This document shows, piece after piece, positions 1-64,000 of a stretch of 64,000 nucleotides of DNA. The position numbers and the translations under genes are program-made. Below the pieces are notes generated by a model, which did not search any database, was not told the origin of the DNA, and saw only the letters and a list, made by a program, of their open reading frames with translations. The first letter of the stretch is position 1. Each line of letters begins with the position of its first letter. The stretch comes from an uncultured Clostridia bacterium (lineage in GTDB: Bacteria; Bacillota; Clostridia; UMGS1883): positions 71,713 through 135,712 of the forward strand of contig CANPZO010000002.1 in NCBI GenBank assembly GCA_947589005.1, given 5' to 3'.

Positions 1-945
1 AGGACGCTGTCCCCCTTCGCCACCTTAAGCGTCGATACCGCGGGACGGCGGGAGCCCGCTCCGCTGTGCGAGCTTAGGACGGAGTTCCAGCGGGACAGGG
101 ACAAGATAATACATTGCAAATCCTTCCGCCGGCTTAAGCACAAGACGCAGGTGTTCGTCACCCCGGAGGGAGACCATTACCGTACAAGGCTGACGCACAC
201 CCTTGAGGTCAGCCAGATAGGACGCACCATCGCCCGGGGTCTGCGCCTGAACGAGGATCTGGTGGAGGCCATCGCCCTTGGGCACGACCTGGGCCATACG
301 CCCTTCGGCCACGCCGGTGAAAAGGCCCTCAATATCCTCTGCGAAAACGGCTTCCGCCACAACGAGCAGAGTCTTCGGGTGGTGGACTGCATCGAAAACC
401 TGAACCTCACGGCGGAGGTCCGGGACGGCATCCTCTGCCACACCGGTCCGGAAACGGCGAAAACCCCCGAGGGCAAGGTCGTGCGCATAGCCGACCGCAT
501 CGCCTATATCAATCACGATATCGACGACGCCATCCGTGGCGGGATTTTGAAGGAGGACGATTTGCCTGCTGAAATTACCGCAATTCTGGGTAATTCTCAC
601 GGAAAAAGAATAGATACGCTGGTAAAGGACATAATATATAACAGTATGGACAAGGCCGAGCCGGAGCTTACCCCGAAGATAGGGGCGGCCATGGACGGAC
701 TGCGGGAGTTCATGTTTGAGCGCGTTTACCTTGATTCCACCGCCAAGGCCGAGGAGAAAAAGGTCTTTGGCATTATGGCAGGGCTGTTCCGCTATTACCG
801 TGAAAACCCCGACAAAATGGGCAGCATACGGGACGACGGAGATCCGGAACAGGTGGTCTGCGATTACATAGCGGGCATGAGCGACCGCTTCGCCCTCTAT
901 TGCTATAACAATATCTACATTCCGAAAAGCTGGAATAAAATTTAA
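1..945 (+). CDS. dgt: dNTP triphosphohydrolase (dGTPase-like, HD domain), 5' truncated
   Basis: The reading frame is open from the first base, so the true start lies before the window; the ORF-track start (GTG at 151) is internal. Residues upstream of it (RTEFQRDRDKIIHCKSFRRL) are typical of the dGTPase family. The HD metal-site motifs are visible: THTLEV and then GHDLGHTPFGHAGE. Family members hydrolyse dNTPs to deoxynucleoside and triphosphate and help control dNTP pools. The gene precedes dnaG by about 75 bp on the same strand, an arrangement common in Clostridia, so co-transcription with dnaG-rpoD is likely. Exact nucleotide preference cannot be read from sequence. Confidence 0.9.
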   Translation, partial: RTLSPFATLSVDTAGRREPAPLCELRTEFQRDRDKIIHCKSFRRLKHKTQVFVTPEGDHYRTRLTHTLEVSQIGRTIARGLRLNEDLVEAIALGHDLGHTPFGHAGEKALNILCENGFRHNEQSLRVVDCIENLNLTAEVRDGILCHTGPETAKTPEGKVVRIADRIAYINHDIDDAIRGGILKEDDLPAEITAILGNSHGKRIDTLVKDIIYNSMDKAEPELTPKIGAAMDGLREFMFERVYLDSTAKAEEKKVFGIMAGLFRYYRENPDKMGSIRDDGDPEQVVCDYIAGMSDRFALYCYNNIYIPKSWNKI

Positions 946-1019
946 ATTATAAAAGGGTTTTCGGATTTTGTGTCGAAATATAAAATATACAATGCAAAAT
1001 TCCGCGGGGAGGGTGAAGG

Positions 1020-2768
1020 ATGGCGCGCTATTCGGATGATGTGCTTAACGAGGTCAGGAATTCCGTGGACCTGGTGGAGATAGCCTCGGCCTACGTCCGC
1101 CTTAAGCGCAGCGGCAACAGCTATATGGGCTGCTGTCCTTTCCATAAGGAAAAGACTCCCTCGTTTCATATCGACCCGGACAAGCAGCTCTACCACTGCT
1201 TCGGCTGCGGGGCGGGCGGCTCCGTGTTTCAGTTCGTCATGGCGGCGGAGGGGCTGGATTTCCCCGACGCGGTGAAGATGGTGGCCGAGAGGGGCGGCGT
1301 CAGGCTGCCGGAGCCGGAGGACGGCGAGGACATATACCGGCGGAAGCGGGATATGTACGCCATGAACAAGGCCGCCGCCAGATTTTTCCGCGACTGTCTC
1401 TTTTCTCCCGAGGGGGAGGAGGCCCGCGCCTATCTTCAAAAACGGCGGCTCACCAGCAGAACCGTGGCCGCTTTCGGTCTGGGATACTCGCCCAAGGGCT
1501 GGGACGGACTGCTGAAGCACCTGGAGGCCCAGGGCTTTACCAGGGATATGATGGCCGAGACGGGCCTCTGCGTCCGCAACGACCGGGGCCATATGTACGA
1601 CCGCTTCCGCGACAGGGTTATGTTCCCAATTTTTGACGTCCGCCAGAACATCATCGGCTTCGGCGGCAGGATAATGCGGGACGGGGCCAGGGACAAATAC
1701 ATCAACTCCCCCGAAAGCATAATTTATAACAAGGGCAAAAACCTTTTCGCCCTTAACATCGCAAAAAAGAGCAAGCGCGGCTGCTACGTGCTGGTCGAGG
1801 GATATATGGACGTGATAAGTCTCCATCAGGCGGGCATCGACTGCGCCGTGGCGGGCTGCGGCACGGCTTTGACCGAGGCTCAGGCGCGGCTTATCGCCAA
1901 GGGAGGCGCCGTCTATCTCTGCTACGATATGGACGAGGCGGGGCAAAGGGCCTTTGACCGGGCGGCGGATATTTTTAACGGCCTTGACGCGAAGCTTAAG
2001 GTCATCACCATTCCCGACGGCAAGGACGCCGACGAGTACATAAAAAAATATGGCGGCGGCAAGTTTGAGGAGCTTATTCAAAACTCCCTGACGGTCACCG
2101 AATACAAGGTAGAACGGCTGCTGAGTAAATACGATCCCGACGATGTGGGCCAGAAGGTGGAGCTTCTTAACGAGGCGGCGGCCATGCTGGGCGGCATAGT
2201 CAATTCCGTCGAGCGGGAGGCATATATAAGGGAGCTTTCGGCGCGGACGGGCATCAGCGTCCAAGCCATAACCGCCGAGGTCAACAAGGCCGGCCGGCGG
2301 CAGGGACGCAAGGCCCTGCGGGAGCAGGTGGTAAAAAGCGTGGCCCAAAGCCGCGGCGCCCAGACTGGCACGCCGAAAAGCCGCCGTGAGGCGGCGGAAA
2401 CAAAGCTGCTGAGCATACTGACCGAGAGCCGGGACGTATACGGCAAATTAAAGGACAACCTGAACTCCGAGCTGTTTTCCGAGGGTCTGCACAGGGAAAT
2501 TTTCGGCGGGATAAAGGAGTGCTACGAGGGCGGCGAGCCCTCGGCGGAGCAGTTCCTCTTAAAGCGGTTCGAGCAGAGGGAGGAGGAGCTGGCCTCCGTG
2601 ATAATAAAAAACGACAGCCCCGACGACGCTTTGGCTGCGGCGGAGGATTATATAAGGGTGATAGGGGACGAGGACCTTAAGGCCCGCATAGCTTTGGCGG
2701 AAAAGGAGGGGGACGTCGTCCTCCTGGCCAAACTCATACAGAACAAACACCGAAAGGCAGGTACGTAA
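1020..2768 (+). CDS. dnaG: DNA primase
   Basis: 582 aa, normal bacterial primase length. It makes the RNA primers for replication and works with the DnaB-type helicase. The N-terminal CHC2 zinc finger is intact (C39-x2-H42 and C60-x2-C63, around [10 protein letters not shown]). The Toprim catalytic core follows (LVEGYMDV near residue 260, then [10 protein letters not shown] near 302). A helicase-interaction C-terminus extends to residue 582. The start is supported by a GGGGAGGGTGAAGG Shine-Dalgarno stretch just upstream. The stop is one base before the rpoD ATG, so primase and sigma factor are translationally linked, as in the classic macromolecular synthesis operon. Confidence 0.98.
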
Positions 2769-2769
2769 T

Positions 2770-3864
<1,095 letters not shown>

Positions 3865-3897
3865 TATATTGCGCGGCAGGCTTTCGGCCCGCCGGCG

Positions 3898-3925
3898 GGA
3901 GTCGGGATTTTCCCGACTCCTTTCT
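3898..3925 (+). terminator. Intrinsic terminator after rpoD
   Basis: Perfect 9-bp inverted repeat GGAGTCGGG/CCCGACTCC around ATTTT, followed by TTTCTATATT. It ends the dgt-dnaG-rpoD transcript before the convergent spoIIE operon. Confidence 0.85.
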
Positions 3926-3955
3926 ATATTAATATAGTATCAGCGCGGCCACCCA

Positions 3956-4231
3956 TTACAACACGTTCACTATCACCGCCGCGGCGCCGGCCAGGACGGC
4001 CAGCCCCGCGGTTATGGCGAAGGGCAGAAAATCAAGCCGCGGGCCGCGCCGCCGCCCCCGCTCGGGAAGGGGCGCACAGTCGGGGAAAATATACTCCTCC
4101 ACGATGCGCTCCGCCTCATAGACGGCGCTGCCGCTTTCCTCACGCCCGTCCCTGAGCAGAAATACCGCCTGCTCAAAATGGGGCGAGTTAAGATTTTTCA
4201 AAACTATCACCCTTCGCTCTTTGCTTTTCAA
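3956..4231 (-). CDS. Small conserved-type membrane protein after spoIIE
   Basis: 91 aa. I do not recognise a named family with certainty. The N-terminal half is soluble (VIVLKNLNSPHFEQAVFLLRDG). A basic stretch (RGRRRGPRLDF) follows, then one C-terminal hydrophobic helix (about residues 68-90), predicting a tail-anchored protein with the N-terminus in the cytoplasm. Its start overlaps the spoIIE stop by 4 nt, so it is translationally coupled to spoIIE and is probably made at the onset of sporulation. Function unknown. Confidence 0.75.
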   Translation of the reverse strand: MKSKERRVIVLKNLNSPHFEQAVFLLRDGREESGSAVYEAERIVEEYIFPDCAPLPERGRRRGPRLDFLPFAITAGLAVLAGAAAVIVNVL

Positions 4232-6516
4232 GCCCGTTTCCTCCTTATACTTGCCGCTATGACGGTCAGGTCGTCCTGGGGCACCCCGCTGGAACGGTCC
4301 CTGGCACGGTTAAGAATTTCCGAGGCCAGCTTCTGCGGAGTCGCCAGCCCGCCGTTTTCGATAAGCTCCTTTATCCATAGGCTTTCGCCGTCGCCGGAAA
4401 GGGCGACCCCGTCGCTTATCAGGACCAGGGTGCTCTCGTCCCGGAGACTTCGCTCGTAGCACTCGGCTCCGCCGCCGGCTTCGGTGCCCGCCGGCAGCCC
4501 CGCCGGGGCCAGCACCTCGGCGCCCCCGTCACGGCGCAGATACGTGGCCGCGCCGCCGCATTTGTAAAACCTCGCCGTGCCTCCAAGCTCCGCTATGCAA
4601 AGGTCGATGGCGGTTCGGCTGCCCACGCCGCTGCCCAGCATCAGCGAGTTTGTGAGATTTATTGCCGACTCCGCGTCCATGCCCGCCTCGAGCAGCGATA
4701 TCAGCAGCGTGGCGCAGAGCCTGCTCTCCTTGGCGGCCTCGTCACCGCTGCCCATGCCGTCGCACAGCGTCATCGCGAAGGTGCCTCGGTCCAGCAGGCA
4801 GCAGGTGGAAAAATCCCCGCTTATGCGGCGGTTTTCCTTTACCGCCGAGGCCGCCGCCGCTTCCACGTCAAAGTCTGGCGCGACCACATAGTGACAGCGG
4901 CAGTCCCCGCAGCTCTTGAGGCCGGTCTTGGCGAATTTCAGGCCCGTGGCCTCCTCCAGCACCTGCGGGACCATATCCTCGCACCGGCCCAGACCGCCGC
5001 AGTCGCTCATGTTCAGGCGCACCTCCGTGTTCTCGTCCGAGCCCGTGACGTAGACGTTCCTCACGTCCACGCCCTTACGCCGCAGACGGGAGCGTATATC
5101 GTCGGCCAGAAGCTCGTCGCAGAGACTTGGCTCCCCGCTCAGTCCGGCCAGCTCCCCGACCACCGAGTTTACCCCCGCGAAGCCCGTGCAAAGAGTGGAG
5201 CGCAGCTCCCTCCGCCGATCGCTCCACACGCGGTCACAGCGGTACAGGTCGTACATTTTTCCAAACTCCTCCGCGAAGGTGTCGGGCCTGATGCAGTGGG
5301 ACGGGGCGCGGTCGGGGCCGAGCTTTTCGCCCCTGTCGAGGACCTTTTCCATGCCCGCCATGGAGCGGCGGGTGTTGACCTCGTCCTTGCCCCAGCAGTA
5401 TTTCCGCAGCCCGCAGCGGCTGCACACCCGCCGGCAGGTGCGGCCGTACATATTCTCCCGCAGGGCGTTTATCTCTTCCTCTCTGCCGGCGGACAGGGAC
5501 CGCATGGCTCCCTCCGCCGTGCTCAGCGCCTTGCCCAAAAGCCGCAGCCGGTCGCGGAGAATGACGCTTTCCTCCGTGGCCGCGCCGCCGGTGGAGCTTA
5601 TCACGTCGAAGAATTTTTTCGGTATCAGGAACAGTATCGCCGACGCCGCCAGTGAGCAGGACAGGTTTATCAGCACCTCCGCCGAACCGTTGGCCAGGGC
5701 CGTCACAAGGGCGTTGCTCAGGATAAAGGCCGCGCAGGAAGCGGCCTTGCCGTGCTTGCCGAAGTATCCGGCGGCGATGCCGCTGACCGCGAAGGAGGCC
5801 GGCGCCGCGTCCACCCGGCCTCGGCTCAGGGCGCAGATGAGACCCATCACCGCTCCGACCACGCCCCCGTGGAGGCTGCCGAAGCGTATGGCGTACACCA
5901 GCACCATCAGCACGCAGGCGGTCTCGCCGATATCAAGACTTCCGAAAATCCGTATGCCGCACAACCCGCTTACGCAGCAGCCGAACAGCAGGGCGAAGCA
6001 CAGCGTCTCCTCACCGGTGAGCGAACGTCTCAGGTGCAGGGTGGAGCACAGGGGCAGCGCCCGGCCGAAGGCCGCCGCCGCCACATAGACGGTGGCCGCC
6101 TCCGCCAACAGCACGATAATGTCGTACAACAGCGGATAGCCCCCCACCGTCAGGCTTATGAACAGCAGGAACAGTCCCACCGCCGGCGATATGATGGCGG
6201 CCAGGGCCGCGCCCTGCCTTTTGGTGAAGAAGGGCAGCCTTCCCCGCCTTATTCCCGGCCACACGGCCATGAATACCGCCGCCGAGAATATGTATCTTCC
6301 TATTTCTAATAGTCCGGCCCCGGCCCAGATAAGGCCCGCCGCCCCGCCGATGGCGGCCGCCGGACTGCCGCCCACGGCGGCGAAGAAGGCGAAGCCGAAG
6401 GGATGACTGCCGCCTATGCCCTCGGCCCTTGACAGCAGCAGGGCCGTCAGCGTCATCGCCGCGCCGGGGGCGAGCTTTTTCCACAGTCCGACGGCGGCCT
6501 TAAGCCTCTGACGCAT
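4228..6516 (-). CDS. spoIIE: Stage II sporulation protein E (PP2C phosphatase)
   Basis: 762 aa. About residues 15-310 are a polytopic membrane region with roughly ten hydrophobic segments. A middle region contains a Cys cluster (CRRVCSRCGLRKYCWG). The C-terminal PP2C-type serine phosphatase domain shows LCDGMGSGDEA (metal-binding Asp) and VLISDGV. SpoIIE dephosphorylates SpoIIAA to free sigma-F in the forespore and also acts at the polar septum. The start has an AAGGGGG ribosome site 9 nt upstream. A Spo0A-type promoter and a 23-codon upstream ORF precede it (separate entries). Confidence 0.97.
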   Translation of the reverse strand: MRQRLKAAVGLWKKLAPGAAMTLTALLLSRAEGIGGSHPFGFAFFAAVGGSPAAAIGGAAGLIWAGAGLLEIGRYIFSAAVFMAVWPGIRRGRLPFFTKRQGAALAAIISPAVGLFLLFISLTVGGYPLLYDIIVLLAEAATVYVAAAAFGRALPLCSTLHLRRSLTGEETLCFALLFGCCVSGLCGIRIFGSLDIGETACVLMVLVYAIRFGSLHGGVVGAVMGLICALSRGRVDAAPASFAVSGIAAGYFGKHGKAASCAAFILSNALVTALANGSAEVLINLSCSLAASAILFLIPKKFFDVISSTGGAATEESVILRDRLRLLGKALSTAEGAMRSLSAGREEEINALRENMYGRTCRRVCSRCGLRKYCWGKDEVNTRRSMAGMEKVLDRGEKLGPDRAPSHCIRPDTFAEEFGKMYDLYRCDRVWSDRRRELRSTLCTGFAGVNSVVGELAGLSGEPSLCDELLADDIRSRLRRKGVDVRNVYVTGSDENTEVRLNMSDCGGLGRCEDMVPQVLEEATGLKFAKTGLKSCGDCRCHYVVAPDFDVEAAAASAVKENRRISGDFSTCCLLDRGTFAMTLCDGMGSGDEAAKESRLCATLLISLLEAGMDAESAINLTNSLMLGSGVGSRTAIDLCIAELGGTARFYKCGGAATYLRRDGGAEVLAPAGLPAGTEAGGGAECYERSLRDESTLVLISDGVALSGDGESLWIKELIENGGLATPQKLASEILNRARDRSSGVPQDDLTVIAASIRRKRA

Positions 6517-6571
6517 GGCCGTCGCCCCCTTCCGCGGACAAAACCTCAGTACATTTCGTCAATTCTTTCAT
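6500..6571 (-). CDS. Possible 23-codon leader peptide overlapping the spoIIE start
   Basis: Begins with ATG 3' of a good GAGGAG ribosome site, itself about 10 nt downstream of the spoIIE -10 box. It encodes MKELTKCTEVLSAEGGDGHA plus SEA, then TAA, and ends inside spoIIE in another frame. It is too short for the ORF track. The position suggests translational coupling or leader control of spoIIE. It could also be chance, since there is no comparison sequence here. Confidence 0.4.
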   Translation of the reverse strand: MKELTKCTEVLSAEGGDGHASEA

Positions 6572-6592
6572 TAGTTATCACTCCTCAACATA

Positions 6593-6627
6593 ATTATACA
6601 TCCGCCGCCGCGGACCTTTTGTCGAAA
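6593..6627 (-). promoter_or_regulatory. spoIIE promoter with Spo0A box
   Basis: On the minus strand a perfect TATAAT (6598-6593) lies 22 nt upstream of the leader ORF. TGTCGAA, in the 10-mer TTTGTCGAAA (6618-6627, read on the plus strand), matches the Spo0A-box consensus and occupies the -35 position, 21 bp from the -10. No good sigma-A -35 is present. This is the layout of Spo0A-activated promoters such as spoIIE and spoIIG of Bacillus. Confidence 0.75.
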
Positions 6628-6710
6628 TGACGCCTGTCCGGCATAAAATTTTGCGACATGACCCGGCAAAATGCGCCATCGCCGGCCGCAAAAAGGGAGC
6701 GCCCCGCGCC

Positions 6711-6732
6711 GGAGCCCCCCGCGGGGGCGGCT
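6711..6732. other. GC hairpin between spoIIE and the S-layer gene
   Basis: Near-perfect stem GAGCC...GGCTC with an inner CCCC/GGGG. Read leftwards it is followed about 18 nt later by TTTTT, so it may insulate spoIIE from transcription arising near the S-layer promoters. The remaining 6517-7042 gap holds the promoters listed separately and no gene. Confidence 0.35.
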
Positions 6733-6768
6733 CAATATTAAGCCTTTGTTACAAAATAAAAAAACATA

Positions 6769-6797
6769 TTGACATTTTATTGTTTATTGTGTAGAAT
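6769..6797 (+). promoter_or_regulatory. S-layer promoter P1
   Basis: TTGACA (6769-6774), 17-bp spacer, TAGAAT (6792-6797). It would give a leader of about 240 nt before the S-layer ATG. The leader contains a CCGGG/CCCGG hairpin near 6815-6835. Confidence 0.7.
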
Positions 6798-6914
6798 TCA
6801 AGTATACCAACAAGCCGGGGTCACTGTGCCCGGGGACGGCCCGCCCGTAGGGGGAGGGGGTGTGCGGAACGGCGAAATTATTTTTACATTTCCGTTACAT
6901 TTCCCGAAAACCTA

Positions 6915-6943
6915 TTGACGAACCTGACCGCGGGTGCTATAAT
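6915..6943 (+). promoter_or_regulatory. S-layer promoter P2
   Basis: TTGACG (6915-6920), 17-bp spacer, perfect TATAAT (6938-6943). It predicts a leader of about 93 nt ending in AGGAGG (7028-7033). Two tandem strong promoters fit the high output expected of a surface-layer gene. Confidence 0.85.
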
Positions 6944-7042
6944 TCCGGTAGAAGCTCGGAAACGGGCTCGGTTCACGGGGAGAAGAGGCCCGGGGCCGCA
7001 AACCAAAACTCTTCAAAAATTTATATTAGGAGGATTTGAGAC

Positions 7043-10000
7043 ATGAACACTCTCAAGAAAACCGTTGCGGTAGTTCTTGCGGTTGCTATGGTTCTCACAA
7101 TGGGTATCGCGACATCCTTTGCCGCCTTTACCGACGTGCAGAGCACCGCTGGCTACGCAGAGGCTGTGAACATCCTTGCTAACCTTGGTATACTCAACGG
7201 TTACACGGATGGTTCCTTCAAGCCTAACAACACCATCACCCGTGCGGAAGTTGCGGTGATCATGTGCCGTGTGCTTAATGCAGACCCCAACCCCGGCACT
7301 ACCCCTTTCACCGATGTTCCCGCTAACCACTGGGCTGCCGGTGAGATCAACACCGCCTATTCTCTGGGCGTGATCAACGGCTATCCCGATGGCACCTTCA
7401 GACCTGAGGGCAACGTGCTTTACGAGCAGGTAGTTAAGATGATCGTTTGCGCTCTTCAGTACGAGCCCAAAGTTCAGGGCAACTATCCCACCGGCTACCT
7501 TGCAGTTGCCAGTGAGAAGGACATCTCCAAGGGCGCTAACGGCACAGTTGGCCAGCCCGCTACCCGTGCCACCGTTGCCAAGCTCGTTTACAACTCTCTC
7601 GAGGTTGACAAGCTGGCTCCCGTAGAGTACGGCTATGCCGGTTCCAAGTGGGCCGAGAAAGAGGGCGAGACCCTTCTTAAGGGCCTTGGCATCGAGAAGC
7701 TTGAGGTTGTAGTTACCGAGACCTACTACACCAGAGCTGCTGACAATGATTACGATCCTGACGATAAGACCGTAGTTCTTGCTTCCAACAAGAAGAACCA
7801 GACCTATAAGGACGAGGAATTCGAAAAGGCTACCAAGGACACCAACGCTGACACCATCGAGTGCCAGGAGGGTGGCACCGCTGCCGGCAGCATGCTCGGC
7901 TATGCCTGCGTAGCTTATGTAGGTGAGGACGAGGAGACCGGCGACGACGTTATCTACGCCATCACCGCCAAGAGCTCCAAGAACTCTGTTACCACAGTTA
8001 CCAGCGACCGTTTCGTTGAGGAAGAGGACCTTACCTCTGCCGAGTCTAACAAGAACAATGAGGGTACGGTTTACTACTGGGGCAACAGCACCAAGACTCC
8101 TTCCCGCATCGCTCCCGACTCTGACGGCATCCTTGTTTATGTAAACTATGCCGACAACACCACCGAGTTTGACGAGGCTGCCGGTACCGCTTACTACGAC
8201 CTGCTCAACAAGGACGGCGGCGTTGTAGAGTTCATCGATAACGACGGCGACGGCGACTACAACGTAGCTGTTGTAAGCCAGTACACCAACGAGCTCGTTA
8301 TCGGCTCCGTAAGAGTTCTTGACGGTATTTACACCTTCAGACGCATGGAAGGCTCTCCCGGAAGCAACATCGACCAGTACGATCCCGAGGATGAGGAGCA
8401 GCTCAAGCTCTTTGTTAAGGGCGAGAACTACATCGATCCTTCCGAGATCGCCGAGGGCGACACCATCACCGTTGTTGGCGACGAGCAGAATGATCACATC
8501 ATCATCTATCTCGTATCCTCCGATAAGGTAGACGGCAGAAGCACCTCTTATGACAGCGAGGCCGAGACCCTTTCCATCGCCGGTAAGGCTTATTCCAAGT
8601 CTCCCTCTTACAATGCTGACCTCTCTGAGTTCAGAAACTTCAGCGGTACCTTCTACTTCAACGCTGACGGCCTCCTTGCCTTTGCTGACGGTTCTTCCAC
8701 CGCTTCCGGCAACTACGGCTATGTAGTAGGCACTCTCCTTGACCAGGATTGGAAGAATGCTTATGAGATGAGACTTGTTGACGCCAACGGTCAGGTTCAG
8801 ACCTACAAGCTTCGCGCTGACGGCGTATTCGTAACCGACGGTACCAACAATGGCAAGAGCCACAAGGTAGACGTTGAGGATATCCACGACAAGTTCGATA
8901 TCAAGGGCGCCGGCGAGACCCTTAACCCCGTTGACCGTATCGTTATGTACACCCTTTCCAATGGCGAAATCCGTAACCTTACTTATGTAAGCGATTATGA
9001 CGATATCGAGAAGAGCGCCAGAGAGCTCGACGAGGACATCGCCGAGAAGTATGACATCGACGACCATTCCTTCGGCGGCGAGTCCCTCAACGAGAATACC
9101 GTTGTATTCACCGTTGACAAGGAAGACGACCAGCCCATGATTGCCGATGAGGATTACATCACCGTTACCAAGGGCTACGGCAAGTTCGTAGACGGCGACG
9201 AGTATCCCATCGTAACCTTCACTGACGACAACGTAGTAACCGCTGCCGTTCAGATCACCACTGCCAACAAGGTTGACAATGAGCAGCACGTATTCGTTGT
9301 TACCAACATCTCTACCGACGTTAACGCGGACGACGAGAACATCGTTAAGTTCACCGGTATCCAGGATGGCACCACCACCTCCTTCGAGCTGTATGATGAC
9401 GATAAGGACTATGCCAACAGCATCGGCAACGATGACTATCCTCTTGGCAAGGGTTCCGTTCTCCTTGTAGGTCCCGAGGTTGGCGGCTATGTTGACACCA
9501 TCCAGATCCTTGTAGAGGTTCTCCGTGACGGCAGCAGACTTGGCTCCATCACTGGCGCCGGCTATGAGACCGGTAACGTTAAGTCCAGAGACATCGACTA
9601 CATCAGCGGTCTTACCACTGTTGAGCAGGTTGAGGACGACGACGAGATGGTTTACGTAACCAGCAACGGTTATGTACAGCTTAGCAGCTACACCGATCCC
9701 AGCGAGAAAGGCTACAAGCCCTCCTCCAGCACCGATGTTACCTTCGTTGACTTCACCACCGGCCGTAACTTCTCCGCCGCTACCATTCGCGGTAACCGCG
9801 GCGACCTGAGCGACCTTGAGGTAAACGATGTTGACAGCTGCGCTTTCGCCCTGTTCTTCAGAGCTTACGACGTAAAGGACGCTTCCGAGAACTTCGACAT
9901 CCAGAACGAGAGATCCAGAGTTCTTGACGTAGTAGTTTACAAGGTTAGCGACGCTTCCGACATCAACGTTGACGGCGCTCTCGCCGACGTTGGCGGCAAC

Positions 10001-10114
10001 AGCTGGGACGACGATGATGACTACGAGGATGTTGAGACTGTAGTTGATACCGCTGACGACGATGTTATCGACGTAACCGGTGACGACAGCGACAGCACCA
10101 TCGTTTGGGAGTAA
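7043..10114 (+). CDS. S-layer homology (SLH) domain protein, probable S-layer subunit
   Basis: 1023 aa with a classic signal peptide (MNTLKKTVAVVLAVAMVLT, cleavage near AAF). Two clear SLH repeats follow at about residues 28-78 (AFTDV ... GYTDGSFKPNNTITRAE) and 88-135 (TPFTDV ... GYPDGTFRPEGN). A third, weaker one lies at about 140-185. SLH domains bind pyruvylated cell-wall polymers. The other 800 residues are an Asp/Glu-rich, beta-type region with no recognised enzyme motif, ending in a very acidic tail (DDDDDYEDVETVVDTADDD). Codons differ from neighbours: GTT/GTA, CTT and AAG are favoured, a pattern of very highly expressed genes. AGGAGG fixes the start. Most likely a main S-layer protein. 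Confidence 0.88.
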   Translation: MNTLKKTVAVVLAVAMVLTMGIATSFAAFTDVQSTAGYAEAVNILANLGILNGYTDGSFKPNNTITRAEVAVIMCRVLNADPNPGTTPFTDVPANHWAAGEINTAYSLGVINGYPDGTFRPEGNVLYEQVVKMIVCALQYEPKVQGNYPTGYLAVASEKDISKGANGTVGQPATRATVAKLVYNSLEVDKLAPVEYGYAGSKWAEKEGETLLKGLGIEKLEVVVTETYYTRAADNDYDPDDKTVVLASNKKNQTYKDEEFEKATKDTNADTIECQEGGTAAGSMLGYACVAYVGEDEETGDDVIYAITAKSSKNSVTTVTSDRFVEEEDLTSAESNKNNEGTVYYWGNSTKTPSRIAPDSDGILVYVNYADNTTEFDEAAGTAYYDLLNKDGGVVEFIDNDGDGDYNVAVVSQYTNELVIGSVRVLDGIYTFRRMEGSPGSNIDQYDPEDEEQLKLFVKGENYIDPSEIAEGDTITVVGDEQNDHIIIYLVSSDKVDGRSTSYDSEAETLSIAGKAYSKSPSYNADLSEFRNFSGTFYFNADGLLAFADGSSTASGNYGYVVGTLLDQDWKNAYEMRLVDANGQVQTYKLRADGVFVTDGTNNGKSHKVDVEDIHDKFDIKGAGETLNPVDRIVMYTLSNGEIRNLTYVSDYDDIEKSARELDEDIAEKYDIDDHSFGGESLNENTVVFTVDKEDDQPMIADEDYITVTKGYGKFVDGDEYPIVTFTDDNVVTAAVQITTANKVDNEQHVFVVTNISTDVNADDENIVKFTGIQDGTTTSFELYDDDKDYANSIGNDDYPLGKGSVLLVGPEVGGYVDTIQILVEVLRDGSRLGSITGAGYETGNVKSRDIDYISGLTTVEQVEDDDEMVYVTSNGYVQLSSYTDPSEKGYKPSSSTDVTFVDFTTGRNFSAATIRGNRGDLSDLEVNDVDSCAFALFFRAYDVKDASENFDIQNERSRVLDVVVYKVSDASDINVDGALADVGGNSWDDDDDYEDVETVVDTADDDVIDVTGDDSDSTIVWE

Positions 10115-10157
10115 TCTTTAAGGGTTATCTCTACGGAACGTAAAACAAAATAATTGG

Positions 10158-10185
10158 GAGCCGCCCACATTGTGGGCGGCTCTTA
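10158..10185 (+). terminator. Terminator of the S-layer gene
   Basis: Perfect 12-bp stem GAGCCGCCCACA/TGTGGGCGGCTC with a CATTG-type apex, then TTAAA. A near-copy of this hairpin with two compensated changes lies at 10399. Confidence 0.8.
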
Positions 10186-10220
10186 AACTGTCGATAAAGT
10201 CGATTTCTTTGCCGGATTTT

Positions 10221-10245
10221 GTAGGGGAGCGCATTGCGCTCCCGC
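10221..10245 (+). repeat. GTAGGG palindrome, copy 1
   Basis: GTAGGGGAGCGCATTGCGCT followed by CCCGC: a 9-bp stem with a CATTG apex and a GTAGGG outer end. It pairs as an inverted partner with the element at 10336-10360. Member of a dispersed palindrome family also seen near 30.4 and 57.6 kb. Confidence 0.7.
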
Positions 10246-10335
10246 TTACACAGATTTACGGTGACAAATATACGGTTTCGTATATATTTTTTTGATTGTA
10301 ATATCATTTATCATTGTCAACGTAAACGTTTGATG

Positions 10336-10360
10336 GCGGGCGACCAATGGTCGCCCCTAC
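10336..10360 (-). repeat. GTAGGG palindrome, copy 2 (inverted)
   Basis: On the minus strand it reads GTAGGGGCGACCATTGGTCG followed by CCCGC, the same design as copy 1 with a different stem. Together with copy 1 it flanks about 90 bp of AT-rich DNA without a gene, resembling the ends of a small non-autonomous element. Confidence 0.7.
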
Positions 10361-10398
10361 ACAGTACCAAGGCTACAGTTTTGTTTTTCGACACGCTC

Positions 10399-10429
10399 GA
10401 TCCGCCCACATTGTGGGCGGATCTTTTTT
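10399..10429 (+). terminator. Second CATTG-loop terminator
   Basis: GATCCGCCCACA/TGTGGGCGGATC stem followed by TTTTTT. It differs from the S-layer terminator at 10158 by one base on each arm, keeping the pair. It stands just upstream of the glgP promoter. No gene lies between 10115 and 10580. Confidence 0.8.
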
Positions 10430-10507
10430 GTCCGCCGCGGACGGCGGATATCACAAAAATACACAATAACTTTCGCGTATTTTTTCTCAAATTAAGCATA
10501 ATATTAC

Positions 10508-10536
10508 TTGACGAACCGCAGGTTTTATAGTATAAT
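10508..10536 (+). promoter_or_regulatory. glgP promoter
   Basis: TTGACG (10508-10513), 17-bp spacer, TATAAT (10531-10536). Predicted start about 35 nt before the glgP ATG. Confidence 0.85.
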
Positions 10537-10580
10537 ACCAAAGTTAAGAAAGATATCCAATATGAGAAAGGATGAAAAAA

Positions 10581-13043
10581 ATGGCGAATACAGCACCTCT
10601 TACTAAGGCTCAGCAGGAGCTTAAGGAAGAAATTTTGGGCAAGCTCAGCCGTCACTACGGCCGCACCCTTGACGATGCCACCAAATCTCACATTTATAAG
10701 GCCACGGCTCTTACCGTCCGTGACACGATAATGAAGCGATGGACCGAATACCGCCGCAGTCAGCGCACCGCTCACCGCAAGGAGCTTTTTTACCTGTCCT
10801 TTGAGTTCCTCATGGGCCGCAGCCTAGGCAACAACCTGCTCAACACCGGCCTTACCGAGGACTATGAGGCCGTGCTCGAGAGCATGGGCTGCTCCCTGTC
10901 CGAGATTGCCGCTCAGGAAAGCGACGCGGGCCTTGGCAACGGCGGCCTTGGCAGGCTTGCCGCGTGCTTCCTCGACTCTCTGTCCGCCCTCAATCTCCCC
11001 GCCTTCGGCTGCTCCATACGTTACGAGTACGGCCTGTTCAGGCAGAAGATAGTTGACGGCCAGCAGGTGGAGACCCCCGACAACTGGCTCAGCGACGGCA
11101 CCGTCTGGGAGATACCCCGCCCCGAGGAACAGCAGATAGTCCGCTTTGGCGGCAATGTGGTCACCGACTACGTGGACGGCAAGATGGTCTTCCGCTACGA
11201 AAACACCACCGACGTTGTCGGCGTGCCCTACGATATGCCTATCGCCGGTTATAACGCCAATCTGGTCAACACCCTCCGCCTTTGGTCCTCACGGGCCAAA
11301 AACGACCTCAACATGGCCTATTTCAGCGGCGGCGACTACGTCAAGGCCGTCGAGGAGAAGGCCCTGGCCGAGGCTCTGTCCAAGGTGCTTTATCCCGAGG
11401 ATAACCATCAGGAGGGCAAGGCCCTGCGTCTGCGCCAGCAGTATTTCTTTGTTTCCTGTACGATACAGTGGATAATTTCCCGCTTTAAGCGTCACCATGC
11501 CGGCGAGGGCCTCGAGCATCTGGCCGACTATATAACCATTCATATCAACGACACCCATCCCGCAATCGGTATTCCCGAGATGATGCGCATCCTCATGGAC
11601 GAGGAGGGCATGGGCTGGGACGAGGCTTGGGACATCACCACCAAGGTATTTGCCTACACCAACCACACCGTTATGGCCGAGGCTCTGGAAAAGTGGCCGG
11701 TGGACCTGTTCAAGCGTCTCCTGCCCAGAATTTGGATGATAGTCGAGGAAATGAACCGCCGCCTCGTGGAAAAGCTCCTCGCGGTCTACGGCGAGGACTG
11801 GGGCAAGATAAACTATATGGCTATCGTGGCCAACAACTACATTTCCATGGCCAATATGTGCCTGGCCTCCTGCTACAAGGTCAACGGCGTCAGCGAGCTG
11901 CACACCGATATCCTTAAAAACGACGTTTTCAAGGACTATTACAACCTTTTCCCCAACAAGTTTGAGGCCATCACCAACGGCATCACCTACCGCCGCTGGC
12001 TTCGGCTTGCAAATCCCGAACTCAGCCGGATAATCAGCGACCGCATAGGCGAAAGCTGGATAACAAAGGCCGAGGAGCTGGAGGGAATTGCCAAGTACGC
12101 CGACGACGAGGAGTTCCAGCGGCAGTTCCGTGAGATGAAAAAAATCAAAAAGCAGGAGCTGGCCGCCTATATCAAGGAGCACAACGGTATCGACGTGGAC
12201 CCCGAGTCCATTTTCGACGTGCAGGTAAAGCGCCTTCACGAGTACAAGCGCCAGCTGCTCAACATACTTCATGTGCTTTACCTCTATGATAAGCTCAAGC
12301 ACGACCCCAATTACGATGTTCTGCCCCACACCTTTATCTTCGGCGCCAAGGCTTCTCCCGGATATAAGCGGGCCAAGCTCATTATCCGCCTTATCAACGA
12401 CGTCGCCAAGCTTGTCAATGACGACCCCGACCTGGGCGGCAAGCTGAAGGTAGTATTTATCGAGAACTACGGCGTGTCTCTGGCCCAGAAGATAATCCCC
12501 GCCGCGGACATCTCCGAGCAGATATCCACCGCCGGTCTTGAGGCCAGCGGCACCGGCAACATGAAGTTCATGGCCAACGGCGCCCTCACCATCGGCACAC
12601 TTGACGGCGCCAACGTGGAGATGCTGCGCTGCGTGGGCGACGACAATATCTTCATTTTCGGCATGACCACTCCCGAGGTCAACCGCGCCCTCCGCTTTGA
12701 GGGTGAGACCAGCCAGGATATCTACGCGTCCTCGCCCGACATTCGCCGGATATTGGATATGCTCATCGACGGCACCATCAATCCCACCGACCACCATCTC
12801 TACTACGACCTGTACCAGTCGCTGGTGTTCGGCGACTACGGCGTGGCCGACAAGTTCATGGTAGTCAGGGACTTCCGGGCCTACTGCGCCATCCACGAGA
12901 AGGCCGACCACCAGTACCGTGACCGGAAGCTCTGGACCAGAAAGGCTATCCTTAACGTGGCCTACAGCGGCTTCTTCTCCAGCGACCGCACCATCGAGGA
13001 ATACAATGACAAAATCTGGCACCTGCCCAAGGTGGAGCGGTAA
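10581..13043 (+). CDS. glgP: Glycogen/starch (alpha-glucan) phosphorylase
   Basis: About 820 aa, the usual length for GT35 phosphorylases. It releases glucose 1-phosphate from the non-reducing ends of alpha-1,4-glucans. The pyridoxal-phosphate signature is intact (EASGTGNMKFMANGALTIGT, Lys near residue 662), as are the N-terminal FLMGRSLGNNL and GLGNGGLGRLAACF blocks. The ORF track begins at 10572, but GAAAGG abuts that ATG; the in-frame ATG at 10581 has proper 8-9 nt spacing and is preferred. The gene stands alone between its own promoter and terminator, with no other glycogen genes nearby. A maltodextrin phosphorylase role cannot be excluded. Confidence 0.96.
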   Translation: MANTAPLTKAQQELKEEILGKLSRHYGRTLDDATKSHIYKATALTVRDTIMKRWTEYRRSQRTAHRKELFYLSFEFLMGRSLGNNLLNTGLTEDYEAVLESMGCSLSEIAAQESDAGLGNGGLGRLAACFLDSLSALNLPAFGCSIRYEYGLFRQKIVDGQQVETPDNWLSDGTVWEIPRPEEQQIVRFGGNVVTDYVDGKMVFRYENTTDVVGVPYDMPIAGYNANLVNTLRLWSSRAKNDLNMAYFSGGDYVKAVEEKALAEALSKVLYPEDNHQEGKALRLRQQYFFVSCTIQWIISRFKRHHAGEGLEHLADYITIHINDTHPAIGIPEMMRILMDEEGMGWDEAWDITTKVFAYTNHTVMAEALEKWPVDLFKRLLPRIWMIVEEMNRRLVEKLLAVYGEDWGKINYMAIVANNYISMANMCLASCYKVNGVSELHTDILKNDVFKDYYNLFPNKFEAITNGITYRRWLRLANPELSRIISDRIGESWITKAEELEGIAKYADDEEFQRQFREMKKIKKQELAAYIKEHNGIDVDPESIFDVQVKRLHEYKRQLLNILHVLYLYDKLKHDPNYDVLPHTFIFGAKASPGYKRAKLIIRLINDVAKLVNDDPDLGGKLKVVFIENYGVSLAQKIIPAADISEQISTAGLEASGTGNMKFMANGALTIGTLDGANVEMLRCVGDDNIFIFGMTTPEVNRALRFEGETSQDIYASSPDIRRILDMLIDGTINPTDHHLYYDLYQSLVFGDYGVADKFMVVRDFRAYCAIHEKADHQYRDRKLWTRKAILNVAYSGFFSSDRTIEEYNDKIWHLPKVER

Positions 13044-13057
13044 TGTCGGTATAAATC

Positions 13058-13175
13058 CCAACCAACAATACGGCGTCGGGGCAAAGGTTGACTTTGCCCC
13101 GACGTTTTCTTTTGGGAAAACGTCGGAGCGCGCAGCCTTGCCGCTCCTTTTTCCGATATATTGTTTGTTGGGGCT
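13058..13175 (-). repeat. Diverged inverted copy of the repeat-A/B upstream module
   Basis: The outer arms CCCAACCAACAATA and TATTGTTTGTTGGG pair over about 115 bp. Inside are the glgP terminator and a GGAGCG/CGCTCC hairpin. Read on the minus strand, the order AAAAAGGAG-GGCAAG-GACG-TTTTCC-AAAACGTCGG-CTTTGCCCCGACGCCG parallels 30691-30778. I judge it a relative of that repeat module. Confidence 0.55.
13074..13113 (+). terminator. glgP terminator
   Basis: Perfect 13-bp stem CGTCGGGGCAAAG/CTTTGCCCCGACG, loop GTTGA, then TTTTCTTTT. Confidence 0.9.
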
Positions 13176-13205
13176 TATTGCTCATGGAGTTTGCGTCAGT
13201 TCGAG

Positions 13206-13235
13206 TCACCCCCTGCAGCAAAGGGGTGATTTTTT
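13206..13235 (+). terminator. Additional terminator-like hairpin
   Basis: TCACCCC/GGGGTGA stem followed by TTTTTT, about 20 nt before the next promoter. It may end a short transcript from 13115-13205 or act as a backup for glgP. Confidence 0.6.
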
Positions 13236-13255
13236 AAAAAAATTTACAAAAGGGC

Positions 13256-13284
13256 TTGAAATTTTACAACTATGGAGTTATAAT
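13256..13284 (+). promoter_or_regulatory. Promoter of the LRR-cohesin gene
   Basis: TTGAAA (13256-13261), 17-bp spacer, TATAAT (13279-13284), 35 nt before the chosen start. Confidence 0.75.
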
Positions 13285-13318
13285 ATAAATGAAAATTGCA
13301 ACAGGAGGTAGATATGAC

Positions 13319-15883
13319 ATGAAAAAAAGTAAATTCGTCGGGCTACTGGGGCTGGCGATTTTTTTTGCGCTGGTTTTGAGCTTACCGCCGCGGGGAGCCT
13401 TTGCCGCCGCCGGCTCCGGGAGCTGCGGCGTGGGGGTGCGTTGGACGTTCAGCGCGGCTACGGGGACGCTGACCATCAGCGGTGACGGTGATATGAACAA
13501 CTATTCCTACTATTCGCCCGCGCCCTGGGCCGATATGTACATGAGCATCAGCCGGGTAAATGTGGGCGAGGGTGTTACCTCGGTGGGTAGCTACGCCTTT
13601 TACGAGGGGCGGTGGGAGAGCGAGTATGTCAACCTTCGCTCGGTGTCCCTGCCCTCCACCCTCAAATCGGTGGGCAGTCACGCCTTTTATGAGTGCTCTG
13701 CCCTTACCGGCGTTGAACTGCCGTCCGAAGTGAGGAAAGTGGGAGATTATGCTTTTGCGGACTGTAAGTCTCTCAGAACCGTCACCGGCGGCGACGGCGT
13801 TACTGAAATGGGAGCTTACGCTTTTAGCGATTGTCAGGCTTTGACGGGCTTCGACCTGCCCGCCGGGCTCACGGCTGTTCCCGAGGGACTGTTCGAGGAG
13901 TGTGCCGGTCTGCGCACAGTTACCTTCCCCGATGGGTTGACATCAATAGGGCCGGGAGCTTTCGAGGACTGCGCCCTTCTGGGCGGAGCCGTCCTGCCCG
14001 AAGGTCTGCGGCTTATCGGCGACAAGGCGTTTGAGGGCTGCGCCTCGCTTAAGGCCGTCAACATTCCGTCCACGGTTACATATCTTGGCAGGGGAGCCTA
14101 CGAGGACTGCACCGGTGTGGAGACAGTGACCTACGACGCCGCCGACGCGGAGGTGTCCGCATACTATTACGGCGAGTATGAGCCTCCCTTTGCCGAGTGC
14201 CGGGGAATTACGAGCCTGATAGTCGGCTCGGGCGTAAAGAAAATCAAGGCCTATACCTTTGCCGGTCTGCGGAGCCTTGCCTCCGTTACTCTTGGCGACG
14301 GCGTCGGCGAGATAGGCGAGCGGGCCTTTTACGGCGATTCCCTCATACGGGACGTGTATTACGACGGCTCGACGGCGGATTGGGGCAGGATAAGAATTGC
14401 CTCCGGCAACGAGAGCCTTTCAAGGGCTCAGATACATTATGGCGGCAGCGGCAGCAGCGGCCCCGTTGACCCCGTTGACCCCGTTGACCCTGTTGACCCC
14501 GTTGACCCCGTTGACCCCACGGCCGCAAAGATAACGGTGGGCCGCGCCGCCGGCAGACCCGGCGCCAATGTGACCGTACCCGTTACTCTTTCCGGCAATC
14601 CGGGCATCGCCACGTTCAGCCTTCAAATCAACTTCGATAAAACAAAGCTGACTCCTGTTTCGGTCAAAAAGGGACCGGCCCTTACCGCGGGCACCCTTGT
14701 CAGCAACGTGGACCAGGGCGGCGACATGACGCGCTTCGATTTTGTGACCGCCTACTGGTATAATCCCTCCAATATCAGCGACAACGGCACGGTTCTGAAC
14801 CTTGCGTTCAAAGTTAACGAGACCGCGCCCGAGGGAGAGATACCCCTCACCGTGACTTTCAAGCCCGGAGACGCCGCCAACCAGCACATGGAGGATGTGG
14901 AGCTTAACATCACCGGCGGCGCTGTTGATGTACGCACGGCCATCATGGGGGATGTGAACACCGACGGAGAACTGAATTCCAAGGACGGCCTCAAGCTCAG
15001 CCAGTATCTGGCCAAGTGGGATGTGCCCATGAGCGCCTCCGAGCTTTCCGCCGCCGATGTGGAAAAGGACGGAGAGGTCAACTCCAAGGACGGCCTCAAG
15101 CTCAGTCAGTATCTTGCCAAATGGGACGTGTCTATTCAGGAGCTGGCGCTGCCAATGACCGCCGGCGGTCGCATAGCCTTTGCGGTGGACAGCGTTTCCG
15201 CCTCTGCCGGTGGCTACGTGGACGTGCCGGTGCGCATAACGGCCAACACTGGAGTATCGACCTTCAATCTTGAGCTTCACTATGACAGCTCGGCTCTGAC
15301 GCCTGTCTCCATAACAAAGGGAGAGGCCCTGGCTGACGGCAGTCTTACCAGCAATATACAGCAGGGCGGAGGTAATTACGACTTCGTGACGGCGTACTGG
15401 GTAAATCCTTACAATGTTGCCGCCGACGGCGAGGCGTTTACGGTAAGGTTCAAGGTGGCGGAAAACGCTGCCGGCGCTTTGTCCGTGGAGCTGCTTTACC
15501 CCGAAAACGACCCGCCGCTGACTCAGGGCTTTGAGCAGCTCAGGGTGGAAGCCGCCGGCGGCGTAGTGACCGTTGACGGAACCTCCGCTGAGGATCGCGA
15601 CTATACCGTAACTTCCCTCGTCAAGGAGGACATGGGCTCGTCGGTACGCCTCAGGGCCGGCGTGACCAAAAACACCGGCCGCTCCGGTGAGGACGCGGTG
15701 GTCATCGCCATGTACAAGGACGGCGAGCTGTTGGATATGATATTCATGGAAGCGAGCTTCGCTCAGGGTCAGACCGTGACCTTCGGCGGAACGCTGCCGT
15801 CGGCGCCCGGCGCGGTTTACAAGGCTTTTGTCTGGGACGACCTTGACAGCATGACGCCTTTGAGCAACGCGGCGTCCGAGTGA
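13319..15883 (+). CDS. Secreted LRR - cohesin - dockerin - cohesin protein
   Basis: 854 aa. AGGAGGT (13303-13309) selects ATG 13319 over the upstream in-frame start of the ORF track. A signal peptide (MKKSKFVGLLGLAIFFALV ... AFA) leads. BspA-type leucine-rich repeats follow, about residues 50-355 (repeated units such as IGDKAFEGCASLKAVNIPST). A Pro-Val-Asp linker is encoded by a tandem 9-bp repeat (about 380-400). A cohesin-type domain lies at about 403-540. Two dockerin-type EF-hand repeats lie at about 543-605 (GDVNTDGELNSKDGLKLSQY, then the same core again). A second cohesin-like domain lies at about 615-745, then a beta-rich tail. No SLH, sortase or catalytic motif is visible. A scaffold or adhesion role is inferred. 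Confidence 0.82.
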   Translation: MKKSKFVGLLGLAIFFALVLSLPPRGAFAAAGSGSCGVGVRWTFSAATGTLTISGDGDMNNYSYYSPAPWADMYMSISRVNVGEGVTSVGSYAFYEGRWESEYVNLRSVSLPSTLKSVGSHAFYECSALTGVELPSEVRKVGDYAFADCKSLRTVTGGDGVTEMGAYAFSDCQALTGFDLPAGLTAVPEGLFEECAGLRTVTFPDGLTSIGPGAFEDCALLGGAVLPEGLRLIGDKAFEGCASLKAVNIPSTVTYLGRGAYEDCTGVETVTYDAADAEVSAYYYGEYEPPFAECRGITSLIVGSGVKKIKAYTFAGLRSLASVTLGDGVGEIGERAFYGDSLIRDVYYDGSTADWGRIRIASGNESLSRAQIHYGGSGSSGPVDPVDPVDPVDPVDPVDPTAAKITVGRAAGRPGANVTVPVTLSGNPGIATFSLQINFDKTKLTPVSVKKGPALTAGTLVSNVDQGGDMTRFDFVTAYWYNPSNISDNGTVLNLAFKVNETAPEGEIPLTVTFKPGDAANQHMEDVELNITGGAVDVRTAIMGDVNTDGELNSKDGLKLSQYLAKWDVPMSASELSAADVEKDGEVNSKDGLKLSQYLAKWDVSIQELALPMTAGGRIAFAVDSVSASAGGYVDVPVRITANTGVSTFNLELHYDSSALTPVSITKGEALADGSLTSNIQQGGGNYDFVTAYWVNPYNVAADGEAFTVRFKVAENAAGALSVELLYPENDPPLTQGFEQLRVEAAGGVVTVDGTSAEDRDYTVTSLVKEDMGSSVRLRAGVTKNTGRSGEDAVVIAMYKDGELLDMIFMEASFAQGQTVTFGGTLPSAPGAVYKAFVWDDLDSMTPLSNAASE
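14461..14519 (+). repeat. Tandem 9-bp repeat coding Pro-Val-Asp linker
   Basis: The unit CCCGTTGAC occurs about six times with one C-to-T variant. Nine bases keep the frame, so slippage would only change linker length between the LRR and cohesin parts. Confidence 0.9.
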
Positions 15884-15979
15884 CGGCTTTTCCGCAGGAA
15901 ATGTCGGAACGGAGACCGGCTTTGCCCCGACGCCGACGAGGTTGATTTTAGTTCGTAGTTCAAGGGCATAAATTAAAAA

Positions 15980-16017
15980 GAAAAACCGTCTTTTTCTCGT
16001 AAAAAGGCGGTTTTTCC
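15980..16017 (+). terminator. Terminator inside repeat copy A
   Basis: Stem AAAAACCGTCTTTTT/AAAAAGGCGGTTTTT with one T-G mismatch pair, followed by TTTTTCC. It probably ends the LRR-cohesin transcript, and A/T runs on both sides allow bidirectional use. The same structure occurs at 30821-30859. Confidence 0.75.
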
Positions 16018-16066
16018 ACATCAATTCACAAACTTGATTGTATTGCCGGATTTATCAATACATAAA

Positions 16067-16228
16067 TTTGGCTTAAATAAAGGTTTTCAGCCAAATGGGG
16101 CCCCCGCAAAACGGCGAAGCCGATTTTGTGGGGAAAAGGAGTCACAGCGAGGTGAGCCGAGTTTTGATTTTTTAATTAAAACTCGCGATACCGAGCTTGT
16201 GACGACGCAGGTCTGCGCCATTTTTTTA
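16067..16228 (+). ncRNA. Candidate structured RNA, copy A
   Basis: Ordered helices: TTTGGCT/AGCCAAA (16067-16095); CCCCGCAAAA-CGGC-GAA-GCCG-ATTTTGTGGGG (16102-16133); an outer helix GTCACA/TGTGAC (16141-16146 with 16198-16203) continuing through opposed GCGAGG/CCGAGC with two G-A juxtapositions; inside it CGAGTTTTGATT/AATTAAAACTCG (16158-16185); and a final CGCA/TGCG hairpin with TTTTTTT (16221-16227). An upstream TTGATT or TTGTAT with an AT-rich -10 could start it near 16070. Copies B and C keep these helices with compensatory base changes. I do not recognise the family. Confidence 0.65.
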
Positions 16229-16248
16229 TAGCCCCTCTTATTGTATAT

Positions 16249-17457
16249 TTATGCCGTCACATACACTGTCGTTTGCAGCGGTATCGTCGCGGCCAGCCAG
16301 TTGATATTTTCCGGCAGCAGGCGGACGCAGCCGTGAGAGATGCGCATCCCAACCCTGCCGTCATAGTAGCCGCCGTTATACCGCAGCAGCACCGAATGTA
16401 TGGCGTAGCCGTTGCCGTAAAATCTCATTATCGGGCCGCAGTAATAGTTGGGATAGGTCCAGCGGTCCTGCTTTTGATAATATTTGAAGGTCCCCTCGAT
16501 GGTGGGGGAGCCGGGAGCCCCGATAGCGCAGGGAAAGCTGTCTATCATATGCCAATGGTCCTTGGAGCCGGTAAAGACCCGAACGGTATATTCCGATTTG
16601 GATATCCAGATAAGGTATTCTGTGTCGCTGGACACTCCTCTGGAATTTATCCGCTTTTCGGCCTCGTTCATGGCGTAGGGCGAACGGTCCAGGGCAAAGT
16701 CCAGTGTGCGGCCGTCGTCGCTGTACCTGATGGCGCAGTCAAAAGCGCCGGCCACCGCCGCTGCGGGCACGTAAAGCTCCCCGTCAAGGCTCATGGGCAC
16801 GGGGGCCACGCTCATGGGCTCGCCGTTTTTATAGGCCGTGTCCCGGCCCGGATAGAACAGCAGCGTCCGGTCACCGGCGGCGAGCGTAACACCGCCGTCC
16901 TCGCCGTAGGACGAGCTGACGCCCACCTCGCTTTCGAGGGCGCCCGCGGGTATGAGCACGCCTTCGGGACAGGGATAGAGGGCCACGTCCGTCCGAACCC
17001 GTCCGTCAAAGGTCACGTTTATGAAACGCTCCGCCGCGGGGCGAAGGGTCAGATAAAACTCGGTGTGGTAGAGCAGAGCCGTGGCCTCCTCGTTGGGGTA
17101 GGAGTAGGTCTCCAGCTCAAAGGACGAACCGGCCGCGCCGTTGTAGAACAGCTCGGCCTCGCCGTCGGTCAGGGCGAATACAAAACGCTTGCCGGCGGAG
17201 TATTCCGGCACCGCGAACTCCAGAAGGGGCGCGGCCTCGTAGGTTTGGGAATACGTCACGCTCTTTGCGCCCAAAACCTCGCCGGTGTCGGCGTCCCGAA
17301 GCTCAAAGGTCAAGGTCTGAGCCTTGGGCGCGCCGTATGGCACGTCTGTTTGGAGCACCACGCCCACCGAGCGGAACAGAGGTTCCTCGGCAAGGGCCGC
17401 CGTCCCGAGGGACAAAAGCACGGCTAAGGCCGTTATCAGGGCTATGTATTTTTTCAT
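16249..17457 (-). CDS. Secreted L,D-transpeptidase (YkuD domain)
   Basis: 402 aa with a signal peptide (MKKYIALITALAVLLSLGTA ... ALAEE). A middle region (about residues 210-265) resembles a copper-amine-oxidase-N-like/stalk domain (LDGELYVPAAAVAGAF). The C-terminal YkuD catalytic domain has the His of AIHSV and the ISHGCVRL signature, with the nucleophile Cys near 377. Such enzymes make 3-3 peptidoglycan cross-links or anchor proteins outside the membrane. The ATG lies 2 nt after the recA stop, and its GGAGG overlaps the recA end, so it is in the recA operon and probably under LexA control. Confidence 0.92.
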   Translation of the reverse strand: MKKYIALITALAVLLSLGTAALAEEPLFRSVGVVLQTDVPYGAPKAQTLTFELRDADTGEVLGAKSVTYSQTYEAAPLLEFAVPEYSAGKRFVFALTDGEAELFYNGAAGSSFELETYSYPNEEATALLYHTEFYLTLRPAAERFINVTFDGRVRTDVALYPCPEGVLIPAGALESEVGVSSSYGEDGGVTLAAGDRTLLFYPGRDTAYKNGEPMSVAPVPMSLDGELYVPAAAVAGAFDCAIRYSDDGRTLDFALDRSPYAMNEAEKRINSRGVSSDTEYLIWISKSEYTVRVFTGSKDHWHMIDSFPCAIGAPGSPTIEGTFKYYQKQDRWTYPNYYCGPIMRFYGNGYAIHSVLLRYNGGYYDGRVGMRISHGCVRLLPENINWLAATIPLQTTVYVTA

Positions 17458-17459
17458 TG

Positions 17460-18572
17460 TCAGTCCTCCGCGGATTCGCTTCCGTCGCCGTCGTCGTCGG
17501 AGTAATGAGAGGCGACCGTGGCGCCGCCGTATATCTTTTCACGTATCTGGCGGTCGATTTCACGCGCAAACTCGGGGTTGTCAAGCAGGTACTTCTTTAC
17601 GTTTTCTCTGCCCTGCCCGAGGCGTTCGGTCCCGTAGCTGAACCACGCGCCGCCCTTTTTGATGATGCCCAGCTCCACGGCCACGTCCAAAAGACAGCCC
17701 TCGCCGCTGATGCCCTTGCCGTACATTATGTCAAACTCCGCCTCCTTAAAGGGGGGAGCCACTTTGTTCTTGACCACCTTGACGCGGGTGCGGTTGCCGA
17801 CGAACTCGCCGTTTACTTTCAGCACGTCGGCTTTGCGCACGTCCAGACGCACCGAGGCGTAGAACTTGAGCGCCCGTCCGCCGGCGGTGGTCTCGGGGTT
17901 GCCGTACATCACGCCTATTTTTTCACGCAGCTGGTTTATGAAGATGCAGACGGTGTTGCTTTTGTTCACCACGCCCGCCAGCTTCCGCAGGGCCTGGCTC
18001 ATAAGCCGCGCCTGAAGCCCCACATGGCTGTCGCCCATTTCGCCGTCTATCTCGGCGCGGGGCACCAGCGCCGCCACCGAGTCCACGACTATTACGTCCA
18101 GCGCACCGCTGCGGCAGAGGGCCTCGGTTATTTCCAGCGCCTGTTCGCCGGTGTCCGGCTGAGAAACTATCAGTGAATCGGTGTCCACGCCGATGGCCTT
18201 GGCGTAGACCGGGTCGAGGGCGTGCTCCGCGTCCACGAAGGCCGCCTCGCCGCCGCGCTTCTGCGCCTCCGCCACAATATGCAGCGCCAGAGTGGTTTTG
18301 CCGCCGGACTCGGGGCCGTAAATTTCGATTATCCTGCCTCGGGGCACGCCGCCGATGCCCAGCGCCAGATCCAGACTCATGGCGCCGGTGGGTATGGCGT
18401 CCACGTTCAGGGTGCTGGTCTGACCCAGACGCATAACGCTGCCCTTGCCGAACTGCTTTTCTATCTGTCCCATCACAAGGGCGAGAGCCTCCTTCCTGGC
18501 CTCGGCCTCTTTTATGTCAACTACCGGCGTCGCTGCCTTTGAGCTTTTTTTGTCCTTCTTTTCATCAGCCAT
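17460..18572 (-). CDS. recA: Recombinase A
   Basis: 370 aa, normal length. The Walker A motif is [10 protein letters not shown] (the second Ser of the common GPESSGKT is Gly here) and Walker B is [10 protein letters not shown]. The start [12 protein letters not shown] and the acidic tail ([13 protein letters not shown]) are typical. RecA forms filaments on single-stranded DNA, carries out strand exchange and triggers LexA self-cleavage. A LexA-type box and a consensus promoter lie upstream. The L,D-transpeptidase gene follows immediately, instead of the more usual recX. Confidence 0.98.
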
Positions 18573-18644
18573 TTCCGTTGCCTCCCATATCTTTTATGAA
18601 GCGAAAAATGTCGGACGCCGCCGCCCGTTTTTTCGCATTGTTCA

Positions 18645-18692
18645 CGAACAAATGTTCTACTATATTATACTTTATTTTCGTAAAAAAGTCAA
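18645..18692 (-). promoter_or_regulatory. recA promoter with LexA (SOS) box
   Basis: On the minus strand: TTGACT (18692-18687), 17-bp spacer, TATAAT (18669-18664), then CGAACAAATGTTCT (18658-18645), which fits the Gram-positive LexA box CGAACRNRYGTTYC except at the last base. The box covers the predicted start site, as expected for repression. Confidence 0.88.
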
Positions 18693-18850
18693 GTCTTTTT
18701 ATAAAAAAACTGCGGTAAAAATATCCGTCCCCACATATATTTTACAAAAGGCAGCGCCGCGAGGGAGCTTTTAATTCGCCTTGTCCGCGGATTTTCGCCG
18801 TTTGCCGTGAAAAATCCGGCGCGCCCAATACTTTCCCGGGAGACAGCTTT

Positions 18851-20350
18851 ATGAACGAAAACGCCCATAAAATCTTTGTAAACACACTTATGCTGACGTC
18901 GGCCACGCTTGTCATGCGGGGAGTGGGGCTGATATTTCAGGTCTATCTGGCCGGGCGTATCGGAGCCTCGGCCATAGGCGTGTATTCCCTGATAATGTCG
19001 GTCTATACCATGTTTACCACCCTCGGCAGCGGCGGCATACGCTTCGCGGTGACCCGGCTGACGGCGGCGTCTCTGGCGGAGGGGGGCAGCGTCCGCCGCA
19101 CCGTGGGCAGCGCCCTCTGCTATTCCCTCAGCTTCGGCCTGTTCAGCTGCGCCTGCCTGTATTTCGGCGGCGGCTTCATCGCCGCCCGCTGGATAGGCAG
19201 CGACGGCTGTGCGCCGGCGCTGCGAGTGCTTGCCCTCAGTCTGCCCTTCATTTCCATGTCGGCGGTGTTCGGCGGTTATTTTACCGGAGTTGAGCGGGTA
19301 ATTCGGTCAGTGTGCGTGAATATTCTCGAGCAGCTCAGCCGAATTTTCACCACGGTGATACTTTTGGGCCTTGCCCCCGCCGGCATAGGCGGCGTGTGCG
19401 GGGCTCTTGCCGCCGCCGCCATTTTCGGCGAGGCGGTGAGCTTTACCGCCCTGGCGGTTTTGTATCTTATCGACGTGCGCCGTCTGCCGCGGGGCAGCGG
19501 AAAGGGGCGGTATATACGCTCGCTTTTCGGCACGGCCATGCCCATCGCCGTCAGTTCGTATATGAGGACCGGCCTCAATTCGCTGGGCCATATCCTTATC
19601 CCCAAGGGTCTCCAGCGCAGCGGCGCGGCCTTTGACGCTGCCTTCGCCTCCTACGGGGCCATACACGGCATGGCCTTCCCGGTGCTGCTGTTCCCCTCGG
19701 CCCTGCTTACGGCCCTTGCGGAGCTTGTCATACCGAGGCTCACCTCCGCCCAAAGCCGCGGCGGACAGCGGGGTATCAACTATATGGCCACAAGGGTCAT
19801 AAAGATAGGGCTGATATTTTCCGTCGGGGTTGGCGGAGTGATGTTCTTTTTCGGCGGACCTCTGGGCGAGGCGGTGTACGGTGAGCCGCAGGTGGGGCGG
19901 TATCTGCGCTGCTTCGCCCCGCTGGTGCCGGTGATGTACTGCGACATGATAACCGACGGCTGTCTGAAGGGCCTTGGCCAGCATATGAAGGCCATGGTCA
20001 TCAACATCGCCGAGGCCACCCTCAACGTGGCGCTCCTTTACATACTCATACCCCGCTGGGCCATAGCTGGATACGGCATAAGCATCTACGTGTGCGAAAG
20101 CTTCAACTTCGCGCTCAGCTTCGGGCGGCTGCTCAGGGTGGCGGACGTGGATATAGGACTGTCCGATTTGGCGCGGATAGTGATTTCCGGGGCTTTGGCC
20201 GGGTGGCTGGCGTCGGGCGTCCCGGGACTGGGCCTGGCGGCGGGAATAATCGCCGCGGTATTGATATATCTCGCGCTGCTGTACGCCGTGCGCGCCATAT
20301 CCAAAAACGACGTGACGTGGTTCAAGGGAGTGGTCAGGAGCGGAAATTAA
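18851..20350 (+). CDS. spoVB: SpoVB-like polysaccharide/lipid flippase (MOP superfamily)
   Basis: 499 aa with 12-14 hydrophobic segments along the whole length. The N-terminus (LMLTSATLVMRGVGLIFQVY) and GVYSLIMSVYTMFTTLGSGG are characteristic of the SpoVB/PST branch of the MATE/MOP superfamily. SpoVB is thought to move lipid-linked cortex precursor across the outer forespore membrane. It is divergent from recA and directly precedes spoIIIAA, which supports a sporulation role. GGGAG upstream sets the start. Assignment to SpoVB rather than a general O-antigen flippase rests on context and similarity. Confidence 0.85.
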   Translation: MNENAHKIFVNTLMLTSATLVMRGVGLIFQVYLAGRIGASAIGVYSLIMSVYTMFTTLGSGGIRFAVTRLTAASLAEGGSVRRTVGSALCYSLSFGLFSCACLYFGGGFIAARWIGSDGCAPALRVLALSLPFISMSAVFGGYFTGVERVIRSVCVNILEQLSRIFTTVILLGLAPAGIGGVCGALAAAAIFGEAVSFTALAVLYLIDVRRLPRGSGKGRYIRSLFGTAMPIAVSSYMRTGLNSLGHILIPKGLQRSGAAFDAAFASYGAIHGMAFPVLLFPSALLTALAELVIPRLTSAQSRGGQRGINYMATRVIKIGLIFSVGVGGVMFFFGGPLGEAVYGEPQVGRYLRCFAPLVPVMYCDMITDGCLKGLGQHMKAMVINIAEATLNVALLYILIPRWAIAGYGISIYVCESFNFALSFGRLLRVADVDIGLSDLARIVISGALAGWLASGVPGLGLAAGIIAAVLIYLALLYAVRAISKNDVTWFKGVVRSGN

Positions 20351-20428
20351 TATGACCTTGGCGCCGCTTTCAAGGTGTTCTAACTTCCGTTCTTGTCCCA
20401 TATACTGTACCGTGGAAGGAGGGGTAGC

Positions 20429-21253
20429 ATGGACTCACTGCTGCGTTATCTGCCGGCGGAGGTGGAACGGCGGCTGCTGCCGTATATGGACACCGCGCGG
20501 GAGATACGGCTCATGTCCACCGGGGTCACCGCCGTGGTAACTGACCGGGGCATCGTTGACGTTGAGGCGCCGGTCACGGCGCTGCAAATAAAAAACATAC
20601 TAAATTTCATATGTCGGGGCGCGGTCTATTCCAGCCAAAACACCCTGAAAGAGGGCTTCGTAACCATAGAGGGCGGGCACCGGGTAGGGGTCTGCGGCCG
20701 GATTTCCGGCGAGACCATGCTCGAGCCCTCCGCCCTGTGCTTCCGAATTGCCCGTGAGGTACCCGGCGCGGCCGAGAAAATAGAGAAATATCTGGACGGC
20801 AGCGCGCTGATAATATCTCCTCCCGGCTGCGGAAAGACCACCATGCTGCGGGACGCGGCCCGCATACTGGGCCAGCGGCGGCCGGTCTGCGTGGTGGACG
20901 AGCGCAGCGAGATAGCCGCCGCCGTCCACGGGGTGCCCGGATTGGACGTGGGCCGCTACACCTGCGTGCTGGACGGGGTAAAAAAGTCAAAGGGTATGCT
21001 GATGGCTCTGCGCACCCTTTCGCCCCGATACATAATCACCGACGAGATAGGCTCCGACGAGGACTGCGAGGCGGTCTACGCCCTGGCCGACGCCGGTGTG
21101 AGTCTGATTACCTCGGTCCACGGCTACGGCCCGAGTGACGCCGCACGCCGGGGCCGGCTGGGGGAGCTTATGGAAAAGGGGCTGTTCGCCTCGATAATAA
21201 CCCTGCGGGGCCTTGGCGAGGTGAAAGAGGTGGTGAGGGGCGGCCGTGCTTAA
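20429..21253 (+). CDS. spoIIIAA: Stage III sporulation protein AA (ATPase)
   Basis: 274 aa from ATG 20429, chosen because AAGGAGGGG lies 4-12 nt upstream; the ORF-track TTG at 20393 has no such site. The Walker A motif is SPPGCGKTTML and Walker B is YIITDEIGSDED. It belongs to the VirB11/secretion-ATPase-like group and powers or assembles the SpoIIIA-SpoIIQ channel between mother cell and forespore. It is the first gene of the eight-gene operon and overlaps spoIIIAB by 8 nt. Confidence 0.96.
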   Translation: MDSLLRYLPAEVERRLLPYMDTAREIRLMSTGVTAVVTDRGIVDVEAPVTALQIKNILNFICRGAVYSSQNTLKEGFVTIEGGHRVGVCGRISGETMLEPSALCFRIAREVPGAAEKIEKYLDGSALIISPPGCGKTTMLRDAARILGQRRPVCVVDERSEIAAAVHGVPGLDVGRYTCVLDGVKKSKGMLMALRTLSPRYIITDEIGSDEDCEAVYALADAGVSLITSVHGYGPSDAARRGRLGELMEKGLFASIITLRGLGEVKEVVRGGRA

Positions 21254-21698
21254 GCTGCTCGGCGCGGTCATGGTGATGACCGGCGCCTTTGCTTTGGGAT
21301 TTCAGGCCCGAAGGTCGCTGGCGGACCGGGTGTCCGAGCTGGAGCTTCTGCTTTGGGAAACCGGCCGCCTTCGGGCGCGGATAGGCGGCTGCGGTCTCAG
21401 TCTGGAGGATTGCTTCGCCGAGAGCGGACTTTTCGCCCCCGCCGCCGAGGGCCTTCGGGCGGGCCTTACGCCGGGGGAGGCCGTGCTCTCCTGCGGTATC
21501 AAAGCCGAGGGCCTGTCTCTTTTCGCACAGGGGCTTGAGGCCGAGACCGTGGAGGGCCAGCTCCAGAACATCGACGTTTTTTCACGGCGGCTCGAGGTTG
21601 AGCTGGCCGCCGCGCGGGAGGATCTGGCCAAAAAAGGCCGCCTTTATATGGGGCTGGGCGCTCTGGGCGGCGCGGCGGTGTGCGTTATACTCGTTTAG
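21246..21698 (+). CDS. spoIIIAB: Stage III sporulation protein AB
   Basis: 150 aa, GTG start overlapping the end of spoIIIAA. An N-terminal hydrophobic helix (LLGAVMVMTGAFALGF), the conserved RVSELELLLWETGRLR helical region and a C-terminal membrane helix (LGALGGAAVCVILV) match SpoIIIAB, an inner-membrane component with a GspF-like fold in the channel. Confidence 0.93.
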   Translation: MLKLLGAVMVMTGAFALGFQARRSLADRVSELELLLWETGRLRARIGGCGLSLEDCFAESGLFAPAAEGLRAGLTPGEAVLSCGIKAEGLSLFAQGLEAETVEGQLQNIDVFSRRLEVELAAAREDLAKKGRLYMGLGALGGAAVCVILV

Positions 21699-21742
21699 CT
21701 CGCCCCGCGTCTTTCGGCCCAACTTTTACAGAGGTGTTTACA

Positions 21743-21937
21743 TTGGACATAGATTTGATATTTCAGATAGCGGGCGTCGGCATAATAGTGGCTGTGATGG
21801 ATCAGCTTCTGGCCCGGTCCGGGAGGGACGAGCAGGCCATGATGGTGACCATTGCCGGTCTGGTGGTCGTGCTGCTGATGCTGGTGGGCAAGATAGGCGA
21901 GCTGTTCACGGCGGTCAAGACCGTCTTTGGGCTGTGA
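21743..21937 (+). CDS. spoIIIAC: Stage III sporulation protein AC
   Basis: 64 aa from a TTG start with GAGGTG 8 nt upstream; the longer ORF-track start gives an unrelated N-terminus. Two membrane helices (IDLIFQIAGVGIIVAVMDQL and VTIAGLVVVLLMLVGKIGEL) match SpoIIIAC exactly in layout. Its TGA overlaps the GTG start of spoIIIAD, so the two are translationally coupled. Confidence 0.92.
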   Translation: MDIDLIFQIAGVGIIVAVMDQLLARSGRDEQAMMVTIAGLVVVLLMLVGKIGELFTAVKTVFGL

Positions 21938-22323
21938 GCGTGGCGGCGGTCTGCGCCCTCGGCGTCTGCGCGGCGGTGACGGCCCTGTACCTTCGGGAGC
22001 TGCGGCCCGAGATAGCGCGGCTTTTCGCCTTGGGCGCCGGACTTGTGATAATGGCGGCCGTTGTGCCCATGGCCGGGGAGTTTGTGGCGGGGCTTCGGAC
22101 CTTCGGGGAGCTTGCGCCGCTGACGGCGGACTTCGTAGGACCGCTGTTAAAAATAACCGGCATAGCCTATATCGCGCAGTTTGCGGCGGAGCTGTGCCGA
22201 GACGCGGGGGAATCGGCGCTTGCGGGCAGGGTGGAGCTGGCCGGCAAGACCGCCATCGCCCTGATGAGCTTCCCCATTGTCAAGGAAGTGTTCATGAGCC
22301 TGATGAGGCTTATCGAGAGTTAA
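21934..22323 (+). CDS. spoIIIAD: Stage III sporulation protein AD
   Basis: 129 aa from GTG 21934 (GTGA overlap with the spoIIIAC stop); the 262-aa ORF-track version is a chance extension back into spoIIIAB. Four hydrophobic segments and the ending FPIVKEVFMSLMRLIES are typical of SpoIIIAD, an integral membrane channel subunit. Confidence 0.92.
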   Translation: MSVAAVCALGVCAAVTALYLRELRPEIARLFALGAGLVIMAAVVPMAGEFVAGLRTFGELAPLTADFVGPLLKITGIAYIAQFAAELCRDAGESALAGRVELAGKTAIALMSFPIVKEVFMSLMRLIES

Positions 22324-22352
22324 CTTTTGACCGATTTGAAAGGTGGTTTACC

Positions 22353-23384
22353 ATGGACGAGACCCTTGCGCCGGCCATTTCCGCCGAAAGCGGCCAATGG
22401 CTCGACCGCCTTATGCCCGAGTTTACCGGCGAGGGCTCCGTCCGCAGTCTGTTGGAAGGAGGCTTTTCGGCGGACCCGGCCTCTCTTTTCGGAAGGGTCA
22501 TTGACCTTTTTGCCGGAGAACTGCGGCTCAGTCTGCGGGTGCTGGCCCTGCTGCTGGCCCTGGGAATTTTTTCGGCTGTGCTGAGAAGCCTGCGCTCCTC
22601 CTTCGGACGGGAGGGCGTGGCGAGGGCGGCGGAGCTGGCGGCGGCGGCCTATATGACGGCCATAGCCGTGGAGACCTTTTCCTCGGCGGCCGGCTGTGTT
22701 TCCTCGGCGGCGGCGGACCTTAACGCCGTTATGGACGCGGTCATACCGCTGACCCTAAGCCTTATGCTCAGCGGCGGCATGACTGTCAGCGGGACGGCCC
22801 TCCACCCGCTCATATATTTCATGTGCAGCCTCATGTCCAAGCTCATCGGCGGCGCGGTCATACCTTTGTCGCTGGCAGCGCTGGTGCTGTACATTCTGAG
22901 CGGCGTTTCGTCGGGGGTGAACACCGCGGGGCTGGCGGAGCTGTGCCAGCGGCTCAACAAGTATCTGCTGAGCTTTGTGATGGTCATTTTCACCGGCGTG
23001 CTGTCGGTGACCAAGTTCGCGGCCTCGTCCTTCGACTCCGTGGCGGCGCGTGGATTGAAGTTCGCCGTGTCCTCGGCGGTGCCGCTGGTGGGCGGCTCTA
23101 TCGCCGACGCTATGAATACCGTGGCCGGCGGGAGCCTGCTTTTGAAAAACTCCGTGGGCGCGGTGGGGGTGGCCCTGCTGATAGGCGTTTCCCTGCTGCC
23201 GGTCCTCAAGGTCGGGGCGCTGGCGCTGGTGTTCAGGGTCGGCGGGGCGCTGATGGGCCCCCTCGGCAGCGACAGTCTGGCGGGGACCGTGGGCCACATG
23301 GCGGACTGTCTGGAAATGATGGTGGCCGCCGTGGCCTGCATGGGGATAATGATGGTCATAGGCGTTATGGCGGTGATGAGTTAG
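22353..23384 (+). CDS. spoIIIAE: Stage III sporulation protein AE
   Basis: 343 aa from ATG 22353, supported by AAAGGTGG; the ORF-track start is an artefact. Six or more membrane helices follow a soluble N-terminus with an amphipathic region. SLMLSGGMTVSGTALHP and KFAASSFDSVAARGLKFA are conserved SpoIIIAE blocks. A polytopic subunit of the feeding-tube channel. Confidence 0.94.
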   Translation: MDETLAPAISAESGQWLDRLMPEFTGEGSVRSLLEGGFSADPASLFGRVIDLFAGELRLSLRVLALLLALGIFSAVLRSLRSSFGREGVARAAELAAAAYMTAIAVETFSSAAGCVSSAAADLNAVMDAVIPLTLSLMLSGGMTVSGTALHPLIYFMCSLMSKLIGGAVIPLSLAALVLYILSGVSSGVNTAGLAELCQRLNKYLLSFVMVIFTGVLSVTKFAASSFDSVAARGLKFAVSSAVPLVGGSIADAMNTVAGGSLLLKNSVGAVGVALLIGVSLLPVLKVGALALVFRVGGALMGPLGSDSLAGTVGHMADCLEMMVAAVACMGIMMVIGVMAVMS

Positions 23385-23434
23385 CGGGGGCGGCATAACT
23401 CGCCGCTCCCCACACTTCGAAAGGTCGTGCAGTC

Positions 23435-23863
23435 ATGAGCTTTACCGCATACCTCCGCTCCCTCGGCGCGGCGGTCATAATTTCCGCCCTGACGGATATG
23501 CTGGCGCCGGAGGGCAGCTTTAAAAAATACTGCCGTCTGGCCTGCGGTTTCATGGTCGTGGCGGTCATGCTCAGTCCCGTGACCGGGCGGCTGACCGCCG
23601 ACGGCTTCAAGGCACCGCTCCTTGACACGGCGGCGGCCGAGGCCCAGGCGCGGGCAAGGGTGCTGGACCGCCACAGGGAAAATCTCGAGGCCATAACCGA
23701 GGCCCGGTTCCCGGGCTGCACCGCGGCGGTGGAGGTGGACGGCGACGGCGGCGTTACCTCGCTTACGGTGGAGGGCGCCGGCGACGCGGCGGCGGTGATG
23801 GAATACGCGAAGAACGAGCTGGGGCTTGAGGAGGACAGGGTGAAAATTAATGAAAATACCTGA
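23435..23863 (+). CDS. spoIIIAF: Stage III sporulation protein AF
   Basis: 142 aa. Two N-terminal membrane helices (YLRSLGAAVIISALTDMLAP and CRLACGFMVVAVMLSPVTG) precede a soluble ring-building-like domain. An AAAGG ribosome site precedes the ATG. It overlaps spoIIIAG by 14 nt. Confidence 0.93.
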   Translation: MSFTAYLRSLGAAVIISALTDMLAPEGSFKKYCRLACGFMVVAVMLSPVTGRLTADGFKAPLLDTAAAEAQARARVLDRHRENLEAITEARFPGCTAAVEVDGDGGVTSLTVEGAGDAAAVMEYAKNELGLEEDRVKINENT

Positions 23864-24332
23864 GCTGTTTAAGGGTGATAAAAAGCCGAAAATCGGAATA
23901 TATATATTATTGGCCGCCGGCATAGTCCTGCTGGCTCTCGGTTCCCTGCCGAAAAAGGAAAAAACCGTTCAGCAGCCGCCGTCCGTGACGGAACCCGACT
24001 ATATTGCCGGGCTGGAGGATAAGCTGGAGGCGGCGCTTTCATCCATCGACGGGGCGGGGACCGTAAAGGTGACCCTTGTGCCCAGGGACAGAGGCTCGGT
24101 GGACGTGGGGCGGGACGGCAGCGGCGAAAATTCCAAAACCGTGGTCCTCACCGGTCAAAGCGGAGGCCAGCCCCTCGTCCTCGCCGAGCTTTATCCCGAG
24201 GTCCGAGGGGCCGTCATCGTCGCGGAGGGGGCCGGCAATGACCGAATTCGCGCCGCCCTGACCGAGGCGGCGGCCACGGCCCTTGGCATAGGGACGCATA
24301 AGGTAAAGGTATACAAAATGCGGGACCGCTGA
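23850..24332 (+). CDS. spoIIIAG: Stage III sporulation protein AG
   Basis: 160 aa. One N-terminal membrane helix (IGIYILLAAGIVLLALGSL) is followed by the extracytoplasmic ring domain (YIAGLEDKLEAALSSIDGAG). SpoIIIAG builds a large ring in the intermembrane space. It starts inside spoIIIAF, so translation is coupled. Confidence 0.93.
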   Translation: MKIPELFKGDKKPKIGIYILLAAGIVLLALGSLPKKEKTVQQPPSVTEPDYIAGLEDKLEAALSSIDGAGTVKVTLVPRDRGSVDVGRDGSGENSKTVVLTGQSGGQPLVLAELYPEVRGAVIVAEGAGNDRIRAALTEAAATALGIGTHKVKVYKMRDR

Positions 24333-24416
24333 CAGGCGCATTTGAGCACAGGGGAGTCGAACCCCGTGCGCCGAACGGTCTCAATTAAAATCAAGCAGGC
24401 AGAAAGGATGTTGTTC

Positions 24417-24935
24417 ATGATGATGGTATTCAAGCGCAAACAGCTCATGGTGGCGGTATTGGCGGTGTTGGTGGGAGTGGCGGGCTACCTTAACATAAGC
24501 AAGGAGCGGACCGCCTCAACGGAGGAGGACGTGGAGACCGGCGGCGACTACCTGGGTCAGGCCCAGCTTGTTGAAAGCGGCAGCGTTGCCGATTATTTCG
24601 CCCAGGCCCGGATAGACCGGGAGGCCGGCCGCAGCAAGTCCATCGAGACCTTTAATTCCCTGATTTCCAACGAGGACGCCGACCCCGAGACCAGGGAGAC
24701 CGCCCAGCAGGGGGTTTTGACCCTGGCCCAGAATACCGAGACCGAAACCGCCATCGAAAACCTTATTCGGGCCAAGGGCTTTGAGGACGCGGTATGCTAC
24801 ATCAACAACGGCAGCGCCAACGTGGTCGTCAAGGCCGAGTCCATCGACAGCAGCGCCGCCGCCGCGATTTCGGAAATCGTGACGGAACAGAGCGGAATAC
24901 CCGCGGAAAAGATAAAAATTGTGGAATTAAATTGA
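24417..24935 (+). CDS. spoIIIAH: Stage III sporulation protein AH
   Basis: 172 aa. The ORF track starts at a TTG 75 nt upstream without a ribosome site; GAAAGG spaces correctly to ATG 24417 (24420 or 24423 also possible). An N-terminal membrane helix (LMVAVLAVLVGVAGYLNIS) precedes the YscJ/FliF-like ring domain, which ends in IVTEQSGIPAEKIKIVEL. SpoIIIAH pairs with forespore SpoIIQ across the membranes. It is the last gene of the operon. Confidence 0.93.
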   Translation: MMMVFKRKQLMVAVLAVLVGVAGYLNISKERTASTEEDVETGGDYLGQAQLVESGSVADYFAQARIDREAGRSKSIETFNSLISNEDADPETRETAQQGVLTLAQNTETETAIENLIRAKGFEDAVCYINNGSANVVVKAESIDSSAAAAISEIVTEQSGIPAEKIKIVELN

Positions 24936-24965
24936 TACTAATACTTGCATTTCGGGAAAAACTAT

Positions 24966-24995
24966 GATAAAATAAAGCTGGAACTTTATTTTATC
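24966..24995 (+). other. Perfect 12-bp inverted repeat after spoIIIAH
   Basis: GATAAAATAAAG/CTTTATTTTATC around CTGGAA, followed by GTGGTTTT. AT-only stem; it could assist termination of the spoIIIA transcript or be a protein-binding palindrome. Confidence 0.5.
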
Positions 24996-25005
24996 GTGGT
25001 TTTAT

Positions 25006-25061
25006 GCGCCGCCGTAAACCCCCGCGCAGAGACCCGGGGGACGGCGGCGCGCGGTTTTATT
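25006..25061 (+). terminator. Terminator between the spoIIIA operon and the Asp23 gene
   Basis: Long GC stem GCGCCGCCGT...CCCCCG with CGGGGG...ACGGCGGCGC, then GCGGTTTTATTGT. Confidence 0.8.
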
Positions 25062-25107
25062 GTATCATAATACGCAATAATACACAAATGTTACGGAGGT
25101 ATCAGTG

Positions 25108-25536
25108 ATGGCAGACGGATTTATTCCCAACGATAACGGCAATGTAAAAATATCCGACGAGGTAGTTATGCGCGTCAGCGCCATTTCCGCCCGAGAGGTG
25201 GAGGGCGTGGCCGCTTTGGGCGCTCCGGCGGCTTCGCTCGGCGAGCTTTGGGGCAAAAAGAACCAGTCCAAGGGCGTGAAGGCCGAGCTTACGGAAAATT
25301 CGGCCGAGGTGGATATCCATATCAGCGTTCGTATGGGCTATAAAATAATCGATGTGGCCCATAAGGTGCAGGAGTCGGTGCGCTTTGCGCTGGAATCCTA
25401 TGTGGGCCTTAACAATGTGGTGGTAAACGTCTTTGTGGACTCCATTACGCCGGAAAAGTCCGCCGCCGACAAGCTCGTCATCGAGGAGCCGGAGGAGCCG
25501 TCGGCCGGCCCGACGGAGGAAACTAAGGGGGAGTAG
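25108..25536 (+). CDS. Asp23/Gls24 family envelope stress protein
   Basis: 142 aa; ATG 25108 is preferred over GTG 25105 because GGAGG lies 8 nt upstream. The core (VKISDEVVMRVSAISAREVEGVA and VDIHISVRMGYKIIDVAHKVQESV) is the Asp23/Gls24 domain. These proteins sit at the cytoplasmic membrane and affect envelope homeostasis; in Firmicutes such a gene often lies between spoIIIA and other housekeeping genes. The C-terminus is acidic and low-complexity (EEPEEPSAGPTEETKGE). Confidence 0.9.
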   Translation: MADGFIPNDNGNVKISDEVVMRVSAISAREVEGVAALGAPAASLGELWGKKNQSKGVKAELTENSAEVDIHISVRMGYKIIDVAHKVQESVRFALESYVGLNNVVVNVFVDSITPEKSAADKLVIEEPEEPSAGPTEETKGE

Positions 25537-25607
25537 GCTCCCCCTTCTCCAAGGCGCCGTATAAAGAAATATAAAAGCATTATCATATAAGCAAAGGAGA
25601 AATAACC

Positions 25608-27092
25608 ATGATCAACATTCCCAAAATCAAGGTGGGCATCGTGGCCGTCAGCCGCGACTGCTTCCCGGAGTCCCTGTCCGTCACCCGCCGCAAGGCCCTT
25701 GTGGACGCCTACACCGCCAAATACGGCGGGGAGGACATCTACGAGTGTCCGGTCTGCATAGTCGAAAGCGAGATACATATGAAGCAGGCCCTGGCCGATA
25801 TCAAGGCCGCCGGCTGCAACGCCCTCTGCGTATATCTGGGCAACTTCGGCCCCGAGATATCCGAGACCATGCTGGCCCAGGAATTCGACGGGCCCAAGAT
25901 GTTCGTGGCCGCCGCCGAGGAAAACGTGGGCTGCCTCTCCGACGACCGGGGCGACGCCTACTGCGGTATGCTCAACGCCAGCTACAACCTTAAGCTCAGG
26001 GGAGTTACCGCCTACATACCGGAATATCCCGTCGGCGACGCTGACGACTGCGCCGACATGATACACGAGTTTTTGCCCATCGCCCGCGCCGTGGCCGGAC
26101 TTAAGGGACTGAAGCTCGTTTCTTTCGGCCCCAGGCCCCTCAACTTCCTGGCCTGCAACGCTCCCATATATCAGCTTTACAAGCTGGGCGTGGAGATAGA
26201 GGAAAACTCCGAGCTTGACCTCTTCGAGGCGTTCAACAAGCACGAGGGCGACAAGCGCATCCCCGAGGTTATGGCCGACATGGAAAAGGAGCTTGGCGCC
26301 GGCAACCTCAAGCCCGAGGTTCTGCCCAAGCTGGCCCAGTACGAGCTTACTCTTCTGGACTGGATAGAGGAGCATAAGGGCTCCAAGGAGTATGTCGCCA
26401 TCGCCGGCAAGTGCTGGCCCGCCTTCCAGACCCAGTTCGGCTTTGTGCCCTGCTATGTCAACAGCCGCCTCACCGGCCGGGGGATACCCGTTTCCTGCGA
26501 GGTGGATATTTACGGCGCGCTCAGCGAATACATCGGCGCCTGCGTCAGCGAGGACGCGGTCACCCTGCTCGACATCAACAACTCCGTGCCCGCCGATATG
26601 TTCAAGGCCGACATCGAGGGCAAGTTCCCCTATACCCACAAGGACACCTTCATGGGCTTCCACTGCGGCAATACCTGTTCCTCAAAGCTGGCCGCCTGCT
26701 CCATGAAGTATCAGAAGATAATGGCCCGCAGTCTGCCCATCGAGGTCACCAACGGCACTCTTGAGGGCGACATCGCCCCCGGCGACATCACCTTCTTCCG
26801 GCTTCAGTCCACCGCCGACGCCAAGCTTCGGGGCTATATCGCCAACGGCGAGATACTGCCCGTGGCCACCCGCTCCTTCGGCGGCATCGGCGTGTTCGCC
26901 ATTCCCGAGATGGGCCGCTTCTACCGCCATGTGCTCATCGAGAAGAATTTCCCCCACCACGGCGCGGTGGCCTTCGGTCATCACGGCAAGGCCCTTTACG
27001 AGGTATTCAAGTATGTGGGCGTGCCCGTGGAGGAGATAGGCTTTAATCAGCCCAAGGGTATGCTGTATAAGACGGAAAACCCATTTAAGTAA
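25608..27092 (+). CDS. L-fucose/L-arabinose isomerase family protein
   Basis: 494 aa, in the size range of the FucI/AraA-like isomerases (COG2407 type). VGIVAVSRDCFPESL and LGNFGPEISETMLAQ near the N-terminus and TFMGFHCGNTCSSKL and TRSFGGIGVFAIPEMGRFYRH in the C-terminal half mark the fold. It should interconvert an aldose and a ketose with a metal ion; the substrate cannot be read. An AraD-type epimerase starts 15 nt downstream, suggesting L-arabinose or a related sugar, but no kinase is present in the window. AAAGGAG precedes the ATG. Confidence 0.82.
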   Translation: MINIPKIKVGIVAVSRDCFPESLSVTRRKALVDAYTAKYGGEDIYECPVCIVESEIHMKQALADIKAAGCNALCVYLGNFGPEISETMLAQEFDGPKMFVAAAEENVGCLSDDRGDAYCGMLNASYNLKLRGVTAYIPEYPVGDADDCADMIHEFLPIARAVAGLKGLKLVSFGPRPLNFLACNAPIYQLYKLGVEIEENSELDLFEAFNKHEGDKRIPEVMADMEKELGAGNLKPEVLPKLAQYELTLLDWIEEHKGSKEYVAIAGKCWPAFQTQFGFVPCYVNSRLTGRGIPVSCEVDIYGALSEYIGACVSEDAVTLLDINNSVPADMFKADIEGKFPYTHKDTFMGFHCGNTCSSKLAACSMKYQKIMARSLPIEVTNGTLEGDIAPGDITFFRLQSTADAKLRGYIANGEILPVATRSFGGIGVFAIPEMGRFYRHVLIEKNFPHHGAVAFGHHGKALYEVFKYVGVPVEEIGFNQPKGMLYKTENPFK

Positions 27093-27107
27093 GGAGATAA
27101 AATCACC

Positions 27108-27806
27108 ATGCTTGAACAACTGAAAGAAGCGGTGCTTCGGGCAAATCTGGAGCTGCCGAAGAAAAATTTAGTCACCTATACCTGGGGCAACGTCAGCGGC
27201 ATCGACCGTGAAAAGGGACTGGTGGTAATAAAGCCCAGCGGCGTTCCCTACGATGAGCTGAAGGCCGGCGACATGGTGGTGCTGGATATGGACGGCAACG
27301 TCGTCGAGGGCAGCCTCCGCCCCTCCAGCGACACCCCCACCCACATCGCCCTTTACAAGGAGTACCCCGCCCTCGGCGGCGTGGTACACACCCATTCCCG
27401 CTACGCCACCATCTGGGCCCAGGCGGGCATGAGCATACCGCCTTTGGGTACTACTCACGCCGATTACTTCTACGGCCCCATACCCTGCACCCGTCCCCTT
27501 ACCAAGGAGGAAATAGAGGGGGATTATGAGCTGAACACCGGCAAGGTCATCATCGAGACCTTCAACAACGCCAAGATCAACCCCGTGTACGTCCCCGGCG
27601 TTGTGGTGCAGAGCCACGGCCCCTTTGCCTGGGGCAAGGACCCCGACGAGGCGGTTCACAACGCCGTGGTTATGGAGGAAGTGGGCATGATGGCCCTCAA
27701 TACCAAGCTCCTCAACCCGTCCATACCCGACGTGGACGCATATCTGCTGGACAAGCATTTCATGCGCAAGCACGGCCCCAAGGCTTATTACGGCCAGAGC
27801 AAGTGA
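27108..27806 (+). CDS. araD: L-ribulose-5-phosphate 4-epimerase (class II aldolase family)
   Basis: 232 aa, the usual AraD length. [37 protein letters not shown] and the zinc-site [16 protein letters not shown] are intact. It converts L-ribulose 5-phosphate to D-xylulose 5-phosphate, feeding the pentose phosphate pathway. It follows the isomerase gene by 15 nt with its own AAGGAG. A fuculose-phosphate-aldolase-type activity is less likely given the strong AraD match. Confidence 0.9.
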
Positions 27807-27816
27807 GGGACGGGCC

Positions 27817-28071
27817 ATGGTTTATACGTATAAGACAAAGGGAGTCTGCTCCCGCAATATAGTGCTGGATATAGACGACGGCAGTCATGTCATAAGGAGC
27901 GTGAAGTTTCAGGGCGGCTGCAACGGCAATACTCAGGGGGTCGCAAAGCTGGCTCAGGGCCGCAAGGCCGAAGAAGTAATGGACACCCTCCGCGGCATAG
28001 ACTGCAACGGGCGGGGCACTTCCTGTCCGGACCAGCTTGCCCACGCCCTTGAAGAAGCACTGGCACAGTAA
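27817..28071 (+). CDS. TSCPD-domain small protein (TIGR03905 type)
   Basis: 84 aa. YKTKGVCSRNI, KFQGGCNGNTQG and the signature GTSCPDQLAHALEEA are those of the stand-alone TSCPD family, related to the Cys-rich C-terminus of class II ribonucleotide reductases. Biochemical role unknown; the conserved Cys residues suggest metal or redox function. It begins 10 nt after araD and likely shares its transcript, although the family is widespread and not tied to sugar use. Confidence 0.88.
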   Translation: MVYTYKTKGVCSRNIVLDIDDGSHVIRSVKFQGGCNGNTQGVAKLAQGRKAEEVMDTLRGIDCNGRGTSCPDQLAHALEEALAQ

Positions 28072-28093
28072 TAATCGAGCGGCTTACTCAAGA

Positions 28094-28135
28094 GGGGGCG
28101 GGGATAATTTCCCGCCCCTTCGCGGCTTTTAGGTT
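28094..28135 (+). terminator. Terminator after the isomerase-araD-TSCPD unit
   Basis: GGGGCGGG/CCCGCCCC stem with loop ATAATTT-like, followed by a weak TTCGCGGCTTTT tail. Confidence 0.6.
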
Positions 28136-28176
28136 ATCCGTTAAATTTATAACTATATAAAAAGGAGGTCGCCAAA

Positions 28177-30288
28177 ATGAAAAAAATTATAAGAAAGTTC
28201 ACGGCCATTCTCACCGCCGCCGTAATGACGACGGCCCTTATCCCCGCCCCGTCGGGGGCCGCCGCCGACGACGCCGCCGAAACAAGGCGGCTCATCGAGC
28301 TGGTGAACGACTACTGGATAAGCCGCAATCAAAATTCCCCCTCCTACGGCTGGGCCGACGCCGCCTACTTTGTGGGCAACACCCAGGCATATCTGGTCAC
28401 CGGCATCGAGTACTACCACGACTTTGCCGTCAAATGGGGCGACAGCAACCACTGGTCCGGCCCGGAGGACAACAACGCCGGCAATTGGGACGCGGGCGGG
28501 GTGTTCCACGCGGACAACCAGACCTGCTTCCAGACCTATTTGGATATGTACTTTTTGGACGGGGACAGGAGCAAGATGGCCCGCCCGCTGGAGGTCATGG
28601 GCTCTCAGATACACACCGCCCCGAGCTACTACTGGACCTGGGACGACGCCATCTTTATGGCCATGCCCGCCATGAGCCGCCTCTACCGAGCCACCGGGGA
28701 CAGGCTTTATGCGGACAAGCTGTGGGAGTACTTCGCCGCCTGTCGGGACGAGCTGTATAACAGTGAGTACCGGTTGTTTTTCCGTGACGCGGGCTATATT
28801 AACGACAATGTTCAAGGACAAAGGAATTTCTGGGCCAGGGGCAACGGCTGGGTGATGGCCGCTTTGGCCCAGACCCTGCGGGATATGCCCGAGGATTGGG
28901 AGCACTACGGCGAAATGCTGGCCATATATCGCGACATGGCCGCCGGCGCCACGGCCTGCATGAAGGACGACGGCGCGGGCAACAAGTACTGGACCCAGTC
29001 CATGCTGCCCAAGTATCCCGTCAGCGCCGCCAACCCCAACGGCTATGAGACCAGCGGCACCGCCTTTATGACATACGCCCTCATGTACGGCATAAACGCC
29101 GGCCTCCTTGACAGCGAGACCTATCTGCCCTACGCCATGGGCGGCATCAATTACCTCAAAAACGTGGCCATACAGCCCAGCGGACGGGTGGGCTACGTTC
29201 AGGAGGTGGGCTCCGCCGCCACAAGCGCCACCGCCCAATCCGCCACCCAGAACTTCGGCGTGGGCGCCACTCTGCTGGCCCTGTGCGAGCTGTACAAATA
29301 TCAGGGCGGGCTCAGTGGCGGCGACCTGCTGCCCTATATCACATGGCGCACCAACAACACCGCCGTTATGCGGCTGGGCGGCGGGAATATGTTCTACGGC
29401 GGAAATCTTACCTCCGTCCCCGCACCCTATGAGGAAAACGGCGAAATATGGCTGCCCCTGCGGGCGATTGCCGAGACCTTCGGCTACACCGTGGAATGGG
29501 ACGACGGCGGCTACGCCTCCGTCGCAAAAGAGGGCCGCGTCCTCACCGTAACCCCCGGCGCTGCGGCCTCAAGGATAAACGGCGTCCGCACCGAGCTGCC
29601 GGCCGCTCCCGTCAACCGCGGCGGGACGATATACCTTTCCACCGGCGCGGCGGCCAAGGTCTTTGACCTGCGCTTCCAAAGGAGCGGCGACCTGCTCTAT
29701 CTTGGCTATAAGCTCAACAATTTCCTGCCCTGCGAGGCTTCGGCGGAGCTGATGCTGGACGGCATACTTTCCTCCGGCACAATCCCCGCCCGTCCGGAAC
29801 AGCCCTCCAAGGACCTCGGGAGCATACTTACCGAGACCTCCGACGGTTACGGCATTGACCTGGGCGACGCGTCGCAGGACTCCTCCCTCATTGACGACGT
29901 CACCGGCGGCAAAACCATTCCGATAAAGCACATATCCGCCGCCAGCGTGCCCGAGCCGGAGAACCCGCCGGAGAACGCCATCGACAGGGATATAAACACT
30001 CGTTACGCCGCCATCGCGTTTAACGCCGTGTTTGACCTGGGCGAGGTGAAGCCCGTTACCGGCGTGGCGCTGTCCTTCTGGCAGTACGACAGCCGCACCA
30101 CCAAATATGAGCTGGCGGTCAGCGCCGACGGCGAAAACTACACCACCGTTTATGACGGCAGCACCACCCTCGGCAGGGAGTTCGACATCCGTCCCGTGAA
30201 CGCGGACATTCGCTATATCCGCGTCATAGGCCACGGCAGCTCCAACGGCACCTGGACCAGTCTGCTGGAGATAGCGCCGTTTGTATAA
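28177..30288 (+). CDS. Secreted GH105/GH88-type unsaturated glycuronyl hydrolase with C-terminal accessory domains
   Basis: 703 aa with a signal peptide (MKKIIRKFTAILTAAVMTTA ... AAADD). About residues 35-390 form the alpha/alpha-barrel hydrolase domain: the Asp-bearing YYWTWDDAIFMAMPAMSRL and FWARGNGWVMAAL are hallmarks of GH105/GH88. A copper-amine-oxidase-N-like domain follows (about 400-515; GEIWLPLRAIAETFGYTVEW). An F5/8-type-C (discoidin) carbohydrate-binding-like domain lies at about 590-700 (ENAIDRDINTRYAA). Likely acts on unsaturated ends of pectin or glycosaminoglycan fragments outside the cell. GGAGG precedes the ATG. Confidence 0.85.
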   Translation: MKKIIRKFTAILTAAVMTTALIPAPSGAAADDAAETRRLIELVNDYWISRNQNSPSYGWADAAYFVGNTQAYLVTGIEYYHDFAVKWGDSNHWSGPEDNNAGNWDAGGVFHADNQTCFQTYLDMYFLDGDRSKMARPLEVMGSQIHTAPSYYWTWDDAIFMAMPAMSRLYRATGDRLYADKLWEYFAACRDELYNSEYRLFFRDAGYINDNVQGQRNFWARGNGWVMAALAQTLRDMPEDWEHYGEMLAIYRDMAAGATACMKDDGAGNKYWTQSMLPKYPVSAANPNGYETSGTAFMTYALMYGINAGLLDSETYLPYAMGGINYLKNVAIQPSGRVGYVQEVGSAATSATAQSATQNFGVGATLLALCELYKYQGGLSGGDLLPYITWRTNNTAVMRLGGGNMFYGGNLTSVPAPYEENGEIWLPLRAIAETFGYTVEWDDGGYASVAKEGRVLTVTPGAAASRINGVRTELPAAPVNRGGTIYLSTGAAAKVFDLRFQRSGDLLYLGYKLNNFLPCEASAELMLDGILSSGTIPARPEQPSKDLGSILTETSDGYGIDLGDASQDSSLIDDVTGGKTIPIKHISAASVPEPENPPENAIDRDINTRYAAIAFNAVFDLGEVKPVTGVALSFWQYDSRTTKYELAVSADGENYTTVYDGSTTLGREFDIRPVNADIRYIRVIGHGSSNGTWTSLLEIAPFV

Positions 30289-30334
30289 ATTGTAAAAAAT
30301 CGGAACAATGGCTTGCGACGATGTTCCTCCTTTT

Positions 30335-30363
30335 CCACACAAACAACTTCGTTGTTTGTGTGG
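30335..30363. other. Perfect 13-bp hairpin
   Basis: CCACACAAACAAC/GTTGTTTGTGTGG around TTC, about 45 nt after the GH105 stop. No T-run follows on either strand, so simple termination is not clear. Confidence 0.6.
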
Positions 30364-30406
30364 AGCGGTACCGCCTTCGACGGCTTGTTTGTCCATCTCT
30401 GTGAGT

Positions 30407-30433
30407 CGGCGGCTTGAGGGCAAGCCGCCCTAC
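30407..30433 (+). repeat. CCCTAC palindrome, copy 3
   Basis: CGGCGGCTTGAGGGCAAGCC followed by GCCCTAC. Matches 57641-57668 over 27 bases. Forms an inverted pair with copy 4. Confidence 0.85.
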
Positions 30434-30457
30434 GGTGCACTAACGTAACAAAGTGGC

Positions 30458-30485
30458 GTAGGGCGGGCTGCCCTCAGCCCGCCGT
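30458..30485 (-). repeat. CCCTAC palindrome, copy 4 (inverted)
   Basis: The minus strand reads GACGGCGGGCTGAGGGCAGC then CCGCCCTAC, the same design as copy 3 with compensated stem changes. The two copies face each other across 24 bp. Confidence 0.8.
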
Positions 30486-30499
30486 CCCTCATGACGGAC

Positions 30500-30640
30500 A
30501 AAAAACTCGCAAAAGGTTGGTATCGCGTCGTCACAAATCTCGCATCCTTGGCGACAAATTAAAAATTTGTCGCCAGAGTCGCTCGATTGTTCCTCCTTTC
30601 CCCAAAAACCTCATTTTGAGGTTTTTGGGGGCCCTTTTAA
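30500..30640 (-). ncRNA. Candidate structured RNA, diverged copy C (minus strand)
   Basis: On the minus strand: CCCCAAAAACCTC-AAAAT-GAGGTTTTTGGGG (30630-30600), then AAAGGAG, an outer helix AATCGAGC/GCGAGATT with the same opposed CGAG loop, an inner hairpin GGCGACAAATT/AATTTGTCGCC, then TTGTGACGACGCG and a T-rich tail (GAGTTTTTTG). Stem sequences differ almost wholly from copies A and B while pairing is kept. Two ORFs called here (30517-30813 and 30531-30866) are judged spurious. Confidence 0.55.
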
Positions 30641-30820
30641 GCCGTCGCGAGGGCCGCTTTAGGCCCGAAGCAGGCGACGCGAATGTGACCTTTTGCGAAA
30701 AAGGAGGGGCAAGCCATCGAGTGACGACTTTTCCGCAGAAAATGTCGGAACGGAGACTGGCTTTGCCCCGACGCCGCCGAGTGGTGATTTTCGTTCGTAG
30801 TTCAAGGGCATAAAATAAAA

Positions 30821-30859
30821 AGGAAAACCGTCTTTTTCTCGTAAAAAGGCGGTTTTTCC
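30821..30859 (+). terminator. Terminator inside repeat copy B
   Basis: GAAAACCGTCTTTTT/AAAAAGGCGGTTTTT, then TTTTTCC; the counterpart of 15980-16017. Confidence 0.7.
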
Positions 30860-30908
30860 ACATCAATTCACAAATTTGATTGTATTGCCGACTTTATCAA
30901 TACATAAA

Positions 30909-31071
30909 TTTGGCTTAAATAGAGGTTTTCAGCCAAAATGGGGTCCCCGCAAAACGGCGAAGCCGATTTTGTGGGGAAAAGGAGTCACAGCGAGGTAAGC
31001 CGAGTTTCGATTTTTAAATCGAAACTTGCGATACCGAGCTTGTGACGACGCAGGTCTGTGCGACTTTTTTT
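30909..31071 (+). ncRNA. Candidate structured RNA, copy B
   Basis: Same helices as copy A: TTTGGCT/AGCCAAA, the CCCCGCAAAA hairpin, GTCACA/TGTGAC with opposed CGAG motifs, and the inner stem GTTTCGATTT/AAATCGAAAC. Copy A has T-A where B has C-G, and G-T where B has G-C, so changes are pair-preserving. Ends in TTTTTTT (31065-31071). About 125 nt separate its end from the aminopeptidase start, with a separate promoter between. Confidence 0.65.
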
Positions 31072-31113
31072 ACAGCCCCTTATGTCCATTTTTTGTTTTT
31101 GTCATTTTTTCTC

Positions 31114-31142
31114 TTTACAAGCGGAAGATTTTGTTATATAAT
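31114..31142 (+). promoter_or_regulatory. Promoter of the aminopeptidase P gene
   Basis: TTTACA (31114-31119), 17-bp spacer, TATAAT (31137-31142). Confidence 0.75.
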
Positions 31143-31196
31143 TAGAATGAAAAATTACGGGGCGTCGCCCCGGATAAATATACGGGAGGAATTTTC

Positions 31197-32441
31197 ATGG
31201 ACAGAAGCTTTCATATGGAAAACAGACAGAGTCTTTACAAAAGACTGCCGAAGGGCAGCCTTGCCGTGATATTCAGCGGCTCCGCGCCGCGAAAGACCGC
31301 CGACGAGTACTACCCATTTTTCGCTGACCGCAGCTTTGTTTACCTGACCGGCGTGGAAAAGCAGGGCCTTATCCTGCTGGCCCGCATCGACGAGGGCGGC
31401 GCCAGCGAGACCCTTTACATACTTCCGCCGGACCTTATAGCCGAACGCTGGACCGGTGTCCGCATCAAGGCCGACGAGGTGCTGGAAAAGTCCGGCATAA
31501 GCGATTGCCGCTATGTGGACGATTTCCCCGCCGACCTTAAAAGGCTGGCCGAAAGCGGCAATTATAACAGCCTTTACCTTGACCTCCACAAGCTGACGCC
31601 CGACGAGGCCCCCAGCCCCGCCTACCGTCAGGCCGAGGAGGCGGCGCGGCGCTACCCCTTCCTTCGGATAGGCAATCTCAACCCCCATATCCGCACCCTG
31701 CGTACCATAAAAAAGCCCTGCGAGATAGAGGCCATGCGCAAGGCCGAGACCATAACCGCCGAGGGCATCATGGCCATGATGAAGGCGTCGAAGCCCGGTA
31801 TGTACGAGTATCAGTACAAGGCCGTCTGGGACTATACCCTCGCTCAGCACGGCGTACTCAGCCCCATGTTCCCCTCCATAATCTGCGCGGGGAAGAACAA
31901 TTTCTGCATACATTACTATGACTACCGGGGCCAGGCCCACGACGGCGACATGGTGCTCAACGATGTTGGCGCCGTATGGGACAACGTGGGCACCGACGTT
32001 TCCCGCGGGTGGCCGGTCAACGGCAAATACAGCGAAAAGCAGCGGCTGCTGTACCAATGCGCCTACAATACCTCCAACCATATGTTCGGCATCATAAAGC
32101 CCGGTATGCTAATGAAGGACGTGGACGCCACCGTCCGCAAATTTAACTTCGGCCAGCTCAAGGAGCTGGGCCTCTGCGACCGGCTTGAGGACGTTGGCAA
32201 ATATATCTGGCACGGCGGCGCTCACCATGTGGGCTATGACACCCACGACGTGGTCAACTGCCCGCCGGATATGCCCATCGCGCCGGGCATGGTGTTCTGC
32301 GTGGACGTGGGCATATACTGCGAGGAATGGGGCATAGGCTTCCGCCTGGAGGACAACTGCCTTGTCACCGAAAATGGCTGCGAAAATCTTTCCGTTGCGA
32401 CTCCCCGTTCCATCGAGGACATCGAGGCCGTCATGAGATAA
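31197..32441 (+). CDS. pepP: Xaa-Pro aminopeptidase (M24B)
   Basis: 414 aa. The N-terminal AMP_N domain (PKGSLAVIFSGSAPRKTADE, YPFFADRSFVYLTGV) is followed by the M24 pita-bread domain. Metal ligands are seen in NDVGAVWDNVGTDVSRGWPV (two Asp), HGGAHHVGYDTHD (His) and RLEDNCLVTENG (last Glu). At the fourth ligand position the common VEPG is CVDVG here, an Asp for Glu. It removes N-terminal residues before proline in the cytoplasm. GGGAGGA precedes the start. First gene of a plus-strand run including the SGNH, VanZ and HAD genes. Confidence 0.9.
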   Translation: MDRSFHMENRQSLYKRLPKGSLAVIFSGSAPRKTADEYYPFFADRSFVYLTGVEKQGLILLARIDEGGASETLYILPPDLIAERWTGVRIKADEVLEKSGISDCRYVDDFPADLKRLAESGNYNSLYLDLHKLTPDEAPSPAYRQAEEAARRYPFLRIGNLNPHIRTLRTIKKPCEIEAMRKAETITAEGIMAMMKASKPGMYEYQYKAVWDYTLAQHGVLSPMFPSIICAGKNNFCIHYYDYRGQAHDGDMVLNDVGAVWDNVGTDVSRGWPVNGKYSEKQRLLYQCAYNTSNHMFGIIKPGMLMKDVDATVRKFNFGQLKELGLCDRLEDVGKYIWHGGAHHVGYDTHDVVNCPPDMPIAPGMVFCVDVGIYCEEWGIGFRLEDNCLVTENGCENLSVATPRSIEDIEAVMR

Positions 32442-32446
32442 AGGGA

Positions 32447-32475
32447 TTGACAAAAGTCCGGCCCGATGGTATAAT
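32447..32475 (+). promoter_or_regulatory. Promoter of the SGNH-like gene
   Basis: TTGACA (32447-32452), 17-bp spacer, TATAAT (32470-32475), directly after the aminopeptidase stop. Confidence 0.85.
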
Positions 32476-32550
32476 TAATACTAATCTTCAATTAAAAGGG
32501 TCTGCGCTTAAGCCCCAAAACAAACGGCGAACAGCCGAAGGAGAAATATT

Positions 32551-33396
32551 ATGAAAAACGGACAAAATGTTATCGCTATCGCCCTTTGTATAATTTTCGC
32601 GGCCTCCATAGCGGGGATATATATCTACGAAAAAAACCGCCAGGCGCATCTTGAGGCGGACTACTGGGAGATACTGCCCCTTCAGGAGGAGCAGCGCAAG
32701 GAGCAGGAAAGGCTCAAGGAGGAGCATGAGCGCCTTCGCGAGGAGGCGCGGCAGAAATACGCCGCCGCCGTTGAGGAATATCTCCCCGGCATGGCTTTCT
32801 GCGGCGACAGCGTTATGTCCGACACCGGCGGCGGAGGCATGGACTTCCGTTCCACCGTCAACTCCCTTGTGCGCGCCAATGTGTGCAACTCGCCCACGGT
32901 GTTCATAAATGTCACGAACACCCCAAGCGTGGACGAAAAATACGCCGAATACCTGCCGATAATTTTTGTCGGGGCAGATATTTCTCTCGGCGACATCGAC
33001 GGCCTTAAAAGCCTCATATCCAGATATGTAGGCGCCAACGACCGCTATATCGTGGTGGGGCCCACCACCGGCAGCCAGGGCGATATGAGCTATCTGGAAT
33101 ACGTGCTTTCCGGGGCCTACGGCGACCATTTCATCAACATAAGGGAGTATATGAGCAGCGCCGAGCCCGGCGAGGGCCTGTCCAGTCTGGAGCTGGAAAT
33201 AACTCCCGAGGATAGGACGGCCATGGAGCAGGGACGCATCCCGCCGAGCCTGCTCAAGAGCGACGGCGTTCATCTCAACGACAACGGCACGAGGCTGCTG
33301 TCCTATCTTACCTACTCCCGCATGGAGGAGCTTGGGTACTTTGACGAGATACTGTCGGCCAAACAGATATACGAAGAGGCCGAGGGCAACGAGTAA
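32551..33396 (+). CDS. Membrane-anchored SGNH-hydrolase-like protein
   Basis: 281 aa. One N-terminal membrane helix (VIAIALCIIFAASIAGIYIY) is followed by a charged coiled coil (about residues 44-75, EEQRKEQERLKEEHERLREE). An extracytoplasmic domain has AFCGDSVMSDTG (block I, Ser nucleophile) and KSDGVHLNDNGTRLLSYL (block V, Asp-His pair). This is the layout of wall-polymer or peptidoglycan O-acyl esterases, but a non-catalytic relative is possible. The substrate is unknown. It has its own promoter and a GAAGGAG ribosome site. Confidence 0.7.
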   Translation: MKNGQNVIAIALCIIFAASIAGIYIYEKNRQAHLEADYWEILPLQEEQRKEQERLKEEHERLREEARQKYAAAVEEYLPGMAFCGDSVMSDTGGGGMDFRSTVNSLVRANVCNSPTVFINVTNTPSVDEKYAEYLPIIFVGADISLGDIDGLKSLISRYVGANDRYIVVGPTTGSQGDMSYLEYVLSGAYGDHFINIREYMSSAEPGEGLSSLELEITPEDRTAMEQGRIPPSLLKSDGVHLNDNGTRLLSYLTYSRMEELGYFDEILSAKQIYEEAEGNE

Positions 33397-33455
33397 TAAA
33401 AAGCGACGTGATAAGCGGGCATCTTTGGGGAAACCGTTTTGCGGAGGCGGAGTAA

Positions 33456-34031
33456 ATGAAAAGGTTTGGCGTCAACAGGTTTTGGCTTCTGGTTCTGGGC
33501 CTTATGGCCGTCGCGGTCATGACTGTCATTTTCTGCCTCTCTCAGCAGTCGGGCGACGAGTCGAACAAGCTTAGCCAGGCCGTCTTGGACGGCGTTAAGC
33601 AATCCGGACTGGACGTTTTCACTCCTGTTATCGCCTTGGGCGGAGATACGGAGCCGGCCGCGGACGGGGAAGACAAGTTCGCCCTCCGGCTGGAGGGACG
33701 CAAGTGGGCCCATTTTTACCTTTACGCCCTGCTGGGGGCGGTGGAGTACCTCTGGTGGGAGCGGTTTCTGTGCCGGCGCGGGGAGCTCCGTCCGGAGAAA
33801 AGTCCGCGCTTCCGAAGGCTTTGGGCGATGATACCCTCGTTTGCGTTCTGCCTGATGTACGCCTGCGCCGACGAGTTCCACCAACGCTTTGTGGACAGCC
33901 GCGAGGGTCGCCCCAGGGACGTCGTCTATGACGCGCTGGGCTTCGGCTTAAGCATATTGCTCACCTTCGCCGCGGCGTGGCTGACGGCCATGCTGATAAA
34001 AAAGCTCAGGGACAGGAGAAAGGTTGGATAA
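33456..34031 (+). CDS. VanZ-like membrane protein
   Basis: 191 aa with about four membrane helices: residues 8-28 (FWLLVLGLMAVAVMTVIFCL), WAHFYLYALLGAVEYLWW, MIPSFAFCLMYACADEFHQRF and the C-terminal ALGFGLSILLTFAAAWLTAM. The SQQSG and DEFHQRFVDSREGRPRDVVYD motifs are diagnostic of VanZ-like proteins. Some family members raise teicoplanin tolerance; the normal role is unknown. Ends 1 nt before the HAD gene. Confidence 0.9.
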   Translation: MKRFGVNRFWLLVLGLMAVAVMTVIFCLSQQSGDESNKLSQAVLDGVKQSGLDVFTPVIALGGDTEPAADGEDKFALRLEGRKWAHFYLYALLGAVEYLWWERFLCRRGELRPEKSPRFRRLWAMIPSFAFCLMYACADEFHQRFVDSREGRPRDVVYDALGFGLSILLTFAAAWLTAMLIKKLRDRRKVG

Positions 34032-34032
34032 A

Positions 34033-34641
34033 ATGGCCATCGACACCGTAATATTTGACATCGGCAACGTGCTGGCGGCCTTCGACTGGGCCGGCTTTGT
34101 AAAGGGCTTTGGCTTCGGCGAGGAGATCGACCGCCGCATCGCAAGGGCGGTTTTCATGAGCCGCGACTGGCCCCAGGTGGATTTGGGTCTCAAGACCGAC
34201 GAGGAGCTTGTCGCCGCGTTTGTGGCCAACGACCCGGAGCTGAAAAACGAGATAGAGGAAATATTCACCCGCTGGCAGTACTCAGTGGAGGAATATCCCT
34301 TTGCCGACGGCTGGCTGGCGGACCTTAAGGCCCGGGGCTACAGGATATACATACTGTCCAACTACGGCCGCACCATGTTCACCTACGCTAAGGAGCATTT
34401 TCGCTTTTTCCGCCACGCGGACGGGGCCGTCATCTCCTACAGCATAAACAAAATTAAGCCCTGGCCCGAGATTTACCGCCACTTAATAGATAAATATTCA
34501 ATAGTTCCCGAAAACGCGGTGTTCCTCGACGACCTGCCCGACAACCTTGCCGCCGCCGAAGCGCAGGGGATAAACACCATACTGGTGAAGGACCACGAGC
34601 AGGCGGCAAGAGAGCTGGAGACAATGCTTAAAGCAAAATAA
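34033..34641 (+). CDS. HAD-superfamily hydrolase (subfamily IA)
   Basis: 202 aa from ATG 34033, spaced correctly from AGGAGAAAGG; the ORF-track TTG at 34024 lies inside that site. FDIGNVLAAFDW matches the DxxxV/T motif I with Gly at the position of the usual second Asp (DIGNV; a pattern of the epoxide-hydrolase-like/YihX group). ILSNYG is motif II, KIKPWPEIY motif III and VFLDDLPDNL motif IV. Likely a small-molecule phosphatase; substrate unknown. Confidence 0.85.
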   Translation: MAIDTVIFDIGNVLAAFDWAGFVKGFGFGEEIDRRIARAVFMSRDWPQVDLGLKTDEELVAAFVANDPELKNEIEEIFTRWQYSVEEYPFADGWLADLKARGYRIYILSNYGRTMFTYAKEHFRFFRHADGAVISYSINKIKPWPEIYRHLIDKYSIVPENAVFLDDLPDNLAAAEAQGINTILVKDHEQAARELETMLKAK

Positions 34642-34664
34642 ATTATCATAAAGGAGACTTATCA

Positions 34665-35747
34665 ATGAAAGACACATACAAAGTAGGCATAATAGGCGCA
34701 ACGGGCATGGTGGGTCAGCGGTTCATAACCCTGCTCCACGACCACCCGTGGTTTAAGATAACGGCCCTTGCCGCTTCTCCGCGCAGCGCCGGCAAGCCCT
34801 ACGCCGAGGCCGTGGGCGGCAAGTGGGCCATGAAAGCCGAAATACCCGCCTCCGTTAAGGATATGGTGGTAATGGACGCGGCCGCCGACGTGGAAAAGAT
34901 AGCCGCCATGGTGGACTTCGTTTTTTGCGCCGTGGATATGAAAAAGGACGAGATACGCGCCCTCGAGGAGCGTTACGCCAAGGCCGAGTGTCCCGTTATG
35001 TCCAACAATTCCGCTCACCGCCACACCCCCGACGTGCCAATGATAATTCCGGAGATTAACCCCGAGCATACCGAGGTAATCGCCGCCCAGCGCGCGAGGC
35101 TCGGCACAAAGCGGGGCTTTATCGCGGTAAAATCCAACTGCTCCATCCAGAGCTACGTCCCCGCCCTGCACCCGCTGCTCAAGTACGGGGTCGAGAAGGT
35201 CCTCGCCACCACGTACCAGGCTATTTCCGGCGCGGGCAAGACCTTCGAGTCCTGGCCCGAAATGGTGGATAACCTCATACCCTATATCGGCGGCGAGGAG
35301 GAAAAGTCCGAGCTTGAACCCCTCAAGGTATGGGGCAAGGTAGCGGACGGCAAAATCGTTGACCGCGAGGATATCTCCATCACCACTCAGTGCCTGCGGG
35401 TGCCGGTTTCCGACGGCCACACGGCGGCCGTGTTCGTAAAGTTTAAGAACAAGCCCACCGTGGAACAGATAAAAAAGGATTGGGCGGAGTTCAGCGGCGA
35501 GCCCCAGGCCCTTAAGCTGCCCCACGCCCCCGAGCGGTTCATCCACTATTTTGAGGAACCCGACCGGCCCCAGGCCCGGCTGGACCGTGACCTTGAGGGC
35601 GGCATGGCCGTCAGCGTCGGCCGCCTCCGCGAGGACACCCAGTATGACTACAAGTTCGTCGGCCTTAGCCACAACACCCTTCGCGGCGCCGCCGGCGGAG
35701 CCGTGCTCATGGCCGAGCTTTTGGCCGCAAAAGGATTTTTGGACTGA
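34665..35747 (+). CDS. asd: Aspartate-semialdehyde dehydrogenase
   Basis: 360 aa, matching the archaeal/fungal-type branch in length. The NADP-binding VGIIGATGMVGQRFITLL opens the protein. The catalytic Cys is in VKSNCSIQSY (near residue 159), and the active-site His region is RVPVSDGHTAAVFVKF. It reduces aspartyl phosphate to the semialdehyde used for lysine/diaminopimelate, threonine and methionine. AAAGGAG precedes the ATG. argJ follows 23 nt downstream, joining two amino-acid pathways in one transcript. Confidence 0.95.
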   Translation: MKDTYKVGIIGATGMVGQRFITLLHDHPWFKITALAASPRSAGKPYAEAVGGKWAMKAEIPASVKDMVVMDAAADVEKIAAMVDFVFCAVDMKKDEIRALEERYAKAECPVMSNNSAHRHTPDVPMIIPEINPEHTEVIAAQRARLGTKRGFIAVKSNCSIQSYVPALHPLLKYGVEKVLATTYQAISGAGKTFESWPEMVDNLIPYIGGEEEKSELEPLKVWGKVADGKIVDREDISITTQCLRVPVSDGHTAAVFVKFKNKPTVEQIKKDWAEFSGEPQALKLPHAPERFIHYFEEPDRPQARLDRDLEGGMAVSVGRLREDTQYDYKFVGLSHNTLRGAAGGAVLMAELLAAKGFLD

Positions 35748-35770
35748 ATTTGAACGGGAGATAAGGCATT

Positions 35771-37000
35771 ATGACATCGATAAAAGTTATAGACGGCGGC
35801 GTCACCGCGCCGCTGGGCTTTACCGCGTGGGGACTCCGGGCCGGCATAAAGCCCGGCAAAACCAACCGTGACATGGCCATGCTCCGCACCGAGCAAAAGG
35901 CCGAGACCGCCGGCGTCTTTACCAAAAATCTGGTGAAGGCCGCCCCGGTAAAATGGGACAAAAGCATAGTCGCCGCCGGCGGAAGGGTCGGGGCCGTTGT
36001 GGTAAACACCGGCTTCGCCAACGCCTGCACCGGCGAACAGGGGGATAAGGACGCCCGTACCACGGCGGCTTTGGCCGCCTCCTTCCTCGGCCTTGAGGCG
36101 GAGGAGGTGCTGGTGGCCTCCACCGGAGTTATCGGCGGACGGCTGCCCATGGACAAAATCGAGGCGGGGGTCCGCGCCCTTGCGCCGGAGCTGAAAGCCG
36201 GCCCCGAGGCCGCCGCTCTGGCCGCCGAGGCTATCATGACCACCGATACCCGCAAGAAGCAGTACGCCCTTGAGTTCGAGCTGGGCGGCAAGGTTTGCCG
36301 CATGGGGGGTATGTGCAAGGGCAGCGGTATGATACACCCCAATCTGGGCACCATGCTCTGCTTCATCACCACCGACGCCGCCGTGCCCAAGGCCGTGCTT
36401 CAGGAGCTTTTGGCGGAGGTGGCCGACGACACCTTTAATATGATATCCGTGGACGGGGACACCAGCACCAACGACAGCGTCCTTGTCCTTGCCAACGGCA
36501 TGGCCGGCAACGGCCCTCTGTCCGCCTCCGATAAGGAAACCCTCCGCGCCGCTCTCTACGAGATGCTGAAGTTCCTTTCCATGCGCATAGCCGAGGACGG
36601 CGAGGGGGCCACCAAGCTTTTTGAGGTAACGGTGAACGGCGCCGCCACCCGTGACGCCGCCCGCACCCTGGCCAAGAGCGTGGTCACCAGCAGCCTTACC
36701 AAGGCCGCCATCTACGGCCGTGACGCCAACTGGGGCCGCATACTCTGCGCCATGGGCTACAGCGGGGTCAATTTTGACCCCGACGCGGTGGATATAGTGT
36801 TCGAAAGCGCAAACGGCCGCCTCACGATTGTGGAAAACGGCGTCGCGGCGGACTACAGCGAGGAGACCGCCAAGGAGATACTTTCCGCCGACAAGGTAAC
36901 CGCCCTCATCGACGTACACGACGGAGAATTTTCCGCCACGGCCTGGGGCTGCGACCTGACCCACGAATATGTGAGCATAAATGCGGATTACAGAAGTTAG
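35771..37000 (+). CDS. argJ: Glutamate N-acetyltransferase/amino-acid acetyltransferase (ArgJ)
   Basis: 409 aa, normal length. It moves acetyl from N-acetylornithine to glutamate and may also use acetyl-CoA, in arginine synthesis. VVNTGFANACTGEQG, ASTGVIGGRLPM and KGSGMIHPNL are hallmark blocks. The self-cleavage site that frees the nucleophilic Thr (near residue 194) reads NLGTMLCF, Gly-Thr rather than the usual Ala-Thr. GGGAGATAAGG precedes the ATG. No other arg gene lies in the window. Confidence 0.95.
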   Translation: MTSIKVIDGGVTAPLGFTAWGLRAGIKPGKTNRDMAMLRTEQKAETAGVFTKNLVKAAPVKWDKSIVAAGGRVGAVVVNTGFANACTGEQGDKDARTTAALAASFLGLEAEEVLVASTGVIGGRLPMDKIEAGVRALAPELKAGPEAAALAAEAIMTTDTRKKQYALEFELGGKVCRMGGMCKGSGMIHPNLGTMLCFITTDAAVPKAVLQELLAEVADDTFNMISVDGDTSTNDSVLVLANGMAGNGPLSASDKETLRAALYEMLKFLSMRIAEDGEGATKLFEVTVNGAATRDAARTLAKSVVTSSLTKAAIYGRDANWGRILCAMGYSGVNFDPDAVDIVFESANGRLTIVENGVAADYSEETAKEILSADKVTALIDVHDGEFSATAWGCDLTHEYVSINADYRS

Positions 37001-37096
37001 TGAAAAATCAGGAATTAGTAATGCGGAATGAGGAATACTAAACGAAAGCCGGTGAGGGCCCGACCCCTCACCCCAAACTACCGCACGGAGGTTCGT

Positions 37097-38032
37097 ATGA
37101 AAAAATTAAAGCTATTTATACTTGCCGCGCTGGTGACGGCGCTGGCCGCCGCCTCTCTTTCCGGCTGCAAAAAGTCCGACGGGAAAAAGGGCGTGACCAC
37201 TTTGATACCGGGAGAGGACATAAGCTCCATGGCCGTCGACGGTCAGGGCAAGCTGTACATTCTCACGGACGAGGGGCTTAAGAGCTACGCCCTGGCCGGG
37301 GACAGGCGGCTGGAGCTTGAGTTCGACAGCGACGATATCGCCCAGGCGGAGTTCAAGTGGAATGACAGCGGCGACATGGTGGTGTTCTCCTCGTTCAAGC
37401 CGGAGCGCGTCATCGCTAACGGCGACACCGGCCTCCAGTTTTTGGGACGCTATATTGCCAATGACGGCGGGCGGGAAGCCGACCTTTTCGTGATACAGGA
37501 CATCGCCGATATGAACTATTCCGCCGCCTATTTCAGCGAGATACAGCGTGAATACGGGGCCAAGACTCCCACCGTCAACGGCGTTGGCGTCACAAAGAGC
37601 GGCATATATTTCAAGCTCAACCGCCCGAATGTGGACAGGCCCAACTATGACAAGGGCGCCAATATCTGGTTCGACGGGCATCTGACCTCCTACGACGTGC
37701 CCGACGGCGTCGTCGGCGCCATAGGCAAGACCGAGGACCTTAAGGAAGAGGTGTGGTTCCTGACAAAGGACGGCGACGGCTACGCGGTCACCGACGGAGC
37801 CAAGAACGTGCTGAAAAAGTATGACGGTGAAAAGGCCGCCGGAGCTTTCTCCGACACGGAGAGCTTCTATATAATTTACAAGACCGGCAAGGTCGTGCGC
37901 TGGACCCCGGAGGACGGCGAAAAGAGCTTTGCGGATTTGGGCGTAAAGCTGGACGAGGTTCGGGACCCCTTTGTCTGGGACGGTCAGATATACTGGCTCG
38001 ACGGCGAGGGAGTAAAGACCGCGGCAAAATAA
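37097..38032 (+). CDS. Lipoprotein, propeller-like, function unknown
   Basis: 311 aa from ATG 37097 (ACGGAGG upstream); the ORF-track start is 69 nt too early. A lipoprotein signal ends in the lipobox SLSGC. The mature part has repeated short strands with D-G turns (ISSMAVDGQGKLYILTDEGL, VWDGQIYWLDGEGVKTA), suggesting a beta-propeller. No catalytic motif is recognised. A GGTGAGGG/CCCTCACC hairpin without a T-run lies at 37051-37072, just before the ribosome site. Confidence 0.75.
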   Translation: MKKLKLFILAALVTALAAASLSGCKKSDGKKGVTTLIPGEDISSMAVDGQGKLYILTDEGLKSYALAGDRRLELEFDSDDIAQAEFKWNDSGDMVVFSSFKPERVIANGDTGLQFLGRYIANDGGREADLFVIQDIADMNYSAAYFSEIQREYGAKTPTVNGVGVTKSGIYFKLNRPNVDRPNYDKGANIWFDGHLTSYDVPDGVVGAIGKTEDLKEEVWFLTKDGDGYAVTDGAKNVLKKYDGEKAAGAFSDTESFYIIYKTGKVVRWTPEDGEKSFADLGVKLDEVRDPFVWDGQIYWLDGEGVKTAAK

Positions 38033-38070
38033 ACGGCGGTATATTTTCCGCTTTTTGTGCCTAATTACCA

Positions 38071-38099
38071 TAGACATATTTTGTCGAAGGTAATATAAT
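38071..38099 (+). promoter_or_regulatory. Promoter of the ArsB/NhaD-type transporter gene
   Basis: TAGACA (38071-38076), 17-bp spacer, TATAAT (38094-38099). The spacer contains TGTCGAA (38082-38088), a match to the Spo0A-box core, so Spo0A repression is possible but unproven. Confidence 0.55.
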
Positions 38100-38171
38100 G
38101 TGAAGGTAATTAAGGTTTTTGCCGAGGAGGGCGGAAATCTCACTATTTGCTATCAATTGGAGGCACAAGTA

Positions 38172-39524
38172 ATGACAGCGCAAATTCTTGCAGTCATAAT
38201 TTTTGTTTTGATGTTCCTGCTCATCGTTTCGGAAAAGATTGAGCGCCACATCGTTACGCTGCTCTGCGCGGCGGCCACGCTGATACTGGTGTTCGGTCTC
38301 TGTATGCACGACGGCAGGGCTATCGTGGAAACGCTGAACGTCGGCGGCATCTTCAAGACAGGCTTTTGGTACGCGCCCGGCTCCGCCGAGGAGTCGTCCG
38401 TGGGTATAAACTGGGCTACCATAATATTCATCGCCGGTATGATGATAATGGTGGAGGGCATGGCCAAGGCGGGCTTTTTCCGCTGGCTCTGCATCGCCAT
38501 CGCCAGCTTTGTCCGCTACAGGGTCATCCCAATTTTTCTGACCTTTATGGTGATGTCGGCGGTGCTGGCAATGTTCATCGACAGCATTACGGTCATTCTG
38601 TTTTTGGCGGCGGTGACGGTGGAGCTGGCTCAAATGCTGAAATTTGACCCTGTGCCAATGATACTGTCCGAAATTTTCTGCGCCAATCTGGGCGGCTCCG
38701 CCACCATGTGCGGCGACCCGCCGAATATAATCGTCGGCACGTCTTTGGGCTATTCCTTCGCGGACTTCATCACCAACACCGGCGTAATCGCCGGAATATC
38801 GCTGGTCTTTATCGTCCTGTATTTCTTCCTCTGCTTCCGCAAGCCTCTGCGCTCGGGGGGCGGAACGGCGGACCCCTCCACCTTCCCCAAGCCGTCGGAC
38901 GCGATAAAGGATAAAAAGGGCTTTATTGTCAGCTGCGTAATCTTTGCCATGGCGATAGCACTGCTTGTGACTCACGCCATGACCGGCCTCACGGTGGCCT
39001 TTATCGGACTGTTCATCGCCCTTGTGACCCTTGCCGCCGCCGGACGGGATATGCTTAAGCTTATCAAAAAGCTGGACTATAAGACCCTGCTGTTTTTTGT
39101 GGGACTTTTCGTCGTGGTGGGCGGACTTGAACAGACCGGAATACTCGAGATAGCGGCGGACTTCATCGGACGCATCAGCGGCGGCAATATGTATCTTATG
39201 GTCGCCATAATAGTCTGGGTCTCCGGAATTGCCAGTGCTTTCGTGGACAATATTCCCTTTGCCGCCACCATGATACCCATTATCCGCGGCCTTTCGGACA
39301 TACCCGGCGTCAATCTCGCGGTCCTGGCCTGGGCCCTGTCCATGGGCACGGACGTGGGCGGCAGCGCCACCCCTATCGGAGCCTCGGCCAACGTCGTGGG
39401 CACCTCGGTGGCCGCGAGAGAGGGACACCCCATCGGCTGGGGGAAATATTGCCGGTATATGTTCCCGGCCACGCTCATAGTAATGTTAATATCCATGCTC
39501 TTTATATGGTTTAGATATATTTAA
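38172..39524 (+). CDS. Ion/anion transporter of the ArsB/NhaD/P-protein type
   Basis: 450 aa from ATG 38172 (TTGGAGG upstream; the ORF-track GTG at 38100 lies within the promoter region). About eleven membrane helices are visible. Two pseudo-symmetric loop signatures, NLGGSATMCGDPPNIIVG and GTDVGGSATPIGASANVVG, are typical of the ion transporter superfamily (ArsB, NhaD, OCA2 P-protein, CitM). The substrate cannot be assigned: arsenite, Na+/H+ exchange or a dicarboxylate are all possible, and no ars genes are nearby. Confidence 0.88.
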   Translation: MTAQILAVIIFVLMFLLIVSEKIERHIVTLLCAAATLILVFGLCMHDGRAIVETLNVGGIFKTGFWYAPGSAEESSVGINWATIIFIAGMMIMVEGMAKAGFFRWLCIAIASFVRYRVIPIFLTFMVMSAVLAMFIDSITVILFLAAVTVELAQMLKFDPVPMILSEIFCANLGGSATMCGDPPNIIVGTSLGYSFADFITNTGVIAGISLVFIVLYFFLCFRKPLRSGGGTADPSTFPKPSDAIKDKKGFIVSCVIFAMAIALLVTHAMTGLTVAFIGLFIALVTLAAAGRDMLKLIKKLDYKTLLFFVGLFVVVGGLEQTGILEIAADFIGRISGGNMYLMVAIIVWVSGIASAFVDNIPFAATMIPIIRGLSDIPGVNLAVLAWALSMGTDVGGSATPIGASANVVGTSVAAREGHPIGWGKYCRYMFPATLIVMLISMLFIWFRYI

Positions 39525-39544
39525 TAAGAAGGGTGGGGACTATT

Positions 39545-40144
39545 ATGAAACAGCAGCTCATTATCGCTGTCGGGCGGGAGTTTGGCAGCGGCGGTCACGA
39601 GGTAGCCGAAATTTTGGCCCAAAGGTTCAACATACCTTTCTATGACAGCAACCTCCTGGAGGAGGTCGCCGCCCACAAAAACGTCGATGCGGCCGGTCTT
39701 ACCAAGTATGACGAGCGGCCCAGGTTTTTTGGGGTTTACCGCCATGTTCACGGCTACAGCAACTCTCCGGCCGAAAACATCGCCCACATACAGTTTAAGT
39801 ATCTTCGCACCATGGCCGAGGAGGGCAGGCCCTTCGTCATAGTGGGCCGCTGCGCCGAGGAGGTGCTGGCGGACTTTGGCTGCGTGGTGTCGGTGTTTAT
39901 CCTGGGCGACGAGCATAGAAAAATCGAGCGCGTCGCCAAAAAGTACGGCGTCCGTCCCGACGAGGCCCGCAATATGCTTTTGCTCAACGACAAAAAGCGC
40001 AAGGCGTATCACAACTACCACTGCAAGGGCAAGTGGGGCGATTCGCGCAATTACGAGCTTTCCATCAACAGCAGCCGTATCGGTGTTGAAAGCACCGCCG
40101 ATATTATAGAGATGTACATAAGAGAAAAGTATTCGCGGGATTAA
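39545..40144 (+). CDS. Cytidylate kinase-like protein
   Basis: 199 aa from ATG 39545 (GGGTGGGG upstream). The P-loop-like IAVGREFGSGGHEVAEILA and FYDSNLLEEVA match the cytidylate-kinase-like (Cytidylate_kin2) family, which is separate from classical Cmk. FVIVGRCAEEVL and the Arg-rich lid (DEHRKIERVAKKYG) follow. Probably a small nucleotide kinase; the substrate is not certain. It follows the transporter by 20 nt. Confidence 0.87.
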   Translation: MKQQLIIAVGREFGSGGHEVAEILAQRFNIPFYDSNLLEEVAAHKNVDAAGLTKYDERPRFFGVYRHVHGYSNSPAENIAHIQFKYLRTMAEEGRPFVIVGRCAEEVLADFGCVVSVFILGDEHRKIERVAKKYGVRPDEARNMLLLNDKKRKAYHNYHCKGKWGDSRNYELSINSSRIGVESTADIIEMYIREKYSRD

Positions 40145-40173
40145 GCACAGGGATGTCTTAGCACCGCACAGCG

Positions 40174-40214
40174 AGCCGCGGGGCCCTTTGACGAAAGGGT
40201 TCCGCGGCTGTATT
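40174..40214 (+). terminator. Terminator after the cytidylate-kinase-like gene
   Basis: Long stem AGCCGCGG-CCCTTT/AAAGGG-CCGCGGCT, then TGTATTATGG. The stem is strong but the T-tract weak. Confidence 0.6.
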
Positions 40215-40248
40215 ATGGCGGGCATTTGTAAATTTTTTTTAAATACGG

Positions 40249-40277
40249 TTGCTTTTACAGTGCCCTTGTGGTATACT
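40249..40277 (+). promoter_or_regulatory. yqeY promoter
   Basis: TTGCTT (40249-40254), 17-bp spacer, TATACT (40272-40277). Confidence 0.6.
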
Positions 40278-40317
40278 TATTATGGATTAAAATGTAAATA
40301 AGAAAGGAGAGTTCCCC

Positions 40318-40755
40318 ATGAACATAGAAACTCTGCGGGCCGACATGGTCGCCGCGATGAAGGCTAAGGACAAACCGAAAAAGGACGCCGTGTCCTCTCT
40401 CGTCGCCGCCGTTAAGAAGGCGGCCATAGACGAGGGCTGCCGGGACGATATTCCGGAAGAGCTTGTGGACCGCGTTATTCTCAAGGAAATAAAGACCGTT
40501 ACCGAGCAGGTGGACACCTGTCCCGACGAGCGGGCCGAGCTTAAGGCCGAATACCGCCAGCGGCTCGAGTACATTTCCGCCTACGCGCCGAAGCTCATGA
40601 GCGCGGAGGAGGTAAAGTCCCTCCTCGCCGAAAAATTTGCCGACGTGCTTTCCACCAAGAACAAGGGCCTTATCATGAAAACCGTAATGGCCGAGCTTAA
40701 GGGCAAGGCGGACGGAAAGGTAATAAGCGGCGCCGTCGCGGAATTGATAAAATAG
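40318..40755 (+). CDS. yqeY: YqeY-family protein (GatB/YqeY domain)
   Basis: 145 aa, the family's usual size. The N-terminal helices (RADMVAAMKAKDKPKKDAVSSL) and a C-terminal domain (NKGLIMKTVMAELKGKADGKVISGAV) match the YqeY family, which shares its tail with GatB of the tRNA amidotransferase. A tRNA-binding or amidation-related role has been proposed but is not shown. GAAAGGAGAG precedes the ATG. Confidence 0.92.
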   Translation: MNIETLRADMVAAMKAKDKPKKDAVSSLVAAVKKAAIDEGCRDDIPEELVDRVILKEIKTVTEQVDTCPDERAELKAEYRQRLEYISAYAPKLMSAEEVKSLLAEKFADVLSTKNKGLIMKTVMAELKGKADGKVISGAVAELIK

Positions 40756-40810
40756 GCCGCCGCGCAAGCCCCGATTTTTATTACTGTTTATCAACGGAAA
40801 GGAATATAAT

Positions 40811-43800
40811 ATGAATCACAGCAAGTTTATGCGCGTTCCCCCGTCTAACGGCTATCCCGAATGGAACAACAACCCCGAGATTTTTGAGCTGAACCGTCTG
40901 CCCGCCCGGGCGACCCTGATGCCCTATGACAGCCGGGAGCAGGCCCTCGCCTGCGACAGGGACGCTTCCGGCAGGAAGATATCCCTCAACGGTATGTGGA
41001 GGTTCAGCTTTGCCGAAAACCCGGCCTCCGCTCCCGCCGGCTTTTTTGCGGCGGACTATGACGTCAGCGGCTGGGACGAGATAAAAGTACCGGCCCATTG
41101 GCAGCTTCAGGGCTACGACTACCCGCAGTATACCAACGCCACCTACCCTTGGGCTCTTCGGGAGCCTAAGCTCAAGCCCCCTTACGCCCCCTCGGGCTAT
41201 AATCCCGTGGGTAGCTATGTGCGCACTTTCGGCCTTGACAGGCAGGACGGCCCCGTGACCCTCCACTTCGGCGCGGTGGAAAGCACCTTCTATGTGTGGC
41301 TCAACGGCGACTTCCTGGGCTTCAGCCAGGACAGCTTCACGCCCGCCGAGTTCGACGTCACGCCGTATCTTGTGGAGGGGGAGAACCGTCTGGCGGTGCA
41401 GGTTTACCGCTGGAGCGACGCGAGCTGGCTGGAGGATCAGGATTTCTGGCGTCTCAGCGGCATTTTCCGGGAGGTTTATCTGGAAATACAAAGCCCCGTC
41501 CACGTTTACGACCTCTTCGTCAAGCCCGTGCTTAGCGCCGATTTCTCCGAGGCCGCGGTGGATATGGACGTTACTTTGAGAAATTACGGCTTTACAAACG
41601 ACAGGGTCAGCGTCAGCGCCCAGTTGTACTGTGACGGCGCCCCTGTGCTCAAAACCCCGTCAAAGGTCAGCTTCGACCTCTCCGGTGAGGAGACCGAAAA
41701 GCTGACCCTTACGGCCAAAATCGACGGCCCGCGGCTTTGGAGCGCCGAAAAGCCCGAGCTTTACACCCTTGTAGTCGCCCTGAAAAATGGCGATAAGACC
41801 GAGTACGTTTCCACCCGCGTCGGCCTGCGCTCCTTCGTCATCGAGGACGGCCTTATGAAGATAAACGGCGTGCCCGTCATGCTCAAGGGCGTCAACCGCC
41901 ACGACTTCACCGCCGACCACGGCAGGGCCACCACATATGACGAGATGGTTGCCAGCGCGCGGCTCATGAAGCGTCACAATATCAACGCCGTCCGCACCAG
42001 CCACTACCCCAACAACGAGCTTTGGTACGACATCTGCGACGAGTACGGCCTTTACGTCATCGACGAGACAAATCTCGAGACCCACGGCACCTGGCACTAC
42101 GGTCAGAAGGACGAGGGCGACACAATCCCCGGCAGCAAGCCCGAATGGGCGGGGGCGGTCATCGACCGCTGCAACTCCATGTTCATGCGGGACAAAAACC
42201 ACCCCTCGGTCTGCATTTGGTCCTTGGGCAACGAGTCCTTCGGCGGCGAGAATTTCGTCAAAATGCGGGACCACATCAAGGCCCTCGACACCACCGGCCG
42301 CCCCGTTCACTATGAGGGCGTGGCCCATAACAGGGAGTTCAGCCACGCCAGCGACATCGAGAGCCAGATGTACACCCACCCCTGGGACATCGTGCGCCAG
42401 ATAAATCACAATAACGACAAGCCCTACATACTCTGCGAATACAGCCACGCCATGGGCAATTCCTGCGGCGGCCTCAAGGATTACTGGGAGCTGTTCTATA
42501 AGTATCCCTCCCTCCAGGGCGGCTTTATCTGGGACTGGATTGACCAGGCCCTCTGGAACGAGACCCCCGACGGACGGCCCTATCTGGCCTACGGCGGCGA
42601 TTTCGGCGACGCGCCCAACGACGGCACCTTTTCGGGCAACGGCCTCATATTTGCCGACCACGGCATAACTCCCAAGCTCATCGAGACAAAGACCTGCTAC
42701 CAGAGCGTCGCTTTTTCCGACGCCGACCTTCAAAACGGCCGCGTCCGCATCGAAAACCGCTTCCTCTTCACCGATTTGGCGGAGTATGACTTCCGCTGGA
42801 GGCTGGAGCTGGACGGCGAGCCCATAAAGGACGGGACCTTTGAGGTAAGCCTCGCCCCCGGCAAGACCGGCGTGTTTAGCCTCGGGGCCGATATGCCCGC
42901 CAAGGGCAGGGGAGAGTACGTCCTCACCCTGAGCGCCCATCTGAGGAAAAACGAGATCTGGGCCGAGGAGGGCCACGAGATAGCCTTCGGCCAGTTCATT
43001 CTGCCCGCCGAAAACACCACCCCCGAGCGCAGCTTTGCCGCCGGAGCGGTGGAGATAGACGGCAACACCCTCCGGGGCGAGGGCTTCAGTCTGAGCTTCG
43101 ACCCCGAGACCGGCTATATAAACAGCTATGTCATCGGCGGCCGCGAGTTCCTCGACGGCCCCGCGGTAATGAACTTCTGGCGGGCCATGACCGACAACGA
43201 CAAGGGCAGCCGCCTTTACAAACGCTCAATTTCGTGGCGGGACGCCGGCCAAAACGCCTCGCTTAAGAGCCGCTCGGTGGAGGCGATGGCCGACGGAGTG
43301 AGGGTGGTCTGCGACTATGCCGTGCCCACCGAGACCGAAAGCGCCGCCCGCCTTGAGTACGAGGTGTACAGCGACGGCGAGATAAAGGTCACCATGACTC
43401 TCGACCCCGCTCTGAAAAACGGCGAGATACCCGAAATCGGCCTTATGCTCACGGCCGGCGGCGATATAACCGACCTGACCTTCTACGGCAAAGGCCCCCA
43501 CGAAAATTACATCGACCGCGACGCCTCGGCCCGCCTCGGCATTTACCGTCAAAAGGTGGCCGACCAGATGACCCGTTACCTTGTTCCGCAGGAGGCCGGC
43601 AACCACACTGCCGTCCGTTGGGCTGAGCTCACCCGTGAGGGCGGCAGCGGCATCCGCGTAGAGGCTCTCGGCCCGCTGGAGATAAGCGCCGTGCCTTGGA
43701 CCCCCGTGGAGATAGAGGCCGCAGACCACGCCTATAAGCTCCCCAAGAGCGAAAAATGCGTCATCCACATCAACGGCTGGCAGCAGGGCGTTGCCGGCGA

Positions 43801-43891
43801 CGACAGCTGGGGCAGCCGCCCGCACATACGGTATCAGCTTCAGACAAACAGGAGATATACGTTCTCGTTCGTTATATCGCCGATAAAATAA
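40811..43891 (+). CDS. lacZ: Beta-galactosidase (GH2, LacZ type)
   Basis: 1026 aa, almost the length of E. coli LacZ (1023). The five LacZ domains appear in order: jelly roll (DEIKVPAHWQLQGYDYPQYTN), Ig-like domain, TIM barrel, second Ig-like domain and beta-sandwich. The acid/base Glu is in IWSLGNESFGG (E475) and the nucleophile in ILCEYSHAMGN (E543). It hydrolyses beta-galactosides. There is no signal peptide, so it is cytoplasmic, and no permease gene is adjacent. GAAAGGAATATAAT supports the start. The GH16 gene follows after 27 nt. Confidence 0.96.
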   Translation: MNHSKFMRVPPSNGYPEWNNNPEIFELNRLPARATLMPYDSREQALACDRDASGRKISLNGMWRFSFAENPASAPAGFFAADYDVSGWDEIKVPAHWQLQGYDYPQYTNATYPWALREPKLKPPYAPSGYNPVGSYVRTFGLDRQDGPVTLHFGAVESTFYVWLNGDFLGFSQDSFTPAEFDVTPYLVEGENRLAVQVYRWSDASWLEDQDFWRLSGIFREVYLEIQSPVHVYDLFVKPVLSADFSEAAVDMDVTLRNYGFTNDRVSVSAQLYCDGAPVLKTPSKVSFDLSGEETEKLTLTAKIDGPRLWSAEKPELYTLVVALKNGDKTEYVSTRVGLRSFVIEDGLMKINGVPVMLKGVNRHDFTADHGRATTYDEMVASARLMKRHNINAVRTSHYPNNELWYDICDEYGLYVIDETNLETHGTWHYGQKDEGDTIPGSKPEWAGAVIDRCNSMFMRDKNHPSVCIWSLGNESFGGENFVKMRDHIKALDTTGRPVHYEGVAHNREFSHASDIESQMYTHPWDIVRQINHNNDKPYILCEYSHAMGNSCGGLKDYWELFYKYPSLQGGFIWDWIDQALWNETPDGRPYLAYGGDFGDAPNDGTFSGNGLIFADHGITPKLIETKTCYQSVAFSDADLQNGRVRIENRFLFTDLAEYDFRWRLELDGEPIKDGTFEVSLAPGKTGVFSLGADMPAKGRGEYVLTLSAHLRKNEIWAEEGHEIAFGQFILPAENTTPERSFAAGAVEIDGNTLRGEGFSLSFDPETGYINSYVIGGREFLDGPAVMNFWRAMTDNDKGSRLYKRSISWRDAGQNASLKSRSVEAMADGVRVVCDYAVPTETESAARLEYEVYSDGEIKVTMTLDPALKNGEIPEIGLMLTAGGDITDLTFYGKGPHENYIDRDASARLGIYRQKVADQMTRYLVPQEAGNHTAVRWAELTREGGSGIRVEALGPLEISAVPWTPVEIEAADHAYKLPKSEKCVIHINGWQQGVAGDDSWGSRPHIRYQLQTNRRYTFSFVISPIK

Positions 43892-43918
43892 AACATATAA
43901 AAAAGGAGGAAAATGAAA

Positions 43919-45247
43919 ATGAAGATTAAGCTTTTGGCCCTGGCGATGGCGGCCGTCATGCTGTTGGGCACGGCGGCGGCCATCGCCGACGGGGGCGACA
44001 TCTGTACCAGGGGGGAGTTTTTTGCGCTGCTGGCCAAGGAGTGCAAGGTCAATCCCCTGCTCTACGAGGGAGCCTTCGCCGACCTCGACGCCGCCGACCC
44101 GACGGCCGACACGGTGCAGGGCCTTGTGAACGCCGGCATCATCGACGGCGAAATGGCCCCGGACGGCAATATAAATATCAATTCTCCCATCACCCGTGAG
44201 GAGGCCGTTGCCCTTATGGTTCGCGGTTTGCGTGCCAAGAAAAACGACCTCGCTGTCGGCGCCGACGTGCATTTCACCGACAAGGACGAAATCTCGCCCT
44301 GGGCGTTGAGCTATGTTGAGGTGGCAGTTAGCAACGGCCTCATTCAGGACGGTGGGGCCATTGCCCCCAAGGGTACCTTCACTCAGGCGGAGGCGGCGGC
44401 CATGATGGACAGTATGGAGCAGACCTACCGCAGCCTGCCCCTCAAGTCCGGCGCCGGCCTTCAGCGCGTTGAGTTCCCCGTTCTGGATATCCCCGACGGG
44501 GTCACAAGGCCCGCGCTTCTTGACGAGGAATACAAGCTTGTGTTCGACGACGAGTTCGACGGCGACACGCTCAATACCAAAAACTGGGGCTACAACTACT
44601 CCTGGGGCCACAGCCACAACCATTCCGGCTGGTGCGTGCCCGAAAACGTCATTGTCAAGGACGGTATTCTCACCCTGCGGGGCGACAATGAGCGGCACCC
44701 CGACTCCGTTGGCAAGCAGTACACGTTCAATAATCAGAAGTCCGACATCATGTACACCAGCGGGGCGGTGAACACCGCCGGCACCTTCCGCTTCAACTAC
44801 GGATACTTTGAGGCCCGCCTCAAGATGCCCAAGGGCAAGGGACTGTGGCCCGCCTGGTGGATGCTGAAGGACGGCTGGCCCCCCGAGATAGATATGCTGG
44901 AGATACTGTGCTCGCGGCCTCAGCAGCTTAGGGTGAACTGTCACTACGGCCCCGCCTGGAACGACGAGCGCAGTCACGAGCAGGTCATCAACCTTGACTT
45001 TGATTCCGGCGACGACTTCCATGTTTACGGCTTCGAGTGGACGCCCAAGTACATGAAGTACTATGTGGACGGCGTTCAAGTCGGTCACGCCCTGACCACC
45101 AAGGAGGCCCTTGACCAGTGTACAAATATGTACATGATACTCAACCTCGCCATCGACGGCTGGGACGGCAAGCCCGACGCCACCACCGTATGGCCCGCCG
45201 AGTTCCAGTGCGACTGGGTGAGGGTTTGGCAGAAGAACGAATATTGA
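43919..45247 (+). CDS. Secreted GH16 endo-beta-glucanase-type enzyme with SLH-like N-terminus
   Basis: 442 aa from ATG 43919, which is 9 nt from AGGAGG; the ORF-track ATG at 43913 is too close. A signal peptide (MKIKLLALAMAAVMLLGTAA) leads. Weak SLH repeats span about residues 25-175 (INSPITREEAVALMVRGL, ADVHFTDKDEISPWALSYV). The GH16 domain (about 205-442) contains the E-x-D-x-x-E active site in PEIDMLEIL and GYFEARLKMPKGKGLWPAWW. Laminarin-type beta-1,3-glucan is a likely substrate, but other GH16 activities are possible. It would stay on the cell surface if the SLH part works. Confidence 0.88.
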   Translation: MKIKLLALAMAAVMLLGTAAAIADGGDICTRGEFFALLAKECKVNPLLYEGAFADLDAADPTADTVQGLVNAGIIDGEMAPDGNININSPITREEAVALMVRGLRAKKNDLAVGADVHFTDKDEISPWALSYVEVAVSNGLIQDGGAIAPKGTFTQAEAAAMMDSMEQTYRSLPLKSGAGLQRVEFPVLDIPDGVTRPALLDEEYKLVFDDEFDGDTLNTKNWGYNYSWGHSHNHSGWCVPENVIVKDGILTLRGDNERHPDSVGKQYTFNNQKSDIMYTSGAVNTAGTFRFNYGYFEARLKMPKGKGLWPAWWMLKDGWPPEIDMLEILCSRPQQLRVNCHYGPAWNDERSHEQVINLDFDSGDDFHVYGFEWTPKYMKYYVDGVQVGHALTTKEALDQCTNMYMILNLAIDGWDGKPDATTVWPAEFQCDWVRVWQKNEY

Positions 45248-45257
45248 TATAGCATTA

Positions 45258-45291
45258 CAAAATCCCCTGTGAAATTTCACAGGGGATTTTG
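45258..45291. terminator. Bidirectional terminator between GH16 and ribF
   Basis: Perfect palindrome CAAAATCCCCTGTGAAA/TTTCACAGGGGATTTTG. A-runs and T-runs on both flanks serve the two convergent genes. Confidence 0.9.
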
Positions 45292-45328
45292 CAATTGGAA
45301 AAAGACTGTCGGTCGTTTTTATCGAAAA

Positions 45329-46210
45329 TTAGTTGTTAAATATTGCCGCCGCGTCACGGCGTATCTGGGCGAAAAGCTCCTCCACGGAGGGGAACTCCCG
45401 CTCGGGCCGTAGGAATTTCAGAAATTCCACTTTTACAAACTTTCCGTAGAGGTCGCCCCTGTAGCCGGGAATATGGGTCTCGATGCGCACTCCGCCGCCG
45501 TGTACGGTGGGGTTGACCCCCAGGTTGGTCACGGCCCGGTGCGCCCCGCCCTCAAACAGCACCCTGCTGGCGTAAACGCCGTAGGGCATGGGCGGCAGTT
45601 CCGGCCCGGGGCTGATGTTTATTGTTGGGAACCCATTTTGATGGCCAAGTCCCTTGCCGTGCTCCACCGGCCCCGCCGCGGCGAAGGGCCTGCCCAGCAG
45701 TACCGCGGCCTCCTCCGGCCGCCCCTGGGCCAGCAGCTCACGTATACGGCTGCTGCTGACGGTTTCGCCGCCGATTTTCTTTTCGGGCTGTATTTCAACC
45801 TCGAAACCCAGCTCACCGCCAAGCTCCGCCAGAGCTTCGGCGTCGAGACGGTCGCCGCCGAAGCTGTAGTTGTAGCCGCAGACCGCCTTGGATATATTGA
45901 ACCGGCCCGCAAGCACATTTTTCGCGAAGTCACGGCCCGTCATGGACAAAACCTCCCTTGTTGCGGGGAGAAAGACGCACCGTGCCCCGAGCTCGGTTAT
46001 CAGCTTTGTCTTTTCGAATTTACCGGTGAGCTGCGGCGCGGTCTCGCCCCGCAGCACCTTTGCCGGCGACTCGTCAAAGCTCAGGGCCAGGGCCTCTATG
46101 CCCGCCGCCCTCGCCGCCGTGACAGCGGCGCGGATTATGTCGCGGTGGGCGGTATGTACCCCGTCAAAAAAGCCCAGGGCCGCCACGGTTTTCAGTTTGT
46201 TTTTCATCAT
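45329..46210 (-). CDS. ribF: Riboflavin kinase/FAD synthetase
   Basis: 293 aa. The N-terminal FMN adenylyltransferase domain (ALGFFDGVHTAHRDII, then SSSRIRELLAQG) and the C-terminal riboflavin kinase domain (GFPTINISPGPELPPMPYGVYASRV, NLGVNPTV) are both present. It makes FMN and FAD. It overlaps the truB stop by 4 nt, placing it last in the long rimP-nusA-infB operon, a known position in Firmicutes. Confidence 0.95.
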   Translation of the reverse strand: MMKNKLKTVAALGFFDGVHTAHRDIIRAAVTAARAAGIEALALSFDESPAKVLRGETAPQLTGKFEKTKLITELGARCVFLPATREVLSMTGRDFAKNVLAGRFNISKAVCGYNYSFGGDRLDAEALAELGGELGFEVEIQPEKKIGGETVSSSRIRELLAQGRPEEAAVLLGRPFAAAGPVEHGKGLGHQNGFPTINISPGPELPPMPYGVYASRVLFEGGAHRAVTNLGVNPTVHGGGVRIETHIPGYRGDLYGKFVKVEFLKFLRPEREFPSVEELFAQIRRDAAAIFNN

Positions 46211-47103
46211 TTTCCGTCCCCTCCGTAAAAGGATTTAACAGTTTTCAGGCAGGGCCGCCCGTCTATGCCGCCGCGCTCCGACAAGGCGATAAATTCCCCT
46301 CCGTCGTCGTATACCCTGAAGCGTTCCCCATCGGGGAAGCCGTCGAAGTATGGGGCGACGCCGTTTTTGACAAGGGCGCTGCGCCTACCGTCAAGGTGTA
46401 TCTCCGGCAGGCCGGCGAAGATTTTGTCTATGGGTATCACGGCCTCCGCCAGACGCCCCTCCGCCGCCAGCGTCTCCAGATCCTCAAGGGTGAAGGCGTC
46501 GGTCAGCTTAAGGCCGCCGCTTTCGGTGCGGCAAAGGCTTTTTAGACAGGCCCCGCAGCCCAGCGCCTCGCCGATGTCCGCCCCGAGGGTGCGTATGTAG
46601 GTGCCCTTGCCGCAGCGGACGTCCACCGTGACCACCGGCAGGCTCATGTCCAATATGTCTATGGAACGGATACTCACCCGCCGCGGGCGGCGCTCTATCT
46701 CGACGCCTTGGCGGGCCAGCTCATAAAGCCTGCGTCCCCCCACCGAAACGGCGCTGTACATGGGCGGCAGCTGCTCTATCTCGCCCACAAAGCTCATGAC
46801 GGTGCGGCGCACCTCCTCGGGTGAAGAGGTTACGGGGCTTTGAGCGAGTATGTTCCCGTCCAGGTCCAAGGTGTCGGTGACCGTGCCCAGCAAAATTTCG
46901 GCGGTGTAACGCTTGTTCTCCGCCGTCAGCAACTCCGCCGCCCGGGTAGCCTTACCCAGCAGCAGCGGCAGCACACCCGTGGCCGCCGGGTCAAGGGTGC
47001 CGGTGTGACCGATTTTTTTCATATTGAAGATACGGCGCGCCGCCCCCACCATTTTGTGAGAGGTGCAGCCCGCCGGCTTGTTTAAAATTACTAAACCGTT
47101 CAT
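46207..47103 (-). CDS. truB: tRNA pseudouridine-55 synthase
   Basis: 298 aa. LVILNKPAGCTSHKMV and GHTGTLDPAATGVLPLLLGKATR carry the catalytic Asp of the TruB family. A C-terminal PUA-like region is present. It makes pseudouridine 55 in the T-loop of tRNAs. Its first base is the last base of the nrnA stop (1-nt overlap), and it overlaps ribF at the other end. Confidence 0.97.
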   Translation of the reverse strand: MNGLVILNKPAGCTSHKMVGAARRIFNMKKIGHTGTLDPAATGVLPLLLGKATRAAELLTAENKRYTAEILLGTVTDTLDLDGNILAQSPVTSSPEEVRRTVMSFVGEIEQLPPMYSAVSVGGRRLYELARQGVEIERRPRRVSIRSIDILDMSLPVVTVDVRCGKGTYIRTLGADIGEALGCGACLKSLCRTESGGLKLTDAFTLEDLETLAAEGRLAEAVIPIDKIFAGLPEIHLDGRRSALVKNGVAPYFDGFPDGERFRVYDDGGEFIALSERGGIDGRPCLKTVKSFYGGDGK

Positions 47104-48086
47104 CAGCTCTCGCCCTTCAGCACTTTCTCCATTTCCGCCACCACCGTGCGCAAGGCCCTGTCCATGTCGCCGAACTTAAGCGTGCAGCCCGCGGCGCGGG
47201 TGTGTCCTCCTCCGCCCAGAGCCACCGCCGCGCGGCGCACGTCGTAGTCCTCCTTGGAACGGAAGTTGACCCTTATCTCGTCCGGCCCACGGTGGGAAAG
47301 AAAGGCGCTCATCACGACGCTGTCTATCTCCCTCGGGAGAGAGGCCAGCGCCTCGGTGTCGTGATTGTTGGCCCCGTATTTTTTATACATTTCGTCGGTG
47401 ACGTAGGCCGTGGCTATCTTTCCGCCGCAGTGAAGCTCTACGGTGTTGATGGCCTCGCCCTGAAGCTTTAGCTGGCGGAAGGTCTTGCGGTCGTAAAGCT
47501 GCTCGCAGAGCCAGGCGGTGTTTACGCCCATGTCCATTATCTCCGCCGCTATCCTGAGAGTGTGGCCGGTAGTGGAGGCATACTTGAACGAGCCTGTATC
47601 GGCGGAAACGGCGCAGTAAAGCCATTGGGCAATTTCCGTTGTGAGCGGAATGTCCGCGGCCTTAAGCATATCGTAAATTATTTCCCCCGTGGCGGGGGCG
47701 TCGGGGTCTACATAGCAAAGATGGGCGAAGCCCTCCGGACCGCCGCCGTGGTGGTGGTCGATGCAGAGCCTTTTTCCGTGATTGGCAAAGGCGCGGGCCC
47801 TGCGTCCGAGGCGGCTGCCCTCGCCGCAGTCCACCGCGCAGAGACAGCCGTACTTAAGTTCGCCCCCGCCGTAGACGCTCACTTGAGTGCCGAAGCAGAG
47901 CATATTCTCGGACAGCGGCTCGTCGGTGATTATGTCGCAGCTCACGCCCCTGTCCCGCAGCGCCGTCCGGAGGGCAAGACAGCTCCCCAGACAGTCCCAG
48001 TCGGGGTTTACGTGGGTCAAAAGCCCCACGCTTTCGGAGGCGAGGAGGTTTTCAATTATCTCCCTCATCTGTTCCCGGGTCTCCAT
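47103..48086 (-). CDS. nrnA: DHH-family nanoRNase/pAp phosphatase
   Basis: 327 aa. The DHH domain (LLTHVNPDWDCLGSCLAL, CAVDCGEG, LCIDHHHGGG) and the DHHA1 domain (ALGGGGHTRAAGCTLKFGD) match NrnA, which degrades very short RNAs and dephosphorylates pAp. The first motif has Trp where Gly is usual (PDWD rather than PDGD), though the metal Asp residues remain. It overlaps rbfA by 35 nt. It sits in the nusA-infB operon, as in other Firmicutes. Confidence 0.93.
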   Translation of the reverse strand: METREQMREIIENLLASESVGLLTHVNPDWDCLGSCLALRTALRDRGVSCDIITDEPLSENMLCFGTQVSVYGGGELKYGCLCAVDCGEGSRLGRRARAFANHGKRLCIDHHHGGGPEGFAHLCYVDPDAPATGEIIYDMLKAADIPLTTEIAQWLYCAVSADTGSFKYASTTGHTLRIAAEIMDMGVNTAWLCEQLYDRKTFRQLKLQGEAINTVELHCGGKIATAYVTDEMYKKYGANNHDTEALASLPREIDSVVMSAFLSHRGPDEIRVNFRSKEDYDVRRAAVALGGGGHTRAAGCTLKFGDMDRALRTVVAEMEKVLKGES

Positions 48087-48441
48087 CGGCGGCCTCCTCC
48101 TTAATTATCTTGTGCAGCAGCTCGTTTATGTGGGCTCCGTGCTCTATGGAGTCGCTGGCCTCAAAAATCACCTCGGGAGTGGTGCGGAGCCGCACACGGT
48201 CCCCCAGTTCCCGCCGTATAAAGCCGGCGGCGCTCTTAAGCCCTTTCAGGGCGGCGGCCTTTGTCTCGCTGTCGCCCATGACGCTTATAAGGACCTTGGC
48301 ATAGCGCAGGTCGCCGGAGACCTCCACCGCCACGACGCTGGTCATCAGCGGGATGCGCGGGTCCTTGAGCTCGCGGATTATGTCGCCCAAGGCCCGCTGT
48401 ATCTCGCCGGATATCCTGTCTGTCCGCTTAAAACTTGCCAT
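48052..48441 (-). CDS. rbfA: Ribosome-binding factor A
   Basis: 129 aa. RTDRISGEIQRALGDII, DPRIPLMTSVVAVEVSGDLRYAKVLISVMG and RTTPEVIFEASDSIEHGAHI match RbfA throughout. It assists late 30S maturation at the 5' end of 16S rRNA. It lies between infB and nrnA; the acidic tail extends into nrnA in another frame. Confidence 0.96.
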   Translation of the reverse strand: MASFKRTDRISGEIQRALGDIIRELKDPRIPLMTSVVAVEVSGDLRYAKVLISVMGDSETKAAALKGLKSAAGFIRRELGDRVRLRTTPEVIFEASDSIEHGAHINELLHKIIKEEAADGDPGTDEGDN

Positions 48442-48474
48442 TTATATCATTCTTTCTGTGACTGTAATTGCCGA

Positions 48475-50736
48475 TTACCGTTGTACCTCTTCCATTATAT
48501 AGCACTCCACGTTGTCGCCTTCCTTGATGTCGTTGAACTTTTCGAAGGACATACCGCACTCGTAGCCGGCCTGTACCTCCTTGGCGTCGTCCTTGAAGCG
48601 TTTAAGCGAGCTGAGCTCGCCCTCGTGAATAACTATGCCGTCCCGAACGATGCGGACGCCGCAGCCCCGCTGTATCTTGCCGTCGGTGACATAGCTGCCG
48701 GCGATGGTGCCCACGCCGCTGACCTTGAAGGTCTGGCGTATCTCCGCGTGACCGATGACGCTCTCCTTGAAGGTCGGGGCCAGCATACCCTTCATGGCGG
48801 CCTCTATTTCCTCTATGGCCTCATAAATTACACGGTACATCCTCATGTCCACCTTGCCGGTTTCCGCCGCGCTGCGGCCGCCGGCGTCGGGCCGGACGTT
48901 GAAGCCGACTATGATGGCGTTGCTGGCCGAGGCCAGCGAAACGTCGCTTTCGGTTATGGCGCCCACGCCGCCGTGAATTACCTTGACCTTGACCTCGTCG
49001 TTGCTGAGCTTTTCCAGACTTTGGCGGACGGCCTCCACGCTGCCCTGCACGTCGGCCTTCACTATGATGTTGAGCTCCTTGGCGGCGCCCTCCTTCATGC
49101 GGTCGAAGAGGGTCTCCAGACTTACGGCCTGGGTGACCTTCTGACTTTCGGCTTTCTGCTTCTGCTTGCGTTCCTCAACCACGGCTCTGGCGGCGCGCTC
49201 GTCGTCAACGGCGTAGAACAGGTCTCCGCCGTCGGGCACCTCGTTAAGTCCCACTACCTCCACGGGCGTGGAGGGGGCGGCGGATTTGAGCCGGCGGCCC
49301 TTTTCGTCCACCATGGCCCTTATACGGCCCACGGCGGTGCCGGCGACTATGATGTCTCCGACCTTGAGGGTGCCGTTCTGCACCAGAACGGTGGCCACGG
49401 GACCGCGGCCGCGGTCGAGCTTGGCCTCGATAACCGTACCCTTGGCCTTGCGGTTGGGATTGGCCTTCAGCTCCCGCATCTCGGCGGTGAGGATTACCAT
49501 CTCGAGCAAAGAGTCGATGTTTTTCTTCTGCTTGGCGCTGACCTCGACGCAGATGACGTCGCCGCCCCACTCCTCGGGAACGAGGCCGTGCTCGGTGAGC
49601 TCCTGCTTTACCCGCTCGGGGTTGGCGCCCTCCTTATCTATCTTGTTGATGGCTACTATAATGCTTACGTTGGCGGCCTTGGCGTGGTTGATGGCCTCGA
49701 TGGTCTGAGGCATGATGCCGTCGTCGGCGGCCACCACCAGAATGGCGATGTCCGTCACCTGAGCGCCGCGGGCGCGCATGGCCGTAAAAGCCTCGTGTCC
49801 GGGAGTGTCAAGGAAGGCTATGGGGCTGCCGTTGATGTTGACCATGTAGGCGCCGATGTGCTGGGTTATGCCGCCGGCCTCGGATGCGGTCACGTTTGTG
49901 GAGCGTATCGCGTCCAGCAGGCTGGTTTTGCCGTGGTCAACGTGGCCCATTACCACCACCACGGGCGGACGGGGGACAAGGTCCTTCTCGTCGTCGGGGG
50001 TGTCGTTAAAGAGCTTTTCCTCGGCGCTGACGATGATTTCGCGCTCGACCTCCGCGCCCATTTCCTCGGCCACAAGAGAGGCGGTGTCGTAATCTATGGT
50101 GTCGGTGACGGCGGCCATAACGCCCAGAACTATCAGCCTCTTTATTATTTCCGTGGGGCTGACTTTCATTCGCGAGGCCAGCTCGCCCACGGATATCTCG
50201 TCGGGAATGAGCACGTGTATTTTTTCCTGCTTTACCTTTTTCTTGTCGCGGCGCAAATCCTCCTCGCGGCCGCGCTGATTGTTGTTTTTGCGGCTCTGCT
50301 GGCTCTGGTTGTTGTTTTTCTTCTTTATCTTCTGCTTGCCCACGACGCTGTCCTTGATGTCCGGCGCGAGAGCCTCGGCCTTTTCCTTGGCAAGCTGCTT
50401 CTCCATGTCGATGACGTTGGCGCGGGTGTCCACATAGCGGCGGGTCTTTTTAGGCGCGGCTTCCGCGGCCTGCTGGGGCCGTTCCTCCTTTTTTGCCTTG
50501 GGCTCGGGAGCGGGCTTGGGCTCCTCCTTGGGACGGCTCTCCTCGATGTACTGCTCTATGGGCGTACCGTCGTCATATTTCTGAGTGTAAAATTCCAGAA
50601 CTATGTCCATTTCCGCCTGTTCCAGGCTGCTCTGAGAATTTCTGTTCTTTCCGATATATTTGGTAACCAGGGCGGCAACTTCCTTTGCCGGTACCTCTAT
50701 GGCCTTGGCTACCGCGCTGACCTTTGGTTTATTCAT
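48475..50736 (-). CDS. infB: Translation initiation factor IF-2
   Basis: 753 aa from ATG 50736 ([20 protein letters not shown]), with AAAGGACGG upstream; the ORF-track start adds ten residues reading through that site. The N-terminal IF2N motif is followed by a Lys/Gln/Asn-rich linker, a second IF2N domain, the GTPase domain ([32 protein letters not shown]) and IF-2 domains 2-4. It brings initiator tRNA to the 30S. It overlaps the end of the L7Ae-like gene by 8 nt. Confidence 0.97.
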
Positions 50737-51067
50737 TGGCCGATCCGTCCTTTCCATTAAGATCATACTTTAAATCATATTTTTTCGCTGCGGCGGCAAA
50801 GCTGTCGTCGCATACGCAGACCACGGGGACATTCTTTTTACCTATGCTGCGGCTGAGCTCCGCCGTGGTGGAGTGAAACGCCAGCGGTATTTTGTACTCC
50901 CGGCACACGGCCTCTATCCGCCGCCGGTTGGCCGCGCCGATGTCCTCCGCCGCGACCATGAGGCGGGCGCTGCCCTCCTCGGCGCTGCGCACGGCGCTGT
51001 ATGCCCCGGCGCTCAGCTTTCCGGCCCGCATAGCGAGGCCCAAAAGACCGAGAAATCTGTCTGTCAT
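50729..51067 (-). CDS. ylxQ: L7Ae/L30e-type ribosomal protein YlxQ
   Basis: 112 aa. [41 protein letters not shown] is the L7Ae/L30e fold as in YlxQ and related kink-turn-binding proteins. It lies between ylxR and infB, the standard Firmicute position. RNA target unknown; members of the fold bind kink-turns, which is of note given the opposed G-A motif in the candidate RNA of this window. Confidence 0.93.
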
Positions 51068-51074
51068 AAGCTGT

Positions 51075-51326
51075 TCAGTCCTTTAATTCCGTTACGGCGG
51101 CCTTTATCTCTCCGGGGACGGCGCCCTTGAAGGCCCTCTCCAGTCCCCTGACCTTTTCCAGCCGGGAAACACAGTCGCCTTCCCGACACACATAGGCGCC
51201 CCTGCCCGGCATCTTGCCGGTGGGGTCGAGGGCGAACACGCCCTCCTTGCTGCGCACTACGCGAATAAGCTCCGCCTTGTCCTTCATTGCGCGGCAGACC
51301 ACGCACATTCTCTGGGGCCGTCCCAT
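51075..51326 (-). CDS. ylxR: YlxR-family RNA-binding protein (RnpM)
   Basis: 83 aa. RMCVVCRAMKDKAELIRVVR and PTGKMPGRGAYVCREGDCV are the conserved YlxR blocks, with the conserved Cys pairs. Recent work links YlxR (RnpM) to RNase P modulation. It lies 9 nt after nusA in the operon. Confidence 0.93.
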   Translation of the reverse strand: MGRPQRMCVVCRAMKDKAELIRVVRSKEGVFALDPTGKMPGRGAYVCREGDCVSRLEKVRGLERAFKGAVPGEIKAAVTELKD

Positions 51327-51335
51327 GGCGGCCTC

Positions 51336-52397
51336 CTATTCTTCCGCCGTCTCCGCCTCGGGAGCGGGGGCGGGAGCGTCGCTCTTTATGTCTATCTTCC
51401 AGCCCGTGAGCCTTGCGGCCAGACGAGCGTTCTGCCCCTCCTTGCCGATAGCCAGCGAAAGCTGATCCGCGGGCACCAATACCAGGGCGGTCTTGGCGGA
51501 CTCGTCTACGTCCACGCTTATCACCTGGGCCGGACTGAGGGCGGCGGTAATGTACTGGGCGGGGTCCTCGCTGTACTGCACTATGTCTATTTTTTCACCG
51601 GACAGCTCTTCGACCACCGCGCCCACTCTTGCGCCCTTCGGCCCTACGCAGGAGCCCACGGCGTCGACGTTTTTGTCGTCGGAGTATACGGATATCTTGC
51701 TGCGGCTGCCGGGCTCGCGGGAGACGTTTTTCACTATCACCGTCCCGTCGGCTATTTCGGGCACCTCCTGCTCAAAGAGCTTGCGCACCAGATTGGGGTG
51801 GGTGCGGCTTATCATCAGGGAGATGCTGCGGGTGCCCTTGTTGACCTCGAAAACAAATACCTTTATCTTTTTGCCGGGATAGTATTCCTCCCCCGGGAGC
51901 TGTTCTCCGGGCATGAGCACCGACTCCGTGGTGCCCAGGTCCACCAGCACGCCCCGGCGGTCCACCTTTTCCACCTTGCCGGTCATTATGCCGTTTTTCT
52001 TTTCGTTGTATTCGTCGTAGATGTTGCCGCGCTCGGCCTCGCGAATTTTCTGCACCACCATCTGCTTGGCGGTGATGGCGGCTATGCGGCCGAACTTGGC
52101 CGGGTCTGCGGATATCTCCACCACGTCGCCCACCTGATACTTGGGGCTGATGGCGCGGGCCTCGTCAAGGCTCATTTCCAGAGCCTCGTCCTCCACCTCC
52201 TCGGTCACCGTCTTGCGGCAGTAAACCTTGATGTCGCCGGTCTTGCGGTCAAGCTCGGCCACGGTATCCGCCGCCTGCCCCAGATGCTTCTTGTACGCGG
52301 TGGCCACCGCCGTCTCCAGAGCCTCGCACATTACCTCTTTTTTGATGTTCCTTTCCTTTTCCAAAAGGTCAAGGGCCAGTAAAAGTTCACTGTTCAT
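51336..52397 (-). CDS. nusA: Transcription termination/antitermination factor NusA
   Basis: 353 aa, the Firmicute short form without the C-terminal acidic repeats of enterobacteria. It has the N-terminal RNA-polymerase-binding domain, S1 domain ([20 protein letters not shown]) and KH1/KH2 domains ([42 protein letters not shown]). It tunes pausing and intrinsic termination. Ala/Pro/Glu-rich tail. Confidence 0.97.
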
Positions 52398-52418
52398 TTT
52401 TCTGACGCACTCCTAACT

Positions 52419-52877
52419 TTAAAAATCCAGCGAGAGCCTTACGCTCGCGGTCTTCCCTTTTTCAAGCATGACCCGCTTTCCGTCCAGCTCCAGCGAGAGG
52501 ACGCCGTGGTCATAATCCAGCAGCTTCGCCGTAAAAGCCTTGCTGCCCATGAAGGGGGCAAAGGTTTTTATGTCTACGTTCTTCCCGATGGCCTTTTCAA
52601 AGTGCCAGTCCCGGCGGAGCCTGCGGTCCAGTCCCGGGGAGGACACCTCAAAGACGTAAGCGTCCTTGATAAAGTCCGGCTCGGCGTCCAGCAGCTCGTT
52701 CAGCGCCACGCTGACGTTTTCACAGTCGTCCACACTGACGCCGCCGTCCTTGTCGATGTAGAGCCGCAGATAATACTGCCCGCCCTCCTTTACGTACTCG
52801 GCGTCGTAAATGTAAACGCCCTTTTCCTCACAGACCGGTCCCGCCAGCCTTTCAAGCACGGCTTCAGCCTTCGCCAT
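52419..52877 (-). CDS. rimP: Ribosome maturation factor RimP
   Basis: 152 aa. YYLRLYIDKDGGVSVDDCENVSVALNELLD and VFEVSSPGLDRRLRRDWHFEKAIGK match RimP, needed for 30S assembly. First gene of the rimP-to-ribF operon; a GAAAGGA ribosome site precedes the ATG. Confidence 0.96.
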   Translation of the reverse strand: MAKAEAVLERLAGPVCEEKGVYIYDAEYVKEGGQYYLRLYIDKDGGVSVDDCENVSVALNELLDAEPDFIKDAYVFEVSSPGLDRRLRRDWHFEKAIGKNVDIKTFAPFMGSKAFTAKLLDYDHGVLSLELDGKRVMLEKGKTASVRLSLDF

Positions 52878-52902
52878 GGAAATCAGTCCTTTCTAAAACA
52901 TT

Positions 52903-52925
52903 AGGAGTGGGCCGCGCCCACTCCT
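52903..52925 (-). promoter_or_regulatory. Leader hairpin before rimP
   Basis: AGGAGTGGGC/GCCCACTCCT with a 3-nt loop (10 bp), just after the predicted transcription start and 25 nt before the rimP ATG. No T-run follows. It may stabilise the mRNA or be bound by an operon product. Confidence 0.55.
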
Positions 52926-52938
52926 GTCTACCATAGCT

Positions 52939-52967
52939 ATTATAACACCGTTGTTTGAAAAATGCAA
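52939..52967 (-). promoter_or_regulatory. rimP-nusA-infB operon promoter
   Basis: On the minus strand TTGCAT (52967-52962), 17-bp spacer, TATAAT (52944-52939). Confidence 0.85.
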
Positions 52968-53007
52968 GTGTTTTTTGAAAATAATGTAAAAAATTTTTCC
53001 GCCCTTA

Positions 53008-53036
53008 TTGAAAAAAAGACAATTATAAGGTATACT
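53008..53036 (+). promoter_or_regulatory. polA promoter
   Basis: TTGAAA (53008-53013), 17-bp spacer, TATACT (53031-53036). Leader of about 165 nt to the polA ATG. Confidence 0.75.
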
Positions 53037-53053
53037 ATAGTAAAGGCAGCGCC

Positions 53054-53091
53054 GCGCAAAGGCCGGCAAGGGGCTTTGCGCCCGTCTTTTT
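53054..53091 (+). terminator. Terminator-like hairpin in the polA leader
   Basis: GCGCAAAG/CTTTGCGC stem with an 11-nt loop, then CCGTCTTTTT. It lies about 10 nt after the predicted start of transcription, so it could act as an attenuator. The T-run begins 5 nt after the stem, so efficiency is uncertain. Confidence 0.4.
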
Positions 53092-53208
53092 CGCGTGTTT
53101 TCTTATTGGGGAAATACCTCGCCGTTTTCGTAATCTCGTTAAAAATCTGCGGCAGAGTATGGGCGTTATGCGGCACTGTCTAAAAACGATACAGCGGAGA
53201 TGATTTTT

Positions 53209-55710
53209 ATGGCGTCCAAGCTCATCATAATAGACGGCAACAGCATCATAAACCGGGCCTATTATGGCATCAGGCCCCTTTCCACCGCGGACGGTATTCC
53301 CACAAACGGCATATTGGGCTTTATGAATATTCTGCTCAAGCTTCGGGAGGATTATGCCCCCGACTGCCTCTGCGTGGCCTTTGATTTGAAGGCCCCCACC
53401 TTCAGGCACCAGATGTATAAGGAGTATAAGGCCCAGCGCAAGGGTATGCCCGACGACCTTGCCGCCCAGATGCCCCACCTTAAGGAGCTGCTCTCCGCCA
53501 TGAACATACTTCAGCTCTCCATGGAGGGCTACGAGGCCGACGACATCATCGGCACCGTCAGCAGGATATGTCTGGACAGCGGCGTCTGGTGCGGCATAGC
53601 CACCGGCGACAGGGACGATTTGCAGCTGGCCGGGCCGTGGACCCATGTGCTTTTGACAACCACCGGCTATGGCCGCACCACCACCGAGGTCTACGACGAT
53701 AAGGCCGTGATGGACAAGTACGGCGTGACCCCCGAGGAATTCATCGCCGTCAAGGCCCTCATGGGCGACCAGAGCGACAATATCCCCGGCGTGGCCGGCA
53801 TAGGCGAAAAGTCCGCCTTTGAGCTTATAAAGAGCTTTCACTCCCTTGACGGAGTTTATGAAAACATCGACGACCCCTCCATCAAAAAAGGACAGCGCCA
53901 AAAGCTCGTTGACGGCAGGGACATGGCCTATTTCTGCTACGAGCTGTGCAAAATAAAGCGCGACGTGCCCATAGATTTCACTCCCGAGGCGGCGGAGATA
54001 AGGCCCTTTAACGGGGCGGAGCTCACCGCCAAGCTGGAGCAGCTCGAGCTGCGGCGCATTGCAGAACGTCTGGATATACCGGTGGAGGAGACCGCGCCCG
54101 TGGCCGAGGCGGAGACGAACCGGGCCGGAGAGACCGAGATATCCGCCGCGGAAAGGGCCGACGAGCTGGCCTTCCTCTTGGAGGACGGAGAGGTGCTTTT
54201 CGACCTTGACGGCAGGACATGGGCCGCCGCCCCCGACCGGCTCCGCGCCGCCCTTGAAAGCGGCTCCAAAAAGATAACCCACCGCTGGAAGGCCGCCAAG
54301 CACGCCCTTGCGGACATGGGCATAAATTTGTCCGGCCAATTTTACGATACCGAGATAGGCGAGTATATACTCGACCCCCAGCAGTCCGTCTACGACCTGC
54401 GCGAGCTGTGCCGCCGCCAGGGGCGTCCTTACGGCCCCTCGGCCCTGAAAGCCGTTATGGAGGCTCAGCTCAGGAGCATAGAGGAGCGCGGCCAGACGAG
54501 CCTGCTCTACGATATCGAGCTGCCATTGGAGGAGGTGCTTTTTTCCATGGAGCAGGAGGGCTGCAAGATAGACACCGGACAGCTTGCGGCCTTCGGTCAG
54601 ATGCTTGGCGAACGCATCGCCGGTCTGGAGCAGACCATCTACTTCATGGCCGGAGAGGAATTCAACATCAACTCTCCCAAACAGCTTGGGACCGTCCTCT
54701 TTGAAAAGCTGGGCCTGCCCGTCGTTAAAAAGAGCAAGCGCGGCTACAGCACCGACAGCGCCGTCATGGAAAAGCTCCGCGGCCGCCACGAGATAATCGA
54801 CTATATCATGGAATACCGCCATGCCGCCAAGCTGAAAAGCACCTATACCGACGCTCTTTTGCCCCTTGTGGACGGGGAGAGCCGCGTACATTCCAGCCTT
54901 AACCAGACCGTCACCGCCACCGGTCGCATCAGCTCCGCCGAGCCAAACCTCCAGAATATCCCCGTCCGCACCGAGCTCGGGCGTGAGATACGCAAGATGT
55001 TTGTGGCGAAGGAGGGCTGCGTGCTGGTGGACGCCGACTACAGCCAGATAGAGCTTCGGGTGCTGGCCCACATTTCCGGTGACGAGAATATGTGCCGGGC
55101 CTTCCGCGAAAACGAGGACATACACAAGATGACCGCCATGCAGGTCTTTGGAGTGCCGGATTTCTGCGTCACGCCGGAGATGCGCGCCCGGGCCAAGACC
55201 GTAAACTTCGGCATAATCTACGGCCAAAGCGACTTCTCCCTGGCCGGCGAGCTGAAGATAACCCGCAGGGAGGCCAAACGCTACATCGACAGCTATTTTG
55301 AAAAGTACAGCGGCGTGAGGGAGTATATGGACGGCACGATAGCCGCCGCCAGGGAAAACGGCTATGTTTCCACCATTTTCGGCCGCCGCCGCTATGTGCC
55401 CGAGCTTTCCGCCCGCAACTTCAACCTCCGTTCCTTCGGGGAGCGCGTGGCCATGAACACCCCCATTCAGGGCAGCGCGGCGGACATAATAAAAATCGCC
55501 ATGGTAAGAGTCTGGCGCGCCCTCAAGGAGGAGTGCCCGAACTCCCGGCTTATACTTCAAATACACGACGAGCTTATCATCGAGGCGCCCACGGACGAGG
55601 CGGAAAGGGCCGCTCAGGTCCTCCGCCGTGAAATGGAGGGCGCGGCGAAGCTCAGCGTGCCGCTTGTGGCGGAGGTAAAGAGCGGCCACAGTTGGTACGA
55701 GACCAAATAG
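53209..55710 (+). CDS. polA: DNA polymerase I
   Basis: 833 aa from ATG 53209 (GGAG 9 nt upstream). The N-terminal 5'-3' exonuclease domain (LIIIDGNSIINRAYYGIR, GYEADDIIGT, DQSDNIPGVAGIGEKSA) and the polymerase domain (motif A VDADYSQIELRVLAH, motif B RARAKTVNFGIIYGQ, motif C LILQIHDELIIEAP) are intact. The 3'-5' exonuclease region (about 310-430) is short and lacks recognisable active-site motifs, so proofreading is probably absent, as in many Gram-positives. It repairs gaps and removes RNA primers. coaE follows after 13 nt. Confidence 0.97.
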   Translation: MASKLIIIDGNSIINRAYYGIRPLSTADGIPTNGILGFMNILLKLREDYAPDCLCVAFDLKAPTFRHQMYKEYKAQRKGMPDDLAAQMPHLKELLSAMNILQLSMEGYEADDIIGTVSRICLDSGVWCGIATGDRDDLQLAGPWTHVLLTTTGYGRTTTEVYDDKAVMDKYGVTPEEFIAVKALMGDQSDNIPGVAGIGEKSAFELIKSFHSLDGVYENIDDPSIKKGQRQKLVDGRDMAYFCYELCKIKRDVPIDFTPEAAEIRPFNGAELTAKLEQLELRRIAERLDIPVEETAPVAEAETNRAGETEISAAERADELAFLLEDGEVLFDLDGRTWAAAPDRLRAALESGSKKITHRWKAAKHALADMGINLSGQFYDTEIGEYILDPQQSVYDLRELCRRQGRPYGPSALKAVMEAQLRSIEERGQTSLLYDIELPLEEVLFSMEQEGCKIDTGQLAAFGQMLGERIAGLEQTIYFMAGEEFNINSPKQLGTVLFEKLGLPVVKKSKRGYSTDSAVMEKLRGRHEIIDYIMEYRHAAKLKSTYTDALLPLVDGESRVHSSLNQTVTATGRISSAEPNLQNIPVRTELGREIRKMFVAKEGCVLVDADYSQIELRVLAHISGDENMCRAFRENEDIHKMTAMQVFGVPDFCVTPEMRARAKTVNFGIIYGQSDFSLAGELKITRREAKRYIDSYFEKYSGVREYMDGTIAAARENGYVSTIFGRRRYVPELSARNFNLRSFGERVAMNTPIQGSAADIIKIAMVRVWRALKEECPNSRLILQIHDELIIEAPTDEAERAAQVLRREMEGAAKLSVPLVAEVKSGHSWYETK

Positions 55711-55723
55711 GGGCGGTGAGGAT

Positions 55724-56293
55724 ATGGCCGATTTCATTCTTGGCCTTACGGGGCTTACCGGCGCGGGGAAATCTCTCGCCGCTGAAATGCTGCGCGGGCG
55801 CGGCTTTTACGTGATAGACGGCGACGAGGTGGGGCACAGGGTCACCGCCCGCCCCGAGATTTTGGAAAAAATAAAGGCCGCCTTCGGGGACGGCGTCCTG
55901 AACTCCGACGGCGGCCTTAACCGCCGCGCATTGGGAGACATCGTGTTCTCCGATGCGGAAAAGCTAAAGATACTCAACTCCATCACCCACCCGGCCATCA
56001 GGGAGGCCGTCCTGCGCGAGGCGGGGGAGACCGCCGGTCCGGTGGCCGTAGACGGCGCCGCGCTTAAGGAGTGCGGCCTGACGGAGCACTGCGCCGCGGT
56101 CTTTCGCATAACCGCCCCCGAGGAGGTGCGAAAGCGCCGCATCATGGAGCGTGACGACCTCACCGAGGAGCAGGCCATGCGCCGCATACGCGCCCAGACC
56201 GACCGCTCCGACGGCTGGATAGACGTGGATAACGGCTCCACCGTGGAAAATCTGGAAAAAAATCTGGACAGGGCTTTGCGGGGAATAATGTAG
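55724..56293 (+). CDS. coaE: Dephospho-CoA kinase
   Basis: 189 aa. The P-loop GLTGLTGAGKSLAAEML, the dephospho-CoA-binding VIDGDEVGHRV and the lid region KRRIMERDDLTEEQAMRRI are intact. It catalyses the last step of coenzyme A synthesis. It sits directly after polA, a frequent Firmicute arrangement. The DNA between it and the convergent orphan gene (56294-56497) holds only that gene's terminator. Confidence 0.95.
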   Translation: MADFILGLTGLTGAGKSLAAEMLRGRGFYVIDGDEVGHRVTARPEILEKIKAAFGDGVLNSDGGLNRRALGDIVFSDAEKLKILNSITHPAIREAVLREAGETAGPVAVDGAALKECGLTEHCAAVFRITAPEEVRKRRIMERDDLTEEQAMRRIRAQTDRSDGWIDVDNGSTVENLEKNLDRALRGIM

Positions 56294-56407
56294 CGGGTGC
56301 CCGCTGCGCAAGTGAGGAGTTACCGCGCAGGAACTTTTTTTGATAAAATAACGGGCTGTAAAAAAGGTTCTATACTATAAATAGCGGTGTCCCCAAAACC
56401 GTCTCTC

Positions 56408-56448
56408 AAAAAAAGCAAAAAAAGAGGGGACGGCACAACTGCCGTCCC
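56408..56448 (-). terminator. Terminator of the orphan secreted-protein gene
   Basis: Read leftwards: GGGACGGC-AGTTGT-GCCGTCCC, then CTCTTTTTTTGCTTTTTTT. Confidence 0.8.
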
Positions 56449-56497
56449 TGATTTAGTTGTTCATCGAGCCATAAAATGTACGTCCCCAAATGGCTCA

Positions 56498-57532
56498 TTA
56501 TGGAGATGTTACATAAACCGTATTTGTTTCTTCGTCCCATTTTACGTCGAAGCCCAGACTTTCATACGCCGCTCTCAAAGGCAAATAATCAGGATAAACA
56601 GGCACTTCGATTATTTTAACTTCACCCCCGCAGATTTCCGTCGCAGTATCTGAATTATTATCCGTATAATACTCCATTATTATGAGCTCGCCCGTATAGG
56701 AGTTTGCAACAATTCGTTTTGAAGTTTCAACATATTCCCCAAACTCTTTTTCGCAATATTCCCCCTTTGCGTCAAGGTATTTTTCATTACACTGGACTGG
56801 GTACATATACTTTATTACTAATGAGTCATACGTGATTGGCTGAGCATACTCGAGCAAAGGTAAAAAACTCATTCCTTCTGTTTCTTTGAATTGGCGAAAT
56901 GAAATGTATGTCATTCCGTTGTACAGTACGCAGTCTTCGAACTTTACTCCGTCAACATATACATCAATTTTTTTGCCTGCTTCAGCCAATGAAATTTCCG
57001 GGACGGTTATTTTGGGTTTTCTGAAACTATACCGTCCATATCCGTCCAAGTCAGCGGCATAATAGTCTATCGGGGTTTCAAAAAGCGTTGTATCTTCTGC
57101 AACAAAAATATCCAGAGGTGTTTTAACGTAATACTTTTTGAAATGTTCGATCATATTGTTCGGCATTTCTTTTATTGATGCCGGAAAAAATACTCTTTTT
57201 AAATTAACATTGCCCATAGGTCCTATTACATAACGATAACGTCCCGTCTGCCACATCGCAAAGCTCTCGTCTATATATTCCACGGGCTTGCCCTCCAATT
57301 CTGATGGTATGTTCAATTCCTCAGTTTCATCAGGGAAAGTTACGCTGAAAAGATTTATTGACCCGTTTTCAACGGTATAAGAATATATAGGGTCTGTCAT
57401 TGCAAAAGATGTAATCGACAATATTTCTGCAAAAAATATAGTTACAGTTACAATTCCCACGGCCCGTTTACATATTGACGAGTATCGCAGGAGCCGGGGC
57501 CCTAATTTTTTAATAATCATATCTTTTACCAT
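56498..57532 (-). CDS. Orphan secreted protein with stalk-like C-terminal domain, AT-rich
   Basis: 344 aa; I do not recognise a named family. A membrane/signal helix (AVGIVTVTIFFAEILSITSF) ends near AMTDP. The middle (about residues 50-150) resembles a single leucine-rich/BspA-like unit (LNIPSELEGKPVEYIDESFA, RVFFPASIKEMPNNMIEHF). The end (VYPDYLPLRAAYESLGFDVKWDEETNTVYV) is a copper-amine-oxidase-N-like/stalk motif. Base composition and codons are clearly more AT-rich than all neighbours, suggesting recent acquisition. GAGAGGA is 8 nt from the ATG. Confidence 0.75.
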   Translation of the reverse strand: MVKDMIIKKLGPRLLRYSSICKRAVGIVTVTIFFAEILSITSFAMTDPIYSYTVENGSINLFSVTFPDETEELNIPSELEGKPVEYIDESFAMWQTGRYRYVIGPMGNVNLKRVFFPASIKEMPNNMIEHFKKYYVKTPLDIFVAEDTTLFETPIDYYAADLDGYGRYSFRKPKITVPEISLAEAGKKIDVYVDGVKFEDCVLYNGMTYISFRQFKETEGMSFLPLLEYAQPITYDSLVIKYMYPVQCNEKYLDAKGEYCEKEFGEYVETSKRIVANSYTGELIIMEYYTDNNSDTATEICGGEVKIIEVPVYPDYLPLRAAYESLGFDVKWDEETNTVYVTSP

Positions 57533-57640
57533 ATCCTAATTCCTCTCTCAATTTTGCAGCCTATTCCAGATGTATTATGTTCCTCAGATGGCCAATAAGT
57601 TACAATACTACGAGTGAGTGCATCATTTTCGGATAGAACG

Positions 57641-57668
57641 ACGGCGGCTTGAGGGCAAGCCGCCCTAC
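57641..57668 (+). repeat. CCCTAC palindrome, copy 5
   Basis: ACGGCGGCTTGAGGGCAAGC followed by CGCCCTAC, identical to 30407-30433 in the core. It lies between the orphan gene and ligA. The rest of 57533-57766 has no gene; a CTCCTAACTCCTCACTCCTAAC run (57757-57785) spans the ligA 3' end. Confidence 0.85.
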
Positions 57669-57766
57669 ACATTTACCGCCGTATTGACATCGCCGGGGGC
57701 CCTACGGCGCTTAAGGTCGAATTTACGGTGACAACAACGCCGCTCAAGGCCGCCGTACCGCAACTC

Positions 57767-59790
<2,024 letters not shown>

Positions 59791-59852
59791 GCATAAAGTT
59801 GGCTTCGGGAAAATAGAATTTACTGTAAATCATATTACGGGGTGAGGATGAC

Positions 59853-60083
59853 ATGGATAAGGAGTTTTTCAAAAACATAGCGGCCCGCCTGCGGGACCTG
59901 CAGTACGGCACCTGGAGCATGGACGAAAGGCTGAGCTCCATGCGGACGGAGATAGGCAACCTTCAGGCATCCATACTTGGGGCCAGAGACGAGAAGGCCG
60001 TGGCGGACTACGCCCGCCGGCTCAAGTCCGCCGAGGACGAGTACAGGCGGCTTTTGAGGATAGCGAGGAAAAAGGTCTCTTAA
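59853..60083 (+). CDS. Small helical protein, function unknown
   Basis: 76 aa, divergent from ligA. Highly charged and predicted almost wholly alpha-helical or coiled coil (RTEIGNLQASILGARDEKAV, RRLKSAEDEYRRLLRIARKK). No signal peptide or membrane helix. GTGAGGATGAC precedes the ATG and a strong terminator follows, so it looks like a genuine monocistronic gene. Confidence 0.75.
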   Translation: MDKEFFKNIAARLRDLQYGTWSMDERLSSMRTEIGNLQASILGARDEKAVADYARRLKSAEDEYRRLLRIARKKVS

Positions 60084-60091
60084 TCTACGGC

Positions 60092-60133
60092 AAACCGCCG
60101 CAAGCGTCGTTTCGCTTGCGGCGGTTTTGTCTT
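60092..60133. terminator. Terminator between the small helical gene and potD
   Basis: AAACCGCCGCAAGCG/CGCTTGCGGCGGTTT around TCGTTT, then TTGTCTT on the plus strand. A-rich on the other side, so possibly bidirectional. Confidence 0.85.
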
Positions 60134-60171
60134 AATTTGATTATACGTCCTTGCGCCGAAGGGCGCGGGGA

Positions 60172-61620
60172 TTATCTCCTCTTTTTGCGGCGGGCGCGGC
60201 CGCCGGCGATAATTATGGCGGCTGCGGCGGCGATTATCACCGCTATTGCCAGAACGTACACCCAGGCGGGCAGGTTGGTGCCCTTGACCTTGCTCCACGC
60301 GGCCAGCACCTTGTCGTTCTGGTCGCCGAAGTCCTCCATTATGCCGCAGCGGTAGGTGGTCTCAAGGTCGGGATACTGGGTCATGAGCTGACGGCGGCGC
60401 TGGCTGGTGCGGATGATGGCCTTTCCGTCGGTGAGACGGTCCTCGGAGAGCGTGCCGCCGAAAAAGTAGCTCAGGTCGTAGGCTATCTCTCCGTCCTCCT
60501 CGTCGTACCAGTCCCGGACAAGGTCAAATATATCGTTGCCCGCGATGACGCTGGTGTAGCCGATGAAGTCCTGATTCATGGCGGCGATTTCGGGCCGGCA
60601 CATGAAATCCACAAAATCCTGGGCCAGTTCAACATTGGCGCCCTTGGGCATTACCCAGCCGTCGAACCAGACGGTGCTGCCCTCCTCGGGCACCACGAAC
60701 TCCAGATATTTGCCGTCCTCCTCCTCGGCCAGGTCGAGGGCGTAGACGGCGTCGCCGCTCCAGCAGACGTTGGCCGATATTTTGCCGCTGACGATGTCGG
60801 TCTTTCCGGTGTCCACCTCAAAGCCGTAAATATTGTCCTTCATTTCCTTAAGGGCGCGCTCGACCTTTTTTATTGAGTCGTCGTCGGTGCGGTTGGCGAT
60901 TTCATGAACCCTGCGCTGAAGCTCCGGCCCGTCTATCTCGCCTTTGTCGTAAGCCTCGCGGTTGACCTTCAGCTCGTCGCCGTATACCTTGAGCAGGCCG
61001 ATGACGTAGGCGTCGCGGCTGGTGTCCTTGCAGGTGGCCTTTTTCTTGTAGTCGGTGTTCCAAAGAAAATCCCAGGTGCTAACGTCCTCGAGCTTTACCG
61101 CTTCGGGGTCGTACATAATGCCCACGCTGCCCCACATATAGCCCACGGCGTAGTCCGTCCAGCCGTACCTTTCAAAGAGGTCGGATATATAGGGCGAAAC
61201 ATTGGCGGTATAGTTGGGCATCTTCGATATGTCGTATTTCTCGATGGAAATATTTTTATCTCCGTCCTTGCCCTTCTGGGTTTCAATGAGCATCTTCTGG
61301 ATTATATAGTCCGAGGGGCAGACCAGGTCGTACTGGGTCTTGCCCGTGCGCAGGGTGTTGAGCATGGTCTCGTTGGTCTCGAACATATCGTACTGCACGC
61401 GGACCTTCTGTCCGGTGCGGGCCTCATAGTCCTTCTCCCACAGCTCCATGACGGACTCGCTTACCTTGCGGCCGTCCTCGTCGGTGCCGTCGTTAATGTA
61501 GTCCTGCCAATTGTAGACCCGGAGCACCAGCTCCTCCCCTTTGGACGAGGCGCACAGCGCGGGGCAGACGGCGGATGCCAGCAGAGTGAGCGCCATAAGC
61601 GCGGTGACAAATTTTTTCAA
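60172..61620 (-). CDS. potD: Spermidine/putrescine-type substrate-binding protein with C-terminal membrane anchor
   Basis: 482 aa. A signal peptide (MKKFVTALMALTLLASAVCP ... ALCASS) lacks a proper lipobox. The mature part is PotD-like (LVLRVYNWQDYIN, YDLVCPSDYIIQKML, CWSGDAVYALDLAEEEDGKY, EGSTVWFDGWVMPKGA). The end has an extra hydrophobic helix (WVYVLAIAVIIAAAAAIIIA) with a basic tail (RARRKKRR), so the protein is probably anchored by its C-terminus instead of lipid. It follows potABC and should capture polyamines for import. Confidence 0.9.
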   Translation of the reverse strand: MKKFVTALMALTLLASAVCPALCASSKGEELVLRVYNWQDYINDGTDEDGRKVSESVMELWEKDYEARTGQKVRVQYDMFETNETMLNTLRTGKTQYDLVCPSDYIIQKMLIETQKGKDGDKNISIEKYDISKMPNYTANVSPYISDLFERYGWTDYAVGYMWGSVGIMYDPEAVKLEDVSTWDFLWNTDYKKKATCKDTSRDAYVIGLLKVYGDELKVNREAYDKGEIDGPELQRRVHEIANRTDDDSIKKVERALKEMKDNIYGFEVDTGKTDIVSGKISANVCWSGDAVYALDLAEEEDGKYLEFVVPEEGSTVWFDGWVMPKGANVELAQDFVDFMCRPEIAAMNQDFIGYTSVIAGNDIFDLVRDWYDEEDGEIAYDLSYFFGGTLSEDRLTDGKAIIRTSQRRRQLMTQYPDLETTYRCGIMEDFGDQNDKVLAAWSKVKGTNLPAWVYVLAIAVIIAAAAAIIIAGGRARRKKRR

Positions 61621-61671
61621 TCTTTGAACTCCCTTTCTGATTTTATATTTTTATTTTATTATTTAAATTAT

Positions 61672-62475
61672 TTAATGCTTATTCTTTTTTGGCCCCAGCT
61701 TGCTCCGTCGGTTGGCCGCCAGCAGCACTATCAGCGCCAGCAGCGTTATAACCGTGGTCAGCGCCCTCAGCGAGGGGGGCAGGGTGCCCTTTTTGCTGGT
61801 GACGCCGTAGACATAGGTGCTCAGCGTCTGATAGGAGGTGTCGCGGGTAAAGGCGGTTATGATGTAGTCGTCCAGGCTCAGGGTCACCGACAGAATGAAG
61901 CCGCTGACTATGCCGGGCACGACCTCGGGCATTATTACCCGCATAAGGGCCTTGTTGGGCGTGGCCCCAAGGTCAAGGGCCGCCTCGTAAATGTTCGGGT
62001 CCATCTGCATCAGCTTGGGCCGGACGCTGAGTACAACGAACGGTATGGTCAGCACCACATGGCCCACAAGCAGGGTCAGAAAGTTGAACTTTACCCCGCA
62101 GAACACAAACAGTATGGTCAGCGAAAGGGCGGTGACTATCTCGGCGTTCATGATGGGTATCTGACCGATGCCCTCCATTACCGCCTTGCTGCGCTTTCCG
62201 CTGTAGAATATGCCTATGGCGCCCAGCGTGCCCAGCACGGTGGACACCGCCGCCGAGGAAAAGGCCACCACAAAGGTGTTGACCGCGGCGGTGACTATCT
62301 CCCTGTTGCGGAAGAGGGACAGATAGAGCCGGAGGCTGAAGCCGTTCCAGTTGCCGATTAGCTTCGCGTCGGTAAAGCTAAAGGCTATCAGCACCAGAAT
62401 GGGGGCGTACATAATGAACAGCACGATGTAAACGTAAAACTTTCGCAGAAAATTGCCGATTTTTGAGGTTCTCAT
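61672..62475 (-). CDS. potC: Spermidine/putrescine ABC transporter permease (PotC)
   Basis: 267 aa from ATG 62475; the longer ORF-track start lies in potB. Six membrane helices; the EAA loop is EAALDLGATPNKALMRVIMPEVVPG. Its ATG overlaps the potB stop (TAATG), so translation is coupled. Partner of PotB in the membrane channel. Confidence 0.94.
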   Translation of the reverse strand: MRTSKIGNFLRKFYVYIVLFIMYAPILVLIAFSFTDAKLIGNWNGFSLRLYLSLFRNREIVTAAVNTFVVAFSSAAVSTVLGTLGAIGIFYSGKRSKAVMEGIGQIPIMNAEIVTALSLTILFVFCGVKFNFLTLLVGHVVLTIPFVVLSVRPKLMQMDPNIYEAALDLGATPNKALMRVIMPEVVPGIVSGFILSVTLSLDDYIITAFTRDTSYQTLSTYVYGVTSKKGTLPPSLRALTTVITLLALIVLLAANRRSKLGPKKNKH

Positions 62476-63278
62476 TACCAGAGCCCTCCTCTCGCGTCGT
62501 CCTCGGTCTTGATGTTGCGGGTGGCGAAGCTGCCGATAACTATCATTATCAGCATTATAAGGGCCACAAGGCTGCCCATATGCCAAAGTCCCTGGTCAAA
62601 GTAAAGCTGTATGCTGTTGCCTATCAGGGAGATTTTCCTTTCGCCCATTACGTCGGATATAACATAGCTGCTCATGGTGGGCATGAACACCATCGTCGCC
62701 GCCGAAACTATGCCCGGCATGGTCATGGGCAGGATTATCTTCACAAAGGTCTGGGGCGGCGTCGCGCCCAGGTCGCAGCTGGCCTCTATCTGGCTCTGAT
62801 CCATTTTTATCATGGTGGTGTAAAGGGGCAGTATGGTGAAGGGCAGGTAATTGTATACCATGCCTATCATCGTGGTCAGATACGGGTGGTCGCCGCCGTT
62901 CAGCCCCAGCCAGAACAGCAGGTCGCGGGTGGCCGCCGTCCTCAGCACAAAGTTTATCCACATGGGCATTACGAAGAGCAGCACCGTCGCCATGGTGAAG
63001 CCCAGGTCTTTTTTTGCCAGAAAGTACGCCACCGGATAGCCCGCCAGCAGGCAGAGCACGGTGTTGCCCAAGCCGATGAACAGGCTGATTATCAGGGTGT
63101 TGATGTTGTTTGAGTCCCGGAAAAAGCTCATCAGATTCTCGACCGAGGGCATACCGCTCTGGTCGGTGGCCGCGTAGGCGATTATGAGCAGCAGCGGCAC
63201 CACAACGAACAGCACCATGAATATCATATACGGTATGGCGAGAAATTTTCTCTGGAAGTGGAGGCTATTTTTTTGCAT
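62475..63278 (-). CDS. potB: Spermidine/putrescine ABC transporter permease (PotB)
   Basis: 267 aa from ATG 63278, 9 nt from GGGGAGG; the ORF-track start is within that site. Six membrane helices, and the EAA loop EASCDLGATPPQTFVKIILPMTMPG. It overlaps the potA end by 14 nt. Confidence 0.94.
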   Translation of the reverse strand: MQKNSLHFQRKFLAIPYMIFMVLFVVVPLLLIIAYAATDQSGMPSVENLMSFFRDSNNINTLIISLFIGLGNTVLCLLAGYPVAYFLAKKDLGFTMATVLLFVMPMWINFVLRTAATRDLLFWLGLNGGDHPYLTTMIGMVYNYLPFTILPLYTTMIKMDQSQIEASCDLGATPPQTFVKIILPMTMPGIVSAATMVFMPTMSSYVISDVMGERKISLIGNSIQLYFDQGLWHMGSLVALIMLIMIVIGSFATRNIKTEDDARGGLW

Positions 63279-64000
63279 ATTTGTTTGCCTCCCCATTGAG
63301 GGTAAGTCCGATAAGCTCGGGCTTTATCCTTATGCCGACCCTGTCGCCGGCGTCGTATGTGTACTCCGTGTCGATGACAAAGTCCTCGTCCTGCTGTGTG
63401 CGGACGGTCATCATGTAGTGGTCGCCCTTGTATATGTTTTCCACCACGTTGCCCCAGGCGTCGGCCTCGTCGATGTTGTCCACCAGCTCTATGTCCCCCA
63501 GACCCACGGTGGCCTTCACGTCCGCGTCGGTAAAGTCGTATACCTTCCCGTCGGGGCCGATGACATAGCCCTCGCCGTCCAGTCTGGAGCCGGGCACAAG
63601 GGCCGTTACGTCGCAGGGGAAGCGGAAGTCGGATATCACCACGTTGTTGTTCTTGTCTATGTATGCGTCGTCATAGACGTTGGCGGTGAGCTCCTTTTTC
63701 ATTATGTGTATGCCGTCCGGCTCGATAACTATGCCGGCGGGGCAGTTTATTTCCAAATTGCGGGTATCCTGAATTATGACCTCCGTGTGGCCGACCATCA
63801 TTGTGTACTCATAGTGTATGCCCTTGAATATCTTGTCGGTGAGCCGTCCGTCCACCATTCCCTCTCCGGGAGGCACCAGCTTCACGTCCTCGGGCCGGAC
63901 GACGACGTCCACCTTTTCGTTCTTTTCAAACTCGTCCAGCGCGTCGAACACATGGCCCAAAAACCGCACCTTGAGGCGGTCTATCACGGTGCCGCTGTAG
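63265..64000 (-). CDS. potA: Spermidine/putrescine ABC transporter ATP-binding protein (PotA), C-terminal part
   Basis: The frame stays open past the window edge, so only the C-terminal ~244 residues are seen; the ORF-track GTG is internal. The nucleotide-binding motifs lie outside the window. VDVVVRPEDVKLVPPGEG joins the ATPase to a TOBE region. This region is about twice the usual length, with two similar halves (KIFKGIHYEYTMMVG ... GIVIEPDGIHI and NIYKGDHYMMTVRTQ ... VGIRIKPELIGL) split by a roughly 70-residue insert. Assigned by context with potBCD. Confidence 0.88.
   Translation of the reverse strand, partial: YSGTVIDRLKVRFLGHVFDALDEFEKNEKVDVVVRPEDVKLVPPGEGMVDGRLTDKIFKGIHYEYTMMVGHTEVIIQDTRNLEINCPAGIVIEPDGIHIMKKELTANVYDDAYIDKNNNVVISDFRFPCDVTALVPGSRLDGEGYVIGPDGKVYDFTDADVKATVGLGDIELVDNIDEADAWGNVVENIYKGDHYMMTVRTQQDEDFVIDTEYTYDAGDRVGIRIKPELIGLTLNGEANKYAKK

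Follow-up and report, generated by a model that had tools for sequence, protein, structure and literature searches.

We consider it likely that the segment behind glgP is a solitary, diverged copy of a module called M, that M makes up non-coding palindromic repeats found across the class at gene 3' ends and probably non-autonomous, and that this copy acts as the glgP terminator. M belongs with repeats of the REP, BOX and MITE kind, as a previously undescribed form. The window, i.e. the whole stretch of 64,000 nt analysed here (C2:71713-135712), comes from a draft genome of 2.1 Mb in 38 contigs. The features around glgP were as follows.

10572-13043, plus strand: glgP-type glycogen phosphorylase gene (open reading frame; gene name as in an earlier sequence-only reading).
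13057-13070, plus strand: left arm of an outer stem around the module, CCCAACCAACAATA (from sequence; paired in the minimum-energy fold).
13072-13106, plus strand: predicted intrinsic terminator of glgP, a 15-bp hairpin then TTCTTTT (pattern scan).
13073-13151, minus strand: M module behind glgP, with AAAAGGAG, internal hairpins and GACGC (covariance model R3, alignment to copy B, identity within the genome).
13159-13173, plus strand: right arm of the outer stem, TATTGTTTGTTGGGG (from sequence; paired in the minimum-energy fold).

The stop codon of glgP occupies 13041-13043, about 30 nt ahead of the M module. Two larger repeats of the window, copies A and B, served for comparison.

15877-16235, plus strand: copy A, a truncated composite in which the end of X, a P part and an R-type M are followed by the inverted end GGGGCTATAAAAAA.
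16134-16208, plus strand: R-type M of copy A (R3, E = 1.7e-7).
30525-31079, plus strand: copy B, a composite with an inverted R-type M on its left, followed by an X-type M, the P part, a second R-type M and a right inverted end (31066-31079).
30525-30600, minus strand: inverted R-type M, left of copy B (R3, E = 3.1e-5).
30699-30774, plus strand: X-type M of copy B, the sequence with which the glgP segment had originally been compared (R3, E = 6.2e-18, in the training set).
30775-30934, plus strand: P part of copy B (repeat block q255-414, shared by many copies), the sequence of which was read as a terminator-like hairpin usable in both directions.
30977-31051, plus strand: R-type M of copy B, initially called the RNA module (R3, E = 1.3e-6).

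The sequence-only reading had taken the glgP segment for an inverted, diverged form of the module in copies A and B. For copy B this was borne out: the reverse complement of 13058-13175 aligned to 30401-31200 with a local score of 54 (1000 dinucleotide shuffles: mean 19.3, sd 2.4, maximum 33), the homologous region being 13073-13151 on the minus strand and the blocks following the proposed order. For copy A, alignment did no better than shuffled sequence; only the 16-mer CTTTGCCCCGACGCCG aligned (score 32, shuffle maximum 36), a short match that shuffles could equal, as the 5' half of the module is missing from A. Three other copies from the same genome displayed 79-80 % identity to the glgP copy over ~84 nt (E = 3.7e-14, 1.3e-13 and 8.4e-13) and were nearer to it than B (72 %). 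R3 matched the glgP copy with E = 2.5e-20; since this copy and the X-type M of B are both among the 15 R3 training sequences, their E-values describe rather than test, and independent support for the glgP copy comes from the shuffle test and the 79-80 % identity.

The 137 nt from 13044 to 13180 folded at -65.3 kcal/mol (z -6.9), with none of 200 shuffles as low. Within it, downstream of the gene, the transcribed strand at 13072-13106 displays a GC-rich hairpin and then a T-run, which probably constitute a good intrinsic terminator, as predicted for the glgP coding strand. The same hairpin was present in A and B in decayed form (GTCGGAACGGAG opposite CTTTGCCCCGAC) and was intact in standalone copies and in those of other genera, which is why the intact form is read as older: it is probably ancestral and the form found in A and B derived. 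The earlier proposal that a repeat had been taken over as a terminator stands as regards the dispersed, inverted and diverged nature of the module, the terminator-like hairpin at glgP and the repeats at 3' ends; its direction is probably reversed. That the last block of the repeat "has become" half of the glgP stem is probably wrong, as it is A and B that carry the decayed hairpin.

The M core, AAAAGGAG...GACGC, spans about 80 nt and its pairing is backed by covariation. It was aligned from copies of the window's genus, of two rabbit-gut Clostridia MAGs and, from the same order, of two genomes belonging to a different family. The closing helix (columns 8-14 with 75-81) had 99 % of its cells paired and double changes at three out of seven pairs; none of 500 shuffles reached its paired cells or its covariation score, and 12 out of 500 reached its number of doubly changed pairs. 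The sole unpaired cell belonged to the glgP copy, which displays instead a perfect local hairpin (columns 53-64 with 73-84), mismatched in about half of the M copies. As modelled, M comprises 79 positions and at least two helices, with a hairpin stem of 13 bp in which CGTC is paired. Within the retrieved stretches of this genome with repeat matches, R3 matched 77 times at E <= 0.01, with overlap between some of the matches; E-values from shortened models are rough. No Rfam family exceeded its gathering cut-off over M or D2 (a further part of the repeat, described below), and only tRNA did so in those loci. M was likewise without mention in the literature found on tRNA-adjacent repeats. Besides Rfam 15, to which this absence of a match refers, PMC8040213 lists thousands of candidate structured RNAs.

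Copies A and B are 93-94 % identical, the right end of A lying at 16235, and the stretch that they share upstream of the R-type M runs from 15877 to ~16092, close to the ~190 bp given in the earlier reading. The R-type M of A (16134-16208) and that of B (30977-31051) were matched by R3 without being in its training set, so the supposed RNA module represents one branch of a family and the upstream module another. To regard the former as a separate unit was too narrow: it is itself a diverged M, of a family extending beyond the genus and found at tRNA 3' ends. All three copies indeed lie at gene 3' ends or in spacers, the glgP copy behind its stop codon, A holding a TGA, and B in the spacer that separates a stop (30288) from a start (31197). 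The TGA in A (15881-15883) is that of gene 13289-15883, whose stop codon is therefore supplied by the repeat. The P-part hairpin of copy B was not listed by the terminator scan. A further palindrome, GGCGGCTTGAGGGCAAGCCGCCC...GGGCGGGCTGCCCTCAGCCCGCC, was seen at 30404-30500 and beside composites at three other loci (L030, L037, L081); it may represent another module type.

A BLAST search of the same genome with a 430-nt query from copy B returned at least 65 segments among the matches listed. The copies are mosaics that combine inverted R, X, P and R parts in different ways, many of them ending in GGGGCYGTAAAAAA, a 14-bp inverted end which bounds M-holding mosaic repeats in the window's genus. 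The exact 14-mer occurred 54 times in the window's genome and 10-64 times in other genus members; the family's other genera had 0-1 occurrences, two genomes from a neighbouring family had six and two, and genomes elsewhere had 0-3. Left and right inverted ends formed 22 pairs (at most one mismatch), mostly 225-760 bp apart and in one case 39 bp, so that the composites possess the matching terminal inverted repeats typical of MITEs. The glgP copy itself lacks such repeats, its GGGGCYGTAAAAAA ends being absent, and bears no mark of its route of arrival. No repeated flanks indicative of target site duplication were found among the 22 pairs or at stop-adjacent ends, and viral contigs contained no inverted ends. 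Y1 transposases, the sole enzyme family searched in this genome, were encoded at two sites; neither had M nearby, and the Y1 enzyme was dropped as a candidate mobiliser. Six contigs (C2, C17, C20, C21, C24 and C31) have ends inside repeats, which makes the draft copy number probably too low. At G000:C12:72826 (L196), a composite was split inside its P hairpin by an apparent IS3-type insertion sequence, recognised by eye. Tandem R-type 5' hairpins, ~72 bp apart, were seen at the contig ends G000:C28:21908-22160 and C5:36-221 (L214, L140).

Position relative to stop codons was assessed for 87 inverted ends with a simple codon-usage gene caller, whose calls are approximate; one end had no neighbouring gene, leaving 86. 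Seventy of them, far more than by chance, faced the 3' end of a gene at a median distance of 9 nt from its stop codon, and 16 faced gene 5' ends (median 117.5 nt). Fifty-five out of 86 lay within 16 nt of a stop, compared to 8.6 % of random intergenic points of the window. Spacers containing the P core (n = 38) were convergent in 22 cases, tandem in 16 and never divergent, compared to 5 convergent, 27 tandem and 4 divergent among the window's own 36 spacers (convergent excess p = 1e-4, divergent deficit p = 0.05); in tandem spacers the P core was oriented equally often each way (8 vs 8). This two-way placement, the position behind stops and tRNAs and the solitary sites with intact hairpins could also result if M were a strong terminator under selection that is not mobile and was passed from one gene end to another through gene conversion or segmental duplication, and the 8:8 orientation suits a symmetric terminator. 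We hold this to be unlikely: about 30 nt would suffice for such a purpose, yet 80 nt of M and ~75 nt of conserved flank were kept across families, and neither the 14-bp inverted ends nor insertion between a tRNA CCA and its native terminator (see below) would be expected.

Under the preferred reading, M modules would have spread by insertion as non-autonomous elements and would settle, or be kept, at gene 3' ends, perhaps because they terminate transcription in the cell. In the window's genus, M lies within longer mosaic repeats that have 14-bp inverted ends and are set directly after stop codons. These composites offer hairpins and T-runs in both directions, and could thereby stop transcription arriving from either neighbour. 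The glgP site has lost its composite or never had one, and keeps one module with a hairpin perfect on the coding strand as the putative glgP terminator. Homology, copy number, covariation and position are computed results, on which termination, spread by insertion and retention are inferred.

The glgP site itself varies in the genus. Orthologues of glgP were found in six out of seven members searched; directly behind the gene, G001, G002, G003 and G005 displayed composites that start in minus orientation and differ in their parts, and G006 and G007 displayed unrelated hairpins. This suggests turnover by repeated gain, loss or exchange. In the X module of the G005 composite, the hairpin is nearly intact. 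Orthology at the glgP site was not retained on the basis of X similarity: the best match of the glgP copy was a locus behind another gene in a rabbit-gut MAG (L113) and not the G005 composite (score 111 vs 69). At orthologous PepP starts, compared in G001 and G002, the former displayed a different composite with a tRNA-Leu and the latter no element.

Beyond the genus, M was detected in 66 out of 391 sampled genomes of the class, representing 48 genera, with at most 12 candidates per genome scored, a cap which conceals the real copy numbers. D2, another part of the basic repeat (GGCGTACC..GTACGCC within a long stem), was modelled from the window's genus, G021 and G036 and was detected in 58 of the 391 genomes (34 genera); it was not found in the window itself. 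Its structure was set by hand, RNAalifold's own fold having overlooked the long helices; with this structure 94.5 % of cells pair and eight pairs are doubly changed. Among 63 M copies from other genera, picked by score, 35 (17 genomes) adjoined a complete tRNA 3' end, i.e. its CCA, at a distance of -1 to +3 nt. In most of these junctions exactly one base was common to both; the tRNAs were of many kinds and M lay on the opposite strand.

The covarying helices of M and the neighbouring D2, and the tight junction with tRNA 3' ends, would also be compatible with M being part of a self-acting structured RNA, e.g. a tRNA or mRNA trailer, whose 3'-end position reflects its function. We regard this as quite improbable, given the lack of orientation bias to upstream genes (8 same, 8 opposite) and of any Rfam match above cut-off over M, and given mosaic rearrangement and 50-100 copies, which would be odd for a trans-acting RNA.

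Four locus arrays had the last 18-19 nt of the adjacent tRNA repeated before another M (L285, Ala, 18 nt; L271 and L304, Pro, 18 nt; L310, Lys, 19 nt). Within a single locus, L285 and L310 each displayed one CCA directly followed by the native terminator, and a second CCA followed by a ~200-nt M unit and then the native terminator; these would represent a near-empty and a filled site side by side, in whichever order they arose. Stretches of ~150-190 bp separate the tRNA from its repeated 18-19 nt end in L285 (124-310), L310 and L304; those of L285 and L310 have GGGACGA..CCC in common and are perhaps a second unit type using tRNA ends. Many genomic islands use the T-loop-to-CCA part of tRNA genes, and the repeated tRNA ends raise the possibility, a doubtful one, that M enters there via a site-specific recombinase, gene-end copies being secondary. 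M adjoins many kinds of tRNA, however, and every repeated piece matches the tRNA next to it, a pattern not expected from a fixed attachment site. As this concerns the entry route, it can hold together with the preferred reading. Very improbable, in our view, is that M units are RNA-copied, a reverse transcriptase using an M transcript as template to extend the CCA of any mature tRNA (and, in the window's genus, the 3' ends of other RNAs), with insertion of the product at the end of the gene concerned; such a route would agree with the exact junction at the CCA of many kinds of tRNA and with the repeated 18-nt tRNA ends.

Sites of M are at present annotated as unlabelled intergenic DNA only. 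A folded repeat in many genera of one class, absent from Rfam 15 and placed at the final base of many different tRNA genes and shortly after stop codons, would show selfish palindromes becoming standard transcription terminators, and the tRNA CCA provides a concrete site for asking how gene-less repeats spread.

Compared to known systems, M resembles tRNA-integrating genomic islands in its junction at the tRNA 3' end and in the 18-nt tRNA end repeated in some arrays, but its units of ~200 nt contain no genes and one family uses many tRNA kinds. Like MITEs, the composites are short and non-coding, with matching inverted ends and no enzyme of their own; they differ in that no target duplication was found and that their interior is strongly structured and interchangeable, and no partner transposase turned up among the Y1 enzymes searched, so that M is at most a candidate MITE. 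M shares with REPs and BIMEs a palindromic, multi-copy and intergenic nature and a location near gene 3' ends. REPs occur mostly in convergent or same-direction spacers and in few divergent ones; those between convergent genes are mostly separated by less than 20 bp from the 3' end of either neighbour, and REP termini sometimes give the stop codon (PMC3733652). CGTC-REPs are 20-40 bp long with stems of 8-9 bp starting with A-T pairs, have no known dedicated transposase, and are listed in Proteobacteria, Chlorobi, Bacteroidetes, Spirochaetes and Thermotogae (PMC3733652). The hairpins of M also start with CGTC, but M falls outside the CGTC-REP definition of a single 20-40 bp stem-loop with an 8-9 bp A-T-start stem and an unpaired CGTC tag: it is ~80 nt long with several helices, lies within 225-760 bp composites, adjoins tRNA CCA ends and occurs in genomes of the window's class. 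BOX consists of A, B and C modules and is found in pneumococcus and related streptococci (PMC3049150). M is likened to BOX, RUP and SPRITE, by description and not by sequence, as a modular or hairpin-rich non-coding repeat; in Streptococcus pneumoniae these three are enriched between convergent genes, some encode a stop codon, with glgP among the genes named, and they were proposed as terminators (PMC3049150). Copy A, which supplies a stop codon within 15877-15883, behaves as REP and BOX repeats sometimes do, and BOX overlaps the 3' end of the pneumococcal glgP (PMC3049150).
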